DNA of 64,000 bases from Arthrobacter sp. ES3-54. Its GTDB lineage: Bacteria > Actinomycetota > Actinomycetes > Actinomycetales > Micrococcaceae. The stretch lies in assembly GCF_029504395.1 (NCBI RefSeq), contig NZ_JAQFIF010000003.1, positions 124,001 to 188,000 on the forward strand. Direction: 5' to 3'. Below, piece after piece: positions 1 to 64,000 of the stretch. The notes under the pieces were generated by a model. The model saw only the letters and a list, made by a program, of their open reading frames with translations. It searched no databases and was not told where the DNA came from. Numbering within the stretch: position 1 is the first letter of the stretch; the number at the start of each line of letters is the position of its first letter. A program made the position numbers and the translations under genes.

Positions 1-319
1 GGACAGTTCCCCAGGGCGGCCAACCCCTTCGGACGGATCCCGTGATCATCTGATCGATCATCTGCAATCGGTCGACCCCCAGCCCAGCGCGATGCCTGTT
101 CTCAGCTGCATTGCCAGGTCAACGCTCCACAGCAATTGCCAGTAGGAGTGCCGAGTCCGGCGGGCGCCGACGGCTGGGGACGACGGCGGGGGACCACAGC
201 GGGGACGACGGACTGCCACGGCCCACCCTCGAGGGGATACTTGCGCCCTCATCAACTTTGTCCGTCGACCGCCCTTGGCCTCCGGGACAAATGAGTGTCG
301 TGGCGTCAACTGGCGGTCC

Positions 320-335
320 TGTTTCACGTGAAACA
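320..335. other. parS: parS centromere site 1
   Basis: Exact match to the bacterial parS consensus TGTTTCACGTGAAACA, a perfect 16-bp palindrome. ParB binds such sites, spreads and loads SMC, and together with ParA moves the origin region. It lies about 0.6 kb beyond the 3' end of parB. Confidence 0.95.
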
Positions 336-351
336 GTAGCGTGACCAGTCG

Positions 352-367
352 TGTTTCACGTGAAACA
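352..367. other. parS: parS centromere site 2
   Basis: Second exact TGTTTCACGTGAAACA, 32 bp centre to centre from site 1 (about three helical turns). The two sites should therefore present ParB dimers on the same DNA face. The spacing is read directly; the phasing consequence is inferred. Confidence 0.95.
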
Positions 368-896
368 TGGATCGGCGGCACCGGCGTAGACGTTCGATGA
401 GCACTGGATAGCACGAAAATGGCTGCCTCGTTGAGAAGCGATCGTGGTGGCGCAGACTCTCCAGCACTGCTCCCGGCCACACAGCACCGTCTATCGAATC
501 CATAAGCCAGAACGACCAGAACCCGGAGGGCCCACGCGGACAGCGCGGAGACTGCAGACAGGAAAGCCTGGGCCATCTACGTGTTCAGGCATAAGACCCC
601 AAGGTAGCCCAGAGCTTTTCCATCGGTCCCGTTCTCATCTGCGAGAAGAGTCAGGCCGTACACAGGGCATTCCACGGACTCTTACGCTGAGAACCATCAG
701 TTCACTGTGGCAGTAGAGGCAAACGCCACGCTCCCTGCGCCGAACACACGCCTAAAGCTCCCGCCCGGTAAAACTGCAAAGTGTCTGCCCCACGAAGTGA
801 ATCCTCAATGCGGGTGGCTCCGGGTCGGACGAACTAGAGTGGGATCCCGCCCCACGGAAATTGCTGGGCTTGGCAGTATCGGAGATAAACAAGAAA

Positions 897-928
897 GGAG
901 GGTCCGTTTCACGTGAAACAGACCCTCC
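897..928 (-). terminator. parS: parB terminator hairpin with parS site 3 as its core
   Basis: Arms GGAGGGTC (897-904) and GACCCTCC (921-928) flank CGTTTCACGTGAAACA (905-920), which matches parS at 15 of 16 positions. On the minus strand, just after the parB stop, the RNA would fold into a long hairpin followed by TTTCTTG, so the site looks like an intrinsic terminator as well as a ParB site. The dual role is inferred from sequence only. Confidence 0.75.
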
Positions 929-951
929 CGAAAACCTCAGCGATTGGAGAC

Positions 952-2208
952 CTAGCTGGGCGCCCCGGGTGTCAGGACGTCCATGATGCGATTCAGGTCC
1001 TCGACGCTGGCGAACTCAATACTGACACGACCCTTACGAGCTCCGAGCGAGATCTTGACGTTGGTATCAAGGCGATCAGACAGCGACGACGCCAGGTAGT
1101 CCAGCCGTTCGTGGCGGGCTCCCGGGCGCGGGATGTTGTTCTTGGCCGGCGAGGCGGGGCTCTGGTAGAGGGTGACAGCTTCTTCGGTCGCCCGAACCGA
1201 CATGCCCTCCGCCACAATTTTCTGCGCCAGCCGTTCCATGGCCGCGGCGTCCGGAAGTGCTAGCAAAGCGCGGGCGTGACCTGCCGAGATGACGCTTGCG
1301 GCAACCCGGCGCTGGACCAGCGGGGGGAGCTTCAGCAGCCGCAGGGTGTTGGACACCTGGGGCCTCGAACGGCCGATCCGGTCCGCCAGCTGCTCGTGGG
1401 TGGTTCCGAAGTCTTCGAGGAGTTGCTGGTAGGCCGCGGCCTCTTCGAGCGGATTCAGCTGGCTGCGGTGCAGGTTCTCCAGCAGCGCATCGCGAAGAAG
1501 GTCGTCATCCGTGGTGTCACGGACAATTGCGGGGATCGTTTCCAGGCCCGCGGCCTGTACCGCACGCCACCGCCGCTCGCCCATGACGAGCTCGTAGGGT
1601 TCGCCGCCCTCTTCGGTTGAGGTACGGACCACAATTGGCTGGAGGACGCCGATTTCCCGCACGGAGTGCACCAGCTCCGCCATGTCGTCCTCATCGAAGA
1701 CCGAGCGGGGCTGTTTGCGGTTGGGATGAATATCAGTGACCGGAATTTCGGCAAACCTCACACCGGGCACTTCTACGAGTTCAACAGATCGCTCGTCGCC
1801 TTGCTCCGAAGTGGGGTCGAACGCCAACTGTTCGCCGGCGGCGGCCGCGGACGGCTTGACAGCAGTAGGCGACGACTTCGGGGCAGCCGTCTTCCGGGCG
1901 GGAGTCTTCTTGGACCCCGCACCGGCAGCGCCGGCAGCTACATCGGCTTCGGCAGCAGAACCGCCGGCTTCAGCGGCGTCAACAGTGACATCAGAAGGAT
2001 CGGCCTTGACGGCGGCGGACTCCGGCGACTTGGACTGCGCGGCACTGACGTCCGGGAGCGCCTCGGCGTCGGAAGTCTTTTTTCGGGCTTCGGGAAAGAA
2101 GAGGTCCACGGGCCGGGATGGGGCAGCACCGTTTCCGGAAGCAGCCGCGGCGGAACTTGGAATGAGTGCGCCAAGTCCGCGGCCGAGGCCGCGTCGCTTA
2201 TCGCTCAT
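952..2208 (-). CDS. parB: Chromosome partitioning protein ParB
   Basis: 418 residues. ParB binds parS and uses CTP to form a sliding clamp that seeds the partition complex. The start [17 protein letters not shown] is typical of chromosomal ParB and carries the basic ParA-stimulating tail. A long Ala/Pro/Ser-rich linker follows to about residue 145. The ParB N-terminal domain contains [12 protein letters not shown] and the [14 protein letters not shown] box; the HTH contains [15 protein letters not shown]. The start has a good ribosome site (GGAGGG 8 nt upstream). It lies 68 bp downstream of parA on the same strand. The linker is longer than in Bacillus Spo0J but normal for actinobacteria. Confidence 0.97.
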
Positions 2209-2276
2209 GGATAAATCCCTCCAGTGGAAGAGCCGGGATTCACCTGGCTCTGGCTAGTGCAATTCTTGAAAAGATT

Positions 2277-3344
2277 CTAACGTTCCGCGATTTCCGCTGC
2301 GGCTTCCAGATAGGACAGGGCGCCGCTGGAAGAAGGATCATACGTCATGACAGTTTGCTGGTAGCTCGGTGCTTCGGAAATACGCACCGATCTCGGCACC
2401 ACCGCACCGAGCACCTGCTTCGGGAAGTGCTCCCGGACCTCGGCTGCCACCTGCGCGGCGAGGTTGGTGCGGCCGTCATACATGGTCAGCAGAATCGTGG
2501 AGACAACCAGATCGGCATTCAGGTGCTTCTGGATCATCTCGATGTTCTTCAGGAGCTGGCTGAGGCCCTCAAGGGCGTAGTACTCGCACTGGATCGGAAT
2601 GAGGACTTCGCCGGCCGCGCAGAAGGCATTAACCGTCAGCAGCCCGAGGCTGGGCGGGCAGTCAATGAAGATGTAGTCCAGCCGCTCCTCGCCATTTTTG
2701 GCGCGCTCCTTGGAGTACACATCGATTGCGCGGCGCAGCCGCTGCTCGCGGGCCACCAAGCTGACGAGTTCGATCTCGGCGCCGGCAAGGTGGATGGTGG
2801 CGGGCGCACAAATCAGGTTGTCGATGTCGGGGCACGGGGCCACAACATCCTTCAGCGGGACATCGTTGATCAGGACATCGTAGATGCTGTCGACGTCGGC
2901 GTGGTGCTCGATTCCCAGGGCCGTGGAGGCGTTGCCCTGCGGATCGATGTCGATCACGAGCACGTTCAGGCCAGCGGCCGCCAGCGCGGCGGCGATGTTT
3001 ACGGTCGTCGTCGTCTTGCCGACGCCGCCCTTCTGGTTGGAAACGGTGAAGACCCGGGTCTTTTCCGGTTTGGGCAGTTGCCGGCCGAACAATCGCTCAC
3101 GGCGCTTGTTTTCATGCGCGAGTTCCCGGGCGATGGGGCTGGAATCGTCAATGGAGTCCAGCACGTTCCCGGAATGCGTAAGAGAGGTTTCACGTGAAAC
3201 ACCGGCCATCCCGGTCGCCTTTGCAACCGAAGCCGTGTGATTTCCGGAGAAGTCAAAAGCTAGTGCAGGAGCCGTAAACGCCCGTGCGGACCCCAGGGAC
3301 ACAAACGGCGGGATCCGTTGTGTGGAGGCTTCGCTACTGCTCAC
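2277..3344 (-). CDS. parA: Chromosome partitioning ATPase ParA
   Basis: 355 residues from a GTG start. Deviant Walker A motif KGGVGKTTTTVN lies at about residues 104-115, DIDPQGNAST follows, and the Walker B segment is YIFIDCPPSLGLLT. This ParA/Soj ATPase binds DNA non-specifically and is recycled by ParB to segregate origins. The first ~95 residues are a poorly conserved extension; a second start at 3209 (MAGVSRET) is possible and would give about 310 residues. A parS site at 3187-3200 is translated here as VSRET. It is probably co-transcribed with parB and lies downstream of rsmG. Confidence 0.96.
   Translation of the reverse strand: MSSSEASTQRIPPFVSLGSARAFTAPALAFDFSGNHTASVAKATGMAGVSRETSLTHSGNVLDSIDDSSPIARELAHENKRRERLFGRQLPKPEKTRVFTVSNQKGGVGKTTTTVNIAAALAAAGLNVLVIDIDPQGNASTALGIEHHADVDSIYDVLINDVPLKDVVAPCPDIDNLICAPATIHLAGAEIELVSLVAREQRLRRAIDVYSKERAKNGEERLDYIFIDCPPSLGLLTVNAFCAAGEVLIPIQCEYYALEGLSQLLKNIEMIQKHLNADLVVSTILLTMYDGRTNLAAQVAAEVREHFPKQVLGAVVPRSVRISEAPSYQQTVMTYDPSSSGALSYLEAAAEIAER
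3186..3201. other. parS: parS centromere site 4, inside parA
   Basis: GGTTTCACGTGAAACA contains the 14-bp palindromic parS core GTTTCACGTGAAAC (3187-3200) in the 5' part of parA. ParB bound here sits within the transcribed parA leader or N-terminal region, depending on which parA start is used, and could repress the operon. Autoregulation is an inference. Confidence 0.85.
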
Positions 3345-3431
3345 TATGACACGCTCACTCTCATTCGGCTTTTACTGCCGGTTACTAGCCTAACCTCTTC
3401 CCCTCGGACTCCCCGGGCACCGGGCCCGGTG

Positions 3432-4082
3432 CTAGGTAATCTTTTGAGGCTTGTTCACTACGATTCGCACAACGGTGGTGGGTTCCTCGAGCAGGTCCTC
3501 ACCCACCACCACCACGGACGTCTTAGTGCCGCCCAGTTTGCGGATAATCTTGGCGGCCTTTTCGATTTCCTCGCCGGCGCTTCGTCCCTTGATGGCAACG
3601 ACTTCACCCTTGCCGGCCAGGAGCGGAATGGTCAGTCCGGCGAGATTGGCCAGTGCGGATACCGCGCGGGCCGTAACGACGTCGGCGTTCACGAGTCCCA
3701 CCGCGAGTTCCGCGCGGGTGCGCATGATCGTGACGTTCTCGAGGCCAAGATCATCCACCACCTCCTGGAGCCAGATGACGCGGCGCTCCAGCGGTTCGAT
3801 CAGGGTCAGTTCCAGGTCCGGCCGGGCGATGGCCAGGCACAGTCCGGGCAGGCCGGCACCACTGCCGACGTCGGCCACATGGCTTCCGTGGGCAATCTGG
3901 CTCTCGATGACGGCGCAGTTAAGCACGTGCCGGCTCCACAGTCGGGGCACTTCGCGGGGGCCGATCAGGCCCCGTTCTGTCCCGGACGTCGCCAGGTGCT
4001 CGACGTAGCGGGTTGCCAGTTCCAGGCGGTCACCAAAGATGGACTCTGCTGCTTTGAGTTCGGTGGCGGTAATTTCAACCAT
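3432..4082 (-). CDS. rsmG: 16S rRNA (guanine-527-N7)-methyltransferase RsmG (GidB)
   Basis: 216 residues from ATG at 4082; an upstream TTG at 4115 would add 11 residues and overlap jag by 17 nt. RsmG methylates G527 of 16S rRNA using S-adenosylmethionine. The Rossmann SAM loop VADVGSGAGLPGLCLAIARP and the following LIEPLERR, VTARAVSAL and GKGEVVAIKG segments are classic GidB. Length is normal for the family. It sits between jag and parA as in most actinobacterial origin regions, and loss of this enzyme commonly gives low-level streptomycin resistance in other bacteria. No strong ribosome site was seen for either start. Confidence 0.95.
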   Translation of the reverse strand: MVEITATELKAAESIFGDRLELATRYVEHLATSGTERGLIGPREVPRLWSRHVLNCAVIESQIAHGSHVADVGSGAGLPGLCLAIARPDLELTLIEPLERRVIWLQEVVDDLGLENVTIMRTRAELAVGLVNADVVTARAVSALANLAGLTIPLLAGKGEVVAIKGRSAGEEIEKAAKIIRKLGGTKTSVVVVGEDLLEEPTTVVRIVVNKPQKIT

Positions 4083-4098
4083 CAAGCTAGTCAACGGT

Positions 4099-4689
4099 TC
4101 AGTCTGCGGAGACAACGATGTGCCGATCGGCGCCTTCGCCTTCGGACTCGCTGACGAGTCCCAAATCTGCGACGGCGTCGTGCACGATCTTGCGCTCGTA
4201 GGCGCTCATCGGGGCCAGGGCAACGGCCTCGCCGGAATCCTTGACCGCGGCGACGGCGTCTTCAGCAATCTTCTGCAGGTCGCCGGCACGCTCCGCACGG
4301 TACCCGTTGATATCCAGGACCAGGCGGGACCGGTTCTCCGTTGCGGACAGCACGGCGAGCCGCGTCAGCTCCTGGAGTGCCTCTAGCACTTCGCCGTCGC
4401 TGCCCACCAGGCTTTCCAGCCCGGCCGATTCTTCTTCGGCAACGATCGAGATATACGTGCGACCGTTGCGGACCTCGATGTCGATGTCGCCATCGATGTC
4501 CGCGATGTCCAGCAACTCCTCGAGGTAGTCCGCAGCGACGTCGCCTTCTTCTTCGAGGCGGCTTGCGGAAACACTCTTGCCGGTGCCGGCTTCCGCGCCC
4601 TGGGCTGCGTCCTCGGACGAGTCCTGGACCGCGTCCTGGTCGTCCTCAAACTCAGCGGAAATAGCGTGTTCGGTGCTCTCGGCAGACAT
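4099..4689 (-). CDS. jag: Jag/KhpB-like RNA-binding protein (KH plus R3H)
   Basis: 196 residues. The first ~65 residues are acidic and disordered. They are followed by a KH-like domain (DYLEELLDIADIDGDIDI and SLVGSDGEVLEALQELTRL) and a C-terminal R3H domain (APMSAYERKIVHDAVADL). Jag proteins bind RNA and in Gram-positives influence cell division and envelope genes. The Jag_N domain of firmicute homologues is absent, as usual in actinobacteria. The start codon overlaps the yidC stop by one base (TAATG), so translation is probably coupled with the membrane insertase gene. Confidence 0.93.
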   Translation of the reverse strand: MSAESTEHAISAEFEDDQDAVQDSSEDAAQGAEAGTGKSVSASRLEEEGDVAADYLEELLDIADIDGDIDIEVRNGRTYISIVAEEESAGLESLVGSDGEVLEALQELTRLAVLSATENRSRLVLDINGYRAERAGDLQKIAEDAVAAVKDSGEAVALAPMSAYERKIVHDAVADLGLVSESEGEGADRHIVVSAD

Positions 4690-5666
4690 TACTTCCTCTT
4701 CCTGTTCTTACGCTGCGGCTGGACGCGCTGGCTCTTGGCTTCCACGACGGCCGCGGCGGAGGCCGCGGCTGCCTCGGCGTCGGCCTTTTTGCCGCCCAAG
4801 AGGGGCAGTGCGGGCAGGCCCTTGGCTGCCCGGCGCTCCGCGAGAGCCTTGGCGGCCGGCGATCCCGGCGTAGGCATCCGGCGGATCACGAAGAACTGCT
4901 GTCCCATGGTCCAGAGGTTGGTGGTGGTCCAGTAGATCAAAACGCCGATGGGGAAGTTGATGCCACCCACACCGAAGACGATCGGCAGGATGTACAGCAT
5001 CATTTTCTGCTGGCGCATGAACGGGCTGGCCAGGGCCTCTTCGGACATGTTCTTGGCCATGATCTGCTTCTGCGTGATGAACTGCGAGGCCGTCATGGCC
5101 AGGATCATCACGATAGACAGGATCCACACGGCCACTTCGTTGCCGCCCGCGCCGCCGTGCAGCAGGGATGCCGAGAGCGGGGCGCCGAAAATGCTGGATT
5201 CATCGAACTGCTTGACCTGTTCGGCGCTCATGGCACCGATGCCCTGGCCGCCGGCCTTGGCCGTGCTGATACCCGAGAGAACCTGGAAGAGCGCGAAGAA
5301 GAAGGGCATCTGGATCAGCATGGGCAGGCAGGCCGAGAACGGGTTGGTGCCGTGCTTCTTGTACAGCGCCATCTGTTCCTGCGCCATGGCCTGGCGGGAC
5401 AGCTGGTCGGTCTTGCCCTTGTACTTGTCCTGCATCTTCTTCAGGTCAGGCTGCAGGAGCTGCATGCCGCGCTGGGCCTTGATCTGCTTGACGAAGACGG
5501 GAATGAGGGCGGCGCGGATGACCAGCACCAGCCCGATGATGGACAAGGTCCACGTCCAGCCGTTGGCCGCCGGCATGCCGATGGCGCTGAGTCCGTCATG
5601 GAAGCCCACCATGATGGCTGAGACCAGCCATTTGAATGGGGCCATGATTGTTCCAAAGAAGTCCAT
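4689..5666 (-). CDS. yidC: Membrane protein insertase YidC (Oxa1 family)
   Basis: 325 residues. YidC inserts membrane proteins alone or with SecYEG. Hydrophobic segments cluster near residues 5-65, 115-140, 175-200 and 220-255. The conserved conducting-groove arginine lies in LVIRAALIPVFVKQ, followed by the coiled MQLLQPDLKKMQDKYKGK hairpin. The tail from residue 270 is Ala/Lys-rich and ends in a strongly basic KNRKRK, fitting ribosome contact. It is the short Gram-positive type with no large periplasmic domain. It lies between yidD and jag in the usual rpmH-rnpA-yidD-yidC-jag order. Confidence 0.97.
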   Translation of the reverse strand: MDFFGTIMAPFKWLVSAIMVGFHDGLSAIGMPAANGWTWTLSIIGLVLVIRAALIPVFVKQIKAQRGMQLLQPDLKKMQDKYKGKTDQLSRQAMAQEQMALYKKHGTNPFSACLPMLIQMPFFFALFQVLSGISTAKAGGQGIGAMSAEQVKQFDESSIFGAPLSASLLHGGAGGNEVAVWILSIVMILAMTASQFITQKQIMAKNMSEEALASPFMRQQKMMLYILPIVFGVGGINFPIGVLIYWTTTNLWTMGQQFFVIRRMPTPGSPAAKALAERRAAKGLPALPLLGGKKADAEAAAASAAAVVEAKSQRVQPQRKNRKRK

Positions 5667-5682
5667 ACGATATCCCTATTCG

Positions 5683-6093
5683 TCAGGCCGCAGAGCGGCC
5701 TTCTCCATCAGTCTGAGCAGCCAGGTACTTGTCCGGATTGTTCAACACAACAATTGTGGGGGTGCGGTCTGCGGGCCACTCGCATTTGCCGGCGGGGACA
5801 TGGTCCACACCGCCGGCATTCCATGGGTGGCAGCGCAACAGGCGCTTGGCGGCCAGCCAGCTTCCTTTCACAGCACCGTGTACTGTGATCGCCTCAAGGG
5901 CGTAGGCCGAACAGCTAGGGAAGAATCGGCACACCTGGCCGTACAGCGGCGAGACCATCTTGCGGTAGGCCATCAGCAGCAGAATGAGGATGTTGCGGGG
6001 CAGGTTCCAGACGGCGGTGGCTAACCGGCTCAGTGCCGATCCGGGCGCCGCAATGAATAGGCTGGGGACGACGGCGGCAGTTGAGTTACGCAC
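5683..6093 (-). CDS. yidD: Membrane protein insertion efficiency factor YidD
   Basis: 136 residues from GTG at 6093, chosen because a GGAAGGGA ribosome site lies 7 nt upstream; an ATG at 6120 would add 9 residues and overlap rnpA by 35 nt. The core LLMAYRKMVSPLYGQVCRFF, then PSCSAYALEAI, GAVKGSWLAAKRLLRCHPW and GGVDHVP is diagnostic of YidD, a small membrane-associated protein that assists YidC. The family is usually 70-110 residues; here the N-terminus and C-terminus are somewhat extended. The start overlaps the rnpA stop, implying coupling. Confidence 0.93.
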   Translation of the reverse strand: MRNSTAAVVPSLFIAAPGSALSRLATAVWNLPRNILILLLMAYRKMVSPLYGQVCRFFPSCSAYALEAITVHGAVKGSWLAAKRLLRCHPWNAGGVDHVPAGKCEWPADRTPTIVVLNNPDKYLAAQTDGEGRSAA

Positions 6094-6496
6094 GCGGGGT
6101 CCCTTCCTGTTTTGTCTCATAAGAACCTGGTGAAGCAGCCTGTGGAAGGCGGTTGCCCAGCCGTTTCATGGTCGTTTCCAAAGCGGCGTCATAGTCGGCG
6201 AGCAGCTGGTCCCAGCTGGCCCCCGCCGCGGCGGGCAGTGCCCGGACCACGATGGCGAACCCGCTGCCGTATTTCTGCAACGACAATGCACCGGCTTCCC
6301 TCAGTCTCCTCTTAACGAGGTTCCTGACAACAGCGTTCCCGACACTCTTGGAAACGATGAATCCGATCCGGCTTGGTTCATCGGCAGCGAGAGCTGCCGC
6401 ATATAACACTACGTTCCGGCGTCCATTGCGGACACCGGAACGTACAGTTGTTGAAAAATCGGTTGATGTCCGCAGACGGTTCCTGGTGGCTAGCAC
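6086..6496 (-). CDS. rnpA: Ribonuclease P protein component
   Basis: 136 residues from GTG. This basic protein helps the RNase P RNA cut 5' leaders from tRNA precursors. Family signatures are the N-terminal NRLRTSTDFSTTVRSG, the central IGFIVSKSVGNAVVRN and VKRRLREA (the RNR motif), and VVRALPAAA near the end. Length is close to the usual 110-140 residues. It lies 41 bp after rpmH, the near-universal partner gene. Confidence 0.95.
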   Translation of the reverse strand: MLATRNRLRTSTDFSTTVRSGVRNGRRNVVLYAAALAADEPSRIGFIVSKSVGNAVVRNLVKRRLREAGALSLQKYGSGFAIVVRALPAAAGASWDQLLADYDAALETTMKRLGNRLPQAASPGSYETKQEGTPRA

Positions 6497-6537
6497 CGTT
6501 CAACTCGCACAGGGATATGGACCGACGAGTCAGTTAT

Positions 6538-6675
6538 TTAGGCCGACAGTTCGGTGCGGCCCTTGCCACGACGGGCTGCCAGGATGGCACGGCCGGCACG
6601 GGTACGCATACGAAGGCGGAAGCCGTGCTTCTTGGCTCGACGGCGGTTATTCGGCTGAAAAGTCCGCTTGCTCAC
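6538..6675 (-). CDS. rpmH: 50S ribosomal protein L34
   Basis: 45 residues, GTG start, stop TAA at 6538. The translation begins [20 protein letters not shown] and continues [10 protein letters not shown] to GRTELSA, a textbook L34: tiny, almost all Arg/Lys, binding 23S rRNA. It heads the minus-strand rpmH-rnpA-yidD-yidC-jag-rsmG-parA-parB series and is divergent from dnaA across a 463-bp spacer with DnaA boxes. Confidence 0.97.
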
Positions 6676-7138
6676 GTTAGTTACTCCAGTGGATCAAAGG
6701 TGCGCCCACCCGATCAAGGGGAAGAACTGGCCGACGCTAAGTTTTGGTATGTGCCGCTTTCCTCAGACTCGCACGACGCGGGGCGTCAGGAGAGATTCAG
6801 ATGAGGCGAAAAGCGTACACATGGGACTTCACAACGTTAGGGCTTGCCGACCTCCCGAGTCAAACCGGGGATGGTTCCGCAAGCTATCCCCAGCTGTGGC
6901 TAACTGCTCCCGCAGCCTGTGGATGAAGTGCGTCACGCGGCCCTTTTGAGAACCACAACGGTGTAATTATCCACAGGACTGAACCCAGCTATCTTCTAGC
7001 GTTTTCATCCCCTACAGTGTCTCAGTAACCCCTTATCCACGGACTGTGCATAACCCTGTGGATTGAGCCGGGCCGGTGTACCGCTCCGGACCGCGTGGAT
7101 GCACGTAATGCAGGCCAGCAAGTTTGAGGAACTGATTG
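6676..7138. promoter_or_regulatory. rpmH-dnaA divergent spacer with DnaA boxes
   Basis: No gene seen. DnaA-box-like 9-mers cluster before dnaA: TTATCCACA (6967-6975, perfect), TTATCCACG (7033-7041), TGTGCATAA (7045-7053) and TGTGGATTG (7057-7065). These probably serve dnaA autoregulation and may be part of the origin, as in other actinobacteria. A GAGGAA ribosome site at 7127-7132 precedes the dnaA ATG. The rpmH promoter must also lie here. Confidence 0.75.
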
Positions 7139-8560
7139 ATGACAGTAGACGAAGCCAACCAAGCCAACACTGTCGGAAGTTCCTGGCGGCGGGTTGTGAG
7201 CCTTCTGGAGAACGACCACCGTGTCTCTCCCCGGCAGCGCGGCTTCGTCATCCTGGCCCAGGCCCAGGGCCTGATCGGCTCCACCCTTCTGGTGGCCGTC
7301 CCCAACGAGCTCACGCGCGAAGTGCTGCAGACGCAGGTCAAGGAAGCCCTCGACGACGCCCTCCGCAGCGTGTTTTCCGACGAAATCCGCTGCGCGATCG
7401 ACGTCGACACCGATCTGGTGCCCCTACACACAGAACCCGAACCCGACGTCGAACTTTCACTGGCCGCCGACCCGACCGTGGAGTTGAAGCCGCAGCCGAT
7501 GCTGCCGAGCACCTCGCACGAATTCGGCCGCCTCAACCCGAAGTACGTCTTCGACACGTTTGTGATTGGTTCCTCCAACCGGTTCGCCCACGCAGCCGCC
7601 GTGGCTGTGGCCGAGGCACCGGCTAAGGCCTACAACCCGCTGTTCATCTACGGCGACTCCGGACTCGGCAAAACCCACCTGCTTCACGCGATCGGCCACT
7701 ATGCGCGCCGGCTCTACAGCGGGATCCGGGTCCGCTACGTCAATTCCGAGGAATTCACCAACGACTTCATCAACTCCATCCGAGACGACGAAGGCACCAG
7801 CTTCAAGACCACGTACCGCAACGTGGACGTGCTGCTGATCGACGACATCCAGTTCCTGGCCGGCAAGGACCGGACGCTGGAGGAGTTCTTCCACACGTTC
7901 AACGCCCTGCACAACAACAACAAGCAGGTGGTCATCACCTCGGACCAGCCGCCGAAGCTGCTCGCCGGCTTCGAAGACCGCATGAAGTCGCGCTTCGAGT
8001 GGGGCCTGCTGACCGACATCCAGCCGCCCGAGCTGGAGACCCGCATCGCGATCCTGCGGAAGAAGGCCCTCAGCGAGGGCCTCTCCGCCCCGGATGATGC
8101 CCTTGAATACATCGCCTCGAAGATTTCCAGCAACATCCGCGAGCTTGAGGGTGCCCTCATCCGCGTCACAGCGTTCGCCAGCCTGAACCGGCAGCCGGTG
8201 GATGTGGCCCTGGCCGAGATGGTGCTCAAGGACCTCATCACCGACGACGGCGCCCAGGAAATCACCTCGGCCCAGATCCTCACGCAGACGGCCGACTACT
8301 TCAAGCTCAGCATGGAAGAACTCTGCAGCAAGTCGCGCACCCGCACGCTGGTGACCGCACGGCAGATCGCAATGTACCTGTGCCGGGAGCTCACGGACAT
8401 GTCCCTGCCCAAGATCGGGCAGGAGCTGGGCGGCCGCGACCACACCACCGTGATCCACGCAGACCGCAAGATCCGCGAACTCATGGCCGAGCGCCGGGTC
8501 ATCTACAACCAGGTGACCGAGCTGACCAACCGGATCAAGCAGCAGCAACGTAATTCCTGA
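7139..8560 (+). CDS. dnaA: Chromosomal replication initiator DnaA
   Basis: 473 residues. ATG at 7139 has GAGGAA 6 nt upstream; a TTG directly before it is also possible. DnaA binds 9-mer boxes in ATP form and melts oriC. Domain I (about 1-80) is followed by a linker, then the AAA+ domain with Walker A GDSGLGKTHLLHAIG at about residue 171, Walker B VLLIDDIQFLAGK, and sensor II FEDRMKSRFEWGL. Domain IV carries the HTH signature LGGRDHTTVIHADRKI that contacts the box. The length is short for an actinobacterium because domain II is compact. Flanked by box-rich spacers on both sides. Confidence 0.98.
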   Translation: MTVDEANQANTVGSSWRRVVSLLENDHRVSPRQRGFVILAQAQGLIGSTLLVAVPNELTREVLQTQVKEALDDALRSVFSDEIRCAIDVDTDLVPLHTEPEPDVELSLAADPTVELKPQPMLPSTSHEFGRLNPKYVFDTFVIGSSNRFAHAAAVAVAEAPAKAYNPLFIYGDSGLGKTHLLHAIGHYARRLYSGIRVRYVNSEEFTNDFINSIRDDEGTSFKTTYRNVDVLLIDDIQFLAGKDRTLEEFFHTFNALHNNNKQVVITSDQPPKLLAGFEDRMKSRFEWGLLTDIQPPELETRIAILRKKALSEGLSAPDDALEYIASKISSNIRELEGALIRVTAFASLNRQPVDVALAEMVLKDLITDDGAQEITSAQILTQTADYFKLSMEELCSKSRTRTLVTARQIAMYLCRELTDMSLPKIGQELGGRDHTTVIHADRKIRELMAERRVIYNQVTELTNRIKQQQRNS

Positions 8561-9146
8561 GCCGTCCGTCGGCGCACTCTTACCTTATTAACAGGGCCCT
8601 GTGGACAACCCTGTGGATACTTAAGGGGACAACCGCGGTTAATGGGCTTAAAACCCTTAAGGCGCCTGTGGATCAGCGAACCGGCCAAAAAACTTGTCCC
8701 CATCCACACCCTGTTTAAAACCTGCTCCGCCCACAGTCCATGAACAGGGCTTAACCCCGGATTCGCACGGCAGGATCGAGTTATCCACAGTTTCCACAGC
8801 AGTTATTAACACTACTAATCCCAAGAAAATGAAATTCCCTCAAACAACAATCTCCTTCCCACCTCCGGGCAGTGCCTAGGCCCGTTCCGGACCGGCACCG
8901 CAGACCGGCCCCGCGAACAACACTCATGTAACCCGGGGATGGGAGAAACGCTCACCTTGGGGCTAAGCTGTCTGCAGTGCGTCCGTCCCGGACATCTTTT
9001 GTGGTTCCCAACGGGCCATGAGGCCAGGGGAGGGCGGACGATTCCCTTGTTGACGGAGTTCGGCGTCCCCGCCGAAGTCCGCGGCAGCTTGAGCAGTCTT
9101 AGCGATTTTCAGCACTAACAGCAGCAATGAAAGGCGGCACCCTTCC
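8561..9146. other. oriC: Putative origin of replication oriC (dnaA-dnaN spacer)
   Basis: 586 bp without a gene. One perfect DnaA box TTATCCACA lies at 8781-8789. Weaker boxes are TGTGGACAA (8600-8608), TGTGGATAC (8612-8620), TGTGGATCA (8667-8675) and CCATCCACA (8700-8708), with TTTCCACAG right after the perfect box. An AT-rich stretch at 8800-8870, beginning with GTTATTAAC (8802-8810), could be the unwinding element. The dnaN promoter lies in the 3' part. Origin function is inferred from the position, boxes and AT-rich tract. Confidence 0.8.
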
Positions 9147-10271
9147 GTGAAGTTCAGAGTCGAACGGGACGTCCTGGCAGAAGCCGTGACATGGACCGCC
9201 CGGTCGTTGTCTCCGCGGCCGCCCGTTCCCGTACTTTCAGGCCTGCTCCTGAAGGCTGAAGCCGGTACCGTCAGCCTCTCGAGCTTCGATTACGAGACCT
9301 CCGCAAGGCTCGAAATCCCTGCTGACATCAGCACCGAAGGCACCATCCTGGTTTCGGGCCGCCTGCTCGCGGACATCTGCCGCAGCCTGCCGTCCGCACC
9401 CGTCGAGGTCGAAACCGACGGCAACAAGGTGACACTCACATGCCGCCGAAGCAGCTTCCACCTGGCCACGATGCCCGAGGCCGAATACCCGCCGCTGCCA
9501 GCCCTGCCCACCATCAGCGGCACCGTTCCCGGCGATTCGTTCGCCCAGGCGGTGTCCCAGGTGATCATCGCGGCCAGCAAGGACGACACCCTGCCGATCC
9601 TGACCGGCGTGCGGATGGAAATCGAGGACGACCTCATCACCCTCCTGGCCACCGACCGCTACCGCCTGGCCATGCGGGAAGTCCCGTGGAAGCCTGTGAC
9701 TCCCGGCATCTCCACGAGCGCTCTGGTCAAGGCCAAGACCCTCAACGAAGTGGCAAAAACACTGGGCAGCAGCGGCGACATCAACATCGCCCTCGCCGAC
9801 GACGACAGCCGGCTGATCGGCTTCGAGAGCGGCGGCAGGACCACCACCTCGCTCCTGGTGGACGGCGACTACCCGAAGATCCGTTCGCTCTTCCCGGACT
9901 CCACCCCCATCCACGCCACCGTGCAGACCCAAGAGCTGGTCGAAGCCGTCCGCCGTGTCTCGCTCGTGGCCGAACGCAACACTCCTGTCCGGCTCGCCTT
10001 CACCCAGGGCCAGCTGCACCTAGACGCGGGCACCGGCGAGGACGCGCAGGCCTCCGAAGAACTCGAAGCCCAGTTGTCCGGTGAGGACATCACTGTGGCC
10101 TTCAACCCGCACTACCTGATCGAGGGCCTGAGCGTCATCGAAACCAAGTTCGTGCGTTTCTCCTTCACCACCGCGCCCAAACCGGCCATGATTACAGCGC
10201 AGCAGGACGCCGAGGGCGAGGACCAGGGCGACTACCGCTACCTCGTCATGCCCGTCCGGCTGCCCAACTAG
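9147..10271 (+). CDS. dnaN: DNA polymerase III sliding clamp (beta subunit)
   Basis: 374 residues from GTG. Three repeated clamp domains are present. Markers are KFRVERDVLAEAV at the start, TDRYRLAMREVPW near residue 170, and the C-terminal YLVMPVRLPN that forms the partner-binding pocket edge. The clamp encircles DNA and tethers polymerase III. It sits directly after oriC, in the standard order dnaA-dnaN-(gnd)-recF. Confidence 0.98.
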   Translation: MKFRVERDVLAEAVTWTARSLSPRPPVPVLSGLLLKAEAGTVSLSSFDYETSARLEIPADISTEGTILVSGRLLADICRSLPSAPVEVETDGNKVTLTCRRSSFHLATMPEAEYPPLPALPTISGTVPGDSFAQAVSQVIIAASKDDTLPILTGVRMEIEDDLITLLATDRYRLAMREVPWKPVTPGISTSALVKAKTLNEVAKTLGSSGDINIALADDDSRLIGFESGGRTTTSLLVDGDYPKIRSLFPDSTPIHATVQTQELVEAVRRVSLVAERNTPVRLAFTQGQLHLDAGTGEDAQASEELEAQLSGEDITVAFNPHYLIEGLSVIETKFVRFSFTTAPKPAMITAQQDAEGEDQGDYRYLVMPVRLPN

Positions 10272-10272
10272 C

Positions 10273-10308
10273 GCTGCTGCTGCTCCGGACCGCCGGGACA
10301 GCAGCAGC
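10273..10308 (+). terminator. Hairpin after dnaN, possible terminator
   Basis: Perfect 10-bp arms GCTGCTGCTG (10273-10282) and CAGCAGCAGC (10299-10308) start two bases after the dnaN stop. No T-run follows, so it may attenuate transcription or protect the 3' end rather than stop transcription fully. Confidence 0.4.
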
Positions 10309-10368
10309 CCGCTGGCCGGCACGGCCGTCCCCCAACGAAGCACCCCAGCGCAGAAAAGAGTTCATCCC

Positions 10369-11253
10369 GTGCACATCGGACTAATCGGCCTTGGCAAAAT
10401 GGGCTTCAACATGCGCGAACGCCTGCGCATCGGCGGGATCGAGGTCACCGGCCTTGACCGCAACCCGGACATCACCGACGTCGCCTCCGTGGACGAACTC
10501 ATCGCCGCCGTCCCGGCGCCGCGGCTCATCTGGGTCATGGTCCCCTCGGGTGACATCACCGACGCCGTCATCACCGAACTCGGCGCCAAGCTCGACGCCG
10601 GCGACCTCGTGATCGACGGCGGCAACTCCCGGTTCACGGAAGACCAGAAGCACGGCGCGGCGCTGGCCGAAAAGGGAATCAGCTTTGCGGACTGTGGAGT
10701 CTCCGGCGGAGTCTGGGGTCTCCAGAACGGCTATGGCCTCATGGCGGGCGGCGACGCCGCGGACATCGAACGGGCGCTGCCCGTCTTCGACGCGCTCCGT
10801 CCCGCCGGCGACCGCGCCGACAGCTTCGTGCACGTCGGCGGCATCGGTGCCGGCCACTACGCCAAGATGGTCCACAACGGGATTGAATACGGCCTGATGC
10901 AGGCCTACGCGGAAGGCTACGAGCTCCTGGCCGCGAAGGACATCGTCGCCGATCTGCCCGGGACGTTCCGGGCGTGGCAAAAGGGCACCGTTGTGCGCTC
11001 CTGGCTCCTGGACCTCATGGTCAAGGCCCTGGACGAGGATCCCGGACTGGAGTCGATTTCGGACTACGTCGAGGATTCGGGCGAGGGCCGCTGGACCGTC
11101 GAGGAGGCGATCGCCAATGCCGTGCCGGCACCGGCAATCACGGCTGCGCTGTTCGCCAGGTTCTCCTCCCGCGAGGACAACTCGCCGGCCATGAAGATGG
11201 TGTCCGCGCTGCGCCACCAGTTCGGCGGCCACGCGACCCGGCCGGCCAAGTAA
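10369..11253 (+). CDS. gnd: 6-phosphogluconate dehydrogenase (decarboxylating), short form
   Basis: 294 residues from GTG. Converts 6-phosphogluconate to ribulose 5-phosphate and CO2 in the pentose phosphate pathway. The Rossmann motif GLIGLGKMGFNMRERL opens the protein, then WVMVPSGD, the substrate motif DCGVSGGVWGLQNGYGLMAGG and the catalytic lysine segment HYAKMVHNGIEYGLMQAYAEG. It is the ~300-residue class rather than the ~470-residue E. coli type; this class is often NAD-preferring, but cofactor use cannot be proved from sequence. It lies between dnaN and recF, a placement common in actinobacteria. Confidence 0.95.
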   Translation: MHIGLIGLGKMGFNMRERLRIGGIEVTGLDRNPDITDVASVDELIAAVPAPRLIWVMVPSGDITDAVITELGAKLDAGDLVIDGGNSRFTEDQKHGAALAEKGISFADCGVSGGVWGLQNGYGLMAGGDAADIERALPVFDALRPAGDRADSFVHVGGIGAGHYAKMVHNGIEYGLMQAYAEGYELLAAKDIVADLPGTFRAWQKGTVVRSWLLDLMVKALDEDPGLESISDYVEDSGEGRWTVEEAIANAVPAPAITAALFARFSSREDNSPAMKMVSALRHQFGGHATRPAK

Positions 11254-11298
11254 TCCTGCCCGGCCAATTAATCTTGCCTGCGAAGTCCTGAATCCCGC

Positions 11299-12543
11299 GT
11301 GTACCTAGAAAAACTCTCGCTCACAGATTTCCGCAGCTACGCCCAGGTCGATCTCAGCCTTGAGCCCGGAGTCACCGTCCTGGTGGGTTCCAACGGCATC
11401 GGCAAGACCAACCTGATGGAAGCGATCGGGTATCTGGCCACGCTCAACTCGCACCGCGTCAGCACGGACGCGCCGCTGCTGCGCTTTGGCACCGAGCGGG
11501 CGATGATCCGGGCCAAGCTGGTCCGCGGCGAGCAGGCCACCGTGCTGGAACTGGAAATCAACGCGTCCCGGGCCAACCGTGGACGCATCAACCGGAGCAA
11601 CCCGGTCCGTGCCCGGGACCTGCTTGGCATCTGCCAGATGGTGCTCTTCGCGCCGGAGGACCTGGCGCTGGTTAAGGGCGATCCGTCCAACCGCCGCCGG
11701 TTCCTGGATGAACTGCTGGTCAGCCTCATGCCGCGCCACGCCGCGACCAGGAGTGACTATGACCGGGTGCTGAAGCAACGGAACGCGCTGCTCAAATCGG
11801 GGCGGACCGGAAAATTCACCGCCGGCCATGAGGCAACGCTCGATGTCTGGGACCAGCACATGGCTCGGGCCGGGGCCGAACTGCTGCACGCGCGCCTCGA
11901 GCTTGTGGACCGCCTGCAACCACACCTGAAAAACGCCTACGCGCAGCTGACCGACGGCTCCAAGGAGGCCGCTGCGGTGTACCGTTCCACGCTGCAGGAC
12001 ATTATGGACGACGACGGCGCTGGGGCCAGTTCTGGGGCCAGACCTGCGGATGGCGCCGCCACGGAGACCGGTGCCGGCACCGATGCGGCTGCCGCGCCGG
12101 CGGAGGACCTGCGCCTGCTCTCCGTCGAGCAGCTCACGGACCGCTACATCCAGGCCTTTGCCGCATCCCGCCGCAAGGAACTGGAACGGGGCATCTCCCT
12201 GGTCGGGCCGCACCGCGACGAGCTTGAGCTGGTGCTGGGATCCGCCCCGGCCAAGGGCTATGCCTCGCACGGGGAAACCTGGTCCATGTGCCTGTCCCTG
12301 CGCCTGGCCTCCTACTACGTCATGCTCGACGACGCCCGCACCGGAGGGTCGCCCCCGATCCTGATCCTGGACGACGTTTTTGCCGAACTTGACGTCCAGC
12401 GGCGGCGTAAACTGGCGGCAATAGTATCCGGCGCCGAGCAGGTGCTGGTCACTGCCGCCGTCGAGGCCGATATCCCGGCGGAACTGACCGGCCGGCGGGT
12501 GAAGGTCATCCCGGGAGGAATCGATGAGCAGGAAAATCGATGA
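11299..12543 (+). CDS. recF: DNA replication and repair protein RecF
   Basis: 414 residues from GTG. SMC-like ABC ATPase that loads RecA at gaps. Walker A is VGSNGIGKTNLMEAIG, the N-terminal signature is LSLTDFRSYAQVDLSLEPG, the ABC signature is YASHGETWSMCLSLRLA and Walker B is PILILDDVFAELD. Between about residues 235 and 275 is an Ala/Gly-rich low-complexity insert not needed for the fold. The stop overlaps the dciA start (ATGA), indicating coupling. Confidence 0.96.
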   Translation: MYLEKLSLTDFRSYAQVDLSLEPGVTVLVGSNGIGKTNLMEAIGYLATLNSHRVSTDAPLLRFGTERAMIRAKLVRGEQATVLELEINASRANRGRINRSNPVRARDLLGICQMVLFAPEDLALVKGDPSNRRRFLDELLVSLMPRHAATRSDYDRVLKQRNALLKSGRTGKFTAGHEATLDVWDQHMARAGAELLHARLELVDRLQPHLKNAYAQLTDGSKEAAAVYRSTLQDIMDDDGAGASSGARPADGAATETGAGTDAAAAPAEDLRLLSVEQLTDRYIQAFAASRRKELERGISLVGPHRDELELVLGSAPAKGYASHGETWSMCLSLRLASYYVMLDDARTGGSPPILILDDVFAELDVQRRRKLAAIVSGAEQVLVTAAVEADIPAELTGRRVKVIPGGIDEQENR

Positions 12544-13103
12544 ATAAGGATACCGACGGCGGCCTGCAACCGGGCCGCGACCCCGACGACATCGATGCCG
12601 CGCAGGCCGCACTGAACAGGATGCGCGACGCCGCCGCGGCCCGCGGCGAAATCCGGCGCAAAGCTCCGCCGCGCCCCGGCGCCGCCGCCCAGAAACCCGG
12701 CCGCACGGCGCGGGGAACCCGGGGGTTCTCCCAGTTCCATGGCACCGGCCGGGATCCGCTGGGCCTGGGAAAGGTTGTGGGACGCCTCGTGGCCGAACGC
12801 GGCTGGAGCTCGCCGGTGGCCGTCGGCTCCGTCATGGCGCAGTGGGCCGTGCTGGTGGGCCCGGAGATCTCCGCGCACTGCACCCCTGAGAGTTTCACGG
12901 ACACCACCTTGCATGTGCGCACCGATTCCACGGCGTGGGCGACCCAGCTGCGGCTGCTCAGCAGCAGCCTGCTGGAGAAATTCCGCACCGACCTGGGTGA
13001 TGGTGTTGTCACCAGCATCCAGGTGCTCGGACCGGCCGCGCCGAGCTGGCGCAAGGGCCTCCGGACGGTCAACGGTCGCGGGCCCCGCGACACGTACGGC
13101 TAG
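12540..13103 (+). CDS. dciA: DUF721 protein, DciA-type helicase loader
   Basis: 187 residues. The N-terminal ~70 residues are basic and disordered. The DUF721/DciA fold follows: LGKVVGRLVAERGWSSPVAV, WAVLVGPEISAHCTPESFTD, LHVRTDSTAWATQLRLL. DciA proteins assist DnaB helicase loading in bacteria lacking DnaC/DnaI. The position between recF and gyrB matches the mycobacterial homologue. The 4-nt overlap with recF suggests co-translation. Helicase loading is assigned from the family. Confidence 0.85.
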   Translation: MNKDTDGGLQPGRDPDDIDAAQAALNRMRDAAAARGEIRRKAPPRPGAAAQKPGRTARGTRGFSQFHGTGRDPLGLGKVVGRLVAERGWSSPVAVGSVMAQWAVLVGPEISAHCTPESFTDTTLHVRTDSTAWATQLRLLSSSLLEKFRTDLGDGVVTSIQVLGPAAPSWRKGLRTVNGRGPRDTYG

Positions 13104-13515
13104 CCCCGGCGGCCCGGCGCGCACTGGATCTGAAGCACTTCTTGCAAAAAACCTTGAAAAATCCTCAAGCGGCGGGTAGGGCGCTCGAACGCCCCGGAGT
13201 CGTATAGGCACCCTAGGGCTGGACCCCGAAAGCCTTGCAGGGGGAGCCAGCGGCCTCTCAGCGGCACTTTCCCGCCCGTTTGGCGCCCTGGAATGCGGGT
13301 TTGGCTCCTATAACACGATAGAATCGGTCTAGATAACTGGGCGCCGGTGAAGCGTTGACTGAGTCCGTTTCCGACGCAATTTCAGCGTGCGGCGGACGGG
13401 ATCCCAAGTCAGCGGAATACCCGGCGTCGTCAGTGACGTGCCTGTTGGCAGGAGCCTTTTCCACGGAAGAGGCAACGGCCGGCCTTCAACGAACATAGAG
13501 GAGTCGAAAGCGCCT
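13104..13515 (+). other. Spacer upstream of gyrB
   Basis: 412 bp with no supported gene. The gyrB frame stays open upstream to 13387 but lacks a ribosome site there. AT-rich TATAACACGATAGAAT (13309-13324) could hold the gyrB promoter -10 element. A ribosome-site-like GAGGAG (13498-13503) precedes the chosen gyrB start. Confidence 0.5.
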
Positions 13516-15615
13516 GTGGCTAACGACAATGCAGAGATCCCGGCAGTGGAAGACGTAGCGGAAGCGGTAGTGCAAGTGGCGGCGGCAGCGCCGTCGTCGG
13601 GGACCGCGACATCGCGCGAATACGGCGCCAGCGACATCACCGTACTTGAAGGCCTGGAAGCTGTCCGGAAACGTCCCGGCATGTACATCGGCTCCACCGG
13701 ACCCCGCGGTTTGCACCACCTGGTCTACGAGGTGGTGGATAACTCGGTGGACGAGGCCCTGGCCGGTTACTGCACGCACATCGAAATCGTGCTGCAGGCC
13801 GACGGCGGCGTCAAGGTGGTCGACAACGGCCGCGGCATCCCCGTGGACATGCACCCCACCGAGCACAAGCCCACCGTGGAAGTCGTCATGACGATCCTGC
13901 ACGCCGGCGGCAAGTTCGGCGGCGGCGGCTATGCCGTCTCCGGCGGCCTCCACGGCGTCGGCATTTCGGTGGTCAACGCCCTGTCCAGCCGCGTCGACAC
14001 CGAGGTCCGCCGCCAGGGACACGTCTGGCGGATGTCCTTCGCCGACGGTGGCAAGCCTCAAGGCGGCCTGGTCCAGGGCGAGGAAGCCGCCGAGACCGGC
14101 ACCACGCAGACGTTCTATCCCGATGCCACCATCTTCGAGAGCACCTACTTCGACTTCGAAACCCTGCGTGCCCGCTTCCAGCAGATGGCCTTCCTCAACA
14201 AGGGACTGCGCATCACGCTGACCGACGAGCGCCGCGCTCCGGAGGAACCGTCCGACGACGACGACCTGGACCTGGACACCGTCCCCACCGAAGGCGAAAT
14301 CCCCGCGGAATTCCACACTGTGGTCTACCAGTACGACGACGGGCTGCTGGACTACGTCAAGCACCTGAACTCCGGCAAGAAGGTTGATGTGGTCCACGAG
14401 GACGTCATCGCGTTCGAGACCGAGGACACGGAACGGCACATCGCCCTGGAAATGGCGATGCAATGGACCAACGCATACTCCGAGAGCGTCCACACCTACG
14501 CCAACACGATCAACACGCACGAAGGCGGCACTCACGAAGAGGGCTTCCGCGCCGCGATGACTTCGCTCATCAACCGCTATGCGCGGGAGAAGAACATCAT
14601 CAAGGAAAAGGAAGACAACCTCACCGGGGACGACATCCGCGAGGGCCTGACGGCAGTCATTTCCGTGAAGCTCTCCGAGCCGCAGTTCGAGGGCCAGACT
14701 AAGACCAAGCTCGGCAACTCCGAGGTCAAGGGCTTTGTCCAGCGCGTTGTCACCGACGGGCTGGGCGACTGGCTCGAGCGCAACCCCGGCCCCGCCCGGG
14801 ACGTGATCCGCAAGGCCATCTCGGCCGCGCAGGCGCGGATGGCCGCGCGGAAGGCCCGGGACAACGCCCGCCGCAAGAGCCCGCTGGAATCTTTCGGCAT
14901 GCCCGGCAAGCTGTCCGACTGCTCCTCGAAGAACCCGGAGAGGTGCGAGGTCTACATCGTGGAGGGTGACTCCGCCGGCGGCTCCGCCAAGCGCGGCCGC
15001 AACCCGGAGACCCAGGCCATCCTGCCGCTGCGCGGCAAGATCCTGAACGTCGAGCGGGCCCGGCTGGACAAGGCGCTCGGCAATGCCGAGGTCCAGTCCA
15101 TGATCACGGCCTTCGGCACCGGCATTGGCGAGGACTTCGACATCGCCAAGCTGCGGTACCACAAGATCGTGCTCATGGCCGATGCCGACGTGGACGGCCA
15201 GCACATCACGACGCTGCTGATGACGCTGCTGTTCCGCTACATGCGCCCGCTGATCGAAAACGGCTACGTCTACCTCGCGCAGCCGCCGCTGTACCGGATC
15301 AAGTGGTCCAATGCGCCGCACGATTACGTCTACAGCGACCGTGAACGCGACGCGAAGCTGCTCTCGGGCGCGGCCGCCGGCCGCCGCATCCCCAAGGACA
15401 ACGGCATCCAGCGCTACAAGGGCCTCGGCGAGATGGACTACACGGAACTGTGGGACACCACCATGGACCCTGACCACCGGACCCTGCTGCAGGTGACGAT
15501 GGACGACGCCCTGGCGGCGGACCAGATCTTCTCGGTCCTGATGGGCGAGGACGTTGAATCGCGCCGAAACTTCATTCAGCAGAACGCCAAGGACGTTCGG
15601 TTCCTGGACATCTAG
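13516..15615 (+). CDS. gyrB: DNA gyrase subunit B
   Basis: 699 residues from GTG at 13516 (VANDNAEIP), chosen for GAGGAG upstream; an in-frame ATG at 13387 would add 43 residues of poor quality. GyrB supplies ATP hydrolysis for negative supercoiling. The GHKL ATPase has [20 protein letters not shown] and [10 protein letters not shown]; the TOPRIM domain has [19 protein letters not shown] and the metal-binding DADVDGQHI; the C-terminus has [16 protein letters not shown] Ser/Asp-rich N-terminal extension of ~35 residues precedes the core. It is followed by gyrA after 59 bp. Confidence 0.97.
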
Positions 15616-15631
15616 GGGCGCAAGCCCCCTA
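15615..15631 (+). other. Small GNRA-loop hairpin between gyrB and gyrA
   Basis: Immediately at the gyrB stop, GGGGC (15615-15619), GCAA loop and GCCCC (15624-15628) form a short stable hairpin, flanked by TA/TA. There is no T-run. It may define an mRNA 3' end or modulate gyrA translation; function unknown. Confidence 0.35.
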
Positions 15632-15674
15632 ATATTCCAGAGCCGATATATACCTGAAACGGAAAATATAGACT

Positions 15675-18397
<2,723 letters not shown>

Positions 18398-18401
<4 letters not shown>

Positions 18402-19033
18402 GTAATTCCGACTCATATCCCAAGCCCAGCAGCGGCGTGCCGGGCGGAGTGCGGCAACCCGCCGCCGCACCGCGCGTAGGCGGCGCCCCCTCGCGTCCGC
18501 AGCAGCGCCCTGGCGTGTCCGGCGCGGCCGCAGGAACGGGACAGCGTCCCCCCGCGCCCGGCCAGCGCCCGACGGTCCCCGGACAGCGCCCCGCTGTCCC
18601 GGCCCAGCGCCCCGCCCAGTCCGGCGGGCAGGGCACAACCGGGCTGATCAAGCCGGCTCCCAAGGCCAAAGTGCGCCGTGCCAGGCTGCTGGTCAGCAAG
18701 GTGGACCCCTGGTCCGTGCTGAAGATGGCCTTCCTGCTCTCCGTGGCGCTGGGAATCGTCACGGTCGTGGCGGCTATCGTGCTCTGGACCGTTTTGGACC
18801 TGACCGGGATCTTTGACCAGGTGGACAGCCTGCTAGGGACCCTCGCGGGCTCCGAAGGCGGCGGCTTTGAATTGAAGAAGGTGGCGTCCCTCGGGCAGGT
18901 GGCCTCGTTCGCGACCATCATCGCCGTGATCAACGTGGTGCTGCTGACGGCCCTGTCGATGCTTTCGGCGGTGCTGTACAACATTGCGGCAACGCTCGTG
19001 GGCGGTATCGGCGTGACCCTCACGGACGACTAA
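18398..19033 (+). CDS. DUF3566 membrane protein downstream of gyrA
   Basis: 211 residues. The first ~90 residues are Pro/Gln/Arg-rich with repeated GQRPxVPxQRP-like units, predicted disordered and cytoplasmic. The DUF3566 domain follows: two membrane helices around residues 110-135 and 170-205, with [20 protein letters not shown] before the first. The gene follows gyrA in most actinobacteria (Rv0007 in M. tuberculosis). Its function is not established. Start overlaps gyrA by 4 nt. Confidence 0.88.
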
Positions 19034-19076
19034 TTCCCGCACTTTTCCGCGGAATGCCGCGGGAAAAAGCCTCGAT

Positions 19077-19106
19077 TTGAGATCGGGCCGGGATGTGCTG
19101 TACAGT
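19077..19106 (+). promoter_or_regulatory. Likely promoter of tRNA-Ile
   Basis: TTGAGA (19077-19082), 18-bp spacer and TACAGT (19101-19106) resemble the housekeeping sigma consensus, 25 bp before the tRNA. It is bracketed by perfect 9-bp inverted repeats ATCGGGCCG (19082-19090) and CGGCCCGAT (19114-19122). Confidence 0.55.
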
Positions 19107-19131
19107 CATATCTCGGCCCGATGAGGCATCG

Positions 19132-19205
19132 GGGCGTATAGCTCAGGCGGTTAGAGCGCTTCGCTGATAACGAAGAGGTCCCAGGTTCAAGTCCTGGTAC
19201 GCCCA
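19132..19205 (+). tRNA. tRNA-Ile (GAT)
   Basis: 74 nt. The 7-bp acceptor stem GGGCGTA/TACGCCC closes with discriminator A. The anticodon arm CTTCG-CTGATAA-CGAAG gives anticodon GAT, and the T arm is CCAGG-TTCAAGT-CCTGG. The 3' CCA is not encoded. The trnI-trnA pair after gyrA is conserved in Micrococcales. Confidence 0.97.
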
Positions 19206-19274
19206 CGGAACCAGTACTGGTTCTGATAGAGGTTAGTGAAGGTTCGTCGATGACTGAACCGGAACGGAGTGCAT

Positions 19275-19391
19275 GTGAAGAAGTTGCTGGTTATCGCAGC
19301 CACGGTCGCAGGCGTTCTCCTCTACAGGAAAGTGCAGGAATCCGAAGCCCGGAAAGTGATCTGGAGCAATTCGACCGATACGGTTGACTAG
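19275..19391 (+). CDS. DLW-39 family small protein
   Basis: 38 residues from GTG, with GGAG at 19266-19269 giving good spacing. The sequence starts VKKLLVIAATVAGVLLYRKV and ends IWSNSTDTVD. It matches the pattern of the actinobacterial DLW-39 family: a hydrophobic N-terminal helix, a charged segment, then a W-x-x-(A/S)-T-D-x-V tail (the D-L-W of the name is V-I-W here). Always very short and of unknown function. It sits between the tRNA-Ile and tRNA-Ala genes. Confidence 0.85.
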   Translation: MKKLLVIAATVAGVLLYRKVQESEARKVIWSNSTDTVD

Positions 19392-19463
19392 CCCGGAAAC
19401 TGGGGATGGAAGCTGGAAATCAGCTCGCCGGACCTAGGGTATGATTGTCGGGTTGCTTCTTAT

Positions 19464-19539
19464 GGGGGCATGGCGCAATTGGTAGCGCACCTGCTTTGCA
19501 AGCAGGGGGTTCGGGGTTCGAGTCCCCGTGCCTCCACCA
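19464..19539 (+). tRNA. tRNA-Ala (TGC)
   Basis: 73-nt body plus encoded CCA (19537-19539). Acceptor GGGGGCA/TGCCTCC, anticodon arm CCTGC-TTTGCAA-GCAGG giving anticodon TGC, T arm CGGGG-TTCGAGT-CCCCG. A possible -10 element TATGAT lies at 19440-19445. An intrinsic terminator follows within 5 bp. Confidence 0.97.
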
Positions 19540-19543
19540 TAGG

Positions 19544-19581
19544 AAAAGCCCCGGACCGCGGAAACGCGGTCCGGGGCTTTT
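19544..19581. terminator. Bidirectional intrinsic terminator
   Basis: 17-bp perfect arms (19544-19560 and 19565-19581) with a GAAA loop; A-run on one side, T-run on the other. It ends tRNA-Ala transcription and can also stop the convergent cupin gene. Confidence 0.92.
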
Positions 19582-19599
19582 TTCATGCCCTTTTCGCAA

Positions 19600-19968
19600 T
19601 CATTCCTTCGGTTTGGCGTAATCTGCCATGCCTTGCCAGTCGATGAACACATACGGCTCGTCGCCGAGTACCCAGGCATCATGCCCCGGCGGGATGATGC
19701 CGAAGTCGCCGGGCCCGAATTCGAGTTCTTCGCCGTCATCCATGACGACTTTGATGCGTCCGGAAATCGTGTAGCCGGTATGGCTGGCCATGCAGCTGTC
19801 AGTTTTGGCGATCGGCTTGACATGGTCTGACCATTTCCAGCCCGGGAGGAACGTGGCCCGTCCGACCGGGCCGGAGTCCAGGTTGACGAGGTCCACCCGG
19901 CCCATGCCCTGGGCAACAGGACGTGATTCTTCGGGATTATCCAGGCTCTTGCGGATCATTGACGCCAT
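19600..19968 (-). CDS. Cupin-domain protein
   Basis: 122 residues from ATG at 19968, supported by AAGGAG upstream; a longer frame to 20049 lacks such a site. Single conserved cupin barrel. HTGYTISGRIKVVMDDGEE supplies the first metal-binding box and GDFGIIPPGHDAWVLGDEPY the second, so a metal-binding small beta barrel is likely. The substrate is not indicated. It is convergent to tRNA-Ala and divergent from the EamA transporter gene. Confidence 0.85.
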   Translation of the reverse strand: MASMIRKSLDNPEESRPVAQGMGRVDLVNLDSGPVGRATFLPGWKWSDHVKPIAKTDSCMASHTGYTISGRIKVVMDDGEELEFGPGDFGIIPPGHDAWVLGDEPYVFIDWQGMADYAKPKE

Positions 19969-20098
19969 GATGGTCTCCTTCTTCGATGATGGCGAGATCG
20001 GGATGTGAGACCGCGACTTAAGGGTGGCACTGGGGTATGTACCGGTCAAGGCGTAGCGGCTGTAAGGGACCCGAGGTCCGTCCCATTAGGGTTGGAAC

Positions 20099-21043
20099 GT
20101 GAACTTCTTACTTGCAGCTGTGGGGGTGCTCGGTGTGGCTTCGTCCGGGCCGCTCATTGCCGCCACGTTGGGCGCCACGTCGGTCAGTGCCCTGGCCATC
20201 GCTTTCTGGCGCAACGCCATTGGAGCAGTGGTGATGGCCGGTCCGGTGGTGGTCCGCAACCCCCGTCAGTTCGCGAGGGTGACCGGAGCAGAGTTCCGCT
20301 GGTCGCTCGCGGCTGCGGTGGCGCTGGCCCTGCACTTCGCGTGCTTCATTACCTCCCTGCAGCTGACCTCGGTCGCGGCGGCGACGGCGCTGGTGTGCCT
20401 TCAGTCAGGCTGGATCGCGATCTTCCAACTCTTCCGGGGAGTCCGGCACCGCTGGCCGGTCTTGGTAGGGCTGGGGCTCGCCTTCGGCGGTGTCGTGGCG
20501 ATTACCGGTTTTGATATGGGCACCTCGCCCGAGGCTCTCGTGGGCGATCTCCTGGCCGTGGCCGGCGGCGCCCTCGCGGGCATCTACACGCTCGCCGGAG
20601 GCAAGGCGCGGCAGAGCCTGGGCACGGGGGTCTATACGACCCTGTGCTATGGCATGTGCGCCGCGATTGTGGCGGGGATGGCCCTGTTGGCCGGACAGCC
20701 GCTGGCGGGGTTCGAAGCCACCGGCTGGTTGGGGGTCCTCGCAATCACCGTGTGCGCACAGCTGGTGGGGCACACCGCGTTCAACTATCTGCTGGCAACC
20801 ATGAGCCCGCTGCTGGTGTCCATGATCATCCTGCTGGAAATCCCCGGAGCGGCGCTTTTGGCAGCGGCCTTCCTGGGCGAGACGCTCCCGGCCGGGACCT
20901 ATGCCGGACTGGCCATGATCCTGGTGGGGCTCGCCGTTGTGGTCCTTGGGCAGCGCGGCTCACGCTCCGTCCGGGGCACGGCCGAGGGGCGCACTGCGGA
21001 GGGCCCCGGTGCAGAGCGGCTGGCGGAGCTCGGCACGGACTAG
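20099..21043 (+). CDS. EamA/DMT family transporter
   Basis: 314 residues from GTG. About ten membrane helices in two EamA repeats: the first contains SVSALAIAFWRNAIGAVVMA and ALHFACFITSLQLTSVAAAT, the second VYTTLCYGMCAAI and LVSMIILLEIPGAALLAAAF. Such proteins export metabolites or amino acids, but the cargo cannot be read from sequence. The last ~30 residues are hydrophilic. Monocistronic, facing the glycosyltransferase gene. Confidence 0.88.
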   Translation: MNFLLAAVGVLGVASSGPLIAATLGATSVSALAIAFWRNAIGAVVMAGPVVVRNPRQFARVTGAEFRWSLAAAVALALHFACFITSLQLTSVAAATALVCLQSGWIAIFQLFRGVRHRWPVLVGLGLAFGGVVAITGFDMGTSPEALVGDLLAVAGGALAGIYTLAGGKARQSLGTGVYTTLCYGMCAAIVAGMALLAGQPLAGFEATGWLGVLAITVCAQLVGHTAFNYLLATMSPLLVSMIILLEIPGAALLAAAFLGETLPAGTYAGLAMILVGLAVVVLGQRGSRSVRGTAEGRTAEGPGAERLAELGTD

Positions 21044-21099
21044 GCGCCTGCTGGGCCGCGCTTGTTGGCCGGGCCTAGTGGCCGTGTTGGTGGGCGGGC

Positions 21100-21978
21100 C
21101 TACTGACCGCCGCGGCGGGCTGGCTGCGGCACGTTGACCGTGTGAATGGCGCGGAGCAATTTTGCCGGGAAGTAGACCGAGAAGAAGACCACCATGGGTG
21201 CCTTCAGTGCCATCTTCTTGACATTGTGGGCCTTGTAGGTGCGGTCAAAGCGCGTCACGTAGTAGCGGTAATCCCGCGGCGAGTCCTCGAGCCGCCGGGC
21301 CGACATGCCCGAGATCATCTGCGGCCAGTACTGGATCCGGAGCTCGTGGTCGGCCAGGTGCAGCGAAAGATCGATGTCCTCGTGCATCTCGTCCCGCTCG
21401 TCCCGGCAGGCTTCTGTACGGATGGTTTCCCAAGCCGAGCGGCGAAGTGCCATGTTGGAACCGAAGAGGAAGTGATACTGGTGCTTGGCAAGCCTGAGCA
21501 TCAGCTGACGCATTTTGTCGTCCGCCTTGAGCCCAAAGCGGCGCATGGGCATGTCGTAGTAGACCACCGGCCCGGTCGCGGCGTGCACAGACTCGTCAGC
21601 GAAGGCGTTCTGCACCTGCTCCACCCAATCCGGTTCCAGGACGGAATCGGCGTCGATCCGGCCGAGGATGTCGCCCGTGGCGTGGTCTAGACCGAAATTG
21701 CGGGTGGGGATGAGCCCCTGATCGCGGTCCTGGCTGAGCAGGATGATGGGACTCTCCGGATACTCCAGCTGCATCTGCCGCACGATCTCCGCCGTGCGGT
21801 CCTTGGACAGGTTGTCCACCACAATGATTTCGTGGGCAGGCACCGACTGATATACCGCGGCGATCAGACACTGCCGGATGACACTTTCCTCGTTGTACGC
21901 CGGGATCACAATAGATACAGCCGGCGGCGGAGCAATGAGCAAGGCATCCTGGGGTGATCTATGGGGTGACATCACCAC
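21100..21978 (-). CDS. Glycosyltransferase family 2
   Basis: 292 residues; GTG at 21978 or ATG at 21972. The GT-A nucleotide-binding start is VSIVIPAYNEESVIRQCL. The metal-binding DxD is GRIDADSVLEPDW, and the acceptor-side EDIDLSLHL with a downstream RRLEDSPRDYRYY matches processive or lipid-linked sugar transferases. A C-terminal hydrophobic patch (KAPMVVFFSVYFPAKLL) may peripherally anchor it. The donor and acceptor are unknown. It is monocistronic and convergent to the EamA gene. Confidence 0.87.
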   Translation of the reverse strand: MVMSPHRSPQDALLIAPPPAVSIVIPAYNEESVIRQCLIAAVYQSVPAHEIIVVDNLSKDRTAEIVRQMQLEYPESPIILLSQDRDQGLIPTRNFGLDHATGDILGRIDADSVLEPDWVEQVQNAFADESVHAATGPVVYYDMPMRRFGLKADDKMRQLMLRLAKHQYHFLFGSNMALRRSAWETIRTEACRDERDEMHEDIDLSLHLADHELRIQYWPQMISGMSARRLEDSPRDYRYYVTRFDRTYKAHNVKKMALKAPMVVFFSVYFPAKLLRAIHTVNVPQPARRGGQ

Positions 21979-22075
21979 AAATTTAGCATCTAGCCTGCCC
22001 TTTAAAGGGAGACCGCGACGCGCCTCCGCAGTCCGTGCAAAACCCGCCGCGTGAAACCTGCCGTATGAAACAAAA

Positions 22076-22105
22076 GGAGGGATCCCGCCGAAGCGGAATC
22101 CCTCC
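22076..22105 (-). terminator. Intrinsic terminator of the helical-repeat gene
   Basis: 13-bp arms (22076-22088, 22093-22105; one mismatch) with a CGAA loop, followed on the minus strand by TTTTG. It lies 80 bp after the stop of the 22186-23181 gene. Confidence 0.75.
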
Positions 22106-22185
22106 CTGGGAAAAGGCAGGACACCTGCCGGCAGCCGGACCGCCCTTGGCAGGGTCGCGGCTCAGCCGGCCTGTGCCGGCCGGAG

Positions 22186-23181
22186 CTACTGGCCCGGCTT
22201 GTTTGCCCCGTTGTTCAGGTTGGCCGCAATGTTGCGGACGGCTGTCTTGGCATCGGTGGCAACCTTGGCGGCAGTCTTCGCGGTGTCGTCGGCAGCGTCC
22301 TTGGCCGCTTCCGACGCCTTGTCCGCCGCGGCAGCTACGGAATCGGATGCCTCGGCCGATGCCTCGACCGCAGTGTCCGCAGCCGCAACAGCCGCGGAGC
22401 CGGCCTTGTCGGCGGCGTCCTTAAGCGTTTCGCTGGCAGGGGCGGCGGGGGCAGGCGTTACCGGCGTCGGTACCTTCCAAGGGTCCTCCACGGGCCGGGA
22501 AGCCCTCCAGGCTGCGACACCGGCGGCAGCTGCGGCAGCGATGATGCCGAAGATCAGCAGGCCGCGATGCTTGGGTTTCTGCTGCTTGGCGAGCTTGGCA
22601 TTGGCCGTCTTGCTGACCTCGCGGGCGGCCGCCTTGATGTTCTTTTCTGCAATCTTCGCATGTTTCTTCGCATGTCCCTTGGCGGTCTGGGCCTGCGCCT
22701 GGACGCCGTGTACCACACCGGAATCAATAAGCTTCTGCGCGACGGCGTCCACGTGGGCCGGAGCGTTTTCCAGCGTGCGGTGGACGGCCACGGAAGCTTG
22801 CCCGATCTGGTCGGAAAGCCTGGGCAGGTACTCGACAACCACCCGGTCGCGTGCGTTGAGGATCACCGGTGCCGCCTTGTCTACCGCCTCGTGCAGTCGC
22901 GGAGTCGCGCTTTCGGCGGCGTCGTGGATCTTCGGCGCAAGCTGGGCCAGACTGTCCTGGAGGCGGGGGGTGACGGTGGCGACGCCGCCCGCCAAGCTGT
23001 AGGCGGCCGTCTTCAGCCCTTCCTGGATCTTGGGAGAAGCGGTATCCAATCCCTGCTGCAAACGGGGAACGGCCCAGTTCACAGCCGCTTCAACCCGGGG
23101 GGCCGCCCATTCCTTGGCGTTTTCTACTCCCGCACTGACTGACTGCTCCAGGTCACGGGCATTTCGATCCGTTTTCTTCAC
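22186..23181 (-). CDS. Membrane-anchored helical-repeat protein of unknown function
   Basis: 331 residues, no named enzyme domain recognised. Residues 1-120 hold repeating ~12-residue amphipathic units of the type APRVEAAVNWAVPRLQQGLD, TASPKIQEGLKTAA, TPRLQDSLAQLAPKIHDAA, each beginning with (A/T)P-(R/K)-(L/I/V). A Lys/Ala-rich stretch follows (residues ~165-205), then one membrane helix GLLIFGIIAAAAAAGVAAW, then a Pro-rich spacer and an Ala/Asp/Lys coiled segment that resembles LEA or apolipoprotein repeats. Monocistronic with its own terminator. Similar proteins occur in Arthrobacter relatives; the function is unknown. Confidence 0.75.
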   Translation of the reverse strand: MKKTDRNARDLEQSVSAGVENAKEWAAPRVEAAVNWAVPRLQQGLDTASPKIQEGLKTAAYSLAGGVATVTPRLQDSLAQLAPKIHDAAESATPRLHEAVDKAAPVILNARDRVVVEYLPRLSDQIGQASVAVHRTLENAPAHVDAVAQKLIDSGVVHGVQAQAQTAKGHAKKHAKIAEKNIKAAAREVSKTANAKLAKQQKPKHRGLLIFGIIAAAAAAGVAAWRASRPVEDPWKVPTPVTPAPAAPASETLKDAADKAGSAAVAAADTAVEASAEASDSVAAAADKASEAAKDAADDTAKTAAKVATDAKTAVRNIAANLNNGANKPGQ

Positions 23182-23336
23182 AACTACCTCCCGATTAATG
23201 TGACGGTTCTGTTGTTAGCCTACGTGTCTAGGAACGCACCGGCTATTCTTCAGACCGATTTCCAGTGGATTTCACCCAGCGCGGAACTGACTGTGCGGCC
23301 CTATGTGGGCGGAGCCGTCATGGAAGAATAGGCCCT

Positions 23337-23882
23337 ATGACTGCCAACGCAACCGCAAAAGCCACTATCCACACGAGCCTCGGCGACATCGTCGTCAACC
23401 TCTATGGCAACCACGCGCCGAAGACCGTCGACAACTTCGTCGGGCTGGCCACCGGGGAGAAGGCCTGGACCCACCCTGAAACGGGCGAGGACAAGACCGG
23501 CACGCCGCTCTACAACGGCACCATCTTCCACCGCATTATCAAAGACTTCATGATCCAGGCAGGCGATCCCCTGGGCCGCGGCACCGGTGGACCGGGTTTC
23601 AAGTTCGACGATGAGATCCACCCGGACCTGACTTTCAACGAGCCTTACAAACTGGCCATGGCCAACGCCGGTGTCCAGATGGGGCGCGGCACCAACGGTT
23701 CGCAGTTCTTCATCACCACCATCCCCACCGGCTGGCTGCAGGGCAAGCACAGCATCTTCGGTGAGGTCGCCGATGAGGATTCCAAGAAGGTCGTGGACGC
23801 GATCGAAGGCGTCCGCACCGGCATGGGCGACCGCCCCGTCGAGGATGTCACCATCAACAGCATTGACATCGAAAAGCTCTAA
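23337..23882 (+). CDS. Peptidyl-prolyl cis-trans isomerase (cyclophilin)
   Basis: 181 residues from ATG at 23337; the longer frame to 23265 is not needed. Complete cyclophilin: FHRIIKDFMIQAGDPLGRGTG carries the catalytic Arg and Phe/Met/Gln, then MANAGVQMGRGTNGSQFFIT, and LQGKHSIFGEV closes the site. It accelerates proline isomerisation during folding. No signal peptide, so cytoplasmic. Nine bases separate it from the rhomboid gene, suggesting an operon, an arrangement common in actinobacteria. Confidence 0.95.
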   Translation: MTANATAKATIHTSLGDIVVNLYGNHAPKTVDNFVGLATGEKAWTHPETGEDKTGTPLYNGTIFHRIIKDFMIQAGDPLGRGTGGPGFKFDDEIHPDLTFNEPYKLAMANAGVQMGRGTNGSQFFITTIPTGWLQGKHSIFGEVADEDSKKVVDAIEGVRTGMGDRPVEDVTINSIDIEKL

Positions 23883-23891
23883 CCCCACACC

Positions 23892-24761
23892 ATGAGCTAC
23901 GGAGTTCCGGCGGCAGAGCCGTCCGCAGAGGTCCCGGTATGCCCCAGGCACCCGGACCGGCCCGCCTATGTGCGCTGCCAGCGGTGCGGGCGCCCTGCGT
24001 GCCCCGACTGCCAGCGGGCGGCCGCCGTCGGATTCCAATGCGTTGACTGTGTCAACGAAACCAAACGCACAACGCCGACAGTCCGAACCGTCTACGGCGG
24101 CGCCGTGACCGCCGGCAAGCCTGTGGTTACTTACGTGATCATCGGGCTGTGCGCCCTTGTCTATGCACTGCAGTGGATAGTTCCCAACGACGGGATCTAC
24201 CAGCAACTGGCTTACGCTCCCGCCTTGACTGACGTTGAACCGTGGCGGCTGCTCACCTCAGCGTTCCTGCACTCGCAGGGATTCCTGCTCCACATCGTCC
24301 TGAACATGTATACGTTGTGGATTTTCGGCCAGATCCTTGAGCCGCTCCTTGGCCACGCCCGCTTCCTGGCCATCTACCTGCTCTCGGCCGTCGGCGGCTC
24401 GGTCGGGTTCCTCCTGCTGACCCCGGTGTATCCCGTGAACGGCCCCGTGGGTCTCGTGGGCGCCTCCGGCGCCATTTTCGGTTTGTTTGGCGCGTTGCTG
24501 GTGGTCCAGCGTCAGCGCGGCGGAGAAGTCCGCCAACTCCTGGTCCTGATCGCCATTAACGGCGTCATCGGTTTCATGGTGCCCCAGATCGCCTGGCAGG
24601 CCCATCTCGGCGGCCTCGTCACCGGTGCCCTGAGCGCCGCTGTCATTGCATATACCCCCCGCGGCCCCCGGCAGACCCTGCTGCAGGCCATCGGCTTGGC
24701 CGGGGTCCTTGCCCTCGTGATCGTCGTGTCCGTCGTCCGGATGGCCGGCGCCAGCGTTTAG
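23892..24761 (+). CDS. Rhomboid family intramembrane serine protease with zinc-ribbon N-terminus
   Basis: 289 residues. The N-terminal module CPRHPDRPAYVRCQRCGRPA, then CPDCQ...CVDC is a B-box-like zinc finger. Six to seven membrane helices follow. The catalytic serine is in GASGAIFGLFGALLV and the catalytic histidine in AHLGGLVTGAL; the HIVLNMYTLW helix supplies oxyanion residues. It cleaves membrane-spanning substrates; none are known here. It follows the cyclophilin gene by 9 bp, and a hairpin at 24851-24880 ends the unit. Confidence 0.93.
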   Translation: MSYGVPAAEPSAEVPVCPRHPDRPAYVRCQRCGRPACPDCQRAAAVGFQCVDCVNETKRTTPTVRTVYGGAVTAGKPVVTYVIIGLCALVYALQWIVPNDGIYQQLAYAPALTDVEPWRLLTSAFLHSQGFLLHIVLNMYTLWIFGQILEPLLGHARFLAIYLLSAVGGSVGFLLLTPVYPVNGPVGLVGASGAIFGLFGALLVVQRQRGGEVRQLLVLIAINGVIGFMVPQIAWQAHLGGLVTGALSAAVIAYTPRGPRQTLLQAIGLAGVLALVIVVSVVRMAGASV

Positions 24762-24850
24762 CCCGTTCCTTTAGCCCGCGCGTGCCGATGTCCCGGCCGC
24801 ATTCAGCGGCCTGGTTTTGCTGTCCGCACCACCCATCACTCTCCCCGTGG

Positions 24851-24880
24851 GTCCCCTCCTCGCTTCCCAGAGGAGGGGAC
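24851..24880 (+). terminator. Hairpin downstream of rhomboid gene
   Basis: Perfect 11-bp arms GTCCCCTCCTC and GAGGAGGGGAC with an 8-nt loop, followed by CTTTG. Probably terminates the cyclophilin-rhomboid transcript before the DnaA-box region. Confidence 0.6.
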
Positions 24881-24913
24881 CTTTGCGCGTGCCATCTTGG
24901 GCCGAAGCCGCAA

Positions 24914-24945
24914 CGCCTAAATTCATTCACATCGCCTAAATTCAC
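24914..24945 (+). repeat. Short direct repeat CGCCTAAATTCA x2
   Basis: CGCCTAAATTCA at 24914-24925 and 24933-24944, period 19 bp, at the left border of the DnaA-box cluster. AT-rich against a GC-rich background; the regular spacing resembles origin iterons, but only two copies are seen. Confidence 0.55.
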
Positions 24946-24985
24946 AGGTGCCGCCCGAAAAGTTTTCCACAACGGTTATCCACAT

Positions 24986-25002
24986 TGTTAATAACTTACA
25001 AC
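24986..25002 (+). repeat. Origin-like repeat module, copy 1
   Basis: TGTTAATAACTTACAAC, two bases beyond a perfect DnaA box (24976-24984). The identical 17 bases recur at 25631-25647, and the first 12 recur at 25352-25363. Confidence 0.75.
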
Positions 25003-25189
25003 CGTGTAGTTCACGGTGGCTGCCCGGATCTGACCGCCCGAGCTGGCGATTTTGCCGTGGCCAAGTGATGCGGCCAGCCTGATCTCCACACCTGTGGATA
25101 ACTTCTGTGGGCTGCCCTGTGAGTAAGTGGACAACTTTGATCCGCGGGCCCGCACCTTCCGCCGGCCGGAACCACGCCTTTCGCCGTCC

Positions 25190-25217
25190 CTGTTGCGCGG
25201 CAACTGCCGCGCAACAG
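25190..25217. repeat. 28-bp perfect palindrome
   Basis: Arms CTGTTGCGCGGCA (25190-25202) and TGCCGCGCAACAG (25205-25217), 2-bp centre AC. It lies in the GC-rich part of the DnaA-box cluster, without a T-run, so it is unlikely to be a simple terminator. It could be a protein-binding site or a cruciform. Confidence 0.7.
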
Positions 25218-25351
25218 TCGCGTCGTCTACGTCGCACTGCCCCTACCCCTAGTGTTGCCGCTGCTGGCGGATGCGGGGCGCCACAGAGTCCGCCTGTAGG
25301 AAAGCACGGTCCCTGGGATAGCCGCTGTGTGTTTCAACAGGTTATTCACAG

Positions 25352-25363
25352 TGTTAATAACTT
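25352..25363 (+). repeat. Origin-like repeat module, partial copy 2
   Basis: TGTTAATAACTT, one base beyond the near-perfect box TTATTCACA (25342-25350), so the box-plus-GTTAATAAC layout is kept. Confidence 0.65.
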
Positions 25364-25630
25364 GTTGGTCGGACTCTCCGGGGGAACTAACCCGGCTCAT
25401 GGCCCCACAGCGGGGGTCGCGGCTCCCAACCTCCCGTTGTTATCCCCAGCTGTGGATAACTTGTGGGTAGCGGCGTGTTATTAAGTGGATAACTTGCCCG
25501 GTGCCTTGCTGGCCGGCCGAGCGGCTTCATTCGGGGACCGGGCCTGCCAAAGGAGGACGCCGCGGCGCCACGCGAGGTCTGATTGGGCCCGATGGATGGC
25601 CTGCCGGACTTCTCCACAGGCAATCCACAC

Positions 25631-25647
25631 TGTTAATAACTTACAAC
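25631..25647 (+). repeat. Origin-like repeat module, copy 3
   Basis: Identical 17 bases to copy 1, again right after a CCACA box end (25621-25629). The following 14 bases also stay related (CGTGTAGTTCACGG versus TCTGTAATTCAAAG). Confidence 0.75.
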
Positions 25648-25816
25648 TCTGTAATTCAAAGCCAACCGGGGATCTCATCATCCGCGCTGGACCCGGCTGT
25701 GGCCCTTAAACCGAGCCGAAACGCACGAGGAGCCGGAAACTTATAAACAGTGTGGATAAGTTTCCCCAGACTTGTGCACAGCTGTGGATAAGGTCGGGTC
25801 ACCCCCGACCCGACTG

Positions 25817-26422
25817 TCAGTGCGGCCAGACGCCTGAGGTTCCGCGCCGGTGGCTGTCCAGCAGATGGGTGTCCACCATTCCGATAGCCTCCATGAGCGC
25901 GAACATCGTGGTGGGCCCGACGAAGGCGAAGCCCTTCTTGCGCAGCGCCTTCGAGAGCGCGATGGACTCGGCCGAGGTGGTGGGGACCTGGTCGAGGGAG
26001 CCGGGCCGGGGGGTGGCCGTAGGCTGGAATCCCCACACGAAGTCAACCAGGCCGCCGTCGTCCCTCAACGCCAAAGTAGCCCGGGCATTGGTGACGGTTG
26101 CCTGGATCTTCAGCCGGTTCCGGACGATCCCGGCATCGAGCATGAGCCGCTCCACATCGGCGTCTGTGAAGAGGGCCACGAGTTCCGGGTCGAAGTCCTT
26201 GAATGCCGCGCGGAAAGCGGGCCGCTTGCGCAGAATGGTGGCCCAGGACAGGCCCGCCTGGAACCCCTCGAGGCTGATCCGTTCGTAGAGGCCCTGCTCA
26301 TCCCGGACGGGCATGCCCCACTCGTTGTCGTAGTACTCGCGGAGCATGGGATCAACGGCCGCCCACGCCGGCCGCGCCAGTCCGTCGTCGCCAATGGTTG
26401 AGCCGCTTACTGCCGGGGTCAT
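25817..26422 (-). CDS. tag: DNA-3-methyladenine glycosylase I
   Basis: 201 residues from ATG at 26422, with AAGGA upstream; the frame runs open to 26653 but that part is not Tag-like. Tag removes 3-methyladenine from alkylated DNA. Signatures are YYDNEWGMPVRDEQGLYERI, the GFQAGLSWATILRKRPAFR helix region, and GFAFVGPTTMFALMEAIGMV near the end. The zinc ligands of E. coli Tag (an N-terminal Cys and C-terminal His/Cys) are only partly present: no Cys is seen in the core, while HLLDSHRR supplies His. It is transcribed away from the DnaA-box cluster's far side, ending 26 bp from the last perfect box. Confidence 0.9.
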   Translation of the reverse strand: MTPAVSGSTIGDDGLARPAWAAVDPMLREYYDNEWGMPVRDEQGLYERISLEGFQAGLSWATILRKRPAFRAAFKDFDPELVALFTDADVERLMLDAGIVRNRLKIQATVTNARATLALRDDGGLVDFVWGFQPTATPRPGSLDQVPTTSAESIALSKALRKKGFAFVGPTTMFALMEAIGMVDTHLLDSHRRGTSGVWPH

Positions 26423-26470
26423 CTGGATTCCTTCGCTGGGGCCGGATTGGTGTCGGGGTTTAACGACGGC

Positions 26471-26497
26471 GGGCCGGCACACTGTGTGTACCGGCCC
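26471..26497 (-). terminator. Hairpin after crgA
   Basis: GGGCCGG (26471-26477) and CCGGCCC (26491-26497), with four more inner pairs. It lies between the crgA stop and the tag start on the same strand. No T-run, so termination strength is uncertain. Confidence 0.4.
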
Positions 26498-26526
26498 GTC
26501 AGGGAATTGCGCCACGGGGGCCTGGT

Positions 26527-26778
26527 TCAGGAACGCCAGCGCGTGGTCATCAGGAAGCCGATGATCGCGATGCCGAATCCGGCGACGATGTTCCACGAGC
26601 CCCATGACTGAACCGGGAAGGCGCCCTCGGTGATGTAGAACGTGATGATCCACAGCAGGCCAATGATCATCAGGCCAAACATGACGGGCTTGAACCAGAC
26701 CGGATTGGGCTTGTAGGACTCCGCAGCAGAAGTCGGCGGGGCCACACGGGCAGTTTTACGCGGCTTCGAGACGGGCAC
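26527..26778 (-). CDS. crgA: Cell division protein CrgA
   Basis: 83 residues. CrgA is a small actinobacterial divisome protein that binds FtsZ, FtsQ, FtsI and the Wag31 system and coordinates septal wall synthesis. Layout fits: Lys/Arg-rich start MPVSKPRKTARV, then KPNPVWFKPVMFGLMIIGLLW (first membrane helix), a short loop FPVQSWGSWN, and a second helix IVAGFGIAIIGFLMTTRWR. It is divergent from the sortase gene and near the pknB/pbpA cluster, its normal context. Confidence 0.95.
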   Translation of the reverse strand: MPVSKPRKTARVAPPTSAAESYKPNPVWFKPVMFGLMIIGLLWIITFYITEGAFPVQSWGSWNIVAGFGIAIIGFLMTTRWRS

Positions 26779-26954
26779 TGATCCTCCTTGGCGGGCTGGA
26801 ACAAAAGCGGCAACGTGGCTTGATATCCTGCAGGAAGTGAGCCCCGCCGGCCAACGCGCTCTTGGTCAGGTTTGAATTCTTTTATCGGAGCCAATTCTAG
26901 CTGTAGTTCCGGACACAACGTGGACCCCGCAATCACCCAGGAGGAGAACCCGCA

Positions 26955-27725
26955 GTGCTGCAGTTGGAGCAGGGATCGGGCCCGGCGGTCCGCAGCCGCC
27001 GCGGTCCGCTCCTGCGCGGCGTCCAGATCGCGGGCGAGCTGCTCATGAGCGCGGGCGTTATTCTCCTGCTCTTTGTGGCGTGGCAGTTGTGGTGGACGAA
27101 TGTCGCCTCCGATGCCCGGCAGCGCGACGTCGTGAAGGACTTTGCCCGCGGGACGGCAGACGGCAACGGCCCGACTGCCGCTGCCCCCGAGCCCGCCGTT
27201 GTGCCCAAGCCTGCCGTTGCCCCCGAACCGGCAGAGGGCGCGACAATCGGCATTCTGTATGTCCCCCGGTTCGGCGCCGGCTACACGCGTCCCATCGTTC
27301 AGGGAACCACGCCGGCGGTGTTGGACACCCTGGGCATCGGGCACTACCAGGGCACGGCAATGCTGGGGGCCGCGGGAAACTTCGCCGTGGCCGGCCACCG
27401 GCAGACTCACGGTGCAGTCTTGGACCATATAGACGCCTTGGTGCCCGGGGACCGGATCTACGTGCAGACCCGCGAGGGCTACTATGTCTACGTGTTCCGG
27501 AACAGCCAGACAGTCCTCCCCTCGCGGACCGATGTACTGTTGCCGGTGCCGACGCAGCCGGGCGCCGCGCCGACGGAGAGCTACCTGACCATGACAAGCT
27601 GCAACCCGCGGTTCGGCTCCCAGGAACGCTTTGTGGCCTACGCCTTGCTGGAGCGGTGGCAACCTGTTTCCGCAGGCCCGCCGGCTGAAATTGCGCAGGC
27701 GGCCCGCGCGGCCAGGGAAGGCTGA
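26955..27725 (+). CDS. Class E sortase
   Basis: 256 residues from GTG with AGGAGGAG upstream. One N-terminal membrane helix (ELLMSAGVILLLFVAWQLWW, about residues 24-43) anchors it facing outward, then a Pro/Ala spacer. The catalytic triad is visible: His in FAVAGHRQTHG, Cys in LTMTSCNPRFG and Arg in SQERFVAYA. Class E enzymes usually anchor LAXTG-type proteins to the wall in high-GC Gram-positives. No substrate gene is seen nearby. Followed after 3 bp by a small membrane protein gene. Confidence 0.92.
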   Translation: MLQLEQGSGPAVRSRRGPLLRGVQIAGELLMSAGVILLLFVAWQLWWTNVASDARQRDVVKDFARGTADGNGPTAAAPEPAVVPKPAVAPEPAEGATIGILYVPRFGAGYTRPIVQGTTPAVLDTLGIGHYQGTAMLGAAGNFAVAGHRQTHGAVLDHIDALVPGDRIYVQTREGYYVYVFRNSQTVLPSRTDVLLPVPTQPGAAPTESYLTMTSCNPRFGSQERFVAYALLERWQPVSAGPPAEIAQAARAAREG

Positions 27726-27728
27726 CGG

Positions 27729-27899
27729 ATGTATGGCTGGCTTTTCCGCCACCTTCCCGGTCCCTTGTGGCTCAGGATTGCGACTGCGCTGGTGCTGGCG
27801 GCCGGAGCACTGGTATTGATGGTTCAGTTCCTTTTTCCCTGGCTGGCGCAATTTACCCAGTTAACAGATTCAACGATTGGTTCAGCAAAGCACCCATGA
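27729..27899 (+). CDS. Small membrane protein between sortase and amidotransferase genes
   Basis: 56 residues, starts 3 bp after the sortase stop and overlaps the next start (ATGA). It begins MYGWLFRHLPGPLWLRI and has one membrane helix ATALVLAAGALVLMVQFLFP, then a short polar tail QLTDSTIGSAKHP. Such a one-helix protein is commonly found beside this gene pair in actinobacteria, but I know no function for it. The tight coupling on both sides and a coherent helix support a real gene. Confidence 0.8.
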   Translation: MYGWLFRHLPGPLWLRIATALVLAAGALVLMVQFLFPWLAQFTQLTDSTIGSAKHP

Positions 27900-28537
27900 G
27901 TACAACCAAGATCCTGGTCGTAGACAACTACGACAGCTTTGTCTACACCCTGGTCGGCTATCTCCAGGAACTCGGTGCCGAGACCACCGTGGTCCGCAAC
28001 GACGACGTCACGCTCGCCGAGGCGATCGAAATGGCCGAGGCACGGGACGGTGTCCTCATCTCTCCCGGGCCGGGAAATCCCGCCGGGGCCGGCGTCTGCA
28101 TTGAGCTGATCAAATGGTGCGGCAGCCATGACAAGCCCATGCTGGGTGTGTGCCTGGGCCACCAGGCGCTGGCGGAGGCCTACGGCGGAACGGTGACGCA
28201 CGCTCCCGAACTGATGCACGGCAAGACCTCCCTCGTCGAACACCACGGAACCAGCGTGTTTGCCGGGCTGCCGTCTCCGCTCACGGCCACCCGCTACCAT
28301 TCGCTGGCCGCCGTCCGCGAGAGCATCCCGGAGGTCCTGGAGATCACCGCGGAAACGGGCACAGGGGTTGTGATGGGCCTACAGCACCGCACCGCCCCGC
28401 TGTGCGGGGTCCAGTTCCACCCGGAATCTGTCCTGACCGAAGGCGGCTACCAAATGCTGGGCAACTGGCTTGAGTCACTGGGCATGGCCGGCGCCGCTGA
28501 ACGGGCAGCGGACCTGAGCCCGCTAATCAAACACTGA
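27896..28537 (+). CDS. Anthranilate/aminodeoxychorismate synthase component II (glutamine amidotransferase)
   Basis: 213 residues from ATG at 27896. Type-1 glutamine amidotransferase that supplies ammonia to chorismate-utilising partners for tryptophan or folate synthesis. Triad: Cys in MLGVCLGHQALAEAYGG, His and Glu in GVQFHPESVLTEGG; the start ILVVDNYDSFVYTLVGYL is typical of TrpG/PabA. No component I gene is present in the window. The gene beside pknB is conserved (Rv0013 trpG in M. tuberculosis). Whether it serves tryptophan, folate or both cannot be decided. Confidence 0.93.
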   Translation: MSTTKILVVDNYDSFVYTLVGYLQELGAETTVVRNDDVTLAEAIEMAEARDGVLISPGPGNPAGAGVCIELIKWCGSHDKPMLGVCLGHQALAEAYGGTVTHAPELMHGKTSLVEHHGTSVFAGLPSPLTATRYHSLAAVRESIPEVLEITAETGTGVVMGLQHRTAPLCGVQFHPESVLTEGGYQMLGNWLESLGMAGAAERAADLSPLIKH

Positions 28538-28547
28538 CCCGACCGGC

Positions 28548-30524
28548 CTAGGGGAACAGGCCTTCCAAGACCGCGTCCTCCTTGGACGTGGTCTTGGTGG
28601 GCGTCGGCGTCGGCGTGGGCGTGGGCGCCGGCGACGGGGGCGGCGCTGGTGCCTTCGCCACGGTCACGGTGATGGTCTTGCCCTGTTCCACGAGCGAATC
28701 CGCGGCATCGGACTGGCCTGTCACCTTTCCCGGCGCCACTTGGGAATTCTCCACTTCGGTGGCGTTGAGCTTCAGGCCCTGCGCCGTCAGTTTCGCCTCC
28801 GCCTCCGCCCTCGGGAGCCCGATCAGCTGCGGCACAGCCACCTTCCCGGTGGAGACGACGATTTCGACGGCGTCCGCGACGGCCACGATCTGGCCCGGGG
28901 CCGGGTTCGTGGTGATGACGATGCCGACCGGGACCGTGGGATTGTTGGACATCTTGGTGGTGAGGGAGCCCGTCAGTCCCGTCTGGTGCAGGAGATCGCG
29001 CGCCGCCGCCTCCGTCCGGCCGGGCAGGTCCGTGGGGATGGTGATCGCGCTGGGGCCTTCGGAAATGTTGAGGATGATGTCCGAGTTGGCGTCCATGGAA
29101 CTTCCCGATGCCGGCACGGTGCCAATGGCGGTGCCCTTGGGGATGCTCTCGTGCTGCAGCCGTTGGAGCTGTGGCTTGAAGCCGGCGTTGTACAGCCTTT
29201 GCAGGGCTTCTGATTCCGTCAGGGACGTCACCGTGGGAACCAGGACCTTGGTCGCCTGCGGCGGGGCCTGATTCATGATGTTGTACAGCCACAGTCCGCC
29301 CCCGGCCAGTACCAGCAGCGTGAGGACCACCAGCGTGGCGATCCAGGTGCGGCGGCGCGACTTCTGGCGCGGAGAGTGCTCGCGTTCGACCGGCAGCGCC
29401 AGGGGCAGGCTGCCGGTGTCCGCCGTGCCATAGAGTTCGGTGCCTGCGGGCGGCTGCTCGTCGTCGGGCGATTCCTCGGCGGGCCGGAGCCGGCCGCCGG
29501 GGGAATCGTCGAGGAACTTGGCCCCGGTCAGCGAGAACGCTGCCGTGGGCGCCAAGGGATCATGCCGGGGAACGGCGTTGGTGGGGTCGGTGGGGGCCTC
29601 ACTGGCGGCCGGTGCCGTCACCGGAACGCCGCTGCGCGCGGCCCGCAGGGCGCGGCGGAAGGCGGCCGCGTCCTGGAAACGGTCCGCGCGGTTCTTTTGC
29701 AGGGCCTTCATCAACACGCTGTCCAGCGCGGCGGAGACGTCGGGGTTGAGGCTGCTGGCGGGCTCGGGGATCTCCCGAACGTGCTGGTAGGCCACAGAGA
29801 CGGGGCTGTCGCCAATGAACGGCGGCCGGCCGGCCAGCATTTCATAGAGAAGGCAACCTGCGGAGTAGAGATCGCTCCGCGCGTCGACGGTTTCGCCCCG
29901 TGCCTGTTCGGGGGACAGGTACTGGGCTGTGCCCACGACGGCCTGCGTCTGCGTCATGGTGGCCGACGAGTCCGCCATGGCGCGGGCGATCCCGAAGTCC
30001 ATGACCTTGACGCTGTTCGAATCCGGGCAAAACATCACGTTGGCGGGCTTGATATCGCGGTGTACGATTCCGGCCTTGTGACTGTAGTCGAGCGCAGACA
30101 GCACGCCGAGCGTGAAGTCGATCGCCTGATCGATGGTGACATCCTTGGCCCGCACCATGTCGCGGATCGTCTTGCCGGAAACCAATTCCATCACGATGTA
30201 GGGCACCCGGACGCTGTCATTGTGGTCACCGGGGACCGCGTGGTCCCCGGTGTCGAAAACAGCCACGATCGAAGGGTGGTTGAGTGCCGCGACAGCCTGG
30301 GCCTCGCGCTTGAACCGCGCCTGGAACTGTGGATCCCTGGCTAGGTCGGGGCGGAGCAGCTTGACGGCCACGGTGCGTCCCAGCCGGGTATCGACGCCGC
30401 GGAATACGTCCGCCATGCCGCCTCGGCCGATCAGCTCACCCAGCTCATAGCGCCCGCTGAGGACGCGCTGCGTGTTCGCCGGGCGTTCCTCCCTGTGCGA
30501 CGGAGTGCGGGGTGTATTGCTCAT
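28548..30524 (-). CDS. pknB: Serine/threonine protein kinase PknB with PASTA domains
   Basis: 658 residues. Kinase domain at about residues 20-285: glycine loop LIGRGGMADVFRG, catalytic lysine TVAVKLLRPD, HRDIKPANVMF and DFGIARAMADSS. One membrane helix TWIATLVVLTLLVLAGGGLW at about 389-408, then three extracellular PASTA repeats that bind peptidoglycan, ending in a Pro/Thr-rich tail (PTPTPTPTPTKTT). It links wall growth and division signals to phosphorylation of partners, likely FhaA, FhaB and others. Last gene of the cluster and convergent with the amidotransferase gene. Confidence 0.96.
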   Translation of the reverse strand: MSNTPRTPSHREERPANTQRVLSGRYELGELIGRGGMADVFRGVDTRLGRTVAVKLLRPDLARDPQFQARFKREAQAVAALNHPSIVAVFDTGDHAVPGDHNDSVRVPYIVMELVSGKTIRDMVRAKDVTIDQAIDFTLGVLSALDYSHKAGIVHRDIKPANVMFCPDSNSVKVMDFGIARAMADSSATMTQTQAVVGTAQYLSPEQARGETVDARSDLYSAGCLLYEMLAGRPPFIGDSPVSVAYQHVREIPEPASSLNPDVSAALDSVLMKALQKNRADRFQDAAAFRRALRAARSGVPVTAPAASEAPTDPTNAVPRHDPLAPTAAFSLTGAKFLDDSPGGRLRPAEESPDDEQPPAGTELYGTADTGSLPLALPVEREHSPRQKSRRRTWIATLVVLTLLVLAGGGLWLYNIMNQAPPQATKVLVPTVTSLTESEALQRLYNAGFKPQLQRLQHESIPKGTAIGTVPASGSSMDANSDIILNISEGPSAITIPTDLPGRTEAAARDLLHQTGLTGSLTTKMSNNPTVPVGIVITTNPAPGQIVAVADAVEIVVSTGKVAVPQLIGLPRAEAEAKLTAQGLKLNATEVENSQVAPGKVTGQSDAADSLVEQGKTITVTVAKAPAPPPSPAPTPTPTPTPTKTTSKEDAVLEGLFP

Positions 30525-30530
30525 GATTGT

Positions 30531-32369
30531 TTAGGGTCCGGACTTGGTAGGTGAAGGTGTTGAGGCAGTGGCTTCGGCGAGGTGGTAGGTCACGACGCTG
30601 CCGGCGGTCACCTTGGACCCGGAAGGAGGCGACGAGCTCACGAAAGTGCCCGGATCTTCCTTCTTGTTCGTGGGACCGACGTCGGCTCCCTTGGCCCAGC
30701 GGAGCCCGGCATCCTGGATGGCCTGCTGGACCTCAGCCTCGCTTGCGCCTGCCTTGATGGACGGGACGGAAACCATTTCCGGTCCCTTGGAGTAGCTGAC
30801 GGTGATGGTGTCCCCGGGCTGGACCGCACCGGAGGGATCAATGTTCGTGACCGTGCCCGGCGTCGCGTCGTTGACAACCTCGGAGCCGGTGACTTGCAGC
30901 CCCTTGCCAATCAGTTCGTTGCGGACGTCGTTGTACGGCCGCCCCAGATAGGCATCCGGAATCAGGTTGATGGCTGCCGGAGTGGACTGCGTGGGCGTCG
31001 CTGAGCTGGGGGTGGGGGTGGGGGTCTCGGAGGGGGACGCGGACGACGCCGAGGGGGTGGCACTGCTGGGCTTAGCGATGCTGGACGTGGCACCGGTGGT
31101 GGCCGGCGCCTGCGAGGGGAAGAGATTGCCGGCCTGGCTCAGGACCACGCCGGCCAGGACGAACACCACCAGCAGGATCAGCGCAATGAGCGGCCAGGTC
31201 CACGGGCTGCGGCCGCGGCGCTTCGGTTCCTCCTCCGGTTCGTCGTAGTCTTCGTCCTCCTCTTCCTGCACCCAGCTCCGCTCGGCCGCCAGGGCATCGG
31301 CGCGGTTGAGCGCGTTGCGGGCACCGTAGCCGCTGGCGGCGGCAGCACCGGCGGCCAGGCCGGCCGCCGCGCCAGCACCGACCGCGCCAACGACGGGCAG
31401 CGCGGAAGTTGCGGACGTCGATTTGTCCTCCGCGGCGCTGGAGCCAATGACGCTGGTGGCCGCCGTGGGGACGTCGACGGGGGCCGTGATGGGTCCGGTG
31501 GCTGCCTCGAAAAGCAGCATGCCCGGCACAGCCGCGTGTGCGGCGGCGATATCACCGTTGCGGATGGCCTCGGCTGCCTCGGACAGCTTGATGGCGTCGG
31601 CCGGGCGGTTCTTCGGATCCTTTGCCAGCATGGACATCAGCAGGGCGCGGACCGGCCGGGGCAGCGTGTCCGGCAGCGGCGGCGGCGCGTCGTTGACCTG
31701 GGCCAGCGCGATGGCAATCTGGGATTCCCCTGAGAACGGCCGGTGGCCCGTGAGGCACTCGTAGCCGATCACACCAAGGGAGTAGATGTCCGAGGCTCCG
31801 GTGGCTGTCTGCCCCGTGGCCTGTTCCGGTGCCAAGTACTGGGCGGTGCCCATCACCTGGCCGGTCTGGGTCAGCGGAACCTGGTCGGCCAGGCGTGCGA
31901 TGCCGAAGTCGGTGACCTTGACGCGGCCGTCCGGGGTGATGAGCAGGTTCCCCGGCTTGATGTCGCGGTGCACCAGGCCCTGCGCGTGGGCGACGGCCAG
32001 GGCACGAGCCGTCTGCGCCATCATCGAAAGGGTGCGGTCCGGGGAAAGCACCTGTTCGTGCTCGATGATGCTGCTCAGCGGCTGGCCAGGGACCAGTTCC
32101 ATGACCAGGTAGGCCGAGCCTTCCTCCTCGCCGTAATCGAAGACGTTGGCGATGCCCACGTGGTTCAGGAGGGCGGTATGGCGTGCCTCGGCGCGGAAGC
32201 GCTGCAGAAATCCGGGATCACCCGTGTATTCCTCCTTGAGCACCTTGATGGCGACAATGCGGCCAAGGATCAGGTCTTTGGCTTTCCAGACTTCTCCCAT
32301 GCCGCCGATCGCAATGCGCGTGGTCAGCTGGAATCTGCCGCCGAGGGTGATTCCCGAAGTAGGCCTCAC
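30531..32369 (-). CDS. pknA: Serine/threonine protein kinase PknA with PASTA domains
   Basis: 612 residues from GTG. Kinase features: [45 protein letters not shown]. After the kinase is a ~110-residue Ala-rich linker and an acidic [14 protein letters not shown] stretch, then a membrane helix [19 protein letters not shown] (about 393-411), a Ser/Thr/Pro stalk, and two PASTA repeats. M. tuberculosis PknA lacks PASTA domains, so this one may sense wall fragments itself. It overlaps the pbpA stop by 4 nt. Confidence 0.94.
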
Positions 32370-33823
32370 TTATTCAACACCGCCTCAAAAATCTTCTTCG
32401 CGTTCGGACTGGTTAGGTTTGCGCCAGTGGTGATGTCTACGCCTTCCATGACGATGGTGACAGCCACTTGCGGGTCATTTGCCGGGGCAAACCCGGTAAA
32501 CCATGAGTTGTTCAGGCCGTTGCCGAGTTCCGCGGTACCGGTCTTGCCGGCCACCGGGACTCCGGGCACGGCCGCCCTGCTGGCGATGCCGTCGTCGACG
32601 ACGCTGACCATCCACTCGTTGATCTGCCGCGCGATCTCCGGAGTTGTGGCGGTGCGCAGAGCCTGGGGTTTCGGTTCGTTGATCGCCCGCAGGTCAGGGG
32701 CGCGTACGGCCTTGATCAGGTTCGGCTGCATCTGCACTCCGTCGTTGGCGATCGCCGCCGTCATCGTGTTGATCTGGAGCGGAGTGGCCCGGACGTCGCG
32801 CTGGCCGATCGAGGACTGCGCCAGCCCGGCGTCGTCCAGCGGTTCGCTCGGGAAGAAGCTTGGCGCGTGGTCCAGCTTCAGCTGGTCGCCGAAGTCCTGT
32901 CCGAAGCCGAACTTCTCCGCCTGGTCCCCGATGGCCTTCTGCCCCAGATCCGTGGCGATGCTGGCGAAGGGCGTGTTGCAGGACTGCTGCAGGGAAAACG
33001 CGAACGACGCCGTGGAGCGGGTATAGCAGTTGCCGCCCGCGTAGTTGGGGAGCTTGTAGTCGATGCCGGGGAATGACATCTCCGCCGGGTTGGGCAGAAC
33101 GCTGTCCTTGTTGTACTTGCCCGAGTTCAGCGCCGCGGCCGTGTCAATGAGTTTGAAGACCGAACCGGGTGCCAGCAGCGCCCCGGTGGGGCCGCTGACG
33201 TTCTGGTTCAGGTTGATTCCGGGAACCTTGTTCAGTTCGGTGTAATTTGCCGCTTCGGCTGCCGGATCCTGGGTGGCAATCAGGTTGGGGTCATAGGACG
33301 GTTTGGAGACCATGGCCAGGATCGCGCCGGTCTTCGGGTTGGTGACCACGATCGAACCGCGCTGGCCGTCAGGGATGAGGTCGTAGGCCAGCTTCTGGAT
33401 CTTGGGGTCCAGGGTCAGCTCCACGGACGCGCCCTTGGGCTGGTTGCCGAGGAACAATTGGCCCACCCGGTCCAGGAACTGCTGGTCCGAGCTGCCTGCC
33501 AGCTCGTCGTTCATCGACTTCTCAAGCCCGGTGAGGCCGTAGTTCTTGGAGAAGTATCCGGTGATGCCCGCATAGAGCTCGGGCTGGGAGTAGGTCCGCT
33601 GGAATTTGCAGCTCTCCGTGGCAGGAACAGACTCTGCCACCGGGGTGCCGCCGACAATGATTGCGCCGCGGTCGTTGCAGTAATTCTGCAAGATGGCGCG
33701 CCTGTTCCAAGCATTGGCTTTGAGCTCGTCTGCGCCGACCACCTGCACGTAGCTGAGCGCGCCGAAGACCAGCACGAACATCGCGATGGCGGCGATCCAT
33801 GAATTGCGGATGGCCTGGTTCAC
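32366..33823 (-). CDS. pbpA: Penicillin-binding protein 2 (PbpA), class B transpeptidase
   Basis: 485 residues from GTG at 33823, overlapping the upstream FtsW/RodA gene by 4 nt. It makes peptidoglycan cross-links for growth with its SEDS partner. N-terminal membrane helix [20 protein letters not shown], then a pedestal and the transpeptidase domain: SXXK lysine motif as [17 protein letters not shown] as [13 protein letters not shown] as [13 protein letters not shown]. The length agrees with the M. tuberculosis PbpA. The larger open frame upstream overlaps the neighbouring gene and is not used. Confidence 0.95.
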
Positions 33824-35265
33824 AGCTGTTTCACCGCCTCGGTGGGTGCGTCGGGACTGGTTCGGGGATCCGGTGCCGGTTTGGAGGGCAGCACGGGAAA
33901 GTTTTTGCGGATGCCCGGTTCCTGGCCGGGCGGCAGCGGTGTTGTATCCACCGGACCGCGCGCGGTGTGGGAAATCATGAGCAGCAAGCCCACAATGATC
34001 CAGTTCGCCAGGAGTGAGGACCCGCCGGCGGCGAGGAACGGCGTCGTGAGTCCGGTCAGCGGGATGAGGCGCGTGACGCCGCCGATCACCACAAAGCACT
34101 GCAGCGCGATCGCGAAGGAGAGCCCGGTGGCGAGCAGCTTGCCGAACGCGTCGCGGGTGCCCAGTGCGGCGCGGAAGCCCCGCGTGAACAGCAGCAGGTA
34201 CATCAGGACGATAGCGAAGACGCCGATCAGCCCGAGCTCCTCGCCGAATGAGGCGATGATCATGTCACTGTTGGCAAACGGGACCAGGTTGGGCCGGCCC
34301 TGGCCGAGACCGGTGCCCACCAGGCCGCCGTTGGCCATGCCAAACAGGCCTTCGACGATTTGGAGGCTGCCGCCGAACTGCCGGCCGTAGACCTCATCGG
34401 TGAAGGCGTTGAGCCAGCCGTCGATCCGCAGTGCGACGTGTGAGAAGACCCGGGCTGCCACGAAGCCGCCCACCACAATCAGGACCAGACCGATGATCAC
34501 CCAGCTGATGCGGCTCGTGGCGACGTAGATCATCACCAGGAACAGGCCGAAGAACAGGATCGAGGAGCCGAGGTCGCGCTGGAAGACCAGTACGCCGATG
34601 CTCACGAGCCAGGCGGTGATCATGGGGCCCATGTCCTTGAACCGCGGGAACTGCACGGGGCCGATCTTCCGGCCAGCCAGCAGGATCAGGTCCCGGTTCG
34701 AGGACAGGTACCCGGCAAAGAAGATGGCGAGCGTGATCTTGGCAATTTCACCGGGCTGGAAGGTCATGGAACCGATCTTGATCCAGACGCTGGCACCGAG
34801 GACCTCCCCGGCCGAGACGCCGGGAACCAGCGGCAGGATCAGGAGCACAGCGCTGATGGCCAGCGAAATGTAGGTGAAGCGTCGCAGGATCCGGTGGTCC
34901 TTGAGGAACCAGATGACCGCAATCGCGACCGCCATAGCAACCAGTGTCCAGCGCAGCTGGTTGTTGCCGGTGTCTTCGCCCACCCTGTCCAGCCGGTGGA
35001 TCATGGCCAGGCCCAGCCCGTTGAGGGCCACCACAAGCGGAAGTATTACCGGGTCGGCATATTTTGCGCGGATCCGCAGGACCACGTGGAATGCCAGGGC
35101 GGCTGCTGCCAGCAGGCTGGATTGGAACCAGAAATCGGTATCGAACGCTTTTTGCCGGTCTACGCCCACGAGGGCCTGGGCGCCAATACCGACAGCGAGG
35201 GCAAGGACCAGGAGAACCAGCTCCACGTTACGTCGTGGCCTGGGCACGGGGTCGATGGGTGTCAT
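33820..35265 (-). CDS. rodA: SEDS glycosyltransferase, FtsW/RodA/SpoVE family
   Basis: 481 residues from ATG at 35265, overlapping pstP by 4 nt. About ten membrane helices. SEDS signatures: PGEIAKITLAIFFAGYLSS, SDMIIASFGEELGLIGV with the conserved acidic residue, and the C-terminal GVTRLIPLTGLTTPFLAAGGSSLLANWI. These proteins polymerise lipid II glycan strands with a class B PBP; pbpA is directly downstream and coupled. The C-terminal ~50 residues are Pro-rich and cytoplasmic. RodA is preferred over FtsW by cluster position. Confidence 0.94.
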   Translation of the reverse strand: MTPIDPVPRPRRNVELVLLVLALAVGIGAQALVGVDRQKAFDTDFWFQSSLLAAAALAFHVVLRIRAKYADPVILPLVVALNGLGLAMIHRLDRVGEDTGNNQLRWTLVAMAVAIAVIWFLKDHRILRRFTYISLAISAVLLILPLVPGVSAGEVLGASVWIKIGSMTFQPGEIAKITLAIFFAGYLSSNRDLILLAGRKIGPVQFPRFKDMGPMITAWLVSIGVLVFQRDLGSSILFFGLFLVMIYVATSRISWVIIGLVLIVVGGFVAARVFSHVALRIDGWLNAFTDEVYGRQFGGSLQIVEGLFGMANGGLVGTGLGQGRPNLVPFANSDMIIASFGEELGLIGVFAIVLMYLLLFTRGFRAALGTRDAFGKLLATGLSFAIALQCFVVIGGVTRLIPLTGLTTPFLAAGGSSLLANWIIVGLLLMISHTARGPVDTTPLPPGQEPGIRKNFPVLPSKPAPDPRTSPDAPTEAVKQL

Positions 35266-37094
35266 TTGGCCACCTCGCAATTCGTAGTCGGGGTGGCGGA
35301 GGGTGAGGGTTTGGCCGTCCCCGCGGAGGCCGTGGCGCTTGGCGTCGCCGTGGCGCCTGGCTTCGCCGCCCCTGCGGAGGCCGTGGCACTTGGCTTGGCC
35401 GTCCCTGCGGAGGCCGTGGCGCTTGGCTTGGCCGCTGCACCGGGGGTGGCGCCGGCTGCCGTCGCTGTGGGGGACGGGGTGAGGCATTCATCGGCCGGGG
35501 CGGTGGTGCCGGTGCGTTCCAGATTTTTGACGATCCGCTGCGCGTCGTAGAGATCGCGCGCGGGCACTGTCTGCCGCACCCGCTGCTGCGAAAATTCGGG
35601 AAGGTCGGACATCTTGATATCGGTCACCGCTTCGAGGGTGGAAAGCTGGATGGGCCCGAGGCGCTGGGAGACGCCGTTGAAGATGGCTACGTGCTGATCG
35701 TGCTCGCCGATGTAGTAGCGCGTCTGCGTCCAGGCGTAGCCAAGCCACAGTCCGACGGCCAGCAGCGCGACGATCGCGGCGGCAATGGACACCGTGAGCC
35801 ACCGGCGCGGCCGGCCGGTGGCCCTGAAGTCGTCGGCGTCCTCCCGGTCCTGCTCCGACTTGTGCGTGAGGACCGTGGCCGCGCGTCGGGCCACGGTGCG
35901 TCCGGCGATTGACGGAATGGACCCCGATTCCGCTGCTGCGGCGGCGGCCCCGACGAGTTCGTGGGGGCGCATGGAAAGCTCTTCACGAAGGACTTCAGCC
36001 GAGAGGTGTTCGCCCAGGTGCGGGTCGGTGCTGGTCTCTGGTTCCTTGCTCCCGGCATCCTCCTGCGCGGCAGCGGCCGGTGTGCCGTCAGCCGAGGCCC
36101 CAGCAGGGGCAGGGTCGGTGGCCGGCCGGCCCGATGCACGCCCGTCCGCGGCCTGGGCAGCGGACCCGGCATCGTCCTTTTTCCCGGACTCGCCGGCGGA
36201 CTTCGCGGCACCAAACGTGCTGCCGGTCAGCGCTCCGGCTGCCGCGGCGGCCGTCGAGGTCCCGGCGGCCGGCGCGGGCACGACGTCGACGGCGGCGGTC
36301 CGGACGTCATCGCGAGTCGGCTCGGCGATGTCGAGCACCACCACCGTCACGTTGTCCGGGGCGCCCGCCTCCAGCGTCAGTTCAACCAGCAGATCGGCGC
36401 ATTCGTCCAGATCCTTCGTCTCCCGGATCGTGCGCTCCACGACGTGGCCGGCCACATAGTTCAGGCCGTCCGAGCACAGCAGCCAGCGTTCTCCGGCCTG
36501 GACAGCCAAGGTGTCGAGGTCCAGCTCCGGGCTGGCATCGACGTCCCCCAGCACACGCATCAGGACGTTTTTGTGCGGATGCGTCTCGGCCTCTTCCGGG
36601 CGCAGACGGCCCTCGTCGATGAGCCGCTGGACAAAGGTGTGGTCAATGCTGACCTGTTCGAACTCGCCGTCGCGCAGGCGGTAGGCCCGTGAGTCGCCAA
36701 TGTGGGCGAAGTGAAGCTTGCCCTCCGCCAGGAGGAGGGCCGTGACCGTGGTGCCCATTCCGGCGAGCTTGGGATTGATGTGCACCAGCTCGGACAGCAG
36801 GGAGTTGGCCGTCTGGATTTCGTCGGCGAGGACGGTGCCGGCGTCGCCGTCGTAGTCATCATGATCTAGGTGGATCATGTCCAGGACGGTCGCGGCGGAG
36901 GCGACGTCGCCGCCTGCATGGCCACCCATGCCGTCGGCAACCACGGCGAGGTGCCGGCCCACGTAAGCGGAGTCGTCGTTCTTGGCGCGGATGCGGCCGA
37001 CGTCTGAACGCGCGGCGTAGCGCATGATGAGCGGCCGCTTCAGGGGCGTTGTTTTACCTTCGGCCCTGTCTGCGGGGCGATCCGGGGCAGCCAT
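35262..37094 (-). CDS. pstP: PP2C-family serine/threonine phosphatase PstP
   Basis: 610 residues. PP2C domain at about 25-260: AARSDVGRIRAKNDDSAYVG, VVADGMGGHAGGDVAS with two metal-binding aspartates, HIGDSRAYRLRDGEF, LLCSDGLNYV, APDNVTVVVLD. It reverses PknA/PknB phosphorylation. A long Ala/Gly linker with acidic DDAGSA parts follows; one membrane helix LTVSIAAAIVALLAVGLWLG (about 432-451), then an outside domain of ~75 residues and a repeat tail of SATASAGTAKP units. Adjacent to fhaB (2 bp) and overlapping rodA. Confidence 0.95.
   Translation of the reverse strand: MAAPDRPADRAEGKTTPLKRPLIMRYAARSDVGRIRAKNDDSAYVGRHLAVVADGMGGHAGGDVASAATVLDMIHLDHDDYDGDAGTVLADEIQTANSLLSELVHINPKLAGMGTTVTALLLAEGKLHFAHIGDSRAYRLRDGEFEQVSIDHTFVQRLIDEGRLRPEEAETHPHKNVLMRVLGDVDASPELDLDTLAVQAGERWLLCSDGLNYVAGHVVERTIRETKDLDECADLLVELTLEAGAPDNVTVVVLDIAEPTRDDVRTAAVDVVPAPAAGTSTAAAAAGALTGSTFGAAKSAGESGKKDDAGSAAQAADGRASGRPATDPAPAGASADGTPAAAAQEDAGSKEPETSTDPHLGEHLSAEVLREELSMRPHELVGAAAAAAESGSIPSIAGRTVARRAATVLTHKSEQDREDADDFRATGRPRRWLTVSIAAAIVALLAVGLWLGYAWTQTRYYIGEHDQHVAIFNGVSQRLGPIQLSTLEAVTDIKMSDLPEFSQQRVRQTVPARDLYDAQRIVKNLERTGTTAPADECLTPSPTATAAGATPGAAAKPSATASAGTAKPSATASAGAAKPGATATPSATASAGTAKPSPSATPTTNCEVAK
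35311..35440 (-). repeat. Tandem imperfect repeats encoding the PstP tail
   Basis: Units carrying GCGGAGGCCGTGGC(G/A)CTTGG recur three times and code for SATASAGTAKP-like peptides. Copies differ by a few bases. The tract length probably varies between strains through slippage. The tail lies outside the membrane. Confidence 0.7.
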
Positions 37095-37096
37095 GG

Positions 37097-37579
37097 CTAC
37101 GGCCTCAATTCAATGACCGTCTTGCCGATTCTCACGGGGACGCCCAGCTCCACCGGGAGGGCCCGGGTCAGCTGCTGGTCTGCCAGATACGTGCCATTGG
37201 TGGAGCCGAGGTCCTCGATGAACCAGCGGCTGCCTTGCGGGAACAGGCGGGCGTGGCGGCCCGAGGCGTAGTCGTCCTCCAGAACGAGGGTCGCTTCCTG
37301 CGCCCGGCCAAGGAGGATTGGGCTGGCCGCTAGGGGGATAGTGGTGCCCTTGAGCGGTCCCTCGGTCACCACCAGCTGGCGGGCCTGCTGTTTGACGGGG
37401 GCGGGCGCGGGCTCGGCGAGGGCCGGATTCTTGCGCACCTGGCGTGCCGTTGGGGCCCCGGCGGCCGCCTTGCGACCGATCATCAGGTCGCGCCGCATGG
37501 CAGAAACAATGCTGAAGATCAGCACCCAGAGGAGGATAAGGAACCCGAAACGCAGGGCCGTGATGGTCAGTTCGCTCAT
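37097..37579 (-). CDS. fhaB: FHA-domain membrane protein FhaB (FipA)
   Basis: 160 residues. An N-terminal membrane helix, ALRFGFLILLWVLIFSIVSAM, precedes a linker and a C-terminal FHA domain (about 85-155) with LLGRAQEATLVLEDDYASGRHARLF and EDLGSTNGTYL, the phosphothreonine-binding loops. In mycobacteria this protein binds phosphorylated partners such as FtsZ and helps septum assembly. The start overlaps fhaA's stop by 4 nt, and the stop is 2 bp before pstP. Confidence 0.93.
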   Translation of the reverse strand: MSELTITALRFGFLILLWVLIFSIVSAMRRDLMIGRKAAAGAPTARQVRKNPALAEPAPAPVKQQARQLVVTEGPLKGTTIPLAASPILLGRAQEATLVLEDDYASGRHARLFPQGSRWFIEDLGSTNGTYLADQQLTRALPVELGVPVRIGKTVIELRP

Positions 37580-38325
37580 GCGCGGCCGCCTGTGTTGGCG
37601 GGCAGAAGGCGGAAGATGATTTTGGTCCGTCCCATCATGATCGTGGCGCCGTCAGCAAGTTCGGCACTGCCGCCGATCTTTTGGCCGTTGACGTAGCTGC
37701 CGTTCGTGGAGCCGAGATCGATCGCCTGGGCCGTACCAGACCCCGTCCGGATTTCCAGGTGGCGGCGCGAAACGCCGGTGTCGTCAATGAGGATGTCTGC
37801 TTCCGAGGACCGTCCGAGGACAATCGCCGGCGCGTTCAACGAGTAGCGCTGACCGTCGATGTCCAGTACGGGTTGAAGCTGTGCCGGCTGGCGTGTCGGG
37901 GCCGCCGGTACGTTGCCGTGAGCTCCCGGCTGGGCAGGGGCCGAAGGGGCGGAGCTTTTCTCGGTCCGCGAGGTGATGTCGAAATCCCCGGCGCGGTGCT
38001 CTTCATCGCGGCGGAAACTGATCCGGACCGGTCCCTGGAGGGTGTAGCCCTGGCTGCGGACATGGTTGATGACGACGTCGCACAGTTCTTCCGCGAGCGG
38101 TGTTCCCCATTCCTGGGCGCGCTGGAAGTCGTCGCTACTAAGGAGCACGTCAAAAACGTTAGGGGCCAGGGTGCGTCCCGCGGCGATCGTGATGGCCTTA
38201 TTGTCCACCTCGGTGCGGAGCCGGCTCGCGATCTCGACAGGCTCAACCTGGGCGCGAGAACCGGTGGAGAAGACTCCGCGGACGGCCTTTTCGATGCCGC
38301 GCTCGACTTTGTCCAGCAATCCCAT
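37576..38325 (-). CDS. fhaA: FHA-domain protein FhaA with DUF3662 domain
   Basis: 249 residues from ATG at 38325, supported by AAGGAGAAGG upstream; the longer frame to 38412 lacks it. The N-terminal DUF3662 domain (about 1-125, MGLLDKVERGIEKAVRGVF onward) is followed by a Pro/Ala linker and a C-terminal FHA domain with LGRSSEADILIDDTGVSRRH and DLGSTNGSYVNGQKIGG. FhaA is a cytoplasmic phosphothreonine reader that in mycobacteria binds MviN and regulates wall precursor flipping. First gene of the signalling operon. Confidence 0.94.
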   Translation of the reverse strand: MGLLDKVERGIEKAVRGVFSTGSRAQVEPVEIASRLRTEVDNKAITIAAGRTLAPNVFDVLLSSDDFQRAQEWGTPLAEELCDVVINHVRSQGYTLQGPVRISFRRDEEHRAGDFDITSRTEKSSAPSAPAQPGAHGNVPAAPTRQPAQLQPVLDIDGQRYSLNAPAIVLGRSSEADILIDDTGVSRRHLEIRTGSGTAQAIDLGSTNGSYVNGQKIGGSAELADGATIMMGRTKIIFRLLPANTGGRA

Positions 38326-38709
38326 GGTCCTTCTCCTTTCCTGTTGGCTGCAATGCAGCGCTCGTTCCGGAACTCGGTTTCCAACTTTTGCGAGCCCGCG
38401 CTCAGCGGACACTCCTACATCAGATACTACTGGGCGTGTCTGGGAATGGCCTCAACGGACGCCGCCGGGCCGCCGCCGAAATGAGCGCCGGCTGCGCCCT
38501 GACGTGCGCGAACATCGCCGGCGGGGCCACCCCGGCGGGGCCCAGCGTGACGTTCGACTACAGGGCTTGCCTGGCGGGGACTACACCGGGATCCGGGACC
38601 TGGCCGGCTCGATTGGTGTTTTCCCGCGATTGTCCGTTATGCTTGATCTCGCTGCTTTTACGAGGTTGGCGGTCCGGGAAACCGGCCCTATCCGAGTGGA
38701 AGAAGTTGC
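38326..38709. other. Spacer between fhaA and tRNA-Leu
   Basis: 384 bp, nothing certain. It holds the fhaA operon promoter on the minus strand and the tRNA-Leu promoter on the plus strand, but I could not pick clear boxes. Open frames here are continuations of frames from neighbouring genes. Confidence 0.5.
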
Positions 38710-38792
38710 GCGCGAGTGGCGGAACGGCAGACGCGCTGGCTTCAGGTGCCAGTGTCCGAAAGGGCGTGGGGGTTCAAATCCCCCCTCGCGCA
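38710..38792 (+). tRNA. tRNA-Leu (CAG)
   Basis: 83 nt with a long variable arm (GTGTCCGAAAGGGCGT). Acceptor GCGCGAG/CTCGCGC with discriminator A; anticodon arm CTGGC-TTCAGGT-GCCAG gives anticodon CAG; T arm GGGGG-TTCAAAT-CCCCC. CCA is not encoded. An intrinsic terminator follows. Confidence 0.97.
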
Positions 38793-38800
38793 CGCAATCG

Positions 38801-38832
38801 AAAGAACCCCGGTCTTCGGACCGGGGTTCTTT
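38801..38832. terminator. Intrinsic terminator of tRNA-Leu
   Basis: 14-bp arms (38801-38814, 38819-38832) around a TTCG tetraloop; ends in TTCTTTTGTTT. A very stable stem with UUCG loop. Confidence 0.92.
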
Positions 38833-39003
38833 TGTTTAACCCACTGATTTCACCCGGGCTGGTCTCGCCCGGCGGATGCGGGCCGGGGGCACTTTGACAC
38901 GAACACGCCGCGGACACCGGACCCGAAGACCGGAATTGTGTCCAAAGGCGCCCCGGACGGTGAACGGCGGCGATGTCTATGGCTCGATCCTTGAGCCCGC
39001 CCT

Positions 39004-39714
39004 CTAGGCCGCCCGCAGCGCCCCGAGCCCGGCGAGGAGCGCCTCGAGTCCCAGGCTGAAGGCGACGTCGGCCGGTTTTTCATGGCTGTCCTCGGCCAGG
39101 CGCTGGACGGCGGAGGTGAAATGCGGTGTCGAGGCGGCCATGGTCCCGGAATCGAAGATATCCGCCGGTGCCGTGACGTCGTAGGCGGAGCCAAAGATGA
39201 ACGATTCGAACGCCACGATCGCCGGGATGATGCGCTCCTGGGGAAAGCCCGCCCGGCTGAAACCGGCGCTGACGGCCTCGTACATGGCCAGCGTCTTGGG
39301 TGCGTCCGTCACAGGCAGCACGGCGATCACCGGGATCAGCGGCGTGTGCTTGGAGAATACATCACGGTAGCTCCAGGCCCAGTCCCTCACCGCTTGCTCC
39401 CACGGCTCGGTCTCAAACGCGGCGACGTCCACGAACGACGTCAAGTGGTCCTGGACGAGGACCAGAACGTCCCGTTTGGAGGAGACGTGGTTGTACAGCG
39501 CCGAAGGAGCCACATTGAGGGTGCTCGCCAGCGCGGCCATAGTGAAGCCGTCGTATCCGCTCTTGCCGATCAGCTGCAGGGCGGCCGCAGTGATGCCGCC
39601 CTGATCCAGAACGGCCGCGGCGGGCCGGCCCACGCGGCGGCGGGGGTTGGCGGCGGGGCTGTGTTGATCTGCGGGGCTGTGCGGATCGGCGGGGACGCTG
39701 GTTGCTGCCGTCAT
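39004..39714 (-). CDS. TetR/AcrR family transcriptional regulator
   Basis: 236 residues. N-terminal 30 residues are Pro/His/Ser-rich; the DNA-binding HTH reads GITAAALQLIGKSGYDGFTMAALASTLNVAPSALYNHVSSK (cut here into consecutive pieces of one helix-turn-helix unit, about residues 40-80). The C-terminal part fits the TetR_C ligand-binding group. It is divergent from the putrescine oxidase gene; a perfect palindrome between them (39838-39860) is the likely operator, so a polyamine or its derivative is the expected ligand. This is inferred from position. Confidence 0.9.
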   Translation of the reverse strand: MTAATSVPADPHSPADQHSPAANPRRRVGRPAAAVLDQGGITAAALQLIGKSGYDGFTMAALASTLNVAPSALYNHVSSKRDVLVLVQDHLTSFVDVAAFETEPWEQAVRDWAWSYRDVFSKHTPLIPVIAVLPVTDAPKTLAMYEAVSAGFSRAGFPQERIIPAIVAFESFIFGSAYDVTAPADIFDSGTMAASTPHFTSAVQRLAEDSHEKPADVAFSLGLEALLAGLGALRAA

Positions 39715-39807
39715 TCCGGGCCTTTCTTTTTCTAGCTCTGCTGTCAGTTGCGGGACTTAGCCCATTCTGCCCCCAACTTTACGGGCGAAATTCACTTGGC
39801 AGGGGGT

Positions 39808-39828
39808 CTTCCCTGAAGCGCAGGGAAG
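39808..39828. promoter_or_regulatory. Inverted repeat A in the TetR-puo spacer
   Basis: CTTCCCTG (39808-39815) and CAGGGAAG (39821-39828) around AAGCG. It lies 9 bp from the second inverted repeat, on the TetR side. It may be an additional regulator site. Confidence 0.5.
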
Positions 39829-39837
39829 GTCTATCAT

Positions 39838-39860
39838 CTAAATGAACGGCATTCATTTAG
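39838..39860. promoter_or_regulatory. Likely TetR operator
   Basis: Perfect 9-bp arms CTAAATGAA (39838-39846) and TTCATTTAG (39852-39860), 5-bp centre CGGCA. It is AT-rich and lies 37 bp before the oxidase start codon. TetR proteins usually bind such short palindromes. Confidence 0.75.
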
Positions 39861-39897
39861 TGGTCCGCATCACTCTAGCGGCCACGGAGAGGACATC

Positions 39898-41286
39898 ATG
39901 CTGGAACTTGACCGCGACGTCGTCGTCGTAGGGGCCGGACCTTCGGGACTGACTGCAGCCCGCGAACTGAAGAAGGCCGGACTCAGTGTGGCGGTGCTCG
40001 AGGCACGGGACCGCGTGGGCGGCCGGACCTGGACCGACACGATTGACGGGGCCATGCTCGAAATCGGCGGCCAGTGGGTCTCGCCGGACCAGACTGCACT
40101 CCTGGGGCTCCTGGATGAGCTCGGATTGCAGACCTATTCCCGCTACCGCGACGGCGAATCCGTCTATATCGGCGCGGACGGCAAACGCACCTTGTATAGC
40201 GGTGACACCTTCCCCGTCGGCGAAACCACCGCCGCCGAAATGGACAAGCTCACGGCCCTGCTGGATTCCCTCGCCGCGGAGATCGGTGCCGAGGAGCCGT
40301 GGGCACACCCCAAGGCCCGCGAACTGGACACGATTTCCTTCCACCACTGGCTGCGGCAGAACTCACCGGATGAGGAGGCCTGCAACAACATCGGCCTGTT
40401 CATCGCCGGCGGCATGCTGACCAAGCCCGCCCATGCCTTCTCCGCCCTCCAGGCCGTCCTGATGGCCGCCTCCGCCGGGTCCTTCAGCAACCTCACCGAC
40501 GAGGACTTCATCCTGGACAAGCGGGTTGTCGGCGGGATGCAGCAGGTATCGCTGCTCCAGGCCGCGGAACTGGGCGGGGACGTGGTCCTCGACAGCCCGG
40601 TCCGCACCATCAACTGGGCCGAGGACCCGAGCGGGGGATACCGCGTCAACGCCGTCTCGGAACGGGCCACCGTGAATGCCCGCTTCGTCATCATGGCCGT
40701 GCCGCCGAACCTCTACTCCAGGGTGTCCTTCAACCCTCCGCTGCCCCGCCGCCAGCACCAGATGCACCAGCACCAGTCCCTTGGCCTGGTCATCAAGGTT
40801 CACGCCGTCTACAGCTCGCCGTTCTGGCGGGAGGAGGGCCTCTCCGGGACCGCCTTCGGCGCCGGCGCGGTTGTGCAGGAGGTTTACGACAACACGAACC
40901 ACGAGGACCCCCGCGGCACGCTGGTGGGCTTCGTCTCGGACGAGAAGGCCGACGCGATGTTCGAGCTCAGTGCCGAGGACCGCCGTCGCGCCATCCTCGA
41001 ATCTATTGCGTCCTTCCTCGGCGAAAAAGCCCTGGGTCCCGAGGTCTACTACGAGTCCGACTGGGGCTCCGAGGAATGGACCCGCGGAGCCTACGCCGCC
41101 AGCTACGACCTCGGCGGCCTGCACCGGTACGGGAAGGACCAGCTGAAGCCGGTCGGCCCCATCTACTGGTCTTGCTCCGACCTCGCGGCCGAGGGCTACC
41201 AGCATGTCGACGGCGCCGTCCGGATGGGGCAGATCACGGCCGCCCGGATCGTCGCAGCAGCGGACCGCGCGTCCGTCGCGTCGTAG
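39898..41286 (+). CDS. puo: Putrescine oxidase (flavin monoamine oxidase)
   Basis: 462 residues. FAD enzyme that oxidises putrescine to 4-aminobutanal (then 1-pyrroline), ammonia and hydrogen peroxide. The dinucleotide motif is VVVGAGPSGLTAARELKKAG, then ARDRVGGRTWTDTIDG and IGGQWVSPDQTALL. The C-terminal FAD-binding part SCSDLAAEGYQHVDGAVRMG is typical. By memory the sequence is very close to the Rhodococcus erythropolis enzyme across the whole length, including GLFIAGGMLTKPAH and YDNTNHED. First gene of a three-gene operon with a stress protein and an amino-acid/polyamine permease. Confidence 0.9.
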   Translation: MLELDRDVVVVGAGPSGLTAARELKKAGLSVAVLEARDRVGGRTWTDTIDGAMLEIGGQWVSPDQTALLGLLDELGLQTYSRYRDGESVYIGADGKRTLYSGDTFPVGETTAAEMDKLTALLDSLAAEIGAEEPWAHPKARELDTISFHHWLRQNSPDEEACNNIGLFIAGGMLTKPAHAFSALQAVLMAASAGSFSNLTDEDFILDKRVVGGMQQVSLLQAAELGGDVVLDSPVRTINWAEDPSGGYRVNAVSERATVNARFVIMAVPPNLYSRVSFNPPLPRRQHQMHQHQSLGLVIKVHAVYSSPFWREEGLSGTAFGAGAVVQEVYDNTNHEDPRGTLVGFVSDEKADAMFELSAEDRRRAILESIASFLGEKALGPEVYYESDWGSEEWTRGAYAASYDLGGLHRYGKDQLKPVGPIYWSCSDLAAEGYQHVDGAVRMGQITAARIVAAADRASVAS

Positions 41287-41325
41287 AAACCCCTAACAGT
41301 TCAATTGAGTAAGGAGAGCGGCCAG

Positions 41326-42240
41326 ATGCGTTACGTAGTGGGGTACTCAGCCAATGCCAGAGGCCATGATGCGGTCAATCTGGCCGTCTCCCTGGCCCTC
41401 GGGCGTGGAGCAAGCCTGGACCTTGTGCTGGTGGTGCCGGAAGTGCAACAGTTCGGGCACGCCCACGCACCGAACGCCGGCTTCGAAAATCTGCTGAACG
41501 AGCAGGCCCAGGAGTGGCTCGACCAGGCGCTGGCGCTGGTTCCATCCAGTGTCCCGGCGCAGGCCCACATCCGCAGCGGCGACTCGGACGCTCACGCGCT
41601 GATCCAGGCGGCCGAGGAACTGGGCGCGGACATGCTCATCATCGGCGCAACCAGCAACGGGATCTTCAAACGGTTCACCATCGGGTCGGTGGCCAGCGCC
41701 CTGCTCCACGCCTCGACGGTTCCGGTGGCCCTGGCACCGCACGGCTACCACCGCAAGGAGGCCTTGACCCGGATCAGCTGCGGGCTCGGCACCCGGGCCG
41801 GTGCCGAGAAGCTGCTCGATTTTGCCCTCGGCATGGCTGTGAACCGGGAGGTTCCGCTGCGCGTGGTCTCGCTGCTGGCGCTCGACGGCGGCGATGCGGC
41901 TGGCGCCGCGGAGGCGGCGCGGGAGCTCGCGGCCAAGCACCTGGCCGCCGCCCTGCCAGGCGGCGAGCAGGAGGTCCGGGAGGAGGCGAAGACGGAAGTC
42001 GTCGTTGCCCAGGGCCGCAGCATCGAGGAAGCCGTGGATCGCCTGGGCTGGGAAGACGGCGAGGTCCTGCTGATCGGATCCAGCAGGCTGGCCACGAGCC
42101 GGTCCATCTTCCTTGGCAGCACGGCCAACCGCATTCTGCGCGCCCTGCCGGTGCCGATGATCGTGGTCCCGAGTGACTATGAACTCAAGCACCCCAACCA
42201 GTCGGCATCCAATGACGTTCCCCGAGAGGCAGAAAAATGA
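41326..42240 (+). CDS. Tandem universal stress protein (UspA family)
   Basis: 304 residues from ATG at 41326, with AAGGAG upstream. Two UspA domains: the first (1-140) ends with MLIIGATSNGIFKRFTIGSVASALLHA; the second (150-295) contains LLIGSSRLATSRSIFLGSTANRILRALPVPMIVVP, a G-2X-G-9X-G(S/T)-like nucleotide-binding motif. It lies between oxidase and permease; the 3' end overlaps the permease start by 4 nt. A link to peroxide released by the oxidase is a reasonable guess. Confidence 0.9.
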   Translation: MRYVVGYSANARGHDAVNLAVSLALGRGASLDLVLVVPEVQQFGHAHAPNAGFENLLNEQAQEWLDQALALVPSSVPAQAHIRSGDSDAHALIQAAEELGADMLIIGATSNGIFKRFTIGSVASALLHASTVPVALAPHGYHRKEALTRISCGLGTRAGAEKLLDFALGMAVNREVPLRVVSLLALDGGDAAGAAEAARELAAKHLAAALPGGEQEVREEAKTEVVVAQGRSIEEAVDRLGWEDGEVLLIGSSRLATSRSIFLGSTANRILRALPVPMIVVPSDYELKHPNQSASNDVPREAEK

Positions 42241-43781
42241 GCACTGAACACGCGATGTCCCAAGCGTCGCACCCCGGACAGCAGCCCGGCCAGCGCGACC
42301 AGCACGGCCTCAGTGAGAAGGGCCTCAAGGCAGGATCGGTGGGCCTGATTGGCGCCGTCGTCATCGGTATTTCCTGTATCGCCCCGGCGTATACCCTTAC
42401 GGCGGCACTGGGCCCCACCGTGGCCGAGGTCGGCGTGCACCTGCCCGCGATCTTCCTGGTGGGCTTTATCCCCATGCTGTTGGTGGCGCTCGGCTACCGC
42501 GAGTTGAACAACGCCATGCCCGACGCCGGCACGTCCTTCACCTGGGCCTCGCGGGCCTTTGGCCCCTGGATTGGCTGGATGGGCGGGTGGGGGCTGATTG
42601 CTGCGACCATCATCGTGCTCTCGAACCTGGCCGCAGTCGCGGTGGACTTCTTCTACCTCATGCTGGCGCAGCTCACCGGCAACGCGGAGCTGGCCGACCT
42701 CACCACGAACCTGCCTCTGAACATCGCGACCACGCTGGTGTTCATTGCCCTCGCCTGCTGGATCTCCTACCGCGGCATGGAAACCACCAAGACCGTCCAG
42801 TACGTTCTCGTGGGATTCCAGCTGCTGGTCCTTGGCTGGTTCTCCGTGGCTGCGTTCAGCCACGTCGCCAACGGGACTGCCTTTGACGCCACTGCCATTG
42901 CCCCGGACTGGTTCAATCCGTTCGCGGTGGGATCCTTCTCCGCTTTTGCCGCCGGCGTTTCGCTGTCCATCTTTATCTACTGGGGCTGGGACGTCACGCT
43001 GACCATGAATGAAGAGACCAAGAACCCGGAGAAGACCCCGGGCCGTGCCGCCACGGTCACCGTACTGGTCATCGTGATCATCTACATGACCGTTGCCTTG
43101 GCAACGCTGTCCTTCGCCGGCGTCGGCGACACCGGCCTCGGTGCCGGCAACCCGGAGAACCAGGGCAGCATCTTCGCGGTCCTCGCGGGGCCGGTGATGG
43201 GCCCGTTCGCCATCCTGATGTCGCTGGCCATCCTGAGCAGCTCCGCAGCGTCGCTGCAGTCCACGTTCGTCTCGCCCGCGCGCACCCTGCTGTCCATGGG
43301 CCACTACAAGGCGCTGCCGCAAAAGTTCGGCAGGATCAGCCCCACGTACAAGTCGCCGAGCTATGCCACGATCGCCTCGGCTGTGGCTGCCGCGGCCTTC
43401 TATGTCATTACCCGCACGACGTCGGAGAATGCGCTGTGGGACACCATCACGGCTCTGGGCATGATGATCTGCTTCTACTACGGCATCACCGCGTTGGCCT
43501 GTGTCTGGTTCTTCCGCGCCGAGGCGTTCAGCGGGACGAAGGCGTTTTTCTTCAAGTTCCTGGCCCCCCTCCTGGGCGGCGTCACCCTGCTGGTCATGTT
43601 CGTCAAGACGGCCTATGACTCCATGGATCCCGCGTACGGTTCCGGCTCGTCAATCGGTGGGGTCGGCCTGGTCTTCATCCTGGGCATGGGCGTCATCCTG
43701 CTGGGCGTGGTGCTCATGCTGGTGATGGCCAAGCTCCGCCCCGAGTTCTTCAGGGGCAAGGTCCTGTCCCGCGGGCACTGA
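42237..43781 (+). CDS. APC family amino acid/polyamine permease
   Basis: 514 residues, about 12 membrane helices. GLIGAVVIGISCIAPAYTLTA near residue 36 and the segment FTWASRAFGPWIGWMGGW are typical of the APC superfamily (AAT/PotE-like). IFIYWGWDVTLTMNEETKNP forms the helix-6 to 7 region. With the putrescine oxidase gene upstream, putrescine is the likely cargo. ATG overlaps the preceding stop. The C-terminus is cytoplasmic and basic. Confidence 0.9.
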   Translation: MSTEHAMSQASHPGQQPGQRDQHGLSEKGLKAGSVGLIGAVVIGISCIAPAYTLTAALGPTVAEVGVHLPAIFLVGFIPMLLVALGYRELNNAMPDAGTSFTWASRAFGPWIGWMGGWGLIAATIIVLSNLAAVAVDFFYLMLAQLTGNAELADLTTNLPLNIATTLVFIALACWISYRGMETTKTVQYVLVGFQLLVLGWFSVAAFSHVANGTAFDATAIAPDWFNPFAVGSFSAFAAGVSLSIFIYWGWDVTLTMNEETKNPEKTPGRAATVTVLVIVIIYMTVALATLSFAGVGDTGLGAGNPENQGSIFAVLAGPVMGPFAILMSLAILSSSAASLQSTFVSPARTLLSMGHYKALPQKFGRISPTYKSPSYATIASAVAAAAFYVITRTTSENALWDTITALGMMICFYYGITALACVWFFRAEAFSGTKAFFFKFLAPLLGGVTLLVMFVKTAYDSMDPAYGSGSSIGGVGLVFILGMGVILLGVVLMLVMAKLRPEFFRGKVLSRGH

Positions 43782-43898
43782 GTCCGCGGCCGGTTTCAGG
43801 AGGGTCTCCGTCCGGCAGCCATTGGAAAGTAAGCACACTTATCAATAGGCTGTCCGGAGGGGGACGTTCCCCCGTTGGAACGAGAACGAGGTGAGAGC

Positions 43899-44381
43899 AT
43901 GTCGGATGCCGAAAGCATCAGCAAAGTCACGGACATCATCAACGATTCGCACATCGGAATGTTCACCACCATCAACGAAGCCGGCGCGCTCGTCAGCCGG
44001 CCGCTGGCCGTCCAGGAGGTCAAGGACGACGGCGACATGTGGTTCTTCACCTCGGCGAACACCTCGCAGGTGGCCCACATCCGCGCCAACCCGGCGGTGA
44101 ACGTGTCCTTCGGCAAGCGCACCGAGTGGGTCTCGGTGGCCGGGACTGCCGAAGTGGTGACCGACCGGCAGCTGATCCACGATATGTGGAACCAGGTGGT
44201 GGAGGCCTGGTTCCCGGACGGACCTGACACCCCCGAGGTGGTCCTGCTCCACGTCAACTCGGACTCCGCCGAGTACTGGGCCAGCCCGGGCGGCACGGCG
44301 GCCACAGTGCTGCAGTGGATCAAGTCCAAGGTCACCAAGAGCCGGATGAGCGTCGGCGAAAGCGGAACGGTCGAGCTCTAG
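43899..44381 (+). CDS. Pyridoxamine 5'-phosphate oxidase-like general stress protein
   Basis: 160 residues from ATG at 43899 with GAGGTGAGAG upstream. Split-barrel FMN-binding fold of the general stress protein 26 type: HIGMFTTINEAGALVSRPLA, DDGDMWFFTSANTSQVAHI, VSVAGTAEVVTDRQLIHDMW. Family members bind FMN or F420. Substrate unknown. It is monocistronic, downstream of the permease gene by 117 bp. Confidence 0.87.
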   Translation: MSDAESISKVTDIINDSHIGMFTTINEAGALVSRPLAVQEVKDDGDMWFFTSANTSQVAHIRANPAVNVSFGKRTEWVSVAGTAEVVTDRQLIHDMWNQVVEAWFPDGPDTPEVVLLHVNSDSAEYWASPGGTAATVLQWIKSKVTKSRMSVGESGTVEL

Positions 44382-44436
44382 GCCCGCGGAACCGGGCACA
44401 GCCGTTTTGGCCGACAGTGTCCTGGCCGCTGACCTC

Positions 44437-45075
44437 CTAGTCGACGATTTTCAGGCCGGTGCCCCAGTTGAAGGTTGGATACGCGGGGTTGGCCTGCAGC
44501 GCCATCACCAGCAGCTGGAAGCCCTCCAGTTCGCGGGCGTGGCGTAGCCCGCCCACTTGGAGCGGACGGAGTCCGGCGGCTTCGGCGAAGGCCGCGACCT
44601 CGTTGCGGGCCTCTTCGGAGTCCGAGGCAATGAACACATCCATCGGCGGGCCGCCAGCCGTCACGGAGCCGAGCGGGCCGGCGAAGGTGGTGTTGAAGGC
44701 CTTCACCACCCGTGCGCCCGGCAGCAGCGCGGCGATTTCCTCGGCCGCCGACGTCCCCGGGGCGACAACCAGCGAATCGAAGGTCTCGGTGTCGATCGGA
44801 TTGCTGATCTCCACCACGGTCTTGCCACTGAGGGTATCGCCGAAGTGCGTGGCAACTTCCTTGGCCGGACCGAAGTACAGCGCGAGGACGACGATGTCGC
44901 CTTCGGGAACCTCGCTCAGGCCGCCGGGGCTGGTGTCGCCGCCAAGTTCAGCAGCGAGCTTGGCGGCATTCTCCGGCGTCCGGTCCAGAACCTGGACGGA
45001 ACGACCGGCAGCGACGGCGCGGGTGCCGATCGCCCGTGCCATGTTGCCGCTGCCGATGATCGTGATGTCAGTCAT
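44437..45075 (-). CDS. NADPH-dependent F420 reductase-like oxidoreductase
   Basis: 212 residues. N-terminal Rossmann domain DITIIGSGNMARAIGTRAVA and EISNPIDTETFDSLVVAPG, VVKAFNTTFAGPL are the signatures of the NADP oxidoreductase (F420-dependent) fold. It may pass hydride between NADPH and F420 or a related flavin, but the substrate is not proved. Convergent to the PNPOx-like gene, divergent from nothing; a plain single gene. Confidence 0.85.
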   Translation of the reverse strand: MTDITIIGSGNMARAIGTRAVAAGRSVQVLDRTPENAAKLAAELGGDTSPGGLSEVPEGDIVVLALYFGPAKEVATHFGDTLSGKTVVEISNPIDTETFDSLVVAPGTSAAEEIAALLPGARVVKAFNTTFAGPLGSVTAGGPPMDVFIASDSEEARNEVAAFAEAAGLRPLQVGGLRHARELEGFQLLVMALQANPAYPTFNWGTGLKIVD

Positions 45076-45128
45076 GATGGAACCTTTCCGAGGTTGCCGG
45101 ATACTGCTGGGATCAGCAATTCCGCGAA

Positions 45129-45761
45129 TCAGCTGTGCGCGTGGTCCGGACCGGGCAGCCCGGCTCGGCTGACGCCGGCCGCGCGTTCAGCGGCAGCCAG
45201 GGCATCCTCCAGCCGCTCCACAGCCGGGGCGTAGGCGGCATCGGTAGAGGGACGATCCGCGTTGCCGCCGAGGCGCTCGGCGGCCTTGATCGCCCGGATC
45301 AGGGCCGCCGTTTCCGGCTGCCGGGGGTCGCTCATTGCGGGATAGTCAATCGAATACCCCGGATCCAGTTCGTACTGCTGCCACCGGGCCAGGGCGCGGC
45401 GGTGCCGTGCGGCCGCCGCCGCGTTCTTGAGCTGGGTTTCCCGGCCGGCGCGGCGGGCATCCTGCCTGGCCAGCAGCCGGGGAGCCGCTGCCAGTGCCGC
45501 CACGCCCGCCCCTGCGGCCAGAATCCCGAGGGCCAGGCCGGCCCAGGGCCAGGCGGAGGAGGCAAGGATGATGGCCGGCACAACGACGGCGAGTCCGGCG
45601 AAAACGTCCCAAAACGCGCCGTCGGCGCCTTCTGAGAGACCGTCTTTAAGGGCCAGGTGCTTGCGGGCGAAGTAGACCGAGGCGAAAGCCGCTCCGGCAA
45701 CCAGGATGGCGAGGGCGAGAAACTGCCAGGCCGCGAGGGCACCGGATAGTGAAAGCGTCAT
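45129..45761 (-). CDS. Putative membrane protein, unknown function
   Basis: 210 residues from ATG at 45761, GGAGG upstream. Three membrane helices in the first ~95 residues (WQFLALAILVAGAAFASVYF, DVFAGLAVVVPAIILASSAW, AGLALGILAAGAGVAALAAA), then an Arg-rich soluble part with a DPGYSIDYPAMSDPRQPETA motif and an Ala/Glu-rich helix. The DYPAMSDPR part looks like a conserved actinobacterial motif, but I cannot name a family. Located 53 bp upstream of the F420 reductase-like gene. Confidence 0.7.
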   Translation of the reverse strand: MTLSLSGALAAWQFLALAILVAGAAFASVYFARKHLALKDGLSEGADGAFWDVFAGLAVVVPAIILASSAWPWAGLALGILAAGAGVAALAAAPRLLARQDARRAGRETQLKNAAAAARHRRALARWQQYELDPGYSIDYPAMSDPRQPETAALIRAIKAAERLGGNADRPSTDAAYAPAVERLEDALAAAERAAGVSRAGLPGPDHAHS

Positions 45762-45933
45762 TGCACACCTCCCCGGAACGGTCCCGGGCGGGCGCTGTTC
45801 CGCTAGTTCCATTGGAATCCCTGGCGGCGGGGCCGTCAATGCCCCGCAGGCCGAGCTGATGCCGGCCGCCAGGCCGGGCGCGAAGGCCGCGCCGCGGTTC
45901 CGTCACGGTTCCTCCCGGCGTAGCCTAGGGGCC

Positions 45934-46311
45934 ATGCGACTGAAAATGTGCAGTATCCACGTCAAGGATCCAGCCTCGGCCCATGAGTTTTACACCGGCA
46001 CGCTGGGGTTCGAAACCCTGATGGCCATGCCGGAGCACAACCTGTTCATCGTCAAGGATCCGGACGGTGCCGGGGGCGCCGGACTGCTGCTGGAGCCCAG
46101 TGACAACCCGATCGGCGCGGCCTACATGAACGGCCTGCACGACGCCGGAATTCCGGCGATCGTCTTTGGCGTGCCAGATGTGCGCGCCGAATACGACCGG
46201 CTGGCAGCCAAGGGCGTGATGTTCCAGGCGGAGCCGTCCGAGGGGCCCGCAGGGACCAGTGTGGTGATGGATGACGGCTGCGGGAACTTCGTGCAGCTGC
46301 ACCAGGACTAG
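45934..46311 (+). CDS. VOC family protein (glyoxalase/bleomycin-resistance fold)
   Basis: 125 residues from ATG at 45934. Starts MRLKMCSIHVKDPASAHEFY, then a beta-alpha-beta-beta-beta repeat with LGFETLMAMPEHNLFIVKDP and the second half FGVPDVRAEYDRLAAKGVMFQ. C-terminal DDGCGNFVQLHQ fits the metal-site glutamate/histidine layout (Q instead of E). Exact reaction unknown. Confidence 0.87.
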   Translation: MRLKMCSIHVKDPASAHEFYTGTLGFETLMAMPEHNLFIVKDPDGAGGAGLLLEPSDNPIGAAYMNGLHDAGIPAIVFGVPDVRAEYDRLAAKGVMFQAEPSEGPAGTSVVMDDGCGNFVQLHQD

Positions 46312-46341
46312 TTACCGGACCAAGGGGACCCCGGGCAGGTC

Positions 46342-46950
46342 CTAGCGGCTGGCTTTGTCCTTGTCCGGGTGTTCGTCGCCGATGTGGCCGGGCGCGTTGG
46401 CGGCCAGCACCCTCGCCACAAAGGAGCCGTATTCCTCCATGTAGTGGCGTAGCAACCCGGCCGTGGCTTCGTCCTTGACCTCGCCATCCTCGCCGTAAAT
46501 CTCCGGAACAAAGCGAATGTACGCTTCCGGCGCATTCAGCTGCGGCGCGTCGAGGAAGCTCAGCACGCTGCGGAACGAGGACTGCATCACGGCCGTGCCG
46601 ATGCCGCCGGGGGAGGCGCCGATGATTCCGGTGGGTTTGCGGGCGAAGGAGTTGGTGCCCCAGGGCCGGGATCCCTAGTCGATGGCGTTCTTCAGCGCTC
46701 CGGGGATGGACCGGTTGAATTCGGGCGAGACGAACAGGATGCCGTCGGACGCGGCGATGGCGTCCTTCAGGGCCTGCCCTTCGGGCGGATACGCGGCATC
46801 ATAGTCCTGGCTGTACAGCGGCAGGTCCTTGATGGAAATTTCCGTGAACTCCAGTTCCGCGGGTGCAAGCCGGATCAGAGCCTTGGACAGGGTGCGGTTG
46901 ATGGACGTGCTCGAAAGGCTTCCGACAAAATACCCGATCTTGAAGGCCCT
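46342..46950 (-). pseudogene. Broken NADPH-dependent FMN reductase
   Basis: The minus-strand translation AFKIGYFVGSLSSTSINRTL ... SPEFNRSIPGALKNAID, stop, GSRPWGTNSFARKPTGIIGA ... SFRSVLSFLDAPQLNAPEAY is a FMN_red flavodoxin-fold protein of ~190 residues. An amber TAG at 46675-46677 replaces the tryptophan expected in AIDWGSRP (TGG to TAG). I also found no good start codon before the conserved first strand. So the gene is probably dead; a second copy in the genome may supply the function. A sequencing error at one base is possible. Confidence 0.8.
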
Positions 46951-47091
46951 GGCCTGTTCCTTCCCGATGCTCCGCCGGAGGCTGGTGGATGGGGATACGG
47001 AGGGCGATCGGGCCGGCGGCCCCGACTCATCCCGCGAGCATAGTCCTGCGTCCGCGGAATGAAAACAGGGTCCGGAAGGCAGCGCGCGCCG

Positions 47092-47496
47092 CTATTCGGC
47101 CTTGGCGCGGGCTTTCTTGGCGTCCTTCTTGGCGGCCTCATCCTTGACCCGCTGCGCCTCGGCGCGGACGGCGGCGTGGGTGGCGCGCTCGGCGACCAGC
47201 CATGCCGGGGGAGCCTGGAGCAGCGCGGTGATTTCCGCCGTCGTCAGCGCTTCCTCAACACCACCGCGGGACAGGCCGCTGATGGAGACGTTGAGCTTCT
47301 GCGCCACCACGGGACGCGGGTGGGGGCCGTTGCGGCGCAGTTCCGCGAGCCACTCCGGCGGGTTGGCCTGAAGCTCGGCGAAATCGGCGCGCGTGATGAC
47401 CGAATCCTGGAACTCCTGGGGTGTCGCCGGCAGGTAGATGCCAAGCTTCTTGGCAACGGTGGCCGGCTTCATGGACTGGGAGTTTGCAGAGGTCAT
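47092..47496 (-). CDS. DUF5997 family protein
   Basis: 134 residues. Starts MTSANSQSMKPATVAKKLGI; then YLPATPQEFQDSVITRADFA, LQANPPEWLAELRRNGPHPR, then VVAQKLNVSISGLSRGG and a Lys/Ala-rich tail AKKDAKKARAKAE. The basic helix and repeated xxPPxWLxxLR motif fit DUF5997. Function unknown. It is divergent from the LysR-like effector-domain gene, a pairing I recognise as common in actinobacteria. Confidence 0.82.
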   Translation of the reverse strand: MTSANSQSMKPATVAKKLGIYLPATPQEFQDSVITRADFAELQANPPEWLAELRRNGPHPRPVVAQKLNVSISGLSRGGVEEALTTAEITALLQAPPAWLVAERATHAAVRAEAQRVKDEAAKKDAKKARAKAE

Positions 47497-47629
47497 AGTT
47501 CAAGGGTATCCGGCGGACCAGCCGCAAGGCACCAAGACAGCACCAAACCAGCACCAAGACAGCATCTAACCAGCACGGTGCAGCCGTCGGGGCGGACCCC
47601 CGCGCCACTCCGGGCGGTACTGTGAACAT

Positions 47630-48385
47630 GTGTCCGCAGCAGAAGAAGCACCCCAGACCCCCGACGAAACCGCCGTCGTCCCAGCCGTTGCAGTTGGGCG
47701 CGAGCTGCGCTTCGCGTACGTCGCCGGTGTGACACCCGGAAAATGGATCCGGCGCTGGGAGGAGCGGATGCCGGATGTGCCGCTGCACTCCTTTATGTCG
47801 GACGACGGCGCGCAGCTCGCCGTGCTCCGCGACGGTTCCGCAGACCTGAGCTTCGTCCGGCTCCCGGTGGAACGCGAGGGCCTCAGCGTGATCCCGCTCT
47901 ACGAGGAACAGCCGGTGGTGGTGGCGCCCAAGGGGCACGAGATTTCTTTGTTTGAGGAAGTGGGGCTGGCGGACCTGTCTGCCGAGACCTTCCTCGACGT
48001 GCAGGAACTCGGCGGCCCCGAGATGGCCCTGCAGGTGGTCGCATCCGGTGCAGGGCTGGTGATCCTGCCGATGTCCGTGGCCCGGCATTTCAACGTCAAG
48101 GACACCGTGGCGCGGAAACTCACGGGTGCGCCCGGAACGGAGATCGCCCTGGCCTGGCCCAGCGACGCCACGGACGAGGTCATCGAGGAGTTCATCGGGA
48201 TTGTCCGCGGACGCACCGCGGCGAGCTCCCGCCAGCCCTCGGCGCAGCAGGAGAAACCCAAACGCGAGCCCAAGCCGGACCGGCGCGGCACCGGAGCCGC
48301 CAAGAAGCCCAAGGTGGCGCAGCGTTACGCGCCCAACCCGGACAAGGGCCGCGGCAAGGGCTCCAGGAAAAAGGGGAAACGCTAA
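47630..48385 (+). CDS. LysR-type substrate-binding domain protein without HTH
   Basis: 251 residues from GTG. Residues 25-190 form a LysR effector-binding fold: LRFAYVAGVTPGKWIRRWEE, LSFVRLPVEREGLSVIPLYE, then VVASGAGLVILPMSVARHFN. No N-terminal winged helix is present. The C-terminal ~65 residues are strongly basic (KPKREPKPDRRGTGAAKKPK ... KGSRKKGKR), which could bind nucleic acid. Divergent neighbour of DUF5997. Role unknown; a transcription co-regulator is a possibility. Confidence 0.8.
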   Translation: MSAAEEAPQTPDETAVVPAVAVGRELRFAYVAGVTPGKWIRRWEERMPDVPLHSFMSDDGAQLAVLRDGSADLSFVRLPVEREGLSVIPLYEEQPVVVAPKGHEISLFEEVGLADLSAETFLDVQELGGPEMALQVVASGAGLVILPMSVARHFNVKDTVARKLTGAPGTEIALAWPSDATDEVIEEFIGIVRGRTAASSRQPSAQQEKPKREPKPDRRGTGAAKKPKVAQRYAPNPDKGRGKGSRKKGKR

Positions 48386-48409
48386 GGCGCTGCCCGCTCC
48401 CGGCACGGG

Positions 48410-48745
48410 TTACTTGGCGCAGGCATCCTGAAGAGCCTTGACGGATTCGGCCGGAACCTGGTCGCCGGAGTCAGCGATCTGGCGCAGCGGCGTGGTGATC
48501 TCAGCGGGTGCCCCCGCGGTTTCCGCGCCGGCGACAAGGCCGCCCAGCAGTTCCTTGTCCTTGACGCTGACCAGGCCGTCCTCCACGAGGGCGCAGGCCT
48601 GCTTCCTCACTTCACCGCCGGTCGCTGTAGCAACCTGGGATGCCCCGTTGTTGACGGCCTTTTCGGCAGCGTCCTGCACCTGGCCACAGCCGGTAAGGGC
48701 GATCAAGAAGGCGGCAGCGGCAAGGGCGGCGAGACGTCGTTTCAT
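48410..48745 (-). CDS. Small lipoprotein
   Basis: 111 residues. N-terminal signal RRLAALAAAAFLIALTGC with lipobox LTGC, so it is exported and lipidated. The mature part of ~90 residues is Ala/Val-rich with two cysteines (KQACALVEDGLV and LQDACAK) that may form a disulfide. No family recognised. It converges on the LysR-like gene. Confidence 0.78.
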   Translation of the reverse strand: MKRRLAALAAAAFLIALTGCGQVQDAAEKAVNNGASQVATATGGEVRKQACALVEDGLVSVKDKELLGGLVAGAETAGAPAEITTPLRQIADSGDQVPAESVKALQDACAK

Positions 48746-48843
48746 TCGTCCACCCTAACAAGCGCGGCTTGTGCCGATCGGAGGGAAAAGGGGGAAACGC
48801 TAGGCCGTAGCCGTGTGAGCACCGGCGCGCATAGGCTCGGTTA

Positions 48844-49164
48844 GTGGACATCGTCGAGTTCTTGACCGCACGCATTACAGAAGACGAAGCTGCCGCCCTG
48901 AAACTGCTCGGCGACCCCACGCTTGCCGTATCCGGCGAGTGGTATGAACGCCGCCTGCTCCGCGAGTGCGAGGCCAAGCGCCAACTCATCGGCATCATTG
49001 AATCCGCCCGCCAGTCCGTGCTGGCCACCTTGGTCAGCGAGGAACCCGCCGACGCCGGATGGGTGCCGGACGTTATTGAATGGACCACGCTCTCCCTGCA
49101 CACCCTGGCCCTGCCGTACGCGGACCACCCCGAATTCCAGGCCCGCTGGCGGATCACCGGGTAG
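48844..49164 (+). CDS. DUF6221 family protein
   Basis: 106 residues. MDIVEFLTARITEDEAAALK, then WYERRLLRECEAKRQLIGII and VIEWTTLSLHTLALPYADHP are the conserved DUF6221 blocks (FL-x-R, RxLxECEAKR, LALPYADHPxFxxxW). A helical protein of unknown function found mostly in actinobacteria. Confidence 0.88.
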   Translation: MDIVEFLTARITEDEAAALKLLGDPTLAVSGEWYERRLLRECEAKRQLIGIIESARQSVLATLVSEEPADAGWVPDVIEWTTLSLHTLALPYADHPEFQARWRITG

Positions 49165-49319
49165 CGTTTAGCTCGGGAGCCGCCGCCCACGGGCGCCGGC
49201 AGCGACAAGGTACCGAAAACTGTGACTCCGGAAACCTGTAGGAAATCTCCGGGGCCTACGCTGGTCACACCGCGGCATCTGCGGTCCGCCAGCCGGCCGG
49301 TTCTTGAAGGGATTCCGTC

Positions 49320-49622
<303 letters not shown>

Positions 49623-49631
49623 GGGGCCTCC

Positions 49632-50008
49632 ATGATTCCGGGAGAATACGTTCTCAGCGCCACGCCGCTGGTGATCAACGCGGGCCGCGAGGCGGTGACC
49701 GTCGCGGTGACCAACACCGGTGACCGCCCCGTCCAGGTGGGCTCGCACTATCACTTTGCCGAAGCGAATCCGGCGCTGCAGTTCGACCGGCGGGCCGCCT
49801 ACGGCCGGCGCCTGGACATTCCGGCAGGCACCGCCGCGCGGTTTGAACCGGGGGACAGCAGGACTGTCCGGCTGATTGAACTCGCGGGCAGCCGTGAAGT
49901 GTACGGCCTTAGCAACGCCGTCAACGGACCACTCGGCCAGACCGGACTCCGCGAGACCGAACTCCACGAGACCGAACTCCACGTTTCCGAGCGGAAGGGC
50001 GACGCACA

Positions 50009-50012
<4 letters not shown>
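49632..50012 (+). CDS. ureB: Urease subunit beta
   Basis: 126 residues. [20 protein letters not shown] and [20 protein letters not shown] are diagnostic. The C-terminal 25 residues include the duplicated [10 protein letters not shown], encoded by a direct repeat, longer than the usual UreB tail. Overlaps ureC by 4 nt, so translation is coupled. Confidence 0.96.
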
Positions 50013-51769
<1,757 letters not shown>

Positions 51770-51788
51770 GCTTCCAGAGGAGACCAGC

Positions 51789-52271
51789 ATGATCATCGAA
51801 AAGGTCCTCGGCAACACCCACGACCTCCCTCCCGGTCCGGACCCTTACTTGGGGCTGCACCGGGAAAAGGTGGTGCTGCCCAGCGCCCAGCTGGTCAAAC
51901 GCATCCAGCGCGTCACCACCGACCACGGGAAGGAGCTCGGCATCCGCCTCCGCGCCGGTTCCGGGGACCTGCGCGACGGCGACATCCTGCACCTGGCCGG
52001 GACCAACATGATCGTGGTGTCGGTGCTGCCCACAGATGTCCTGGTGATTGCCCCGCGCTCCGTCCACGAGATGGGCGTCGTGGCGCACTCCCTGGGCAAC
52101 CGGCACCTGCAGGCCCAGTTCTTCGATGCGTCCTCGGAGTATGGGGCAGAGGTGATGGTCTGCCAGTACGACCACACCGTGGAGGACTATCTCAAACACG
52201 TCGGAGCGCCCTACGACCGCCAGGAGCGCGTGATGCCCGTCCCCTTCCGCCATGCCGAACACTCGCACTAG
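51789..52271 (+). CDS. ureE: Urease accessory protein UreE (nickel chaperone)
   Basis: 160 residues. N-terminal peptide-binding domain (MIIEKVLGNTHDLP), then the nickel domain with LAGTNMIVVSVLPTDVLVIA, HEMGVVAHSLGNRHLQAQFF (the conserved His region). The C-terminus ends RHAEHSH, a short His-rich tail rather than a long His-run. The end overlaps the ureF start by 20 nt. Confidence 0.95.
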   Translation: MIIEKVLGNTHDLPPGPDPYLGLHREKVVLPSAQLVKRIQRVTTDHGKELGIRLRAGSGDLRDGDILHLAGTNMIVVSVLPTDVLVIAPRSVHEMGVVAHSLGNRHLQAQFFDASSEYGAEVMVCQYDHTVEDYLKHVGAPYDRQERVMPVPFRHAEHSH

Positions 52272-52941
52272 TCCCGAGTCCTACCAGCTCGCGTTGCAGC
52301 AGCTGACGGATTCTGCGCTGCCCACCGGGGCTTTTGCTCACTCGCTGGGGTTTGAGACGTACATCGAGCGCGGGCTGGTGCGAGATGAAGCGAGCTTTGG
52401 GGTGTGGCTGGCGGCGTTTATTTCACAGCAGCTGACGTACTCGGACGCCCTGGCCATCCGGTTCCTTTATGAAGGTGTTCCCGTTGCTGAACTGGATGCC
52501 TTGCTGACCGCTCAGCTCCTGCCCCGGCAGGTGCGCGAGGCCAGCATCAAGATGGGCACCCGGCTGCTGGAGATCGGGGCCGAGATTTTTCCCTCCCCCG
52601 GGCTGGCGGAGTACCAAGAGCTCGTGACGTCCGGCCGTGCTGCCGGGCACCAGCCGCTGGCATTCGCCGTGATCGCCCGTTCCCTGGCTGTCCCGCCGGG
52701 CGAGGCCCTGACCGCCTACCTGTTCGCCACGGTCACGTCGCTGACGCAGAACGCGGTCCGGGCGATCCCGCTGGGGCAGAACGCCGGCCAGCGGCTCCTA
52801 CGAAAGGCAGCCGACGACGTCGCTGCAGCGGCTGAGCGGGCCGGCCACCTCACGCCTGACGACTTTGGCGCCGTCAGCCCCGGACTCGAAATTTCGCAGA
52901 TGCGGCACGAACGCCAGCGCGCCCGCATGTTCATGAGCTAG
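52252..52941 (+). CDS. ureF: Urease accessory protein UreF
   Basis: 229 residues. [29 protein letters not shown], and [30 protein letters not shown] are typical. UreF is all-helical, binds UreD, and gates GTP-dependent nickel insertion with UreG. Start overlaps ureE by 20 nt. Confidence 0.96.
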
Positions 52942-52970
52942 CCGTACGAGAAATATGTCTGGAGAAGAAT

Positions 52971-53588
52971 ATGTCTGAGCCCATCAAGATCGGCATCGGC
53001 GGCCCGGTGGGTGCCGGAAAGACCCAGCTCGTGGAGCGCCTCACCCGCCACATGAGCCGGGATATCTCCATGGCGGCCATCACCAACGACATCTACACGA
53101 TCGAGGACGCCAAGATCCTCGCCGCCAACGGCATCCTCCCCTTGGACCGGATCATCGGCGTCGAAACCGGCGGCTGCCCGCATACCGCCATCCGCGAGGA
53201 CACCTCCATGAACACGGCGGCCATCGAGGAGCTGAAGAAGCGGCACCCGGATCTGCAGGTGATCTTTGTGGAGTCCGGCGGCGACAACCTCTCCGCCACT
53301 TTCAGCCCCGAACTGGTGGACTTCTCCATCTACATCATCGACGTGGCCCAGGGCGAGAAGATCCCGCGCAAGGCCGGCCAGGGCATGATCAAGGCCGACC
53401 TTTTCATCATCAACAAAACCGACCTCGCGCCGCACGTCGGCGCGGACCTCTCCGTCATGGAACGGGACTCACGCGAATTCAGGGGCGAGAAGCCGTTCTG
53501 CTTCACGAATCTCAAGACCGACGAAGGGCTGGAGCGCGTCATCGAATGGGTGCGGCGTGACGTCCTGATGCTCGACCTGGCGTCGTGA
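52971..53588 (+). CDS. ureG: Urease accessory GTPase UreG
   Basis: 205 residues. P-loop [16 protein letters not shown], then [15 protein letters not shown], the metal-binding [17 protein letters not shown] (Cys-Pro-His) and [17 protein letters not shown]. UreG supplies GTP energy for nickel delivery. ATG at 52971 is preceded by TCTGGAGAAGAAT. The stop overlaps a potential GTG of ureD (GTGA). Confidence 0.97.
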
Positions 53589-53635
53589 GCGCTCTCAGGC
53601 TGAGTCCTGGCGACTTAACCGCTGAGGCGGGGAGG

Positions 53636-53751
53636 CCGGATTTTGGGGCCGCGGCGTGGCGGGCACCGCGGGGGGCCCACCGCCGCGAGGGCCCCGACTC
53701 GAGCTTGCGAGAGTTGGGAGCGGCTGGGGACGGGCACGGCCCCAAATCCGG
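53636..53751. repeat. 116-bp inverted-repeat element at the ureG-ureD junction
   Basis: Ends CCGGATTTTGGGGCCG (53636-53651) and CGGCCCCAAATCCGG (53737-53751) are inverted copies apart from one extra T. Between are runs such as GCGGGGGGCCCACCGCCGCG and GAGCTTGCGAGAGTTGGGAG. It is very GC-rich and lacks a transposase. It resembles a MITE or REP-like element, possibly found elsewhere in Arthrobacter genomes; no second copy was seen in this window by eye. Confidence 0.6.
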
Positions 53752-53788
53752 CGAAGCCGCCGGAACCAACCAGAGCGTGCGGGAACCG

Positions 53789-54631
53789 ATGGGGGAGCTC
53801 GAACTCGTCGTCGAAGATCGGGGCGGAAGGTCGGTGACGACGCACCAGTTCCATCGCGGGGCTTTGAGGGTTTTGCGGCCGCACTACTTGGATGCGAGCG
53901 GGCAGGTTTGTTATGTGCTGGTGAACCCGGGCGGGGCATATTTGGGGGCCGACCTCTATGTGATTGACGTGGAGGTCGCGGACGGGGCGAAGCTGCTGCT
54001 CGCGACGCAGTCGGCCACCAAGATCTACCGGACTCCGGGATCCTTTGCCGAGCAGCGGATGAGGCTGCGGCTTGGGGAGGGGGCCCGCGTGGAGCTCGCC
54101 CCGGACCAGGTGATCGCCTACCGGGAGGCCAGCTACCGGCAGAATACCCACGTTACAGTGCGGCCGTCGTCGAGCCTGATCATGGCCGAAATCATCACGC
54201 CGGGGTGGTCGCCGGACGGGGCCTCGTTCCGGTACGAGGAGCTGCGGCTGCGGACCGAGATCCGGGTCGAGTCCGGGGGAGCGGGCGCGGGAGCGGGCGG
54301 GCTGCTGGCCTTGGACAACGTGCTCATACGCCCGCCGCTGGGCGATGTCACGGGCCTGGCGTTCATGGAGGGCTTCAGCCACCTGGGGTCGCTGATCGTG
54401 GTGGACCCGCGGGTGGACCAGGCTCTTGCCGACGAACTCCACGAGATCACGGCCGGGTTCGGCGCCCATACCGGCATTTCGCTCACCGCCGCCGTGCTGG
54501 GAACGGCCGGGCTGGTGCTGAGGTCGCTCTCGAACAGCACGGAGGAACTGCAGCGCGTTGCTGGGGCCGCCACCGCCCTGCTGCGCAAACGCTGGTACGG
54601 ACAGGATCCGCTGGATCTGAGGAAGTACTGA
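53789..54631 (+). CDS. ureD: Urease accessory protein UreD (UreH)
   Basis: 280 residues from ATG at 53789 (MGELELVVEDRGGRSVTTHQ), the usual family length; the frame is open back to GTG at 53585, which would add 68 residues encoded mostly by an inverted-repeat element. UreD bridges urease and UreF/G. Family parts: LVNPGGAYLGADLYVIDVEV, LLATQSATKIYRTPGSFAEQ, LAPDQVIAYREASYRQNTHV, and C-terminal LLRKRWYGQDPLDLRKY. Stop overlaps the next ATG (TGATG). Confidence 0.93.
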   Translation: MGELELVVEDRGGRSVTTHQFHRGALRVLRPHYLDASGQVCYVLVNPGGAYLGADLYVIDVEVADGAKLLLATQSATKIYRTPGSFAEQRMRLRLGEGARVELAPDQVIAYREASYRQNTHVTVRPSSSLIMAEIITPGWSPDGASFRYEELRLRTEIRVESGGAGAGAGGLLALDNVLIRPPLGDVTGLAFMEGFSHLGSLIVVDPRVDQALADELHEITAGFGAHTGISLTAAVLGTAGLVLRSLSNSTEELQRVAGAATALLRKRWYGQDPLDLRKY

Positions 54632-55695
54632 TGGCCACGATCGAGCAGGTGGCCGCACTGCACCGGCTCTACCGCCGGCGGGCGCACCTGCCGCTGAGGA
54701 CCCGGCTGCTGGTGACCTTCGGCGCGGTGGCCGCACTGCACGCCGCCGCCGTCGTGCTCCTTGTGGCCGGTGCGGCCGGGGGCGGACAGCGGTTGGGGAT
54801 CGGACTGGTACTGACGGCCTACCTGGCGGGGGTGAAACACAGCTACGACTGGGACCACCTCGCGGCGATCGATAACTCCACCCGGAAGTTCGCGGCCGAG
54901 CACCGCGATCCGGTCAGCGTGGGCTTCGCGTTCAGTCTGGGCCACAGCTCCGTGGTGGTCCTCGCCGGGGTGCTCGTGGTGGCGGGAGCCTCGCTGGTGG
55001 GGAGCGTCATGGTAGAGGGGACCCCCGGGAACCTGCTGCTGGGGCTCATCGGCAGCGGGGTGTCGGGGCTGTTCCTGCTGGCCATGGGTGCCTTCAACGG
55101 CTCCGCCTTCCTCCAAACACTGAAGGTTTACCGCGGTGCGCGCACCGGTGCCGCGATCTCCCAGGAGAACCTTGCCGCGAGGGGCTTCGTGGCCCGGCTG
55201 CTCGCGCGTCCGCTGGCCCGGGTCCAACATCCCCGGAACGTCTACGTGATTGGATTCCTCTTCGGGCTGGGTTTCGATACCGCCACCACGATCGGTCTGC
55301 TGGTCATGGCGACGGCGGCATCCCTGGCCGGCGTCTCCCCGTTCGCCCTGCTGGGGCTTCCCCTGGCCTTCACGGCGGCCATGACGCTGTGCGACACCAT
55401 CAACGGCGTGGCCATGATGCGGATGTACCGCTCCGCCCTGACGGACCCGCGGCGCAAACTCGGCTTCAATGCCGTCATCACGGGCATCTCGGCGGTGTCC
55501 GCCCTCTTCATAGCCGTCATCACCCTGGGCGGGGCCCTTCACGAAATATTCGGGCTTGGGGACCCGCTGACCAGCTGGCTCGGGTCAGTGGACCTGAGCG
55601 ACGCCGGCCTGCTGCTGGTGGCGCTGCTGATGTCCGCCTGGGCCGCGGCCTGGCTGCACGGGCGGACATCCTCCCGCGCCGGCTACGGACGTTGA
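54631..55695 (+). CDS. Nickel/cobalt permease (NiCoT/HoxN family)
   Basis: 354 residues, about eight membrane helices. The NiCoT signature in helix II reads GVKHSYDWDHLAAIDNSTRK, giving H-x4-DH, needed for metal recognition; FAFSLGHSSVVVL and LGFDTATTIGLLVMA are the other two family motifs. Translation is coupled to ureD (TGATG), so nickel uptake for urease is the likely job. Metal choice (Ni versus Co) is inferred from context. Confidence 0.94.
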   Translation: MATIEQVAALHRLYRRRAHLPLRTRLLVTFGAVAALHAAAVVLLVAGAAGGGQRLGIGLVLTAYLAGVKHSYDWDHLAAIDNSTRKFAAEHRDPVSVGFAFSLGHSSVVVLAGVLVVAGASLVGSVMVEGTPGNLLLGLIGSGVSGLFLLAMGAFNGSAFLQTLKVYRGARTGAAISQENLAARGFVARLLARPLARVQHPRNVYVIGFLFGLGFDTATTIGLLVMATAASLAGVSPFALLGLPLAFTAAMTLCDTINGVAMMRMYRSALTDPRRKLGFNAVITGISAVSALFIAVITLGGALHEIFGLGDPLTSWLGSVDLSDAGLLLVALLMSAWAAAWLHGRTSSRAGYGR

Positions 55696-55715
55696 CCATC
55701 CGGCCGCCGAGCTGA

Positions 55716-56884
55716 TCACAGCCGCCGCGCCCCCTCTGCCGGCAGGACCGCGAAGACGTCCGGCGCCGGCAGCCCGCGGGCGTCGAAGCCCGCAAGGACC
55801 GCGGACCGGGCCCGATCGGCGTCGTCCACCGGAACCAGGGCGATGGCCGAGCCGCCGAACCCGCCACCGGTCATCCGGGCACCGATCGCCCCGTTGGCGC
55901 GGGCGGTGTCAACGGCCAGATTCAGCTCCGGGCAGGAGATCTCGAAGTCGTCCCGCATGGAGCGGTGGCTGGCGTCCAGCAGTTCCCCGATGGCCAGCGG
56001 CCCGTGCGTCCCGAGCAGTTCCGCGGTCCGGGCCACCCGTCCGTTCTCGGTGACGATGTGCCGGACCCGTCGGAACGTCTCCCAGTCGAGGATCCGCTCG
56101 GCCCCGGGCAAGTCGGCGGCACCGAGGTCGCGAAGCGCGCCCACACCCAGGGCCCGGGCGCCCCGGACGCAGGAGGCCCGGCGCGCGGCATACCCGCCGC
56201 TGGCATGGGCGTGCGAGACCTTGGTGTCAATGACCAGGCAGACCAACCCGGCTTCCGCCAGGCCGAGCGGTACCGGGCGGGAGCTAAGGTCGCGGCAGTC
56301 CAGGTAGACGGCGCAATCCTTGGTGCCGAGCATTGAGGCGGACTGATCCATGATGCCGGTGGGGGCGCCGACCACGTTGTTTTCGGCACGCCGCCCGATG
56401 TCCGCCAGGTCAGCGCGGCCCAGGCCGGCCCCGGTGAGATCGGACAGGCCCAGGGCGACGGCGCACTCCAGGGCCGCGGAGGAGGACAGGCCGGCGCCGA
56501 CCGGCACATCGGAGGACACGAACAGGTCAAAACCCGGCACTGTGATGCCCGCGCGTTCCAGCTCCCAGGCCACGCCCGCCGGATAGGCGGACCAGCCCGC
56601 CGCCTGGTCCGGGGTGAACGTGTCGAGATCGAATTCGACCGGTTCCGCGCCCGGGAACCCGGAGGCCAGGCGCACGGTGCGGTCCGCCCGGGCTGCCACG
56701 GCCACGGTGGTGCTGCGGTTGATGGCGAAGGGCAGGACGAGACCTTCGTTGTAGTCCGTGTGCTCGCCGATCAGGTTGACCCGTCCCGGTGCCTGCCACA
56801 CGCCGTCGGGGTGCCGGCCGAAGTGGCCGGCGAAGGCGCCGGTGAGCGCGTCGGCCAGGGCCGTTCCTGTGCTGGTCATGTTGG

Positions 56885-56888
<4 letters not shown>
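55716..56888 (-). CDS. galK: Galactokinase
   Basis: 390 residues. Phosphorylates galactose at C1 (Leloir pathway). GHMP kinase: signature PGRVNLIGEHTDYNEGLVLP, ATP loop PVGAGLSSSAALECAVALGL, C-terminal MTGGGFGGSAIALV. Overlaps the galT stop by 4 nt. Convergent with the nickel permease gene (20-bp gap). Confidence 0.97.
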
Positions 56889-58021
<1,133 letters not shown>

Positions 58022-58052
58022 GGGGTTCCTTCAGGGGGTGGGGACCGGGCGG

Positions 58053-60218
58053 TCAGAGGGCCTGGACGTGCAGGAGCAGGGCGTGCTCCGGGTTCAGGAC
58101 CGGCAGGGGCAGGCCGACGTGCTGGAGGAAGGCGCCGGAGGCAACGGCCCCGTCTTCCAGCCAGGCGGGCGGCTGGATCTGGGTGAAGGTGTGCGCGTAG
58201 TCGCCGTCGAGGGGCGTGGGCAGTTCGGCCCGGACGCGGTAGCTCCGCGTCGGGTCAAGGCCCGGCAGCGAGGCCAGTCCGGGGACCTCAGCCGGCGCGG
58301 ACGCCAGGGACACGGCAGCGAACAGGGCCTCGCCGGCGTCGTGTGCAACCACACCGTGGACACTCAAGGTGGGCTCGGCGGTGTCCGCGTTCACCCGCTT
58401 GCCGGAGTGGATCAGTGCGCGGTGGCGCTTGTACAGCGCAATCACGCGGCGCAGCGTGGCCCGCTCCTGGTCCGTGGCCGCGCGGATGTCCCACTCCATG
58501 CCGAAGTGGCCGAACAGTGCGGTGATGGCGCGGAAGGAGATGTCGTGGGTGCGGGCCGTGGTGTGCGAGGTGGTGGGTCCGATATGGGCGCCGACGAGCT
58601 CCGGCGGCAGGATGGCCTGGGTCCAGCGCTGGATGGTCTGGCGTTCCAGGGCGTCGTTGCAGTCCGAGGCCCACACGCGGTCCGTGCGCTGCAGGATGCC
58701 GAGATCCACGCGTGCCCCGCCGGAAGAGCAGCTTTCGATCTCCACGTCCGGGTGTGCTGCCTTGAGCGCGTCGAAGAGCCGGTAGGCCGCAAGCGTCTGC
58801 TCGTGGACGGAGGGGCGGCCGCCGCGGCCGTGCTCGGTGAGGTCCCGGTTCTGGTCCCACTTGAGGTAGGCGATGTTGTTTTCGCGCAGCAGGGCGTCGA
58901 GGCGGCCGTAGATGTACTCCCAGGCCTCCGGGTTGGCGAGGTCCAGGACGTGCTGGTGGCGCCAGGTGTGCGGGAGCCGGCCGCCGTCCTTGTAGGAAAG
59001 CGCCGACGGGCCCACGATCCACTCCGGGTGCTCGCGGGCGACGTCGGAGTCCAGGTTGACCATTTCCGGCTCCACCCACAGGCCAAACTCCATGCCGTGC
59101 CCGGTGACGGCGTCGATCAGCGGCGTGAGGCCCTCGGGCCACAGGCCCTCGTCGACGAACCAGTCGCCCAGGCCCGCGTGATCGTCGCGGCGGCCGCGGA
59201 ACCAGCCGTCGTCCAGGACGAAGCGTTCCACGCCGAGCCCGGCCGCCGATTCGGCGAGTTCCAGCAGGGGTTCGAGGCTGTGGTCAAAGTAGACCGCCTC
59301 CCAGGTGTTGAGCACCACGGGGCGTACCCGCCCGGACGTGGTGTCCACGTGCTGCGGCCGGGCACGGAACCAGTCGTAGAAGGTCTCGGTGATGCCGTCC
59401 AGGCCGTGGCCGGAGTAGGCGGCAAAGAGCGACGGCGTCCGGTAACTGCCGCCGGGGTGGAGCACCACTTCGCCGGAGCCGAGCAGCTCCGCGGCGCCGA
59501 GCATGCGGCGGCCGTCGGTGAGGCTGTCGAGGTACTGCTCGTGGTTGCCGCTCCAGCCGAAATGCGTGGCCCACACCTGGCCCCGGCGGTTGGAGAAGCC
59601 GGCTGTCCCGGCGGCCACGAGCAGCGAGGAATCGTGGCCGGTCCGGCCGTGCCGGCCGGTGCGGACCCAGGTTCCCTGCTGGACGGCGTGCCGCTGCGGA
59701 TGGTTTTCGCGGCACCAGCGTCCGGTGAGATCGAGCAGTTCCGTGGCGTCCCGCGGCACCGGCAGCACGGTGGCCAGTTCCTCGAGCTGGTACGCGGCCG
59801 CGCCGCTGTTGGTCAGCGTGTGCGCCAGCTCCAGGAGGCCGCCGGGGTGGAGGGTGAGCTCGGAGCTGACGTCCAGTCCGGCCTCGGAATCACGGTGGAT
59901 GATCAGTACGCTGCGGCCGCCGTCCTGCACCTGGGCGGAAACCACCCGCAGGGCCGGCGAGAAGTCCTGGCCGGGTCCGCCGTCGGCATTCCGGTGCCCG
60001 CGGAGGCCCGGCCGTCCGGCCCAGCCGGAGGAGGCCTGCGGGAGCAGCCCGGCGGTGACGGGGATGTCGAGGGCGGAGTGGGGGACGGGCCCGCGGAGGG
60101 TCGCCAGATCGGGGAGGTGTTCGCCGAGGTCGGCGCCCCAGTGGACGATTTCGGCCTCGCCGGAGTCGAAGGCCAGCAGGAGGCTGGTGCCGGCAGAACG
60201 CAGGTGCACGGGGTGCAT
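58053..60218 (-). CDS. Alpha-galactosidase, GH36 family
   Basis: 721 residues from ATG at 60218; an upstream frame to 60287 lacks similarity. Hydrolyses terminal alpha-galactose of melibiose or raffinose-type sugars. Catalytic nucleophile Asp in AYLKWDQNRDLTEHGRGG, acid/base Asp in VWASDCNDALERQ, and the substrate loop ESCSSGGARVDLGIL. The N-terminal beta-sandwich (about 1-330) and (beta/alpha)8 barrel are complete. No signal peptide, so the sugar is imported intact. Confidence 0.94.
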   Translation of the reverse strand: MHPVHLRSAGTSLLLAFDSGEAEIVHWGADLGEHLPDLATLRGPVPHSALDIPVTAGLLPQASSGWAGRPGLRGHRNADGGPGQDFSPALRVVSAQVQDGGRSVLIIHRDSEAGLDVSSELTLHPGGLLELAHTLTNSGAAAYQLEELATVLPVPRDATELLDLTGRWCRENHPQRHAVQQGTWVRTGRHGRTGHDSSLLVAAGTAGFSNRRGQVWATHFGWSGNHEQYLDSLTDGRRMLGAAELLGSGEVVLHPGGSYRTPSLFAAYSGHGLDGITETFYDWFRARPQHVDTTSGRVRPVVLNTWEAVYFDHSLEPLLELAESAAGLGVERFVLDDGWFRGRRDDHAGLGDWFVDEGLWPEGLTPLIDAVTGHGMEFGLWVEPEMVNLDSDVAREHPEWIVGPSALSYKDGGRLPHTWRHQHVLDLANPEAWEYIYGRLDALLRENNIAYLKWDQNRDLTEHGRGGRPSVHEQTLAAYRLFDALKAAHPDVEIESCSSGGARVDLGILQRTDRVWASDCNDALERQTIQRWTQAILPPELVGAHIGPTTSHTTARTHDISFRAITALFGHFGMEWDIRAATDQERATLRRVIALYKRHRALIHSGKRVNADTAEPTLSVHGVVAHDAGEALFAAVSLASAPAEVPGLASLPGLDPTRSYRVRAELPTPLDGDYAHTFTQIQPPAWLEDGAVASGAFLQHVGLPLPVLNPEHALLLHVQAL

Positions 60219-60253
60219 GGGATTCGCTTTCAGTTGTGCGGAAGTCAGGTGCT

Positions 60254-60288
60254 GGTGCGCGGGATCCCGGCTGGGGATCCCGCGCACC
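60254..60288 (-). repeat. Perfect 15-bp hairpin between binding-protein and alpha-galactosidase genes
   Basis: GGTGCGCGGGATCCC (60254-60268) and its exact complement (60274-60288), loop GGCTG. No T-run follows. It is positioned like REP-type or mRNA-stabilising hairpins after a binding-protein gene, giving more binding protein than downstream enzymes. Confidence 0.7.
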
Positions 60289-60325
60289 GGTCGCCGCCGT
60301 CGCTGGCGGCTATGGCTTCAGAGGC

Positions 60326-61666
60326 TTACTTGAACAGGGCGTTGACCTGGTCGTTGGCTTCGGTGAGGGAGCTGGCAGGCTTCTTGCCGGAGAGGACGGC
60401 GTCCATGGCCGGCTTCATGATGCCGTCCACCTTGGCTGCCTTATCCGCGATCGGGAACAGGAACGTGGTTCCTTCCTTGACGTGGGTGGTGAAGGCGGAG
60501 ACGTCGGTGCCCTTGGCCTTGAACGCTTCAGCTGCCTTCTCGGAGGAGCTGGTGAGAGCCGGGAACACGACGGCCTTGGAGGCTACGACGTCCTGGCAGG
60601 CGGTGGAGGCGAGGTATTCGACCCACTTGACCGAGGCCGCCGGGTTCTTGGTGCCGGCCCAGACGGAGTCGGCCAGGCCGTTGAACATGCTGGCGCGCTT
60701 GCCTTCGGGGCCCTTCGGGGTGGGGGCGAACGCGGTCTTCACGCCCTTGTAGCTCTTGTACTGGCCGATCAGCCAGTCACCGGTGGTGTTGATGGCAGCC
60801 TTGCCGGCGCCGAAGTTGTCCGCCAGGCTGGCGCCGACGGTGGTTTCGAGCTTGGGCATGTAGCCCTTCTCGGTCAGTCCGGCCCACCAGGCGATGGTCT
60901 CCTGGAACTTGGGGTCGTCGTAGTTGAACTTGGTGCCCCAGGGGTTCTTGTCCGTGGCGCTCCAGCCGGTGGTGGCGCTGAGGAAGCTCCACTCGGTCTG
61001 GCCCTGCCCGGAGCCGCTGCCGGCCAGGCCGAGTCCGTAGACGGCCACGTTGTTCTTGTCGAAACCTGCCTCGTCGCCGCGCACGCCGTTCTTGTCCACG
61101 GTCAGGTGCGCGATTGCCTTCTCGTAGCTGCCGCCGTCCTGCGGGTTCCAGTCTAGGTTGGCCATCTGCTCCGCGGTCAGGCCCGCGGAGTCCGTCATGG
61201 CCTTGTTGTAGAAGAGGCCCACGGTGTCCCAGTCCTTGGGCAGTCCGTAGCGCTTGCCGTCTGAACCCACCCAGAGCTCGGGGAGCCCCTTGGTGTAGCT
61301 CTCCAGCTTGATGCCGTCCTTGGCCACTGCCTCGTCGAGGGAGAGCAGCTGCTTCTTCGCGGCGTACTCGGGGTACTTGGAGAGGTGGTTGGTGAAGACG
61401 TCGGGGGCGGTGCCGGCGACGAAGCCGTTGGTCAGGGTGGTCCAGTAATCGTCCCAGCCGCGCTGGGTGATCTTGACCTTGATGTCCGGGTTGGCCTTGG
61501 TGAAATCGTTCGCGCACTGCTGGTAGGCCGGGAGCTGGTTGGCGTCCCACAGCCAGTAGTTGATTTCGCCCTTGGCCTCGGTGGAGGCCGGGGCCGACCC
61601 GCCGCAAGCGGAGAGGGAGATGGCGATGGCTGCGGCGGCAGCGACGGCGCCGAGGGTCTTCTTCAT
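60326..61666 (-). CDS. ABC transporter sugar-binding lipoprotein
   Basis: 446 residues. Lipoprotein signal KKTLGAVAAAAAIAISLSAC with cysteine at residue 21. Family 1 extracellular solute-binding protein: INYWLWDANQLPAYQQCAND, then GDWLIGQYKSYKGVKTAFAP and WVEYLASTACQDV. Followed by the alpha-galactosidase and Leloir genes, so alpha-galactosides (raffinose, melibiose or similar) are the likely ligands. Confidence 0.93.
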   Translation of the reverse strand: MKKTLGAVAAAAAIAISLSACGGSAPASTEAKGEINYWLWDANQLPAYQQCANDFTKANPDIKVKITQRGWDDYWTTLTNGFVAGTAPDVFTNHLSKYPEYAAKKQLLSLDEAVAKDGIKLESYTKGLPELWVGSDGKRYGLPKDWDTVGLFYNKAMTDSAGLTAEQMANLDWNPQDGGSYEKAIAHLTVDKNGVRGDEAGFDKNNVAVYGLGLAGSGSGQGQTEWSFLSATTGWSATDKNPWGTKFNYDDPKFQETIAWWAGLTEKGYMPKLETTVGASLADNFGAGKAAINTTGDWLIGQYKSYKGVKTAFAPTPKGPEGKRASMFNGLADSVWAGTKNPAASVKWVEYLASTACQDVVASKAVVFPALTSSSEKAAEAFKAKGTDVSAFTTHVKEGTTFLFPIADKAAKVDGIMKPAMDAVLSGKKPASSLTEANDQVNALFK

Positions 61667-61736
61667 GGTGGACCTTTCATGGAAGTGCTTCTTTGAGGGA
61701 ACGCTTGTTGACGGGGGAGTGCGTGTTGGGTCGGGG

Positions 61737-62669
61737 TTACTTGATGCCGGAGAAGCCGATGGAGTTGACCACCCGCTTGCCGAAGGCGATGAAGAGCAGG
61801 AGGACGGGCAGGGCCGCGATCAGTGTTGCGGCCATCAGGCCGGACCAGTCGGGGGCGCCCTGCGGGGACTGGGACTTGAAGACGCCCAGACCCACGGTGA
61901 GGACGCGGACGCTCTCGTCCTGGCCCACCAGCAGCGGCCAGAAGTACTCGTTCCACTGGCCGATGAAGGTCAGCAGCGCCAAGGTGGCCAGCGGGGCCGC
62001 GGCGTTCGGGAGCACGATCTGGAAGAAGATCCGCACGTGTTTGGCGCCGTCGAGCATGGCGGCCTCCTCCACCTCGCGGGACATGGAGAGGAAAAACTGG
62101 CGCAGGAAGAAGATGGCGAAGGGGGTCATGAACAGGAATGGCAGGGCCAGGCCGGCGAAGGTGTTCAGCAGGCCCAGGTTCTTGATCATCAGGAAGTTCG
62201 GCAGGGCGGTGAAGATCGGCGGGACCATCATGGTGGCCAGGAACAGGCCGAACACCACGTTCCGGCCCGGCCAGCGGAGCCGGGAGAAGGCGTATGCGGC
62301 CATCGCGCTGAAGAAGACCTGCCCCGCGGTGGTGACGGTGGCGAAGATGACGGAGTTCCGCAGGTACAGCCAGAAGTTGATGGCGGCGCCGGAGCCGCCC
62401 TCGGCGATGGCTTCCTCGGGGCTCTGCAGCCCCAGGACCCGCTTGAAGGCGCCGAGGCTAAAGTCGGCCGGCAGCAGGTTGCTGGCGTTCGAGGCCAGGG
62501 AGGCGTTGCTGGACAGGGCGGTGCGGAGCATCCAGAGGAACGGCGCGATCGTCACGACGACGGCGACGGCGACGAGGGCCCAGGCGCCGACGCGGCGCCA
62601 GTTCACCGGCTTCCTGGGAGCGGGAGCGTGGTCGACGGGCTTCTTGCGGGAAAGGGCGGAGGTAGTCAT
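61737..62669 (-). CDS. ABC sugar permease, MalG/RafG type
   Basis: 310 residues, six membrane helices. EAA loop EEAAMLDGAKHVRIFFQIVL, PNAAAPLATL for the ATPase contact. N-terminal ~30 residues are cytoplasmic. No ATPase gene lies in the window; such operons often share the MsiK-type ATPase encoded elsewhere. Located 12 bp after the first permease gene. Confidence 0.93.
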   Translation of the reverse strand: MTTSALSRKKPVDHAPAPRKPVNWRRVGAWALVAVAVVVTIAPFLWMLRTALSSNASLASNASNLLPADFSLGAFKRVLGLQSPEEAIAEGGSGAAINFWLYLRNSVIFATVTTAGQVFFSAMAAYAFSRLRWPGRNVVFGLFLATMMVPPIFTALPNFLMIKNLGLLNTFAGLALPFLFMTPFAIFFLRQFFLSMSREVEEAAMLDGAKHVRIFFQIVLPNAAAPLATLALLTFIGQWNEYFWPLLVGQDESVRVLTVGLGVFKSQSPQGAPDWSGLMAATLIAALPVLLLFIAFGKRVVNSIGFSGIK

Positions 62670-62681
62670 GGCTGGGGTTCC

Positions 62682-63644
62682 TTAGTCCAGATCCGATTCG
62701 TTGCCCTTGAGGAACTTCATCTGGACGAAGGCCACAAGAGCGAGAATGACGAAGAGAATGACGGACAGGGCCGAGGCGTAGCCGAAGTCGGATTCACCGA
62801 AGGCCTTCTGGTAGATGTACATCTGGATGACGCGGGAGGCATTGATCGGACCGCCGCCCGTGGTCACTGCCACGGTGTCAAAGACCTGGAAGGAACCGAT
62901 CACGGTGACCACCAGGACCAGCACCAGCACAGGGCGCAGGAGCGGCATCGTGATGCTCCAGAAGGTCCGGGTCGGGGAGGCGCCGTCGAGCGAGGCGACC
63001 TCATACACGTGGTTGGGGATGGACTGCAGGCCGGCGAAGATCAGCAGGGCCGTGTATCCCATGTGACGCCAGACGTTGACGCCGGCGATGGTGGGGATGG
63101 CCCATTGCTCGCTGCCGAAGAAGGCGATGCGCGGCAGGCCCATCCAGTTGATGATTTCGTTGACGATGCCGAGCTGGTAGTCGAGCATCCAGAACCACAG
63201 CAGCGCGACGATCACGTTCGCCACCAGGAAGGGCAGCAGCAGGGCGCCGCGGATGAAGGTGGACTTGGCGACGTTGTGCATCAGGAGCGCCAGGCCGAGG
63301 GCGATCACGGTCTGGAAGCCGATGTTCAGTGCCACGTACTGGACCGTCACGGCCATGGCGTTCCAGAACAGATCGTCCGCGAAGATCGCGGTGTAGTTCT
63401 TAGTGCCGATCCAGGTGGGATCCCCCAGAACGCTGTACTCGGTGAAGCTGAGGTAGACGCCGCGGATGCTCGGCACAAGGTAGAAGGCAACGAAGCCGAG
63501 CAGGGCCGGGGCGATGAAGAAGAGTGCGACCTTCAGGTCGCTCCGGGGTCGGCGCCGGCGGCGGGGGGCAGCATTGCCCGTTCCCGTTCCGGTGCCGGTC
63601 GCCTTGCGGGCCGGGACGGCTCCGCGGGCAGTTGTGGTGGTCAT
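62682..63644 (-). CDS. ABC sugar permease, MalF/RafF type
   Basis: 320 residues from ATG at 63644 with GGAGGAA upstream; a longer frame to 63770 is not needed. N-terminal ~35 residues are Thr/Gly/Arg-rich with TGTGTGTGN. Six membrane helices; EAA loop YEVASLDGASPTRTFWSITM and PLLRPVLVL. First gene of the alpha-galactoside operon. Confidence 0.92.
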   Translation of the reverse strand: MTTTTARGAVPARKATGTGTGTGNAAPRRRRRPRSDLKVALFFIAPALLGFVAFYLVPSIRGVYLSFTEYSVLGDPTWIGTKNYTAIFADDLFWNAMAVTVQYVALNIGFQTVIALGLALLMHNVAKSTFIRGALLLPFLVANVIVALLWFWMLDYQLGIVNEIINWMGLPRIAFFGSEQWAIPTIAGVNVWRHMGYTALLIFAGLQSIPNHVYEVASLDGASPTRTFWSITMPLLRPVLVLVLVVTVIGSFQVFDTVAVTTGGGPINASRVIQMYIYQKAFGESDFGYASALSVILFVILALVAFVQMKFLKGNESDLD

Positions 63645-63815
63645 TGGTGGTTCCTCCGCTGTGACATGAATGCTGTGACGTGGATTACAACTGGAAGACG
63701 AATCTACACGAGTAACTTTCCCATGCGCAACCGTTTCTTTTACGTTTCCGGGTAGAAAACTTCCGCTCATGGTCAGCTATTGACTCGAGTAGAAACTGGT
63801 GTGAGACTTGCGTGC
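63645..63815. promoter_or_regulatory. Divergent promoter region of the alpha-galactoside operon
   Basis: 171 bp, AT-richer than the surroundings. GCGCAACCGTTTC, GTTTCCGGGTAGAAAAC and GTAGAAAC suggest LacI/GntR-type half-sites, but none is a complete convincing palindrome. Two transcripts start here in opposite directions. Confidence 0.45.
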
Positions 63816-64000
63816 ATGACGTTCTCACTAGGCATCGTTGGCGCCGGACAGTTCGCAGGCGCCTTCGCCAAGCTCTTCGACGCCCACACCGAAATTTCAG
63901 AAGTCCATATCACCGATGTCCTGCCGGAACGGGCCGAGGCCCTCCGGGAGCGGCTCGGCCTGGCCGGGACATATCAAAGCTTCGAGGCCATGCTCGACGG
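63816..64000 (+). CDS. Gfo/Idh/MocA family oxidoreductase, 5' part
   Basis: 61 codons, cut by the window end. Starts MTFSLGIVGAGQFAGAFAKL with GxGxxG-like Rossmann loop, then VHITDVLPERAEALRERLGL, a typical Gfo/Idh/MocA start that binds NAD(P). Divergent from the alpha-galactoside uptake operon, so a sugar dehydrogenase is likely, but the substrate cannot be read from this fragment. Confidence 0.8.
   Translation, partial: MTFSLGIVGAGQFAGAFAKLFDAHTEISEVHITDVLPERAEALRERLGLAGTYQSFEAMLD

Follow-up and report, generated by a model that had tools for sequence, protein, structure and literature searches.

The systems closest to the locus described here are the datA and DARS loci of Escherichia coli and the DnaA-box clusters of Bacillus subtilis and Streptomyces coelicolor. 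The datA locus is a noncoding cluster of DnaA boxes at which DnaA-ATP is hydrolysed with the help of the nucleoid protein IHF, or DnaA is titrated; the stretch that we take to be datA from its map place (L221) has a facing pair of boxes at 2907(+)/2919(-). DARS1 and DARS2, which promote the release of ADP from DnaA, are small noncoding loci with two facing boxes and a third in tandem. The MG1655 stretches presumed, again from their map place, to be the cores of DARS1 and DARS2 have the order box(+), box(-), box(-), with gaps of 5 and then 3 bp. According to the passage on DARS in PMC8682772, boxes I and II oppose each other, ADP-DnaA makes head-to-head contacts there, and Fis and IHF sites are found at DARS2. 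The clusters of B. subtilis and S. coelicolor lie close to oriC, have a datA-like function, and repress untimely initiation, as described in a passage of PMC4585315 that names no crgA anchor, palindrome, or wider conservation. On the protein side, domain I of actinomycete DnaA is described as a conserved dimer in the relevant part of PMC13270200.

The window analysed, a stretch of 64,000 nucleotides from Arthrobacter sp. ES3-54, possesses a cluster of DnaA boxes at positions 24963-25791. It contains five perfect TTATCCACA boxes (24976(+), 25093(-), 25451(-), 25751(-), and 25783(-)), five with one mismatch (24963, 25342, 25440, 25484, and 25610), and ten with two mismatches, another two-mismatch box lying at 24923. 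On one side, the cluster is flanked by a rhomboid-family protease gene (23892-24761, plus strand), matched by NCBIfam rhomboid models with scores under the curated cut-offs. On the other side is tag, encoding DNA-3-methyladenine glycosylase I (25817-26653, minus strand; NCBIfam tag over residues 94-267, slightly under the curated cut-off), the real start of which is probably further in than that of the ORF as called. The density noted in a sequence-only reading of this DNA, with five perfect boxes and many near matches between the rhomboid gene and tag, is borne out by this recount. In Arthrobacter, tag sits between the cluster and crgA (26533-26775, minus strand; PF06781 above cut-off, NCBIfam CrgA models under their cut-offs), the anchor gene of the element discussed below. 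The degenerate pattern TTWTNCACA has ten matches in the window, compared with an expectation of 0.75 derived from shuffled sequence, and seven of these matches fall in the cluster. Over the whole genome (4.77 Mb in 35 contigs), 33 perfect boxes are found, against two for the reversed-pattern control, and the binomial probability of five of the 33 landing in 829 bp is 4e-14. Another three perfect boxes are packed into 466 bp at a distance of some 68 kb to the left of the cluster (G000:C3:80944-81409, L006-L008).

The cluster is modular, with facing box pairs repeating every ~280-370 bp and two copies of a palindrome, CTTACAAC..TGTARTTCA. The first pair, TTATCCACA / TTATTAACA with a gap of 1 bp (24976-24994, plus strand), is followed directly by the first palindrome copy, CTTACAACCGTGTAGTTCA (24995-25013, plus strand). 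Three pairs come next: ATCTCCACA / TTATCCACA with a gap of 2 bp (25082-25101), TTATTCACA / TTATTAACA (25342-25360), and TTATCCCCA / TTATCCACA, again with a 2-bp gap (25440-25459). The second palindrome copy, CTTACAACTCTGTAATTCA (25640-25658, plus strand), is preceded by a box TTCTCCACA with CAATCCACA and TTATTAACA (25610-25639). The last two pairs are TTATAAACA / TTATCCACA (25741-25759) and TTGTGCACA / TTATCCACA, with a gap of 2 bp (25772-25791).

Used as a BLAST DNA query, the cluster finds matches in 36 of 36 other genomes of the same genus and in none of 22 genomes from other families of the order. Among named loci of Arthrobacter, Pseudarthrobacter, and Paenarthrobacter (the best 80 of 176), 78 offer 900 bp or more of sequence beyond the rhomboid gene and two are too short. 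All 78 carry at least three exact boxes in the 1.5 kb after the rhomboid gene; their exact boxes number 478 in total (median 6), against nine in control stretches of approximately equal size. In genome G022 (L337-L342), tag and pknB were not found in the fetched 60 kb that follow the cluster, and 38 bp of cluster sequence have a match 0.83 Mb away; the missing genes and the displaced piece indicate a rearrangement or an assembly break at the cluster. Conservation of the boxes in relatives, proposed as a check in the sequence-only reading, reaches far beyond the genus, into the class and other classes of the phylum.

Across the class, the boxes are found beside crgA. CrgA (PF06781) was detected in 141 of 148 class genomes, and one stretch per genus was sampled in 78 genera, two extra stretches of genus g42 being excluded from the counts of this paragraph. 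Within 200 bp after crgA, 65 exact TTRTCCACA boxes occur in 49 of the 78 genera (4.18 per kb), whereas the remaining ~1.21 Mb of sampled stretches hold 46, a density after crgA about 110 times higher. When the distance is extended to 300 bp, exact boxes occur in 50 genera, and the number rises to 73 if one mismatch is allowed, the latter being a looser count made without a background run. The boxes usually lie in the gap separating crgA from a convergent rhomboid gene. A rhomboid gene was found in 69 of the 78 genera, and its end lies within 2.5 kb in 58, with a convergent orientation in all 58. In the 16 genera whose fetched stretch reached dnaA, this gene lies 7.7-17 kb from crgA. Dense noncoding DnaA boxes near oriC and not at it, a feature of datA and of the B. 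subtilis and Streptomyces clusters, are therefore also a feature of this locus. In G169, crgA lies elsewhere in the genome and the element is located 90 bp behind the rhomboid gene.

The element is composite. Its palindrome, ATNACANNNNTGTNAT, scores 9 or 10 of 10 in 40 of 80 crgA stretches, against none of 352 background windows; the best score is 7 in seven of the 80 stretches and 6 in twelve. From the 61 stretches scoring at least 8, 35 sequences of one layout were aligned (alignment A1). The consensus spans ~53 bp and reads GGAATNACACCGGTGTAATTC, a half box NTCCACA, four bases, and then TTGTCCACA-N-TGTGGANAA, the palindrome thus being followed by the half box and the pair of facing boxes. 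The best-conserved letters of this core are those of the DnaA boxes and of the palindrome. Other layouts exist, with tandem boxes in five of the 61 stretches and with variable spacing. The Arthrobacter cluster contains the same parts, and a sequence-only model of the element (R1) matches pieces of it, the top match in the window (25072-25111, 22.7 bits, model positions 23-61) overlapping the facing pair at 25082-25101. Because these parts are reordered and multiplied, the cluster is assigned to the class element by its place and its parts, and not by a single alignment.

Searched over 148 whole class genomes at an E-value of 0.01, R1 finds matches in 120 and none in the other 28. Best matches were listed for at least 103 genomes, 100 of which have a crgA call. 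Among these 100, the best listed match lies within 400 bp 3' of crgA in 87 and elsewhere in 13, two of the latter being of this genus, where tag intervenes. The 35 training genomes carry no evidential weight, since R1 was built from loci chosen beside crgA; once they are removed, the best listed match is beside crgA in 52 of 65 genomes. The element also extends to other classes of the phylum. Some R1 match is present in 33 of the 57 crgA genomes sampled there, and it lies within ~400 bp 3' of crgA in 21 and 5' of crgA in none, 36 of the 57 having no match beside crgA. Twelve genomes of that sample without crgA still have an R1 match somewhere.

Read on the opposite strand, the aligned core (35 sequences) is box(+), 1 bp, box(-), ~4 bp, half box(-), which is the same order as in DARS with other spacing. 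The facing boxes are separated by 1-2 bp here and by 5 bp in DARS; furthermore, the element lies near the origin and the palindrome takes the place of the IHF and Fis sites. This likeness is one of box layout and not of demonstrated sequence homology, and it compares the E. coli loci with an element known from its sequence alone. With datA, the element shares a noncoding box cluster and a facing pair, but the palindrome replaces the IHF site and the place beside crgA is kept across a class. With the B. subtilis and S. coelicolor clusters, whose hallmark is that initiation becomes more frequent when they are deleted and less frequent with extra copies, it shares the clustering of boxes near oriC. 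No description of a crgA-linked DnaA element was found among the papers listed in searches of an open-licence library. The S. coelicolor clusters, published in 2006, are reportedly named D78, H24, and H69, and one of them may be the crgA locus.

The palindrome is found at other loci as well. A copy together with a TTATCCACA box lies upstream of dnaA (6950-6980, plus strand), ~185 bp before the dnaA ORF, and is kept in nine of nine genomes of this genus. A one-mismatch copy is also present within the dnaA-dnaN spacer (8915-8931, minus strand). Of twenty secondary matches fetched from those listed, two are the G169 site and a site upstream of dnaA; the remaining 18 stand in a common promoter context whose flanks resemble NrdR boxes. 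In these 18 loci (L253-L261 and L263-L271), the palindrome and a TCCACA half box (CCACA in L267) are located in the nrdR-nrdJ promoter and have an NrdR-box-like sequence on either side; where scanned, the gene on the opposite side is lexA. Scanned ORFs include NrdJ in L253 and L270, NrdR in L258, and LexA in L258 and L261; a 206-aa ORF before NrdJ in L253 gave no match. This placement hints at a joint control of dNTP supply. At another locus, the palindrome stands directly upstream of a WhiB-family gene (L279:1501), beside a phosphomannose isomerase gene.

A stricter palindrome pattern occurs at 48 distinct places in 40 of the 148 genomes, and its reversed control at none. Thirteen of the 48 places precede a DUF3263 gene by at most 250 bp, and none follows one; a second pattern, whose own control was not clean, adds two places upstream of DUF3263 among the 64 listed. 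DUF3263 is present in 144 of the 148 class genomes. In the 260 bp upstream of this gene, the palindrome scores at least 9 in 10 of 20 chosen genomes, against 1 of 434 background windows, and the other ten score under 9; the window's own genome is among the ten that reach 9, and one of the 20, G083, was known beforehand. All six further loci reach at least 9, two of them known beforehand. The loci with the palindrome before DUF3263 include L361 and L355-L360. Conversely, G075 and G112 (genus g42) and G073 have DUF3263 without a good palindrome at crgA or before the DUF3263 gene. The palindrome upstream of the DUF3263 gene looks like a signature of self-control. Against PDB chains, a DUF3263 protein matches 9n2n_U (3e-40) and 9n2g_U (2e-35), whose chain name is Fis family transcriptional regulator, and the title of 9n2n is that of Mycobacterium tuberculosis NapA bound to AT-rich DNA. 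The gene with the palindrome in its promoter and NapA thus belong to the same family (DUF3263, PF11662; 9n2n, 9n2g), and we take the name NapA to denote a nucleoid protein. The fold model of the DUF3263 protein is middling, with weak matches suggestive of helix-turn-helix domains. Since the palindrome stands before DUF3263's own gene, the DUF3263 protein is the predicted palindrome binder. The naming of DUF3263/NapA as the partner is a guess drawn from motif placement. Gene placement suggests that a NapA-type protein may bind the palindrome, the DNA of the NapA structure being AT-rich and different from it; a link between NapA and either DnaA or the crgA element is our proposal.

The explanation that we favour, with moderate confidence, is that the cluster is an enlarged Arthrobacter version of a conserved element 3' of crgA. 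On this element, DnaA would bind in facing pairs with a dimeric protein next to them, perhaps the nucleoid-associated DUF3263/NapA, and would be restrained or reset after each replication start. From its boxes, DnaA would be expected to occupy the element in the cell. A site ~16 kb from oriC would be duplicated almost immediately after initiation; the duplicated site would take up or inactivate DnaA, and re-initiation would be delayed, in the manner ascribed to datA and the B. subtilis and Streptomyces clusters. A nucleotide switch would also be possible, because the facing-box core resembles E. coli DARS. The DUF3263 protein would bind the palindrome beside the DnaA boxes and, the palindrome being shared with the region before dnaA and with the nrdR-nrdJ promoters, one protein could couple the supply and the storage of DnaA with the supply of dNTPs. 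We favour a brake or switch near the origin that would bind DnaA and have a nucleoid protein as its partner, because of the DARS-like facing boxes, the domain-I dimer, and the B. subtilis and Streptomyces clusters. The element is predicted to be a brake or a switch on DnaA and not a second origin, titration and reactivation predicting opposite effects.

A broader reading is put forward tentatively, as somewhat less than probable. In the Actinomycetota, an ancient synteny-locked DnaA switch would lie beside crgA, where DnaA and DUF3263/NapA would assemble together, as the phylum's counterpart of datA/DARS with IHF/Fis. The same palindrome would link DUF3263 with dnaA, its own gene, and the ribonucleotide reductase operon nrdR-nrdJ, in one replication-control circuit extending from Arthrobacter to other classes. 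To our knowledge, how actinobacteria ensure one replication start per cycle is poorly understood, and we know of no actinobacterial SeqA, Hda, datA, or DARS. Since the noncoding element keeps a single address in most of the sampled genera of the class, is also found in other classes, and has a named candidate partner, once-per-cycle replication control in actinobacteria can be put to a direct test in harmless genera that grow fast. The element might also account for the persistence of crgA and the rhomboid gene near the origin.

Other explanations are less probable. The element could serve to organise or segregate the chromosome near the origin, DnaA and a nucleoid protein loading on it together with no role in initiation timing. 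The candidate partner belongs to a family with a member named NapA in a PDB title, and four parS-type sites, two of them perfect, lie on the far side of dnaA, around parB and parA (320-335, 352-367, 905-920, and 3186-3201). Inside the cluster, however, no parS-type sequence is found even when one mismatch is allowed, and the best-conserved core letters belong to the DnaA boxes and the palindrome, which makes this explanation unlikely. A little less likely still is a site acting only on the transcription of its neighbours crgA, rhomboid, and tag via DnaA. DnaA is a known transcription factor, and a cell-division gene adjoins the element. Yet the element lies 3' of crgA, and 3' of the rhomboid gene where this is close, positions at which a promoter is not expected. 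Furthermore, one flanking gene varies, being tag in Arthrobacter, while crgA is elsewhere in the genome of L272.

An RNA hairpin serving as a shared terminator of the convergent crgA and rhomboid genes, with a chance likeness to DnaA boxes, is considered very unlikely. The convergent genes flank the element (58 of 58 with the rhomboid end within 2.5 kb), inverted repeats lie inside it, and some rows of the alignment change both arms jointly, the double changes, pair types, and covariation score being reached by 14, 20, and 23 of 500 shuffles, respectively. However, the arms match perfectly in only 3 of 35 rows, and at 52 of 52 mismatched arm positions the DnaA-box letter is kept in at least one arm. 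The share of paired cells is at shuffle level (reached by 169 of 500), the boxes of some genera are in tandem (5 of 61), and in Arthrobacter the cluster and crgA are separated by tag. No Rfam family was found at the gathering score in 18 element loci, and positions 6500-27000 of the window gave two tRNAs only.

The anatomy of an origin is found at the dnaA-dnaN spacer (8561-9146), the likely oriC. The spacer contains a single perfect TTATCCACA (8781), which lies ~16 kb from the cluster, as the sequence-only reading had counted, and one TTGTCCACA besides (8600). The latter is a high-affinity box form for M. tuberculosis and S. coelicolor, per the list in PMC4285127. In nine of nine genomes of the genus, the spacer holds two exact TTRTCCACA, four to six boxes of at most one mismatch, and, around TTATTAACACTACTAATCCC, a run of 26-30% G+C per 50 bp; in the window, G+C falls to 30% at 8801-8850 and a CTACTA lies at 8812. 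In contrast, the minimum in the nine clusters is 32-40% G+C per 50 bp, and the DnaA-trio-like CTACTA/TAGTAG is found in none of them, whereas CTACTA is exact in six of the nine spacers. The cluster resembles a bacterial oriC in its box density and differs from it in having neither an A+T-rich stretch equal to that of the spacer nor a trio-like sequence, and in lying away from dnaA. As the spacer of all nine genomes combines a box array with a low-G+C run of a kind missing from the cluster, the cluster is probably not an origin. In S. coelicolor and mycobacteria, origins are likewise at dnaA-dnaN. The best pooled breakpoint of GC skew, a check proposed in the sequence-only reading, has a position of +6.5 kb relative to the rhomboid end; it fits better than dnaA-dnaN, but in the pooling each orthologous gene enters nine times. 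Breakpoints of single genomes spread from -45 to +44.5 kb, and at 4-fold sites the replication term is 0.027 against a gene-strand term of -0.16; because of this scatter and this small term, skew was given zero weight for or against. A true, second, or bipartite Arthrobacter origin moved ~16 kb from dnaA, although favoured by the larger number of boxes in the cluster and by the pooled skew, is the least credible explanation and hardly to be expected given the spacer anatomy. Of the two possibilities raised in the sequence-only reading, the relocated or second origin is not supported, and a DnaA-titration locus like datA or DARS fits, the cluster looking like a conserved accessory box element near oriC. 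A second group of DnaA boxes (L303:17377-17762) precedes the window start by 2.2-2.6 kb and the rhomboid end by 25-29 kb. The ORFs scanned near it gave no Pfam match, and at least two exact boxes within ~450 bp are found there in nine of nine genomes of the genus.
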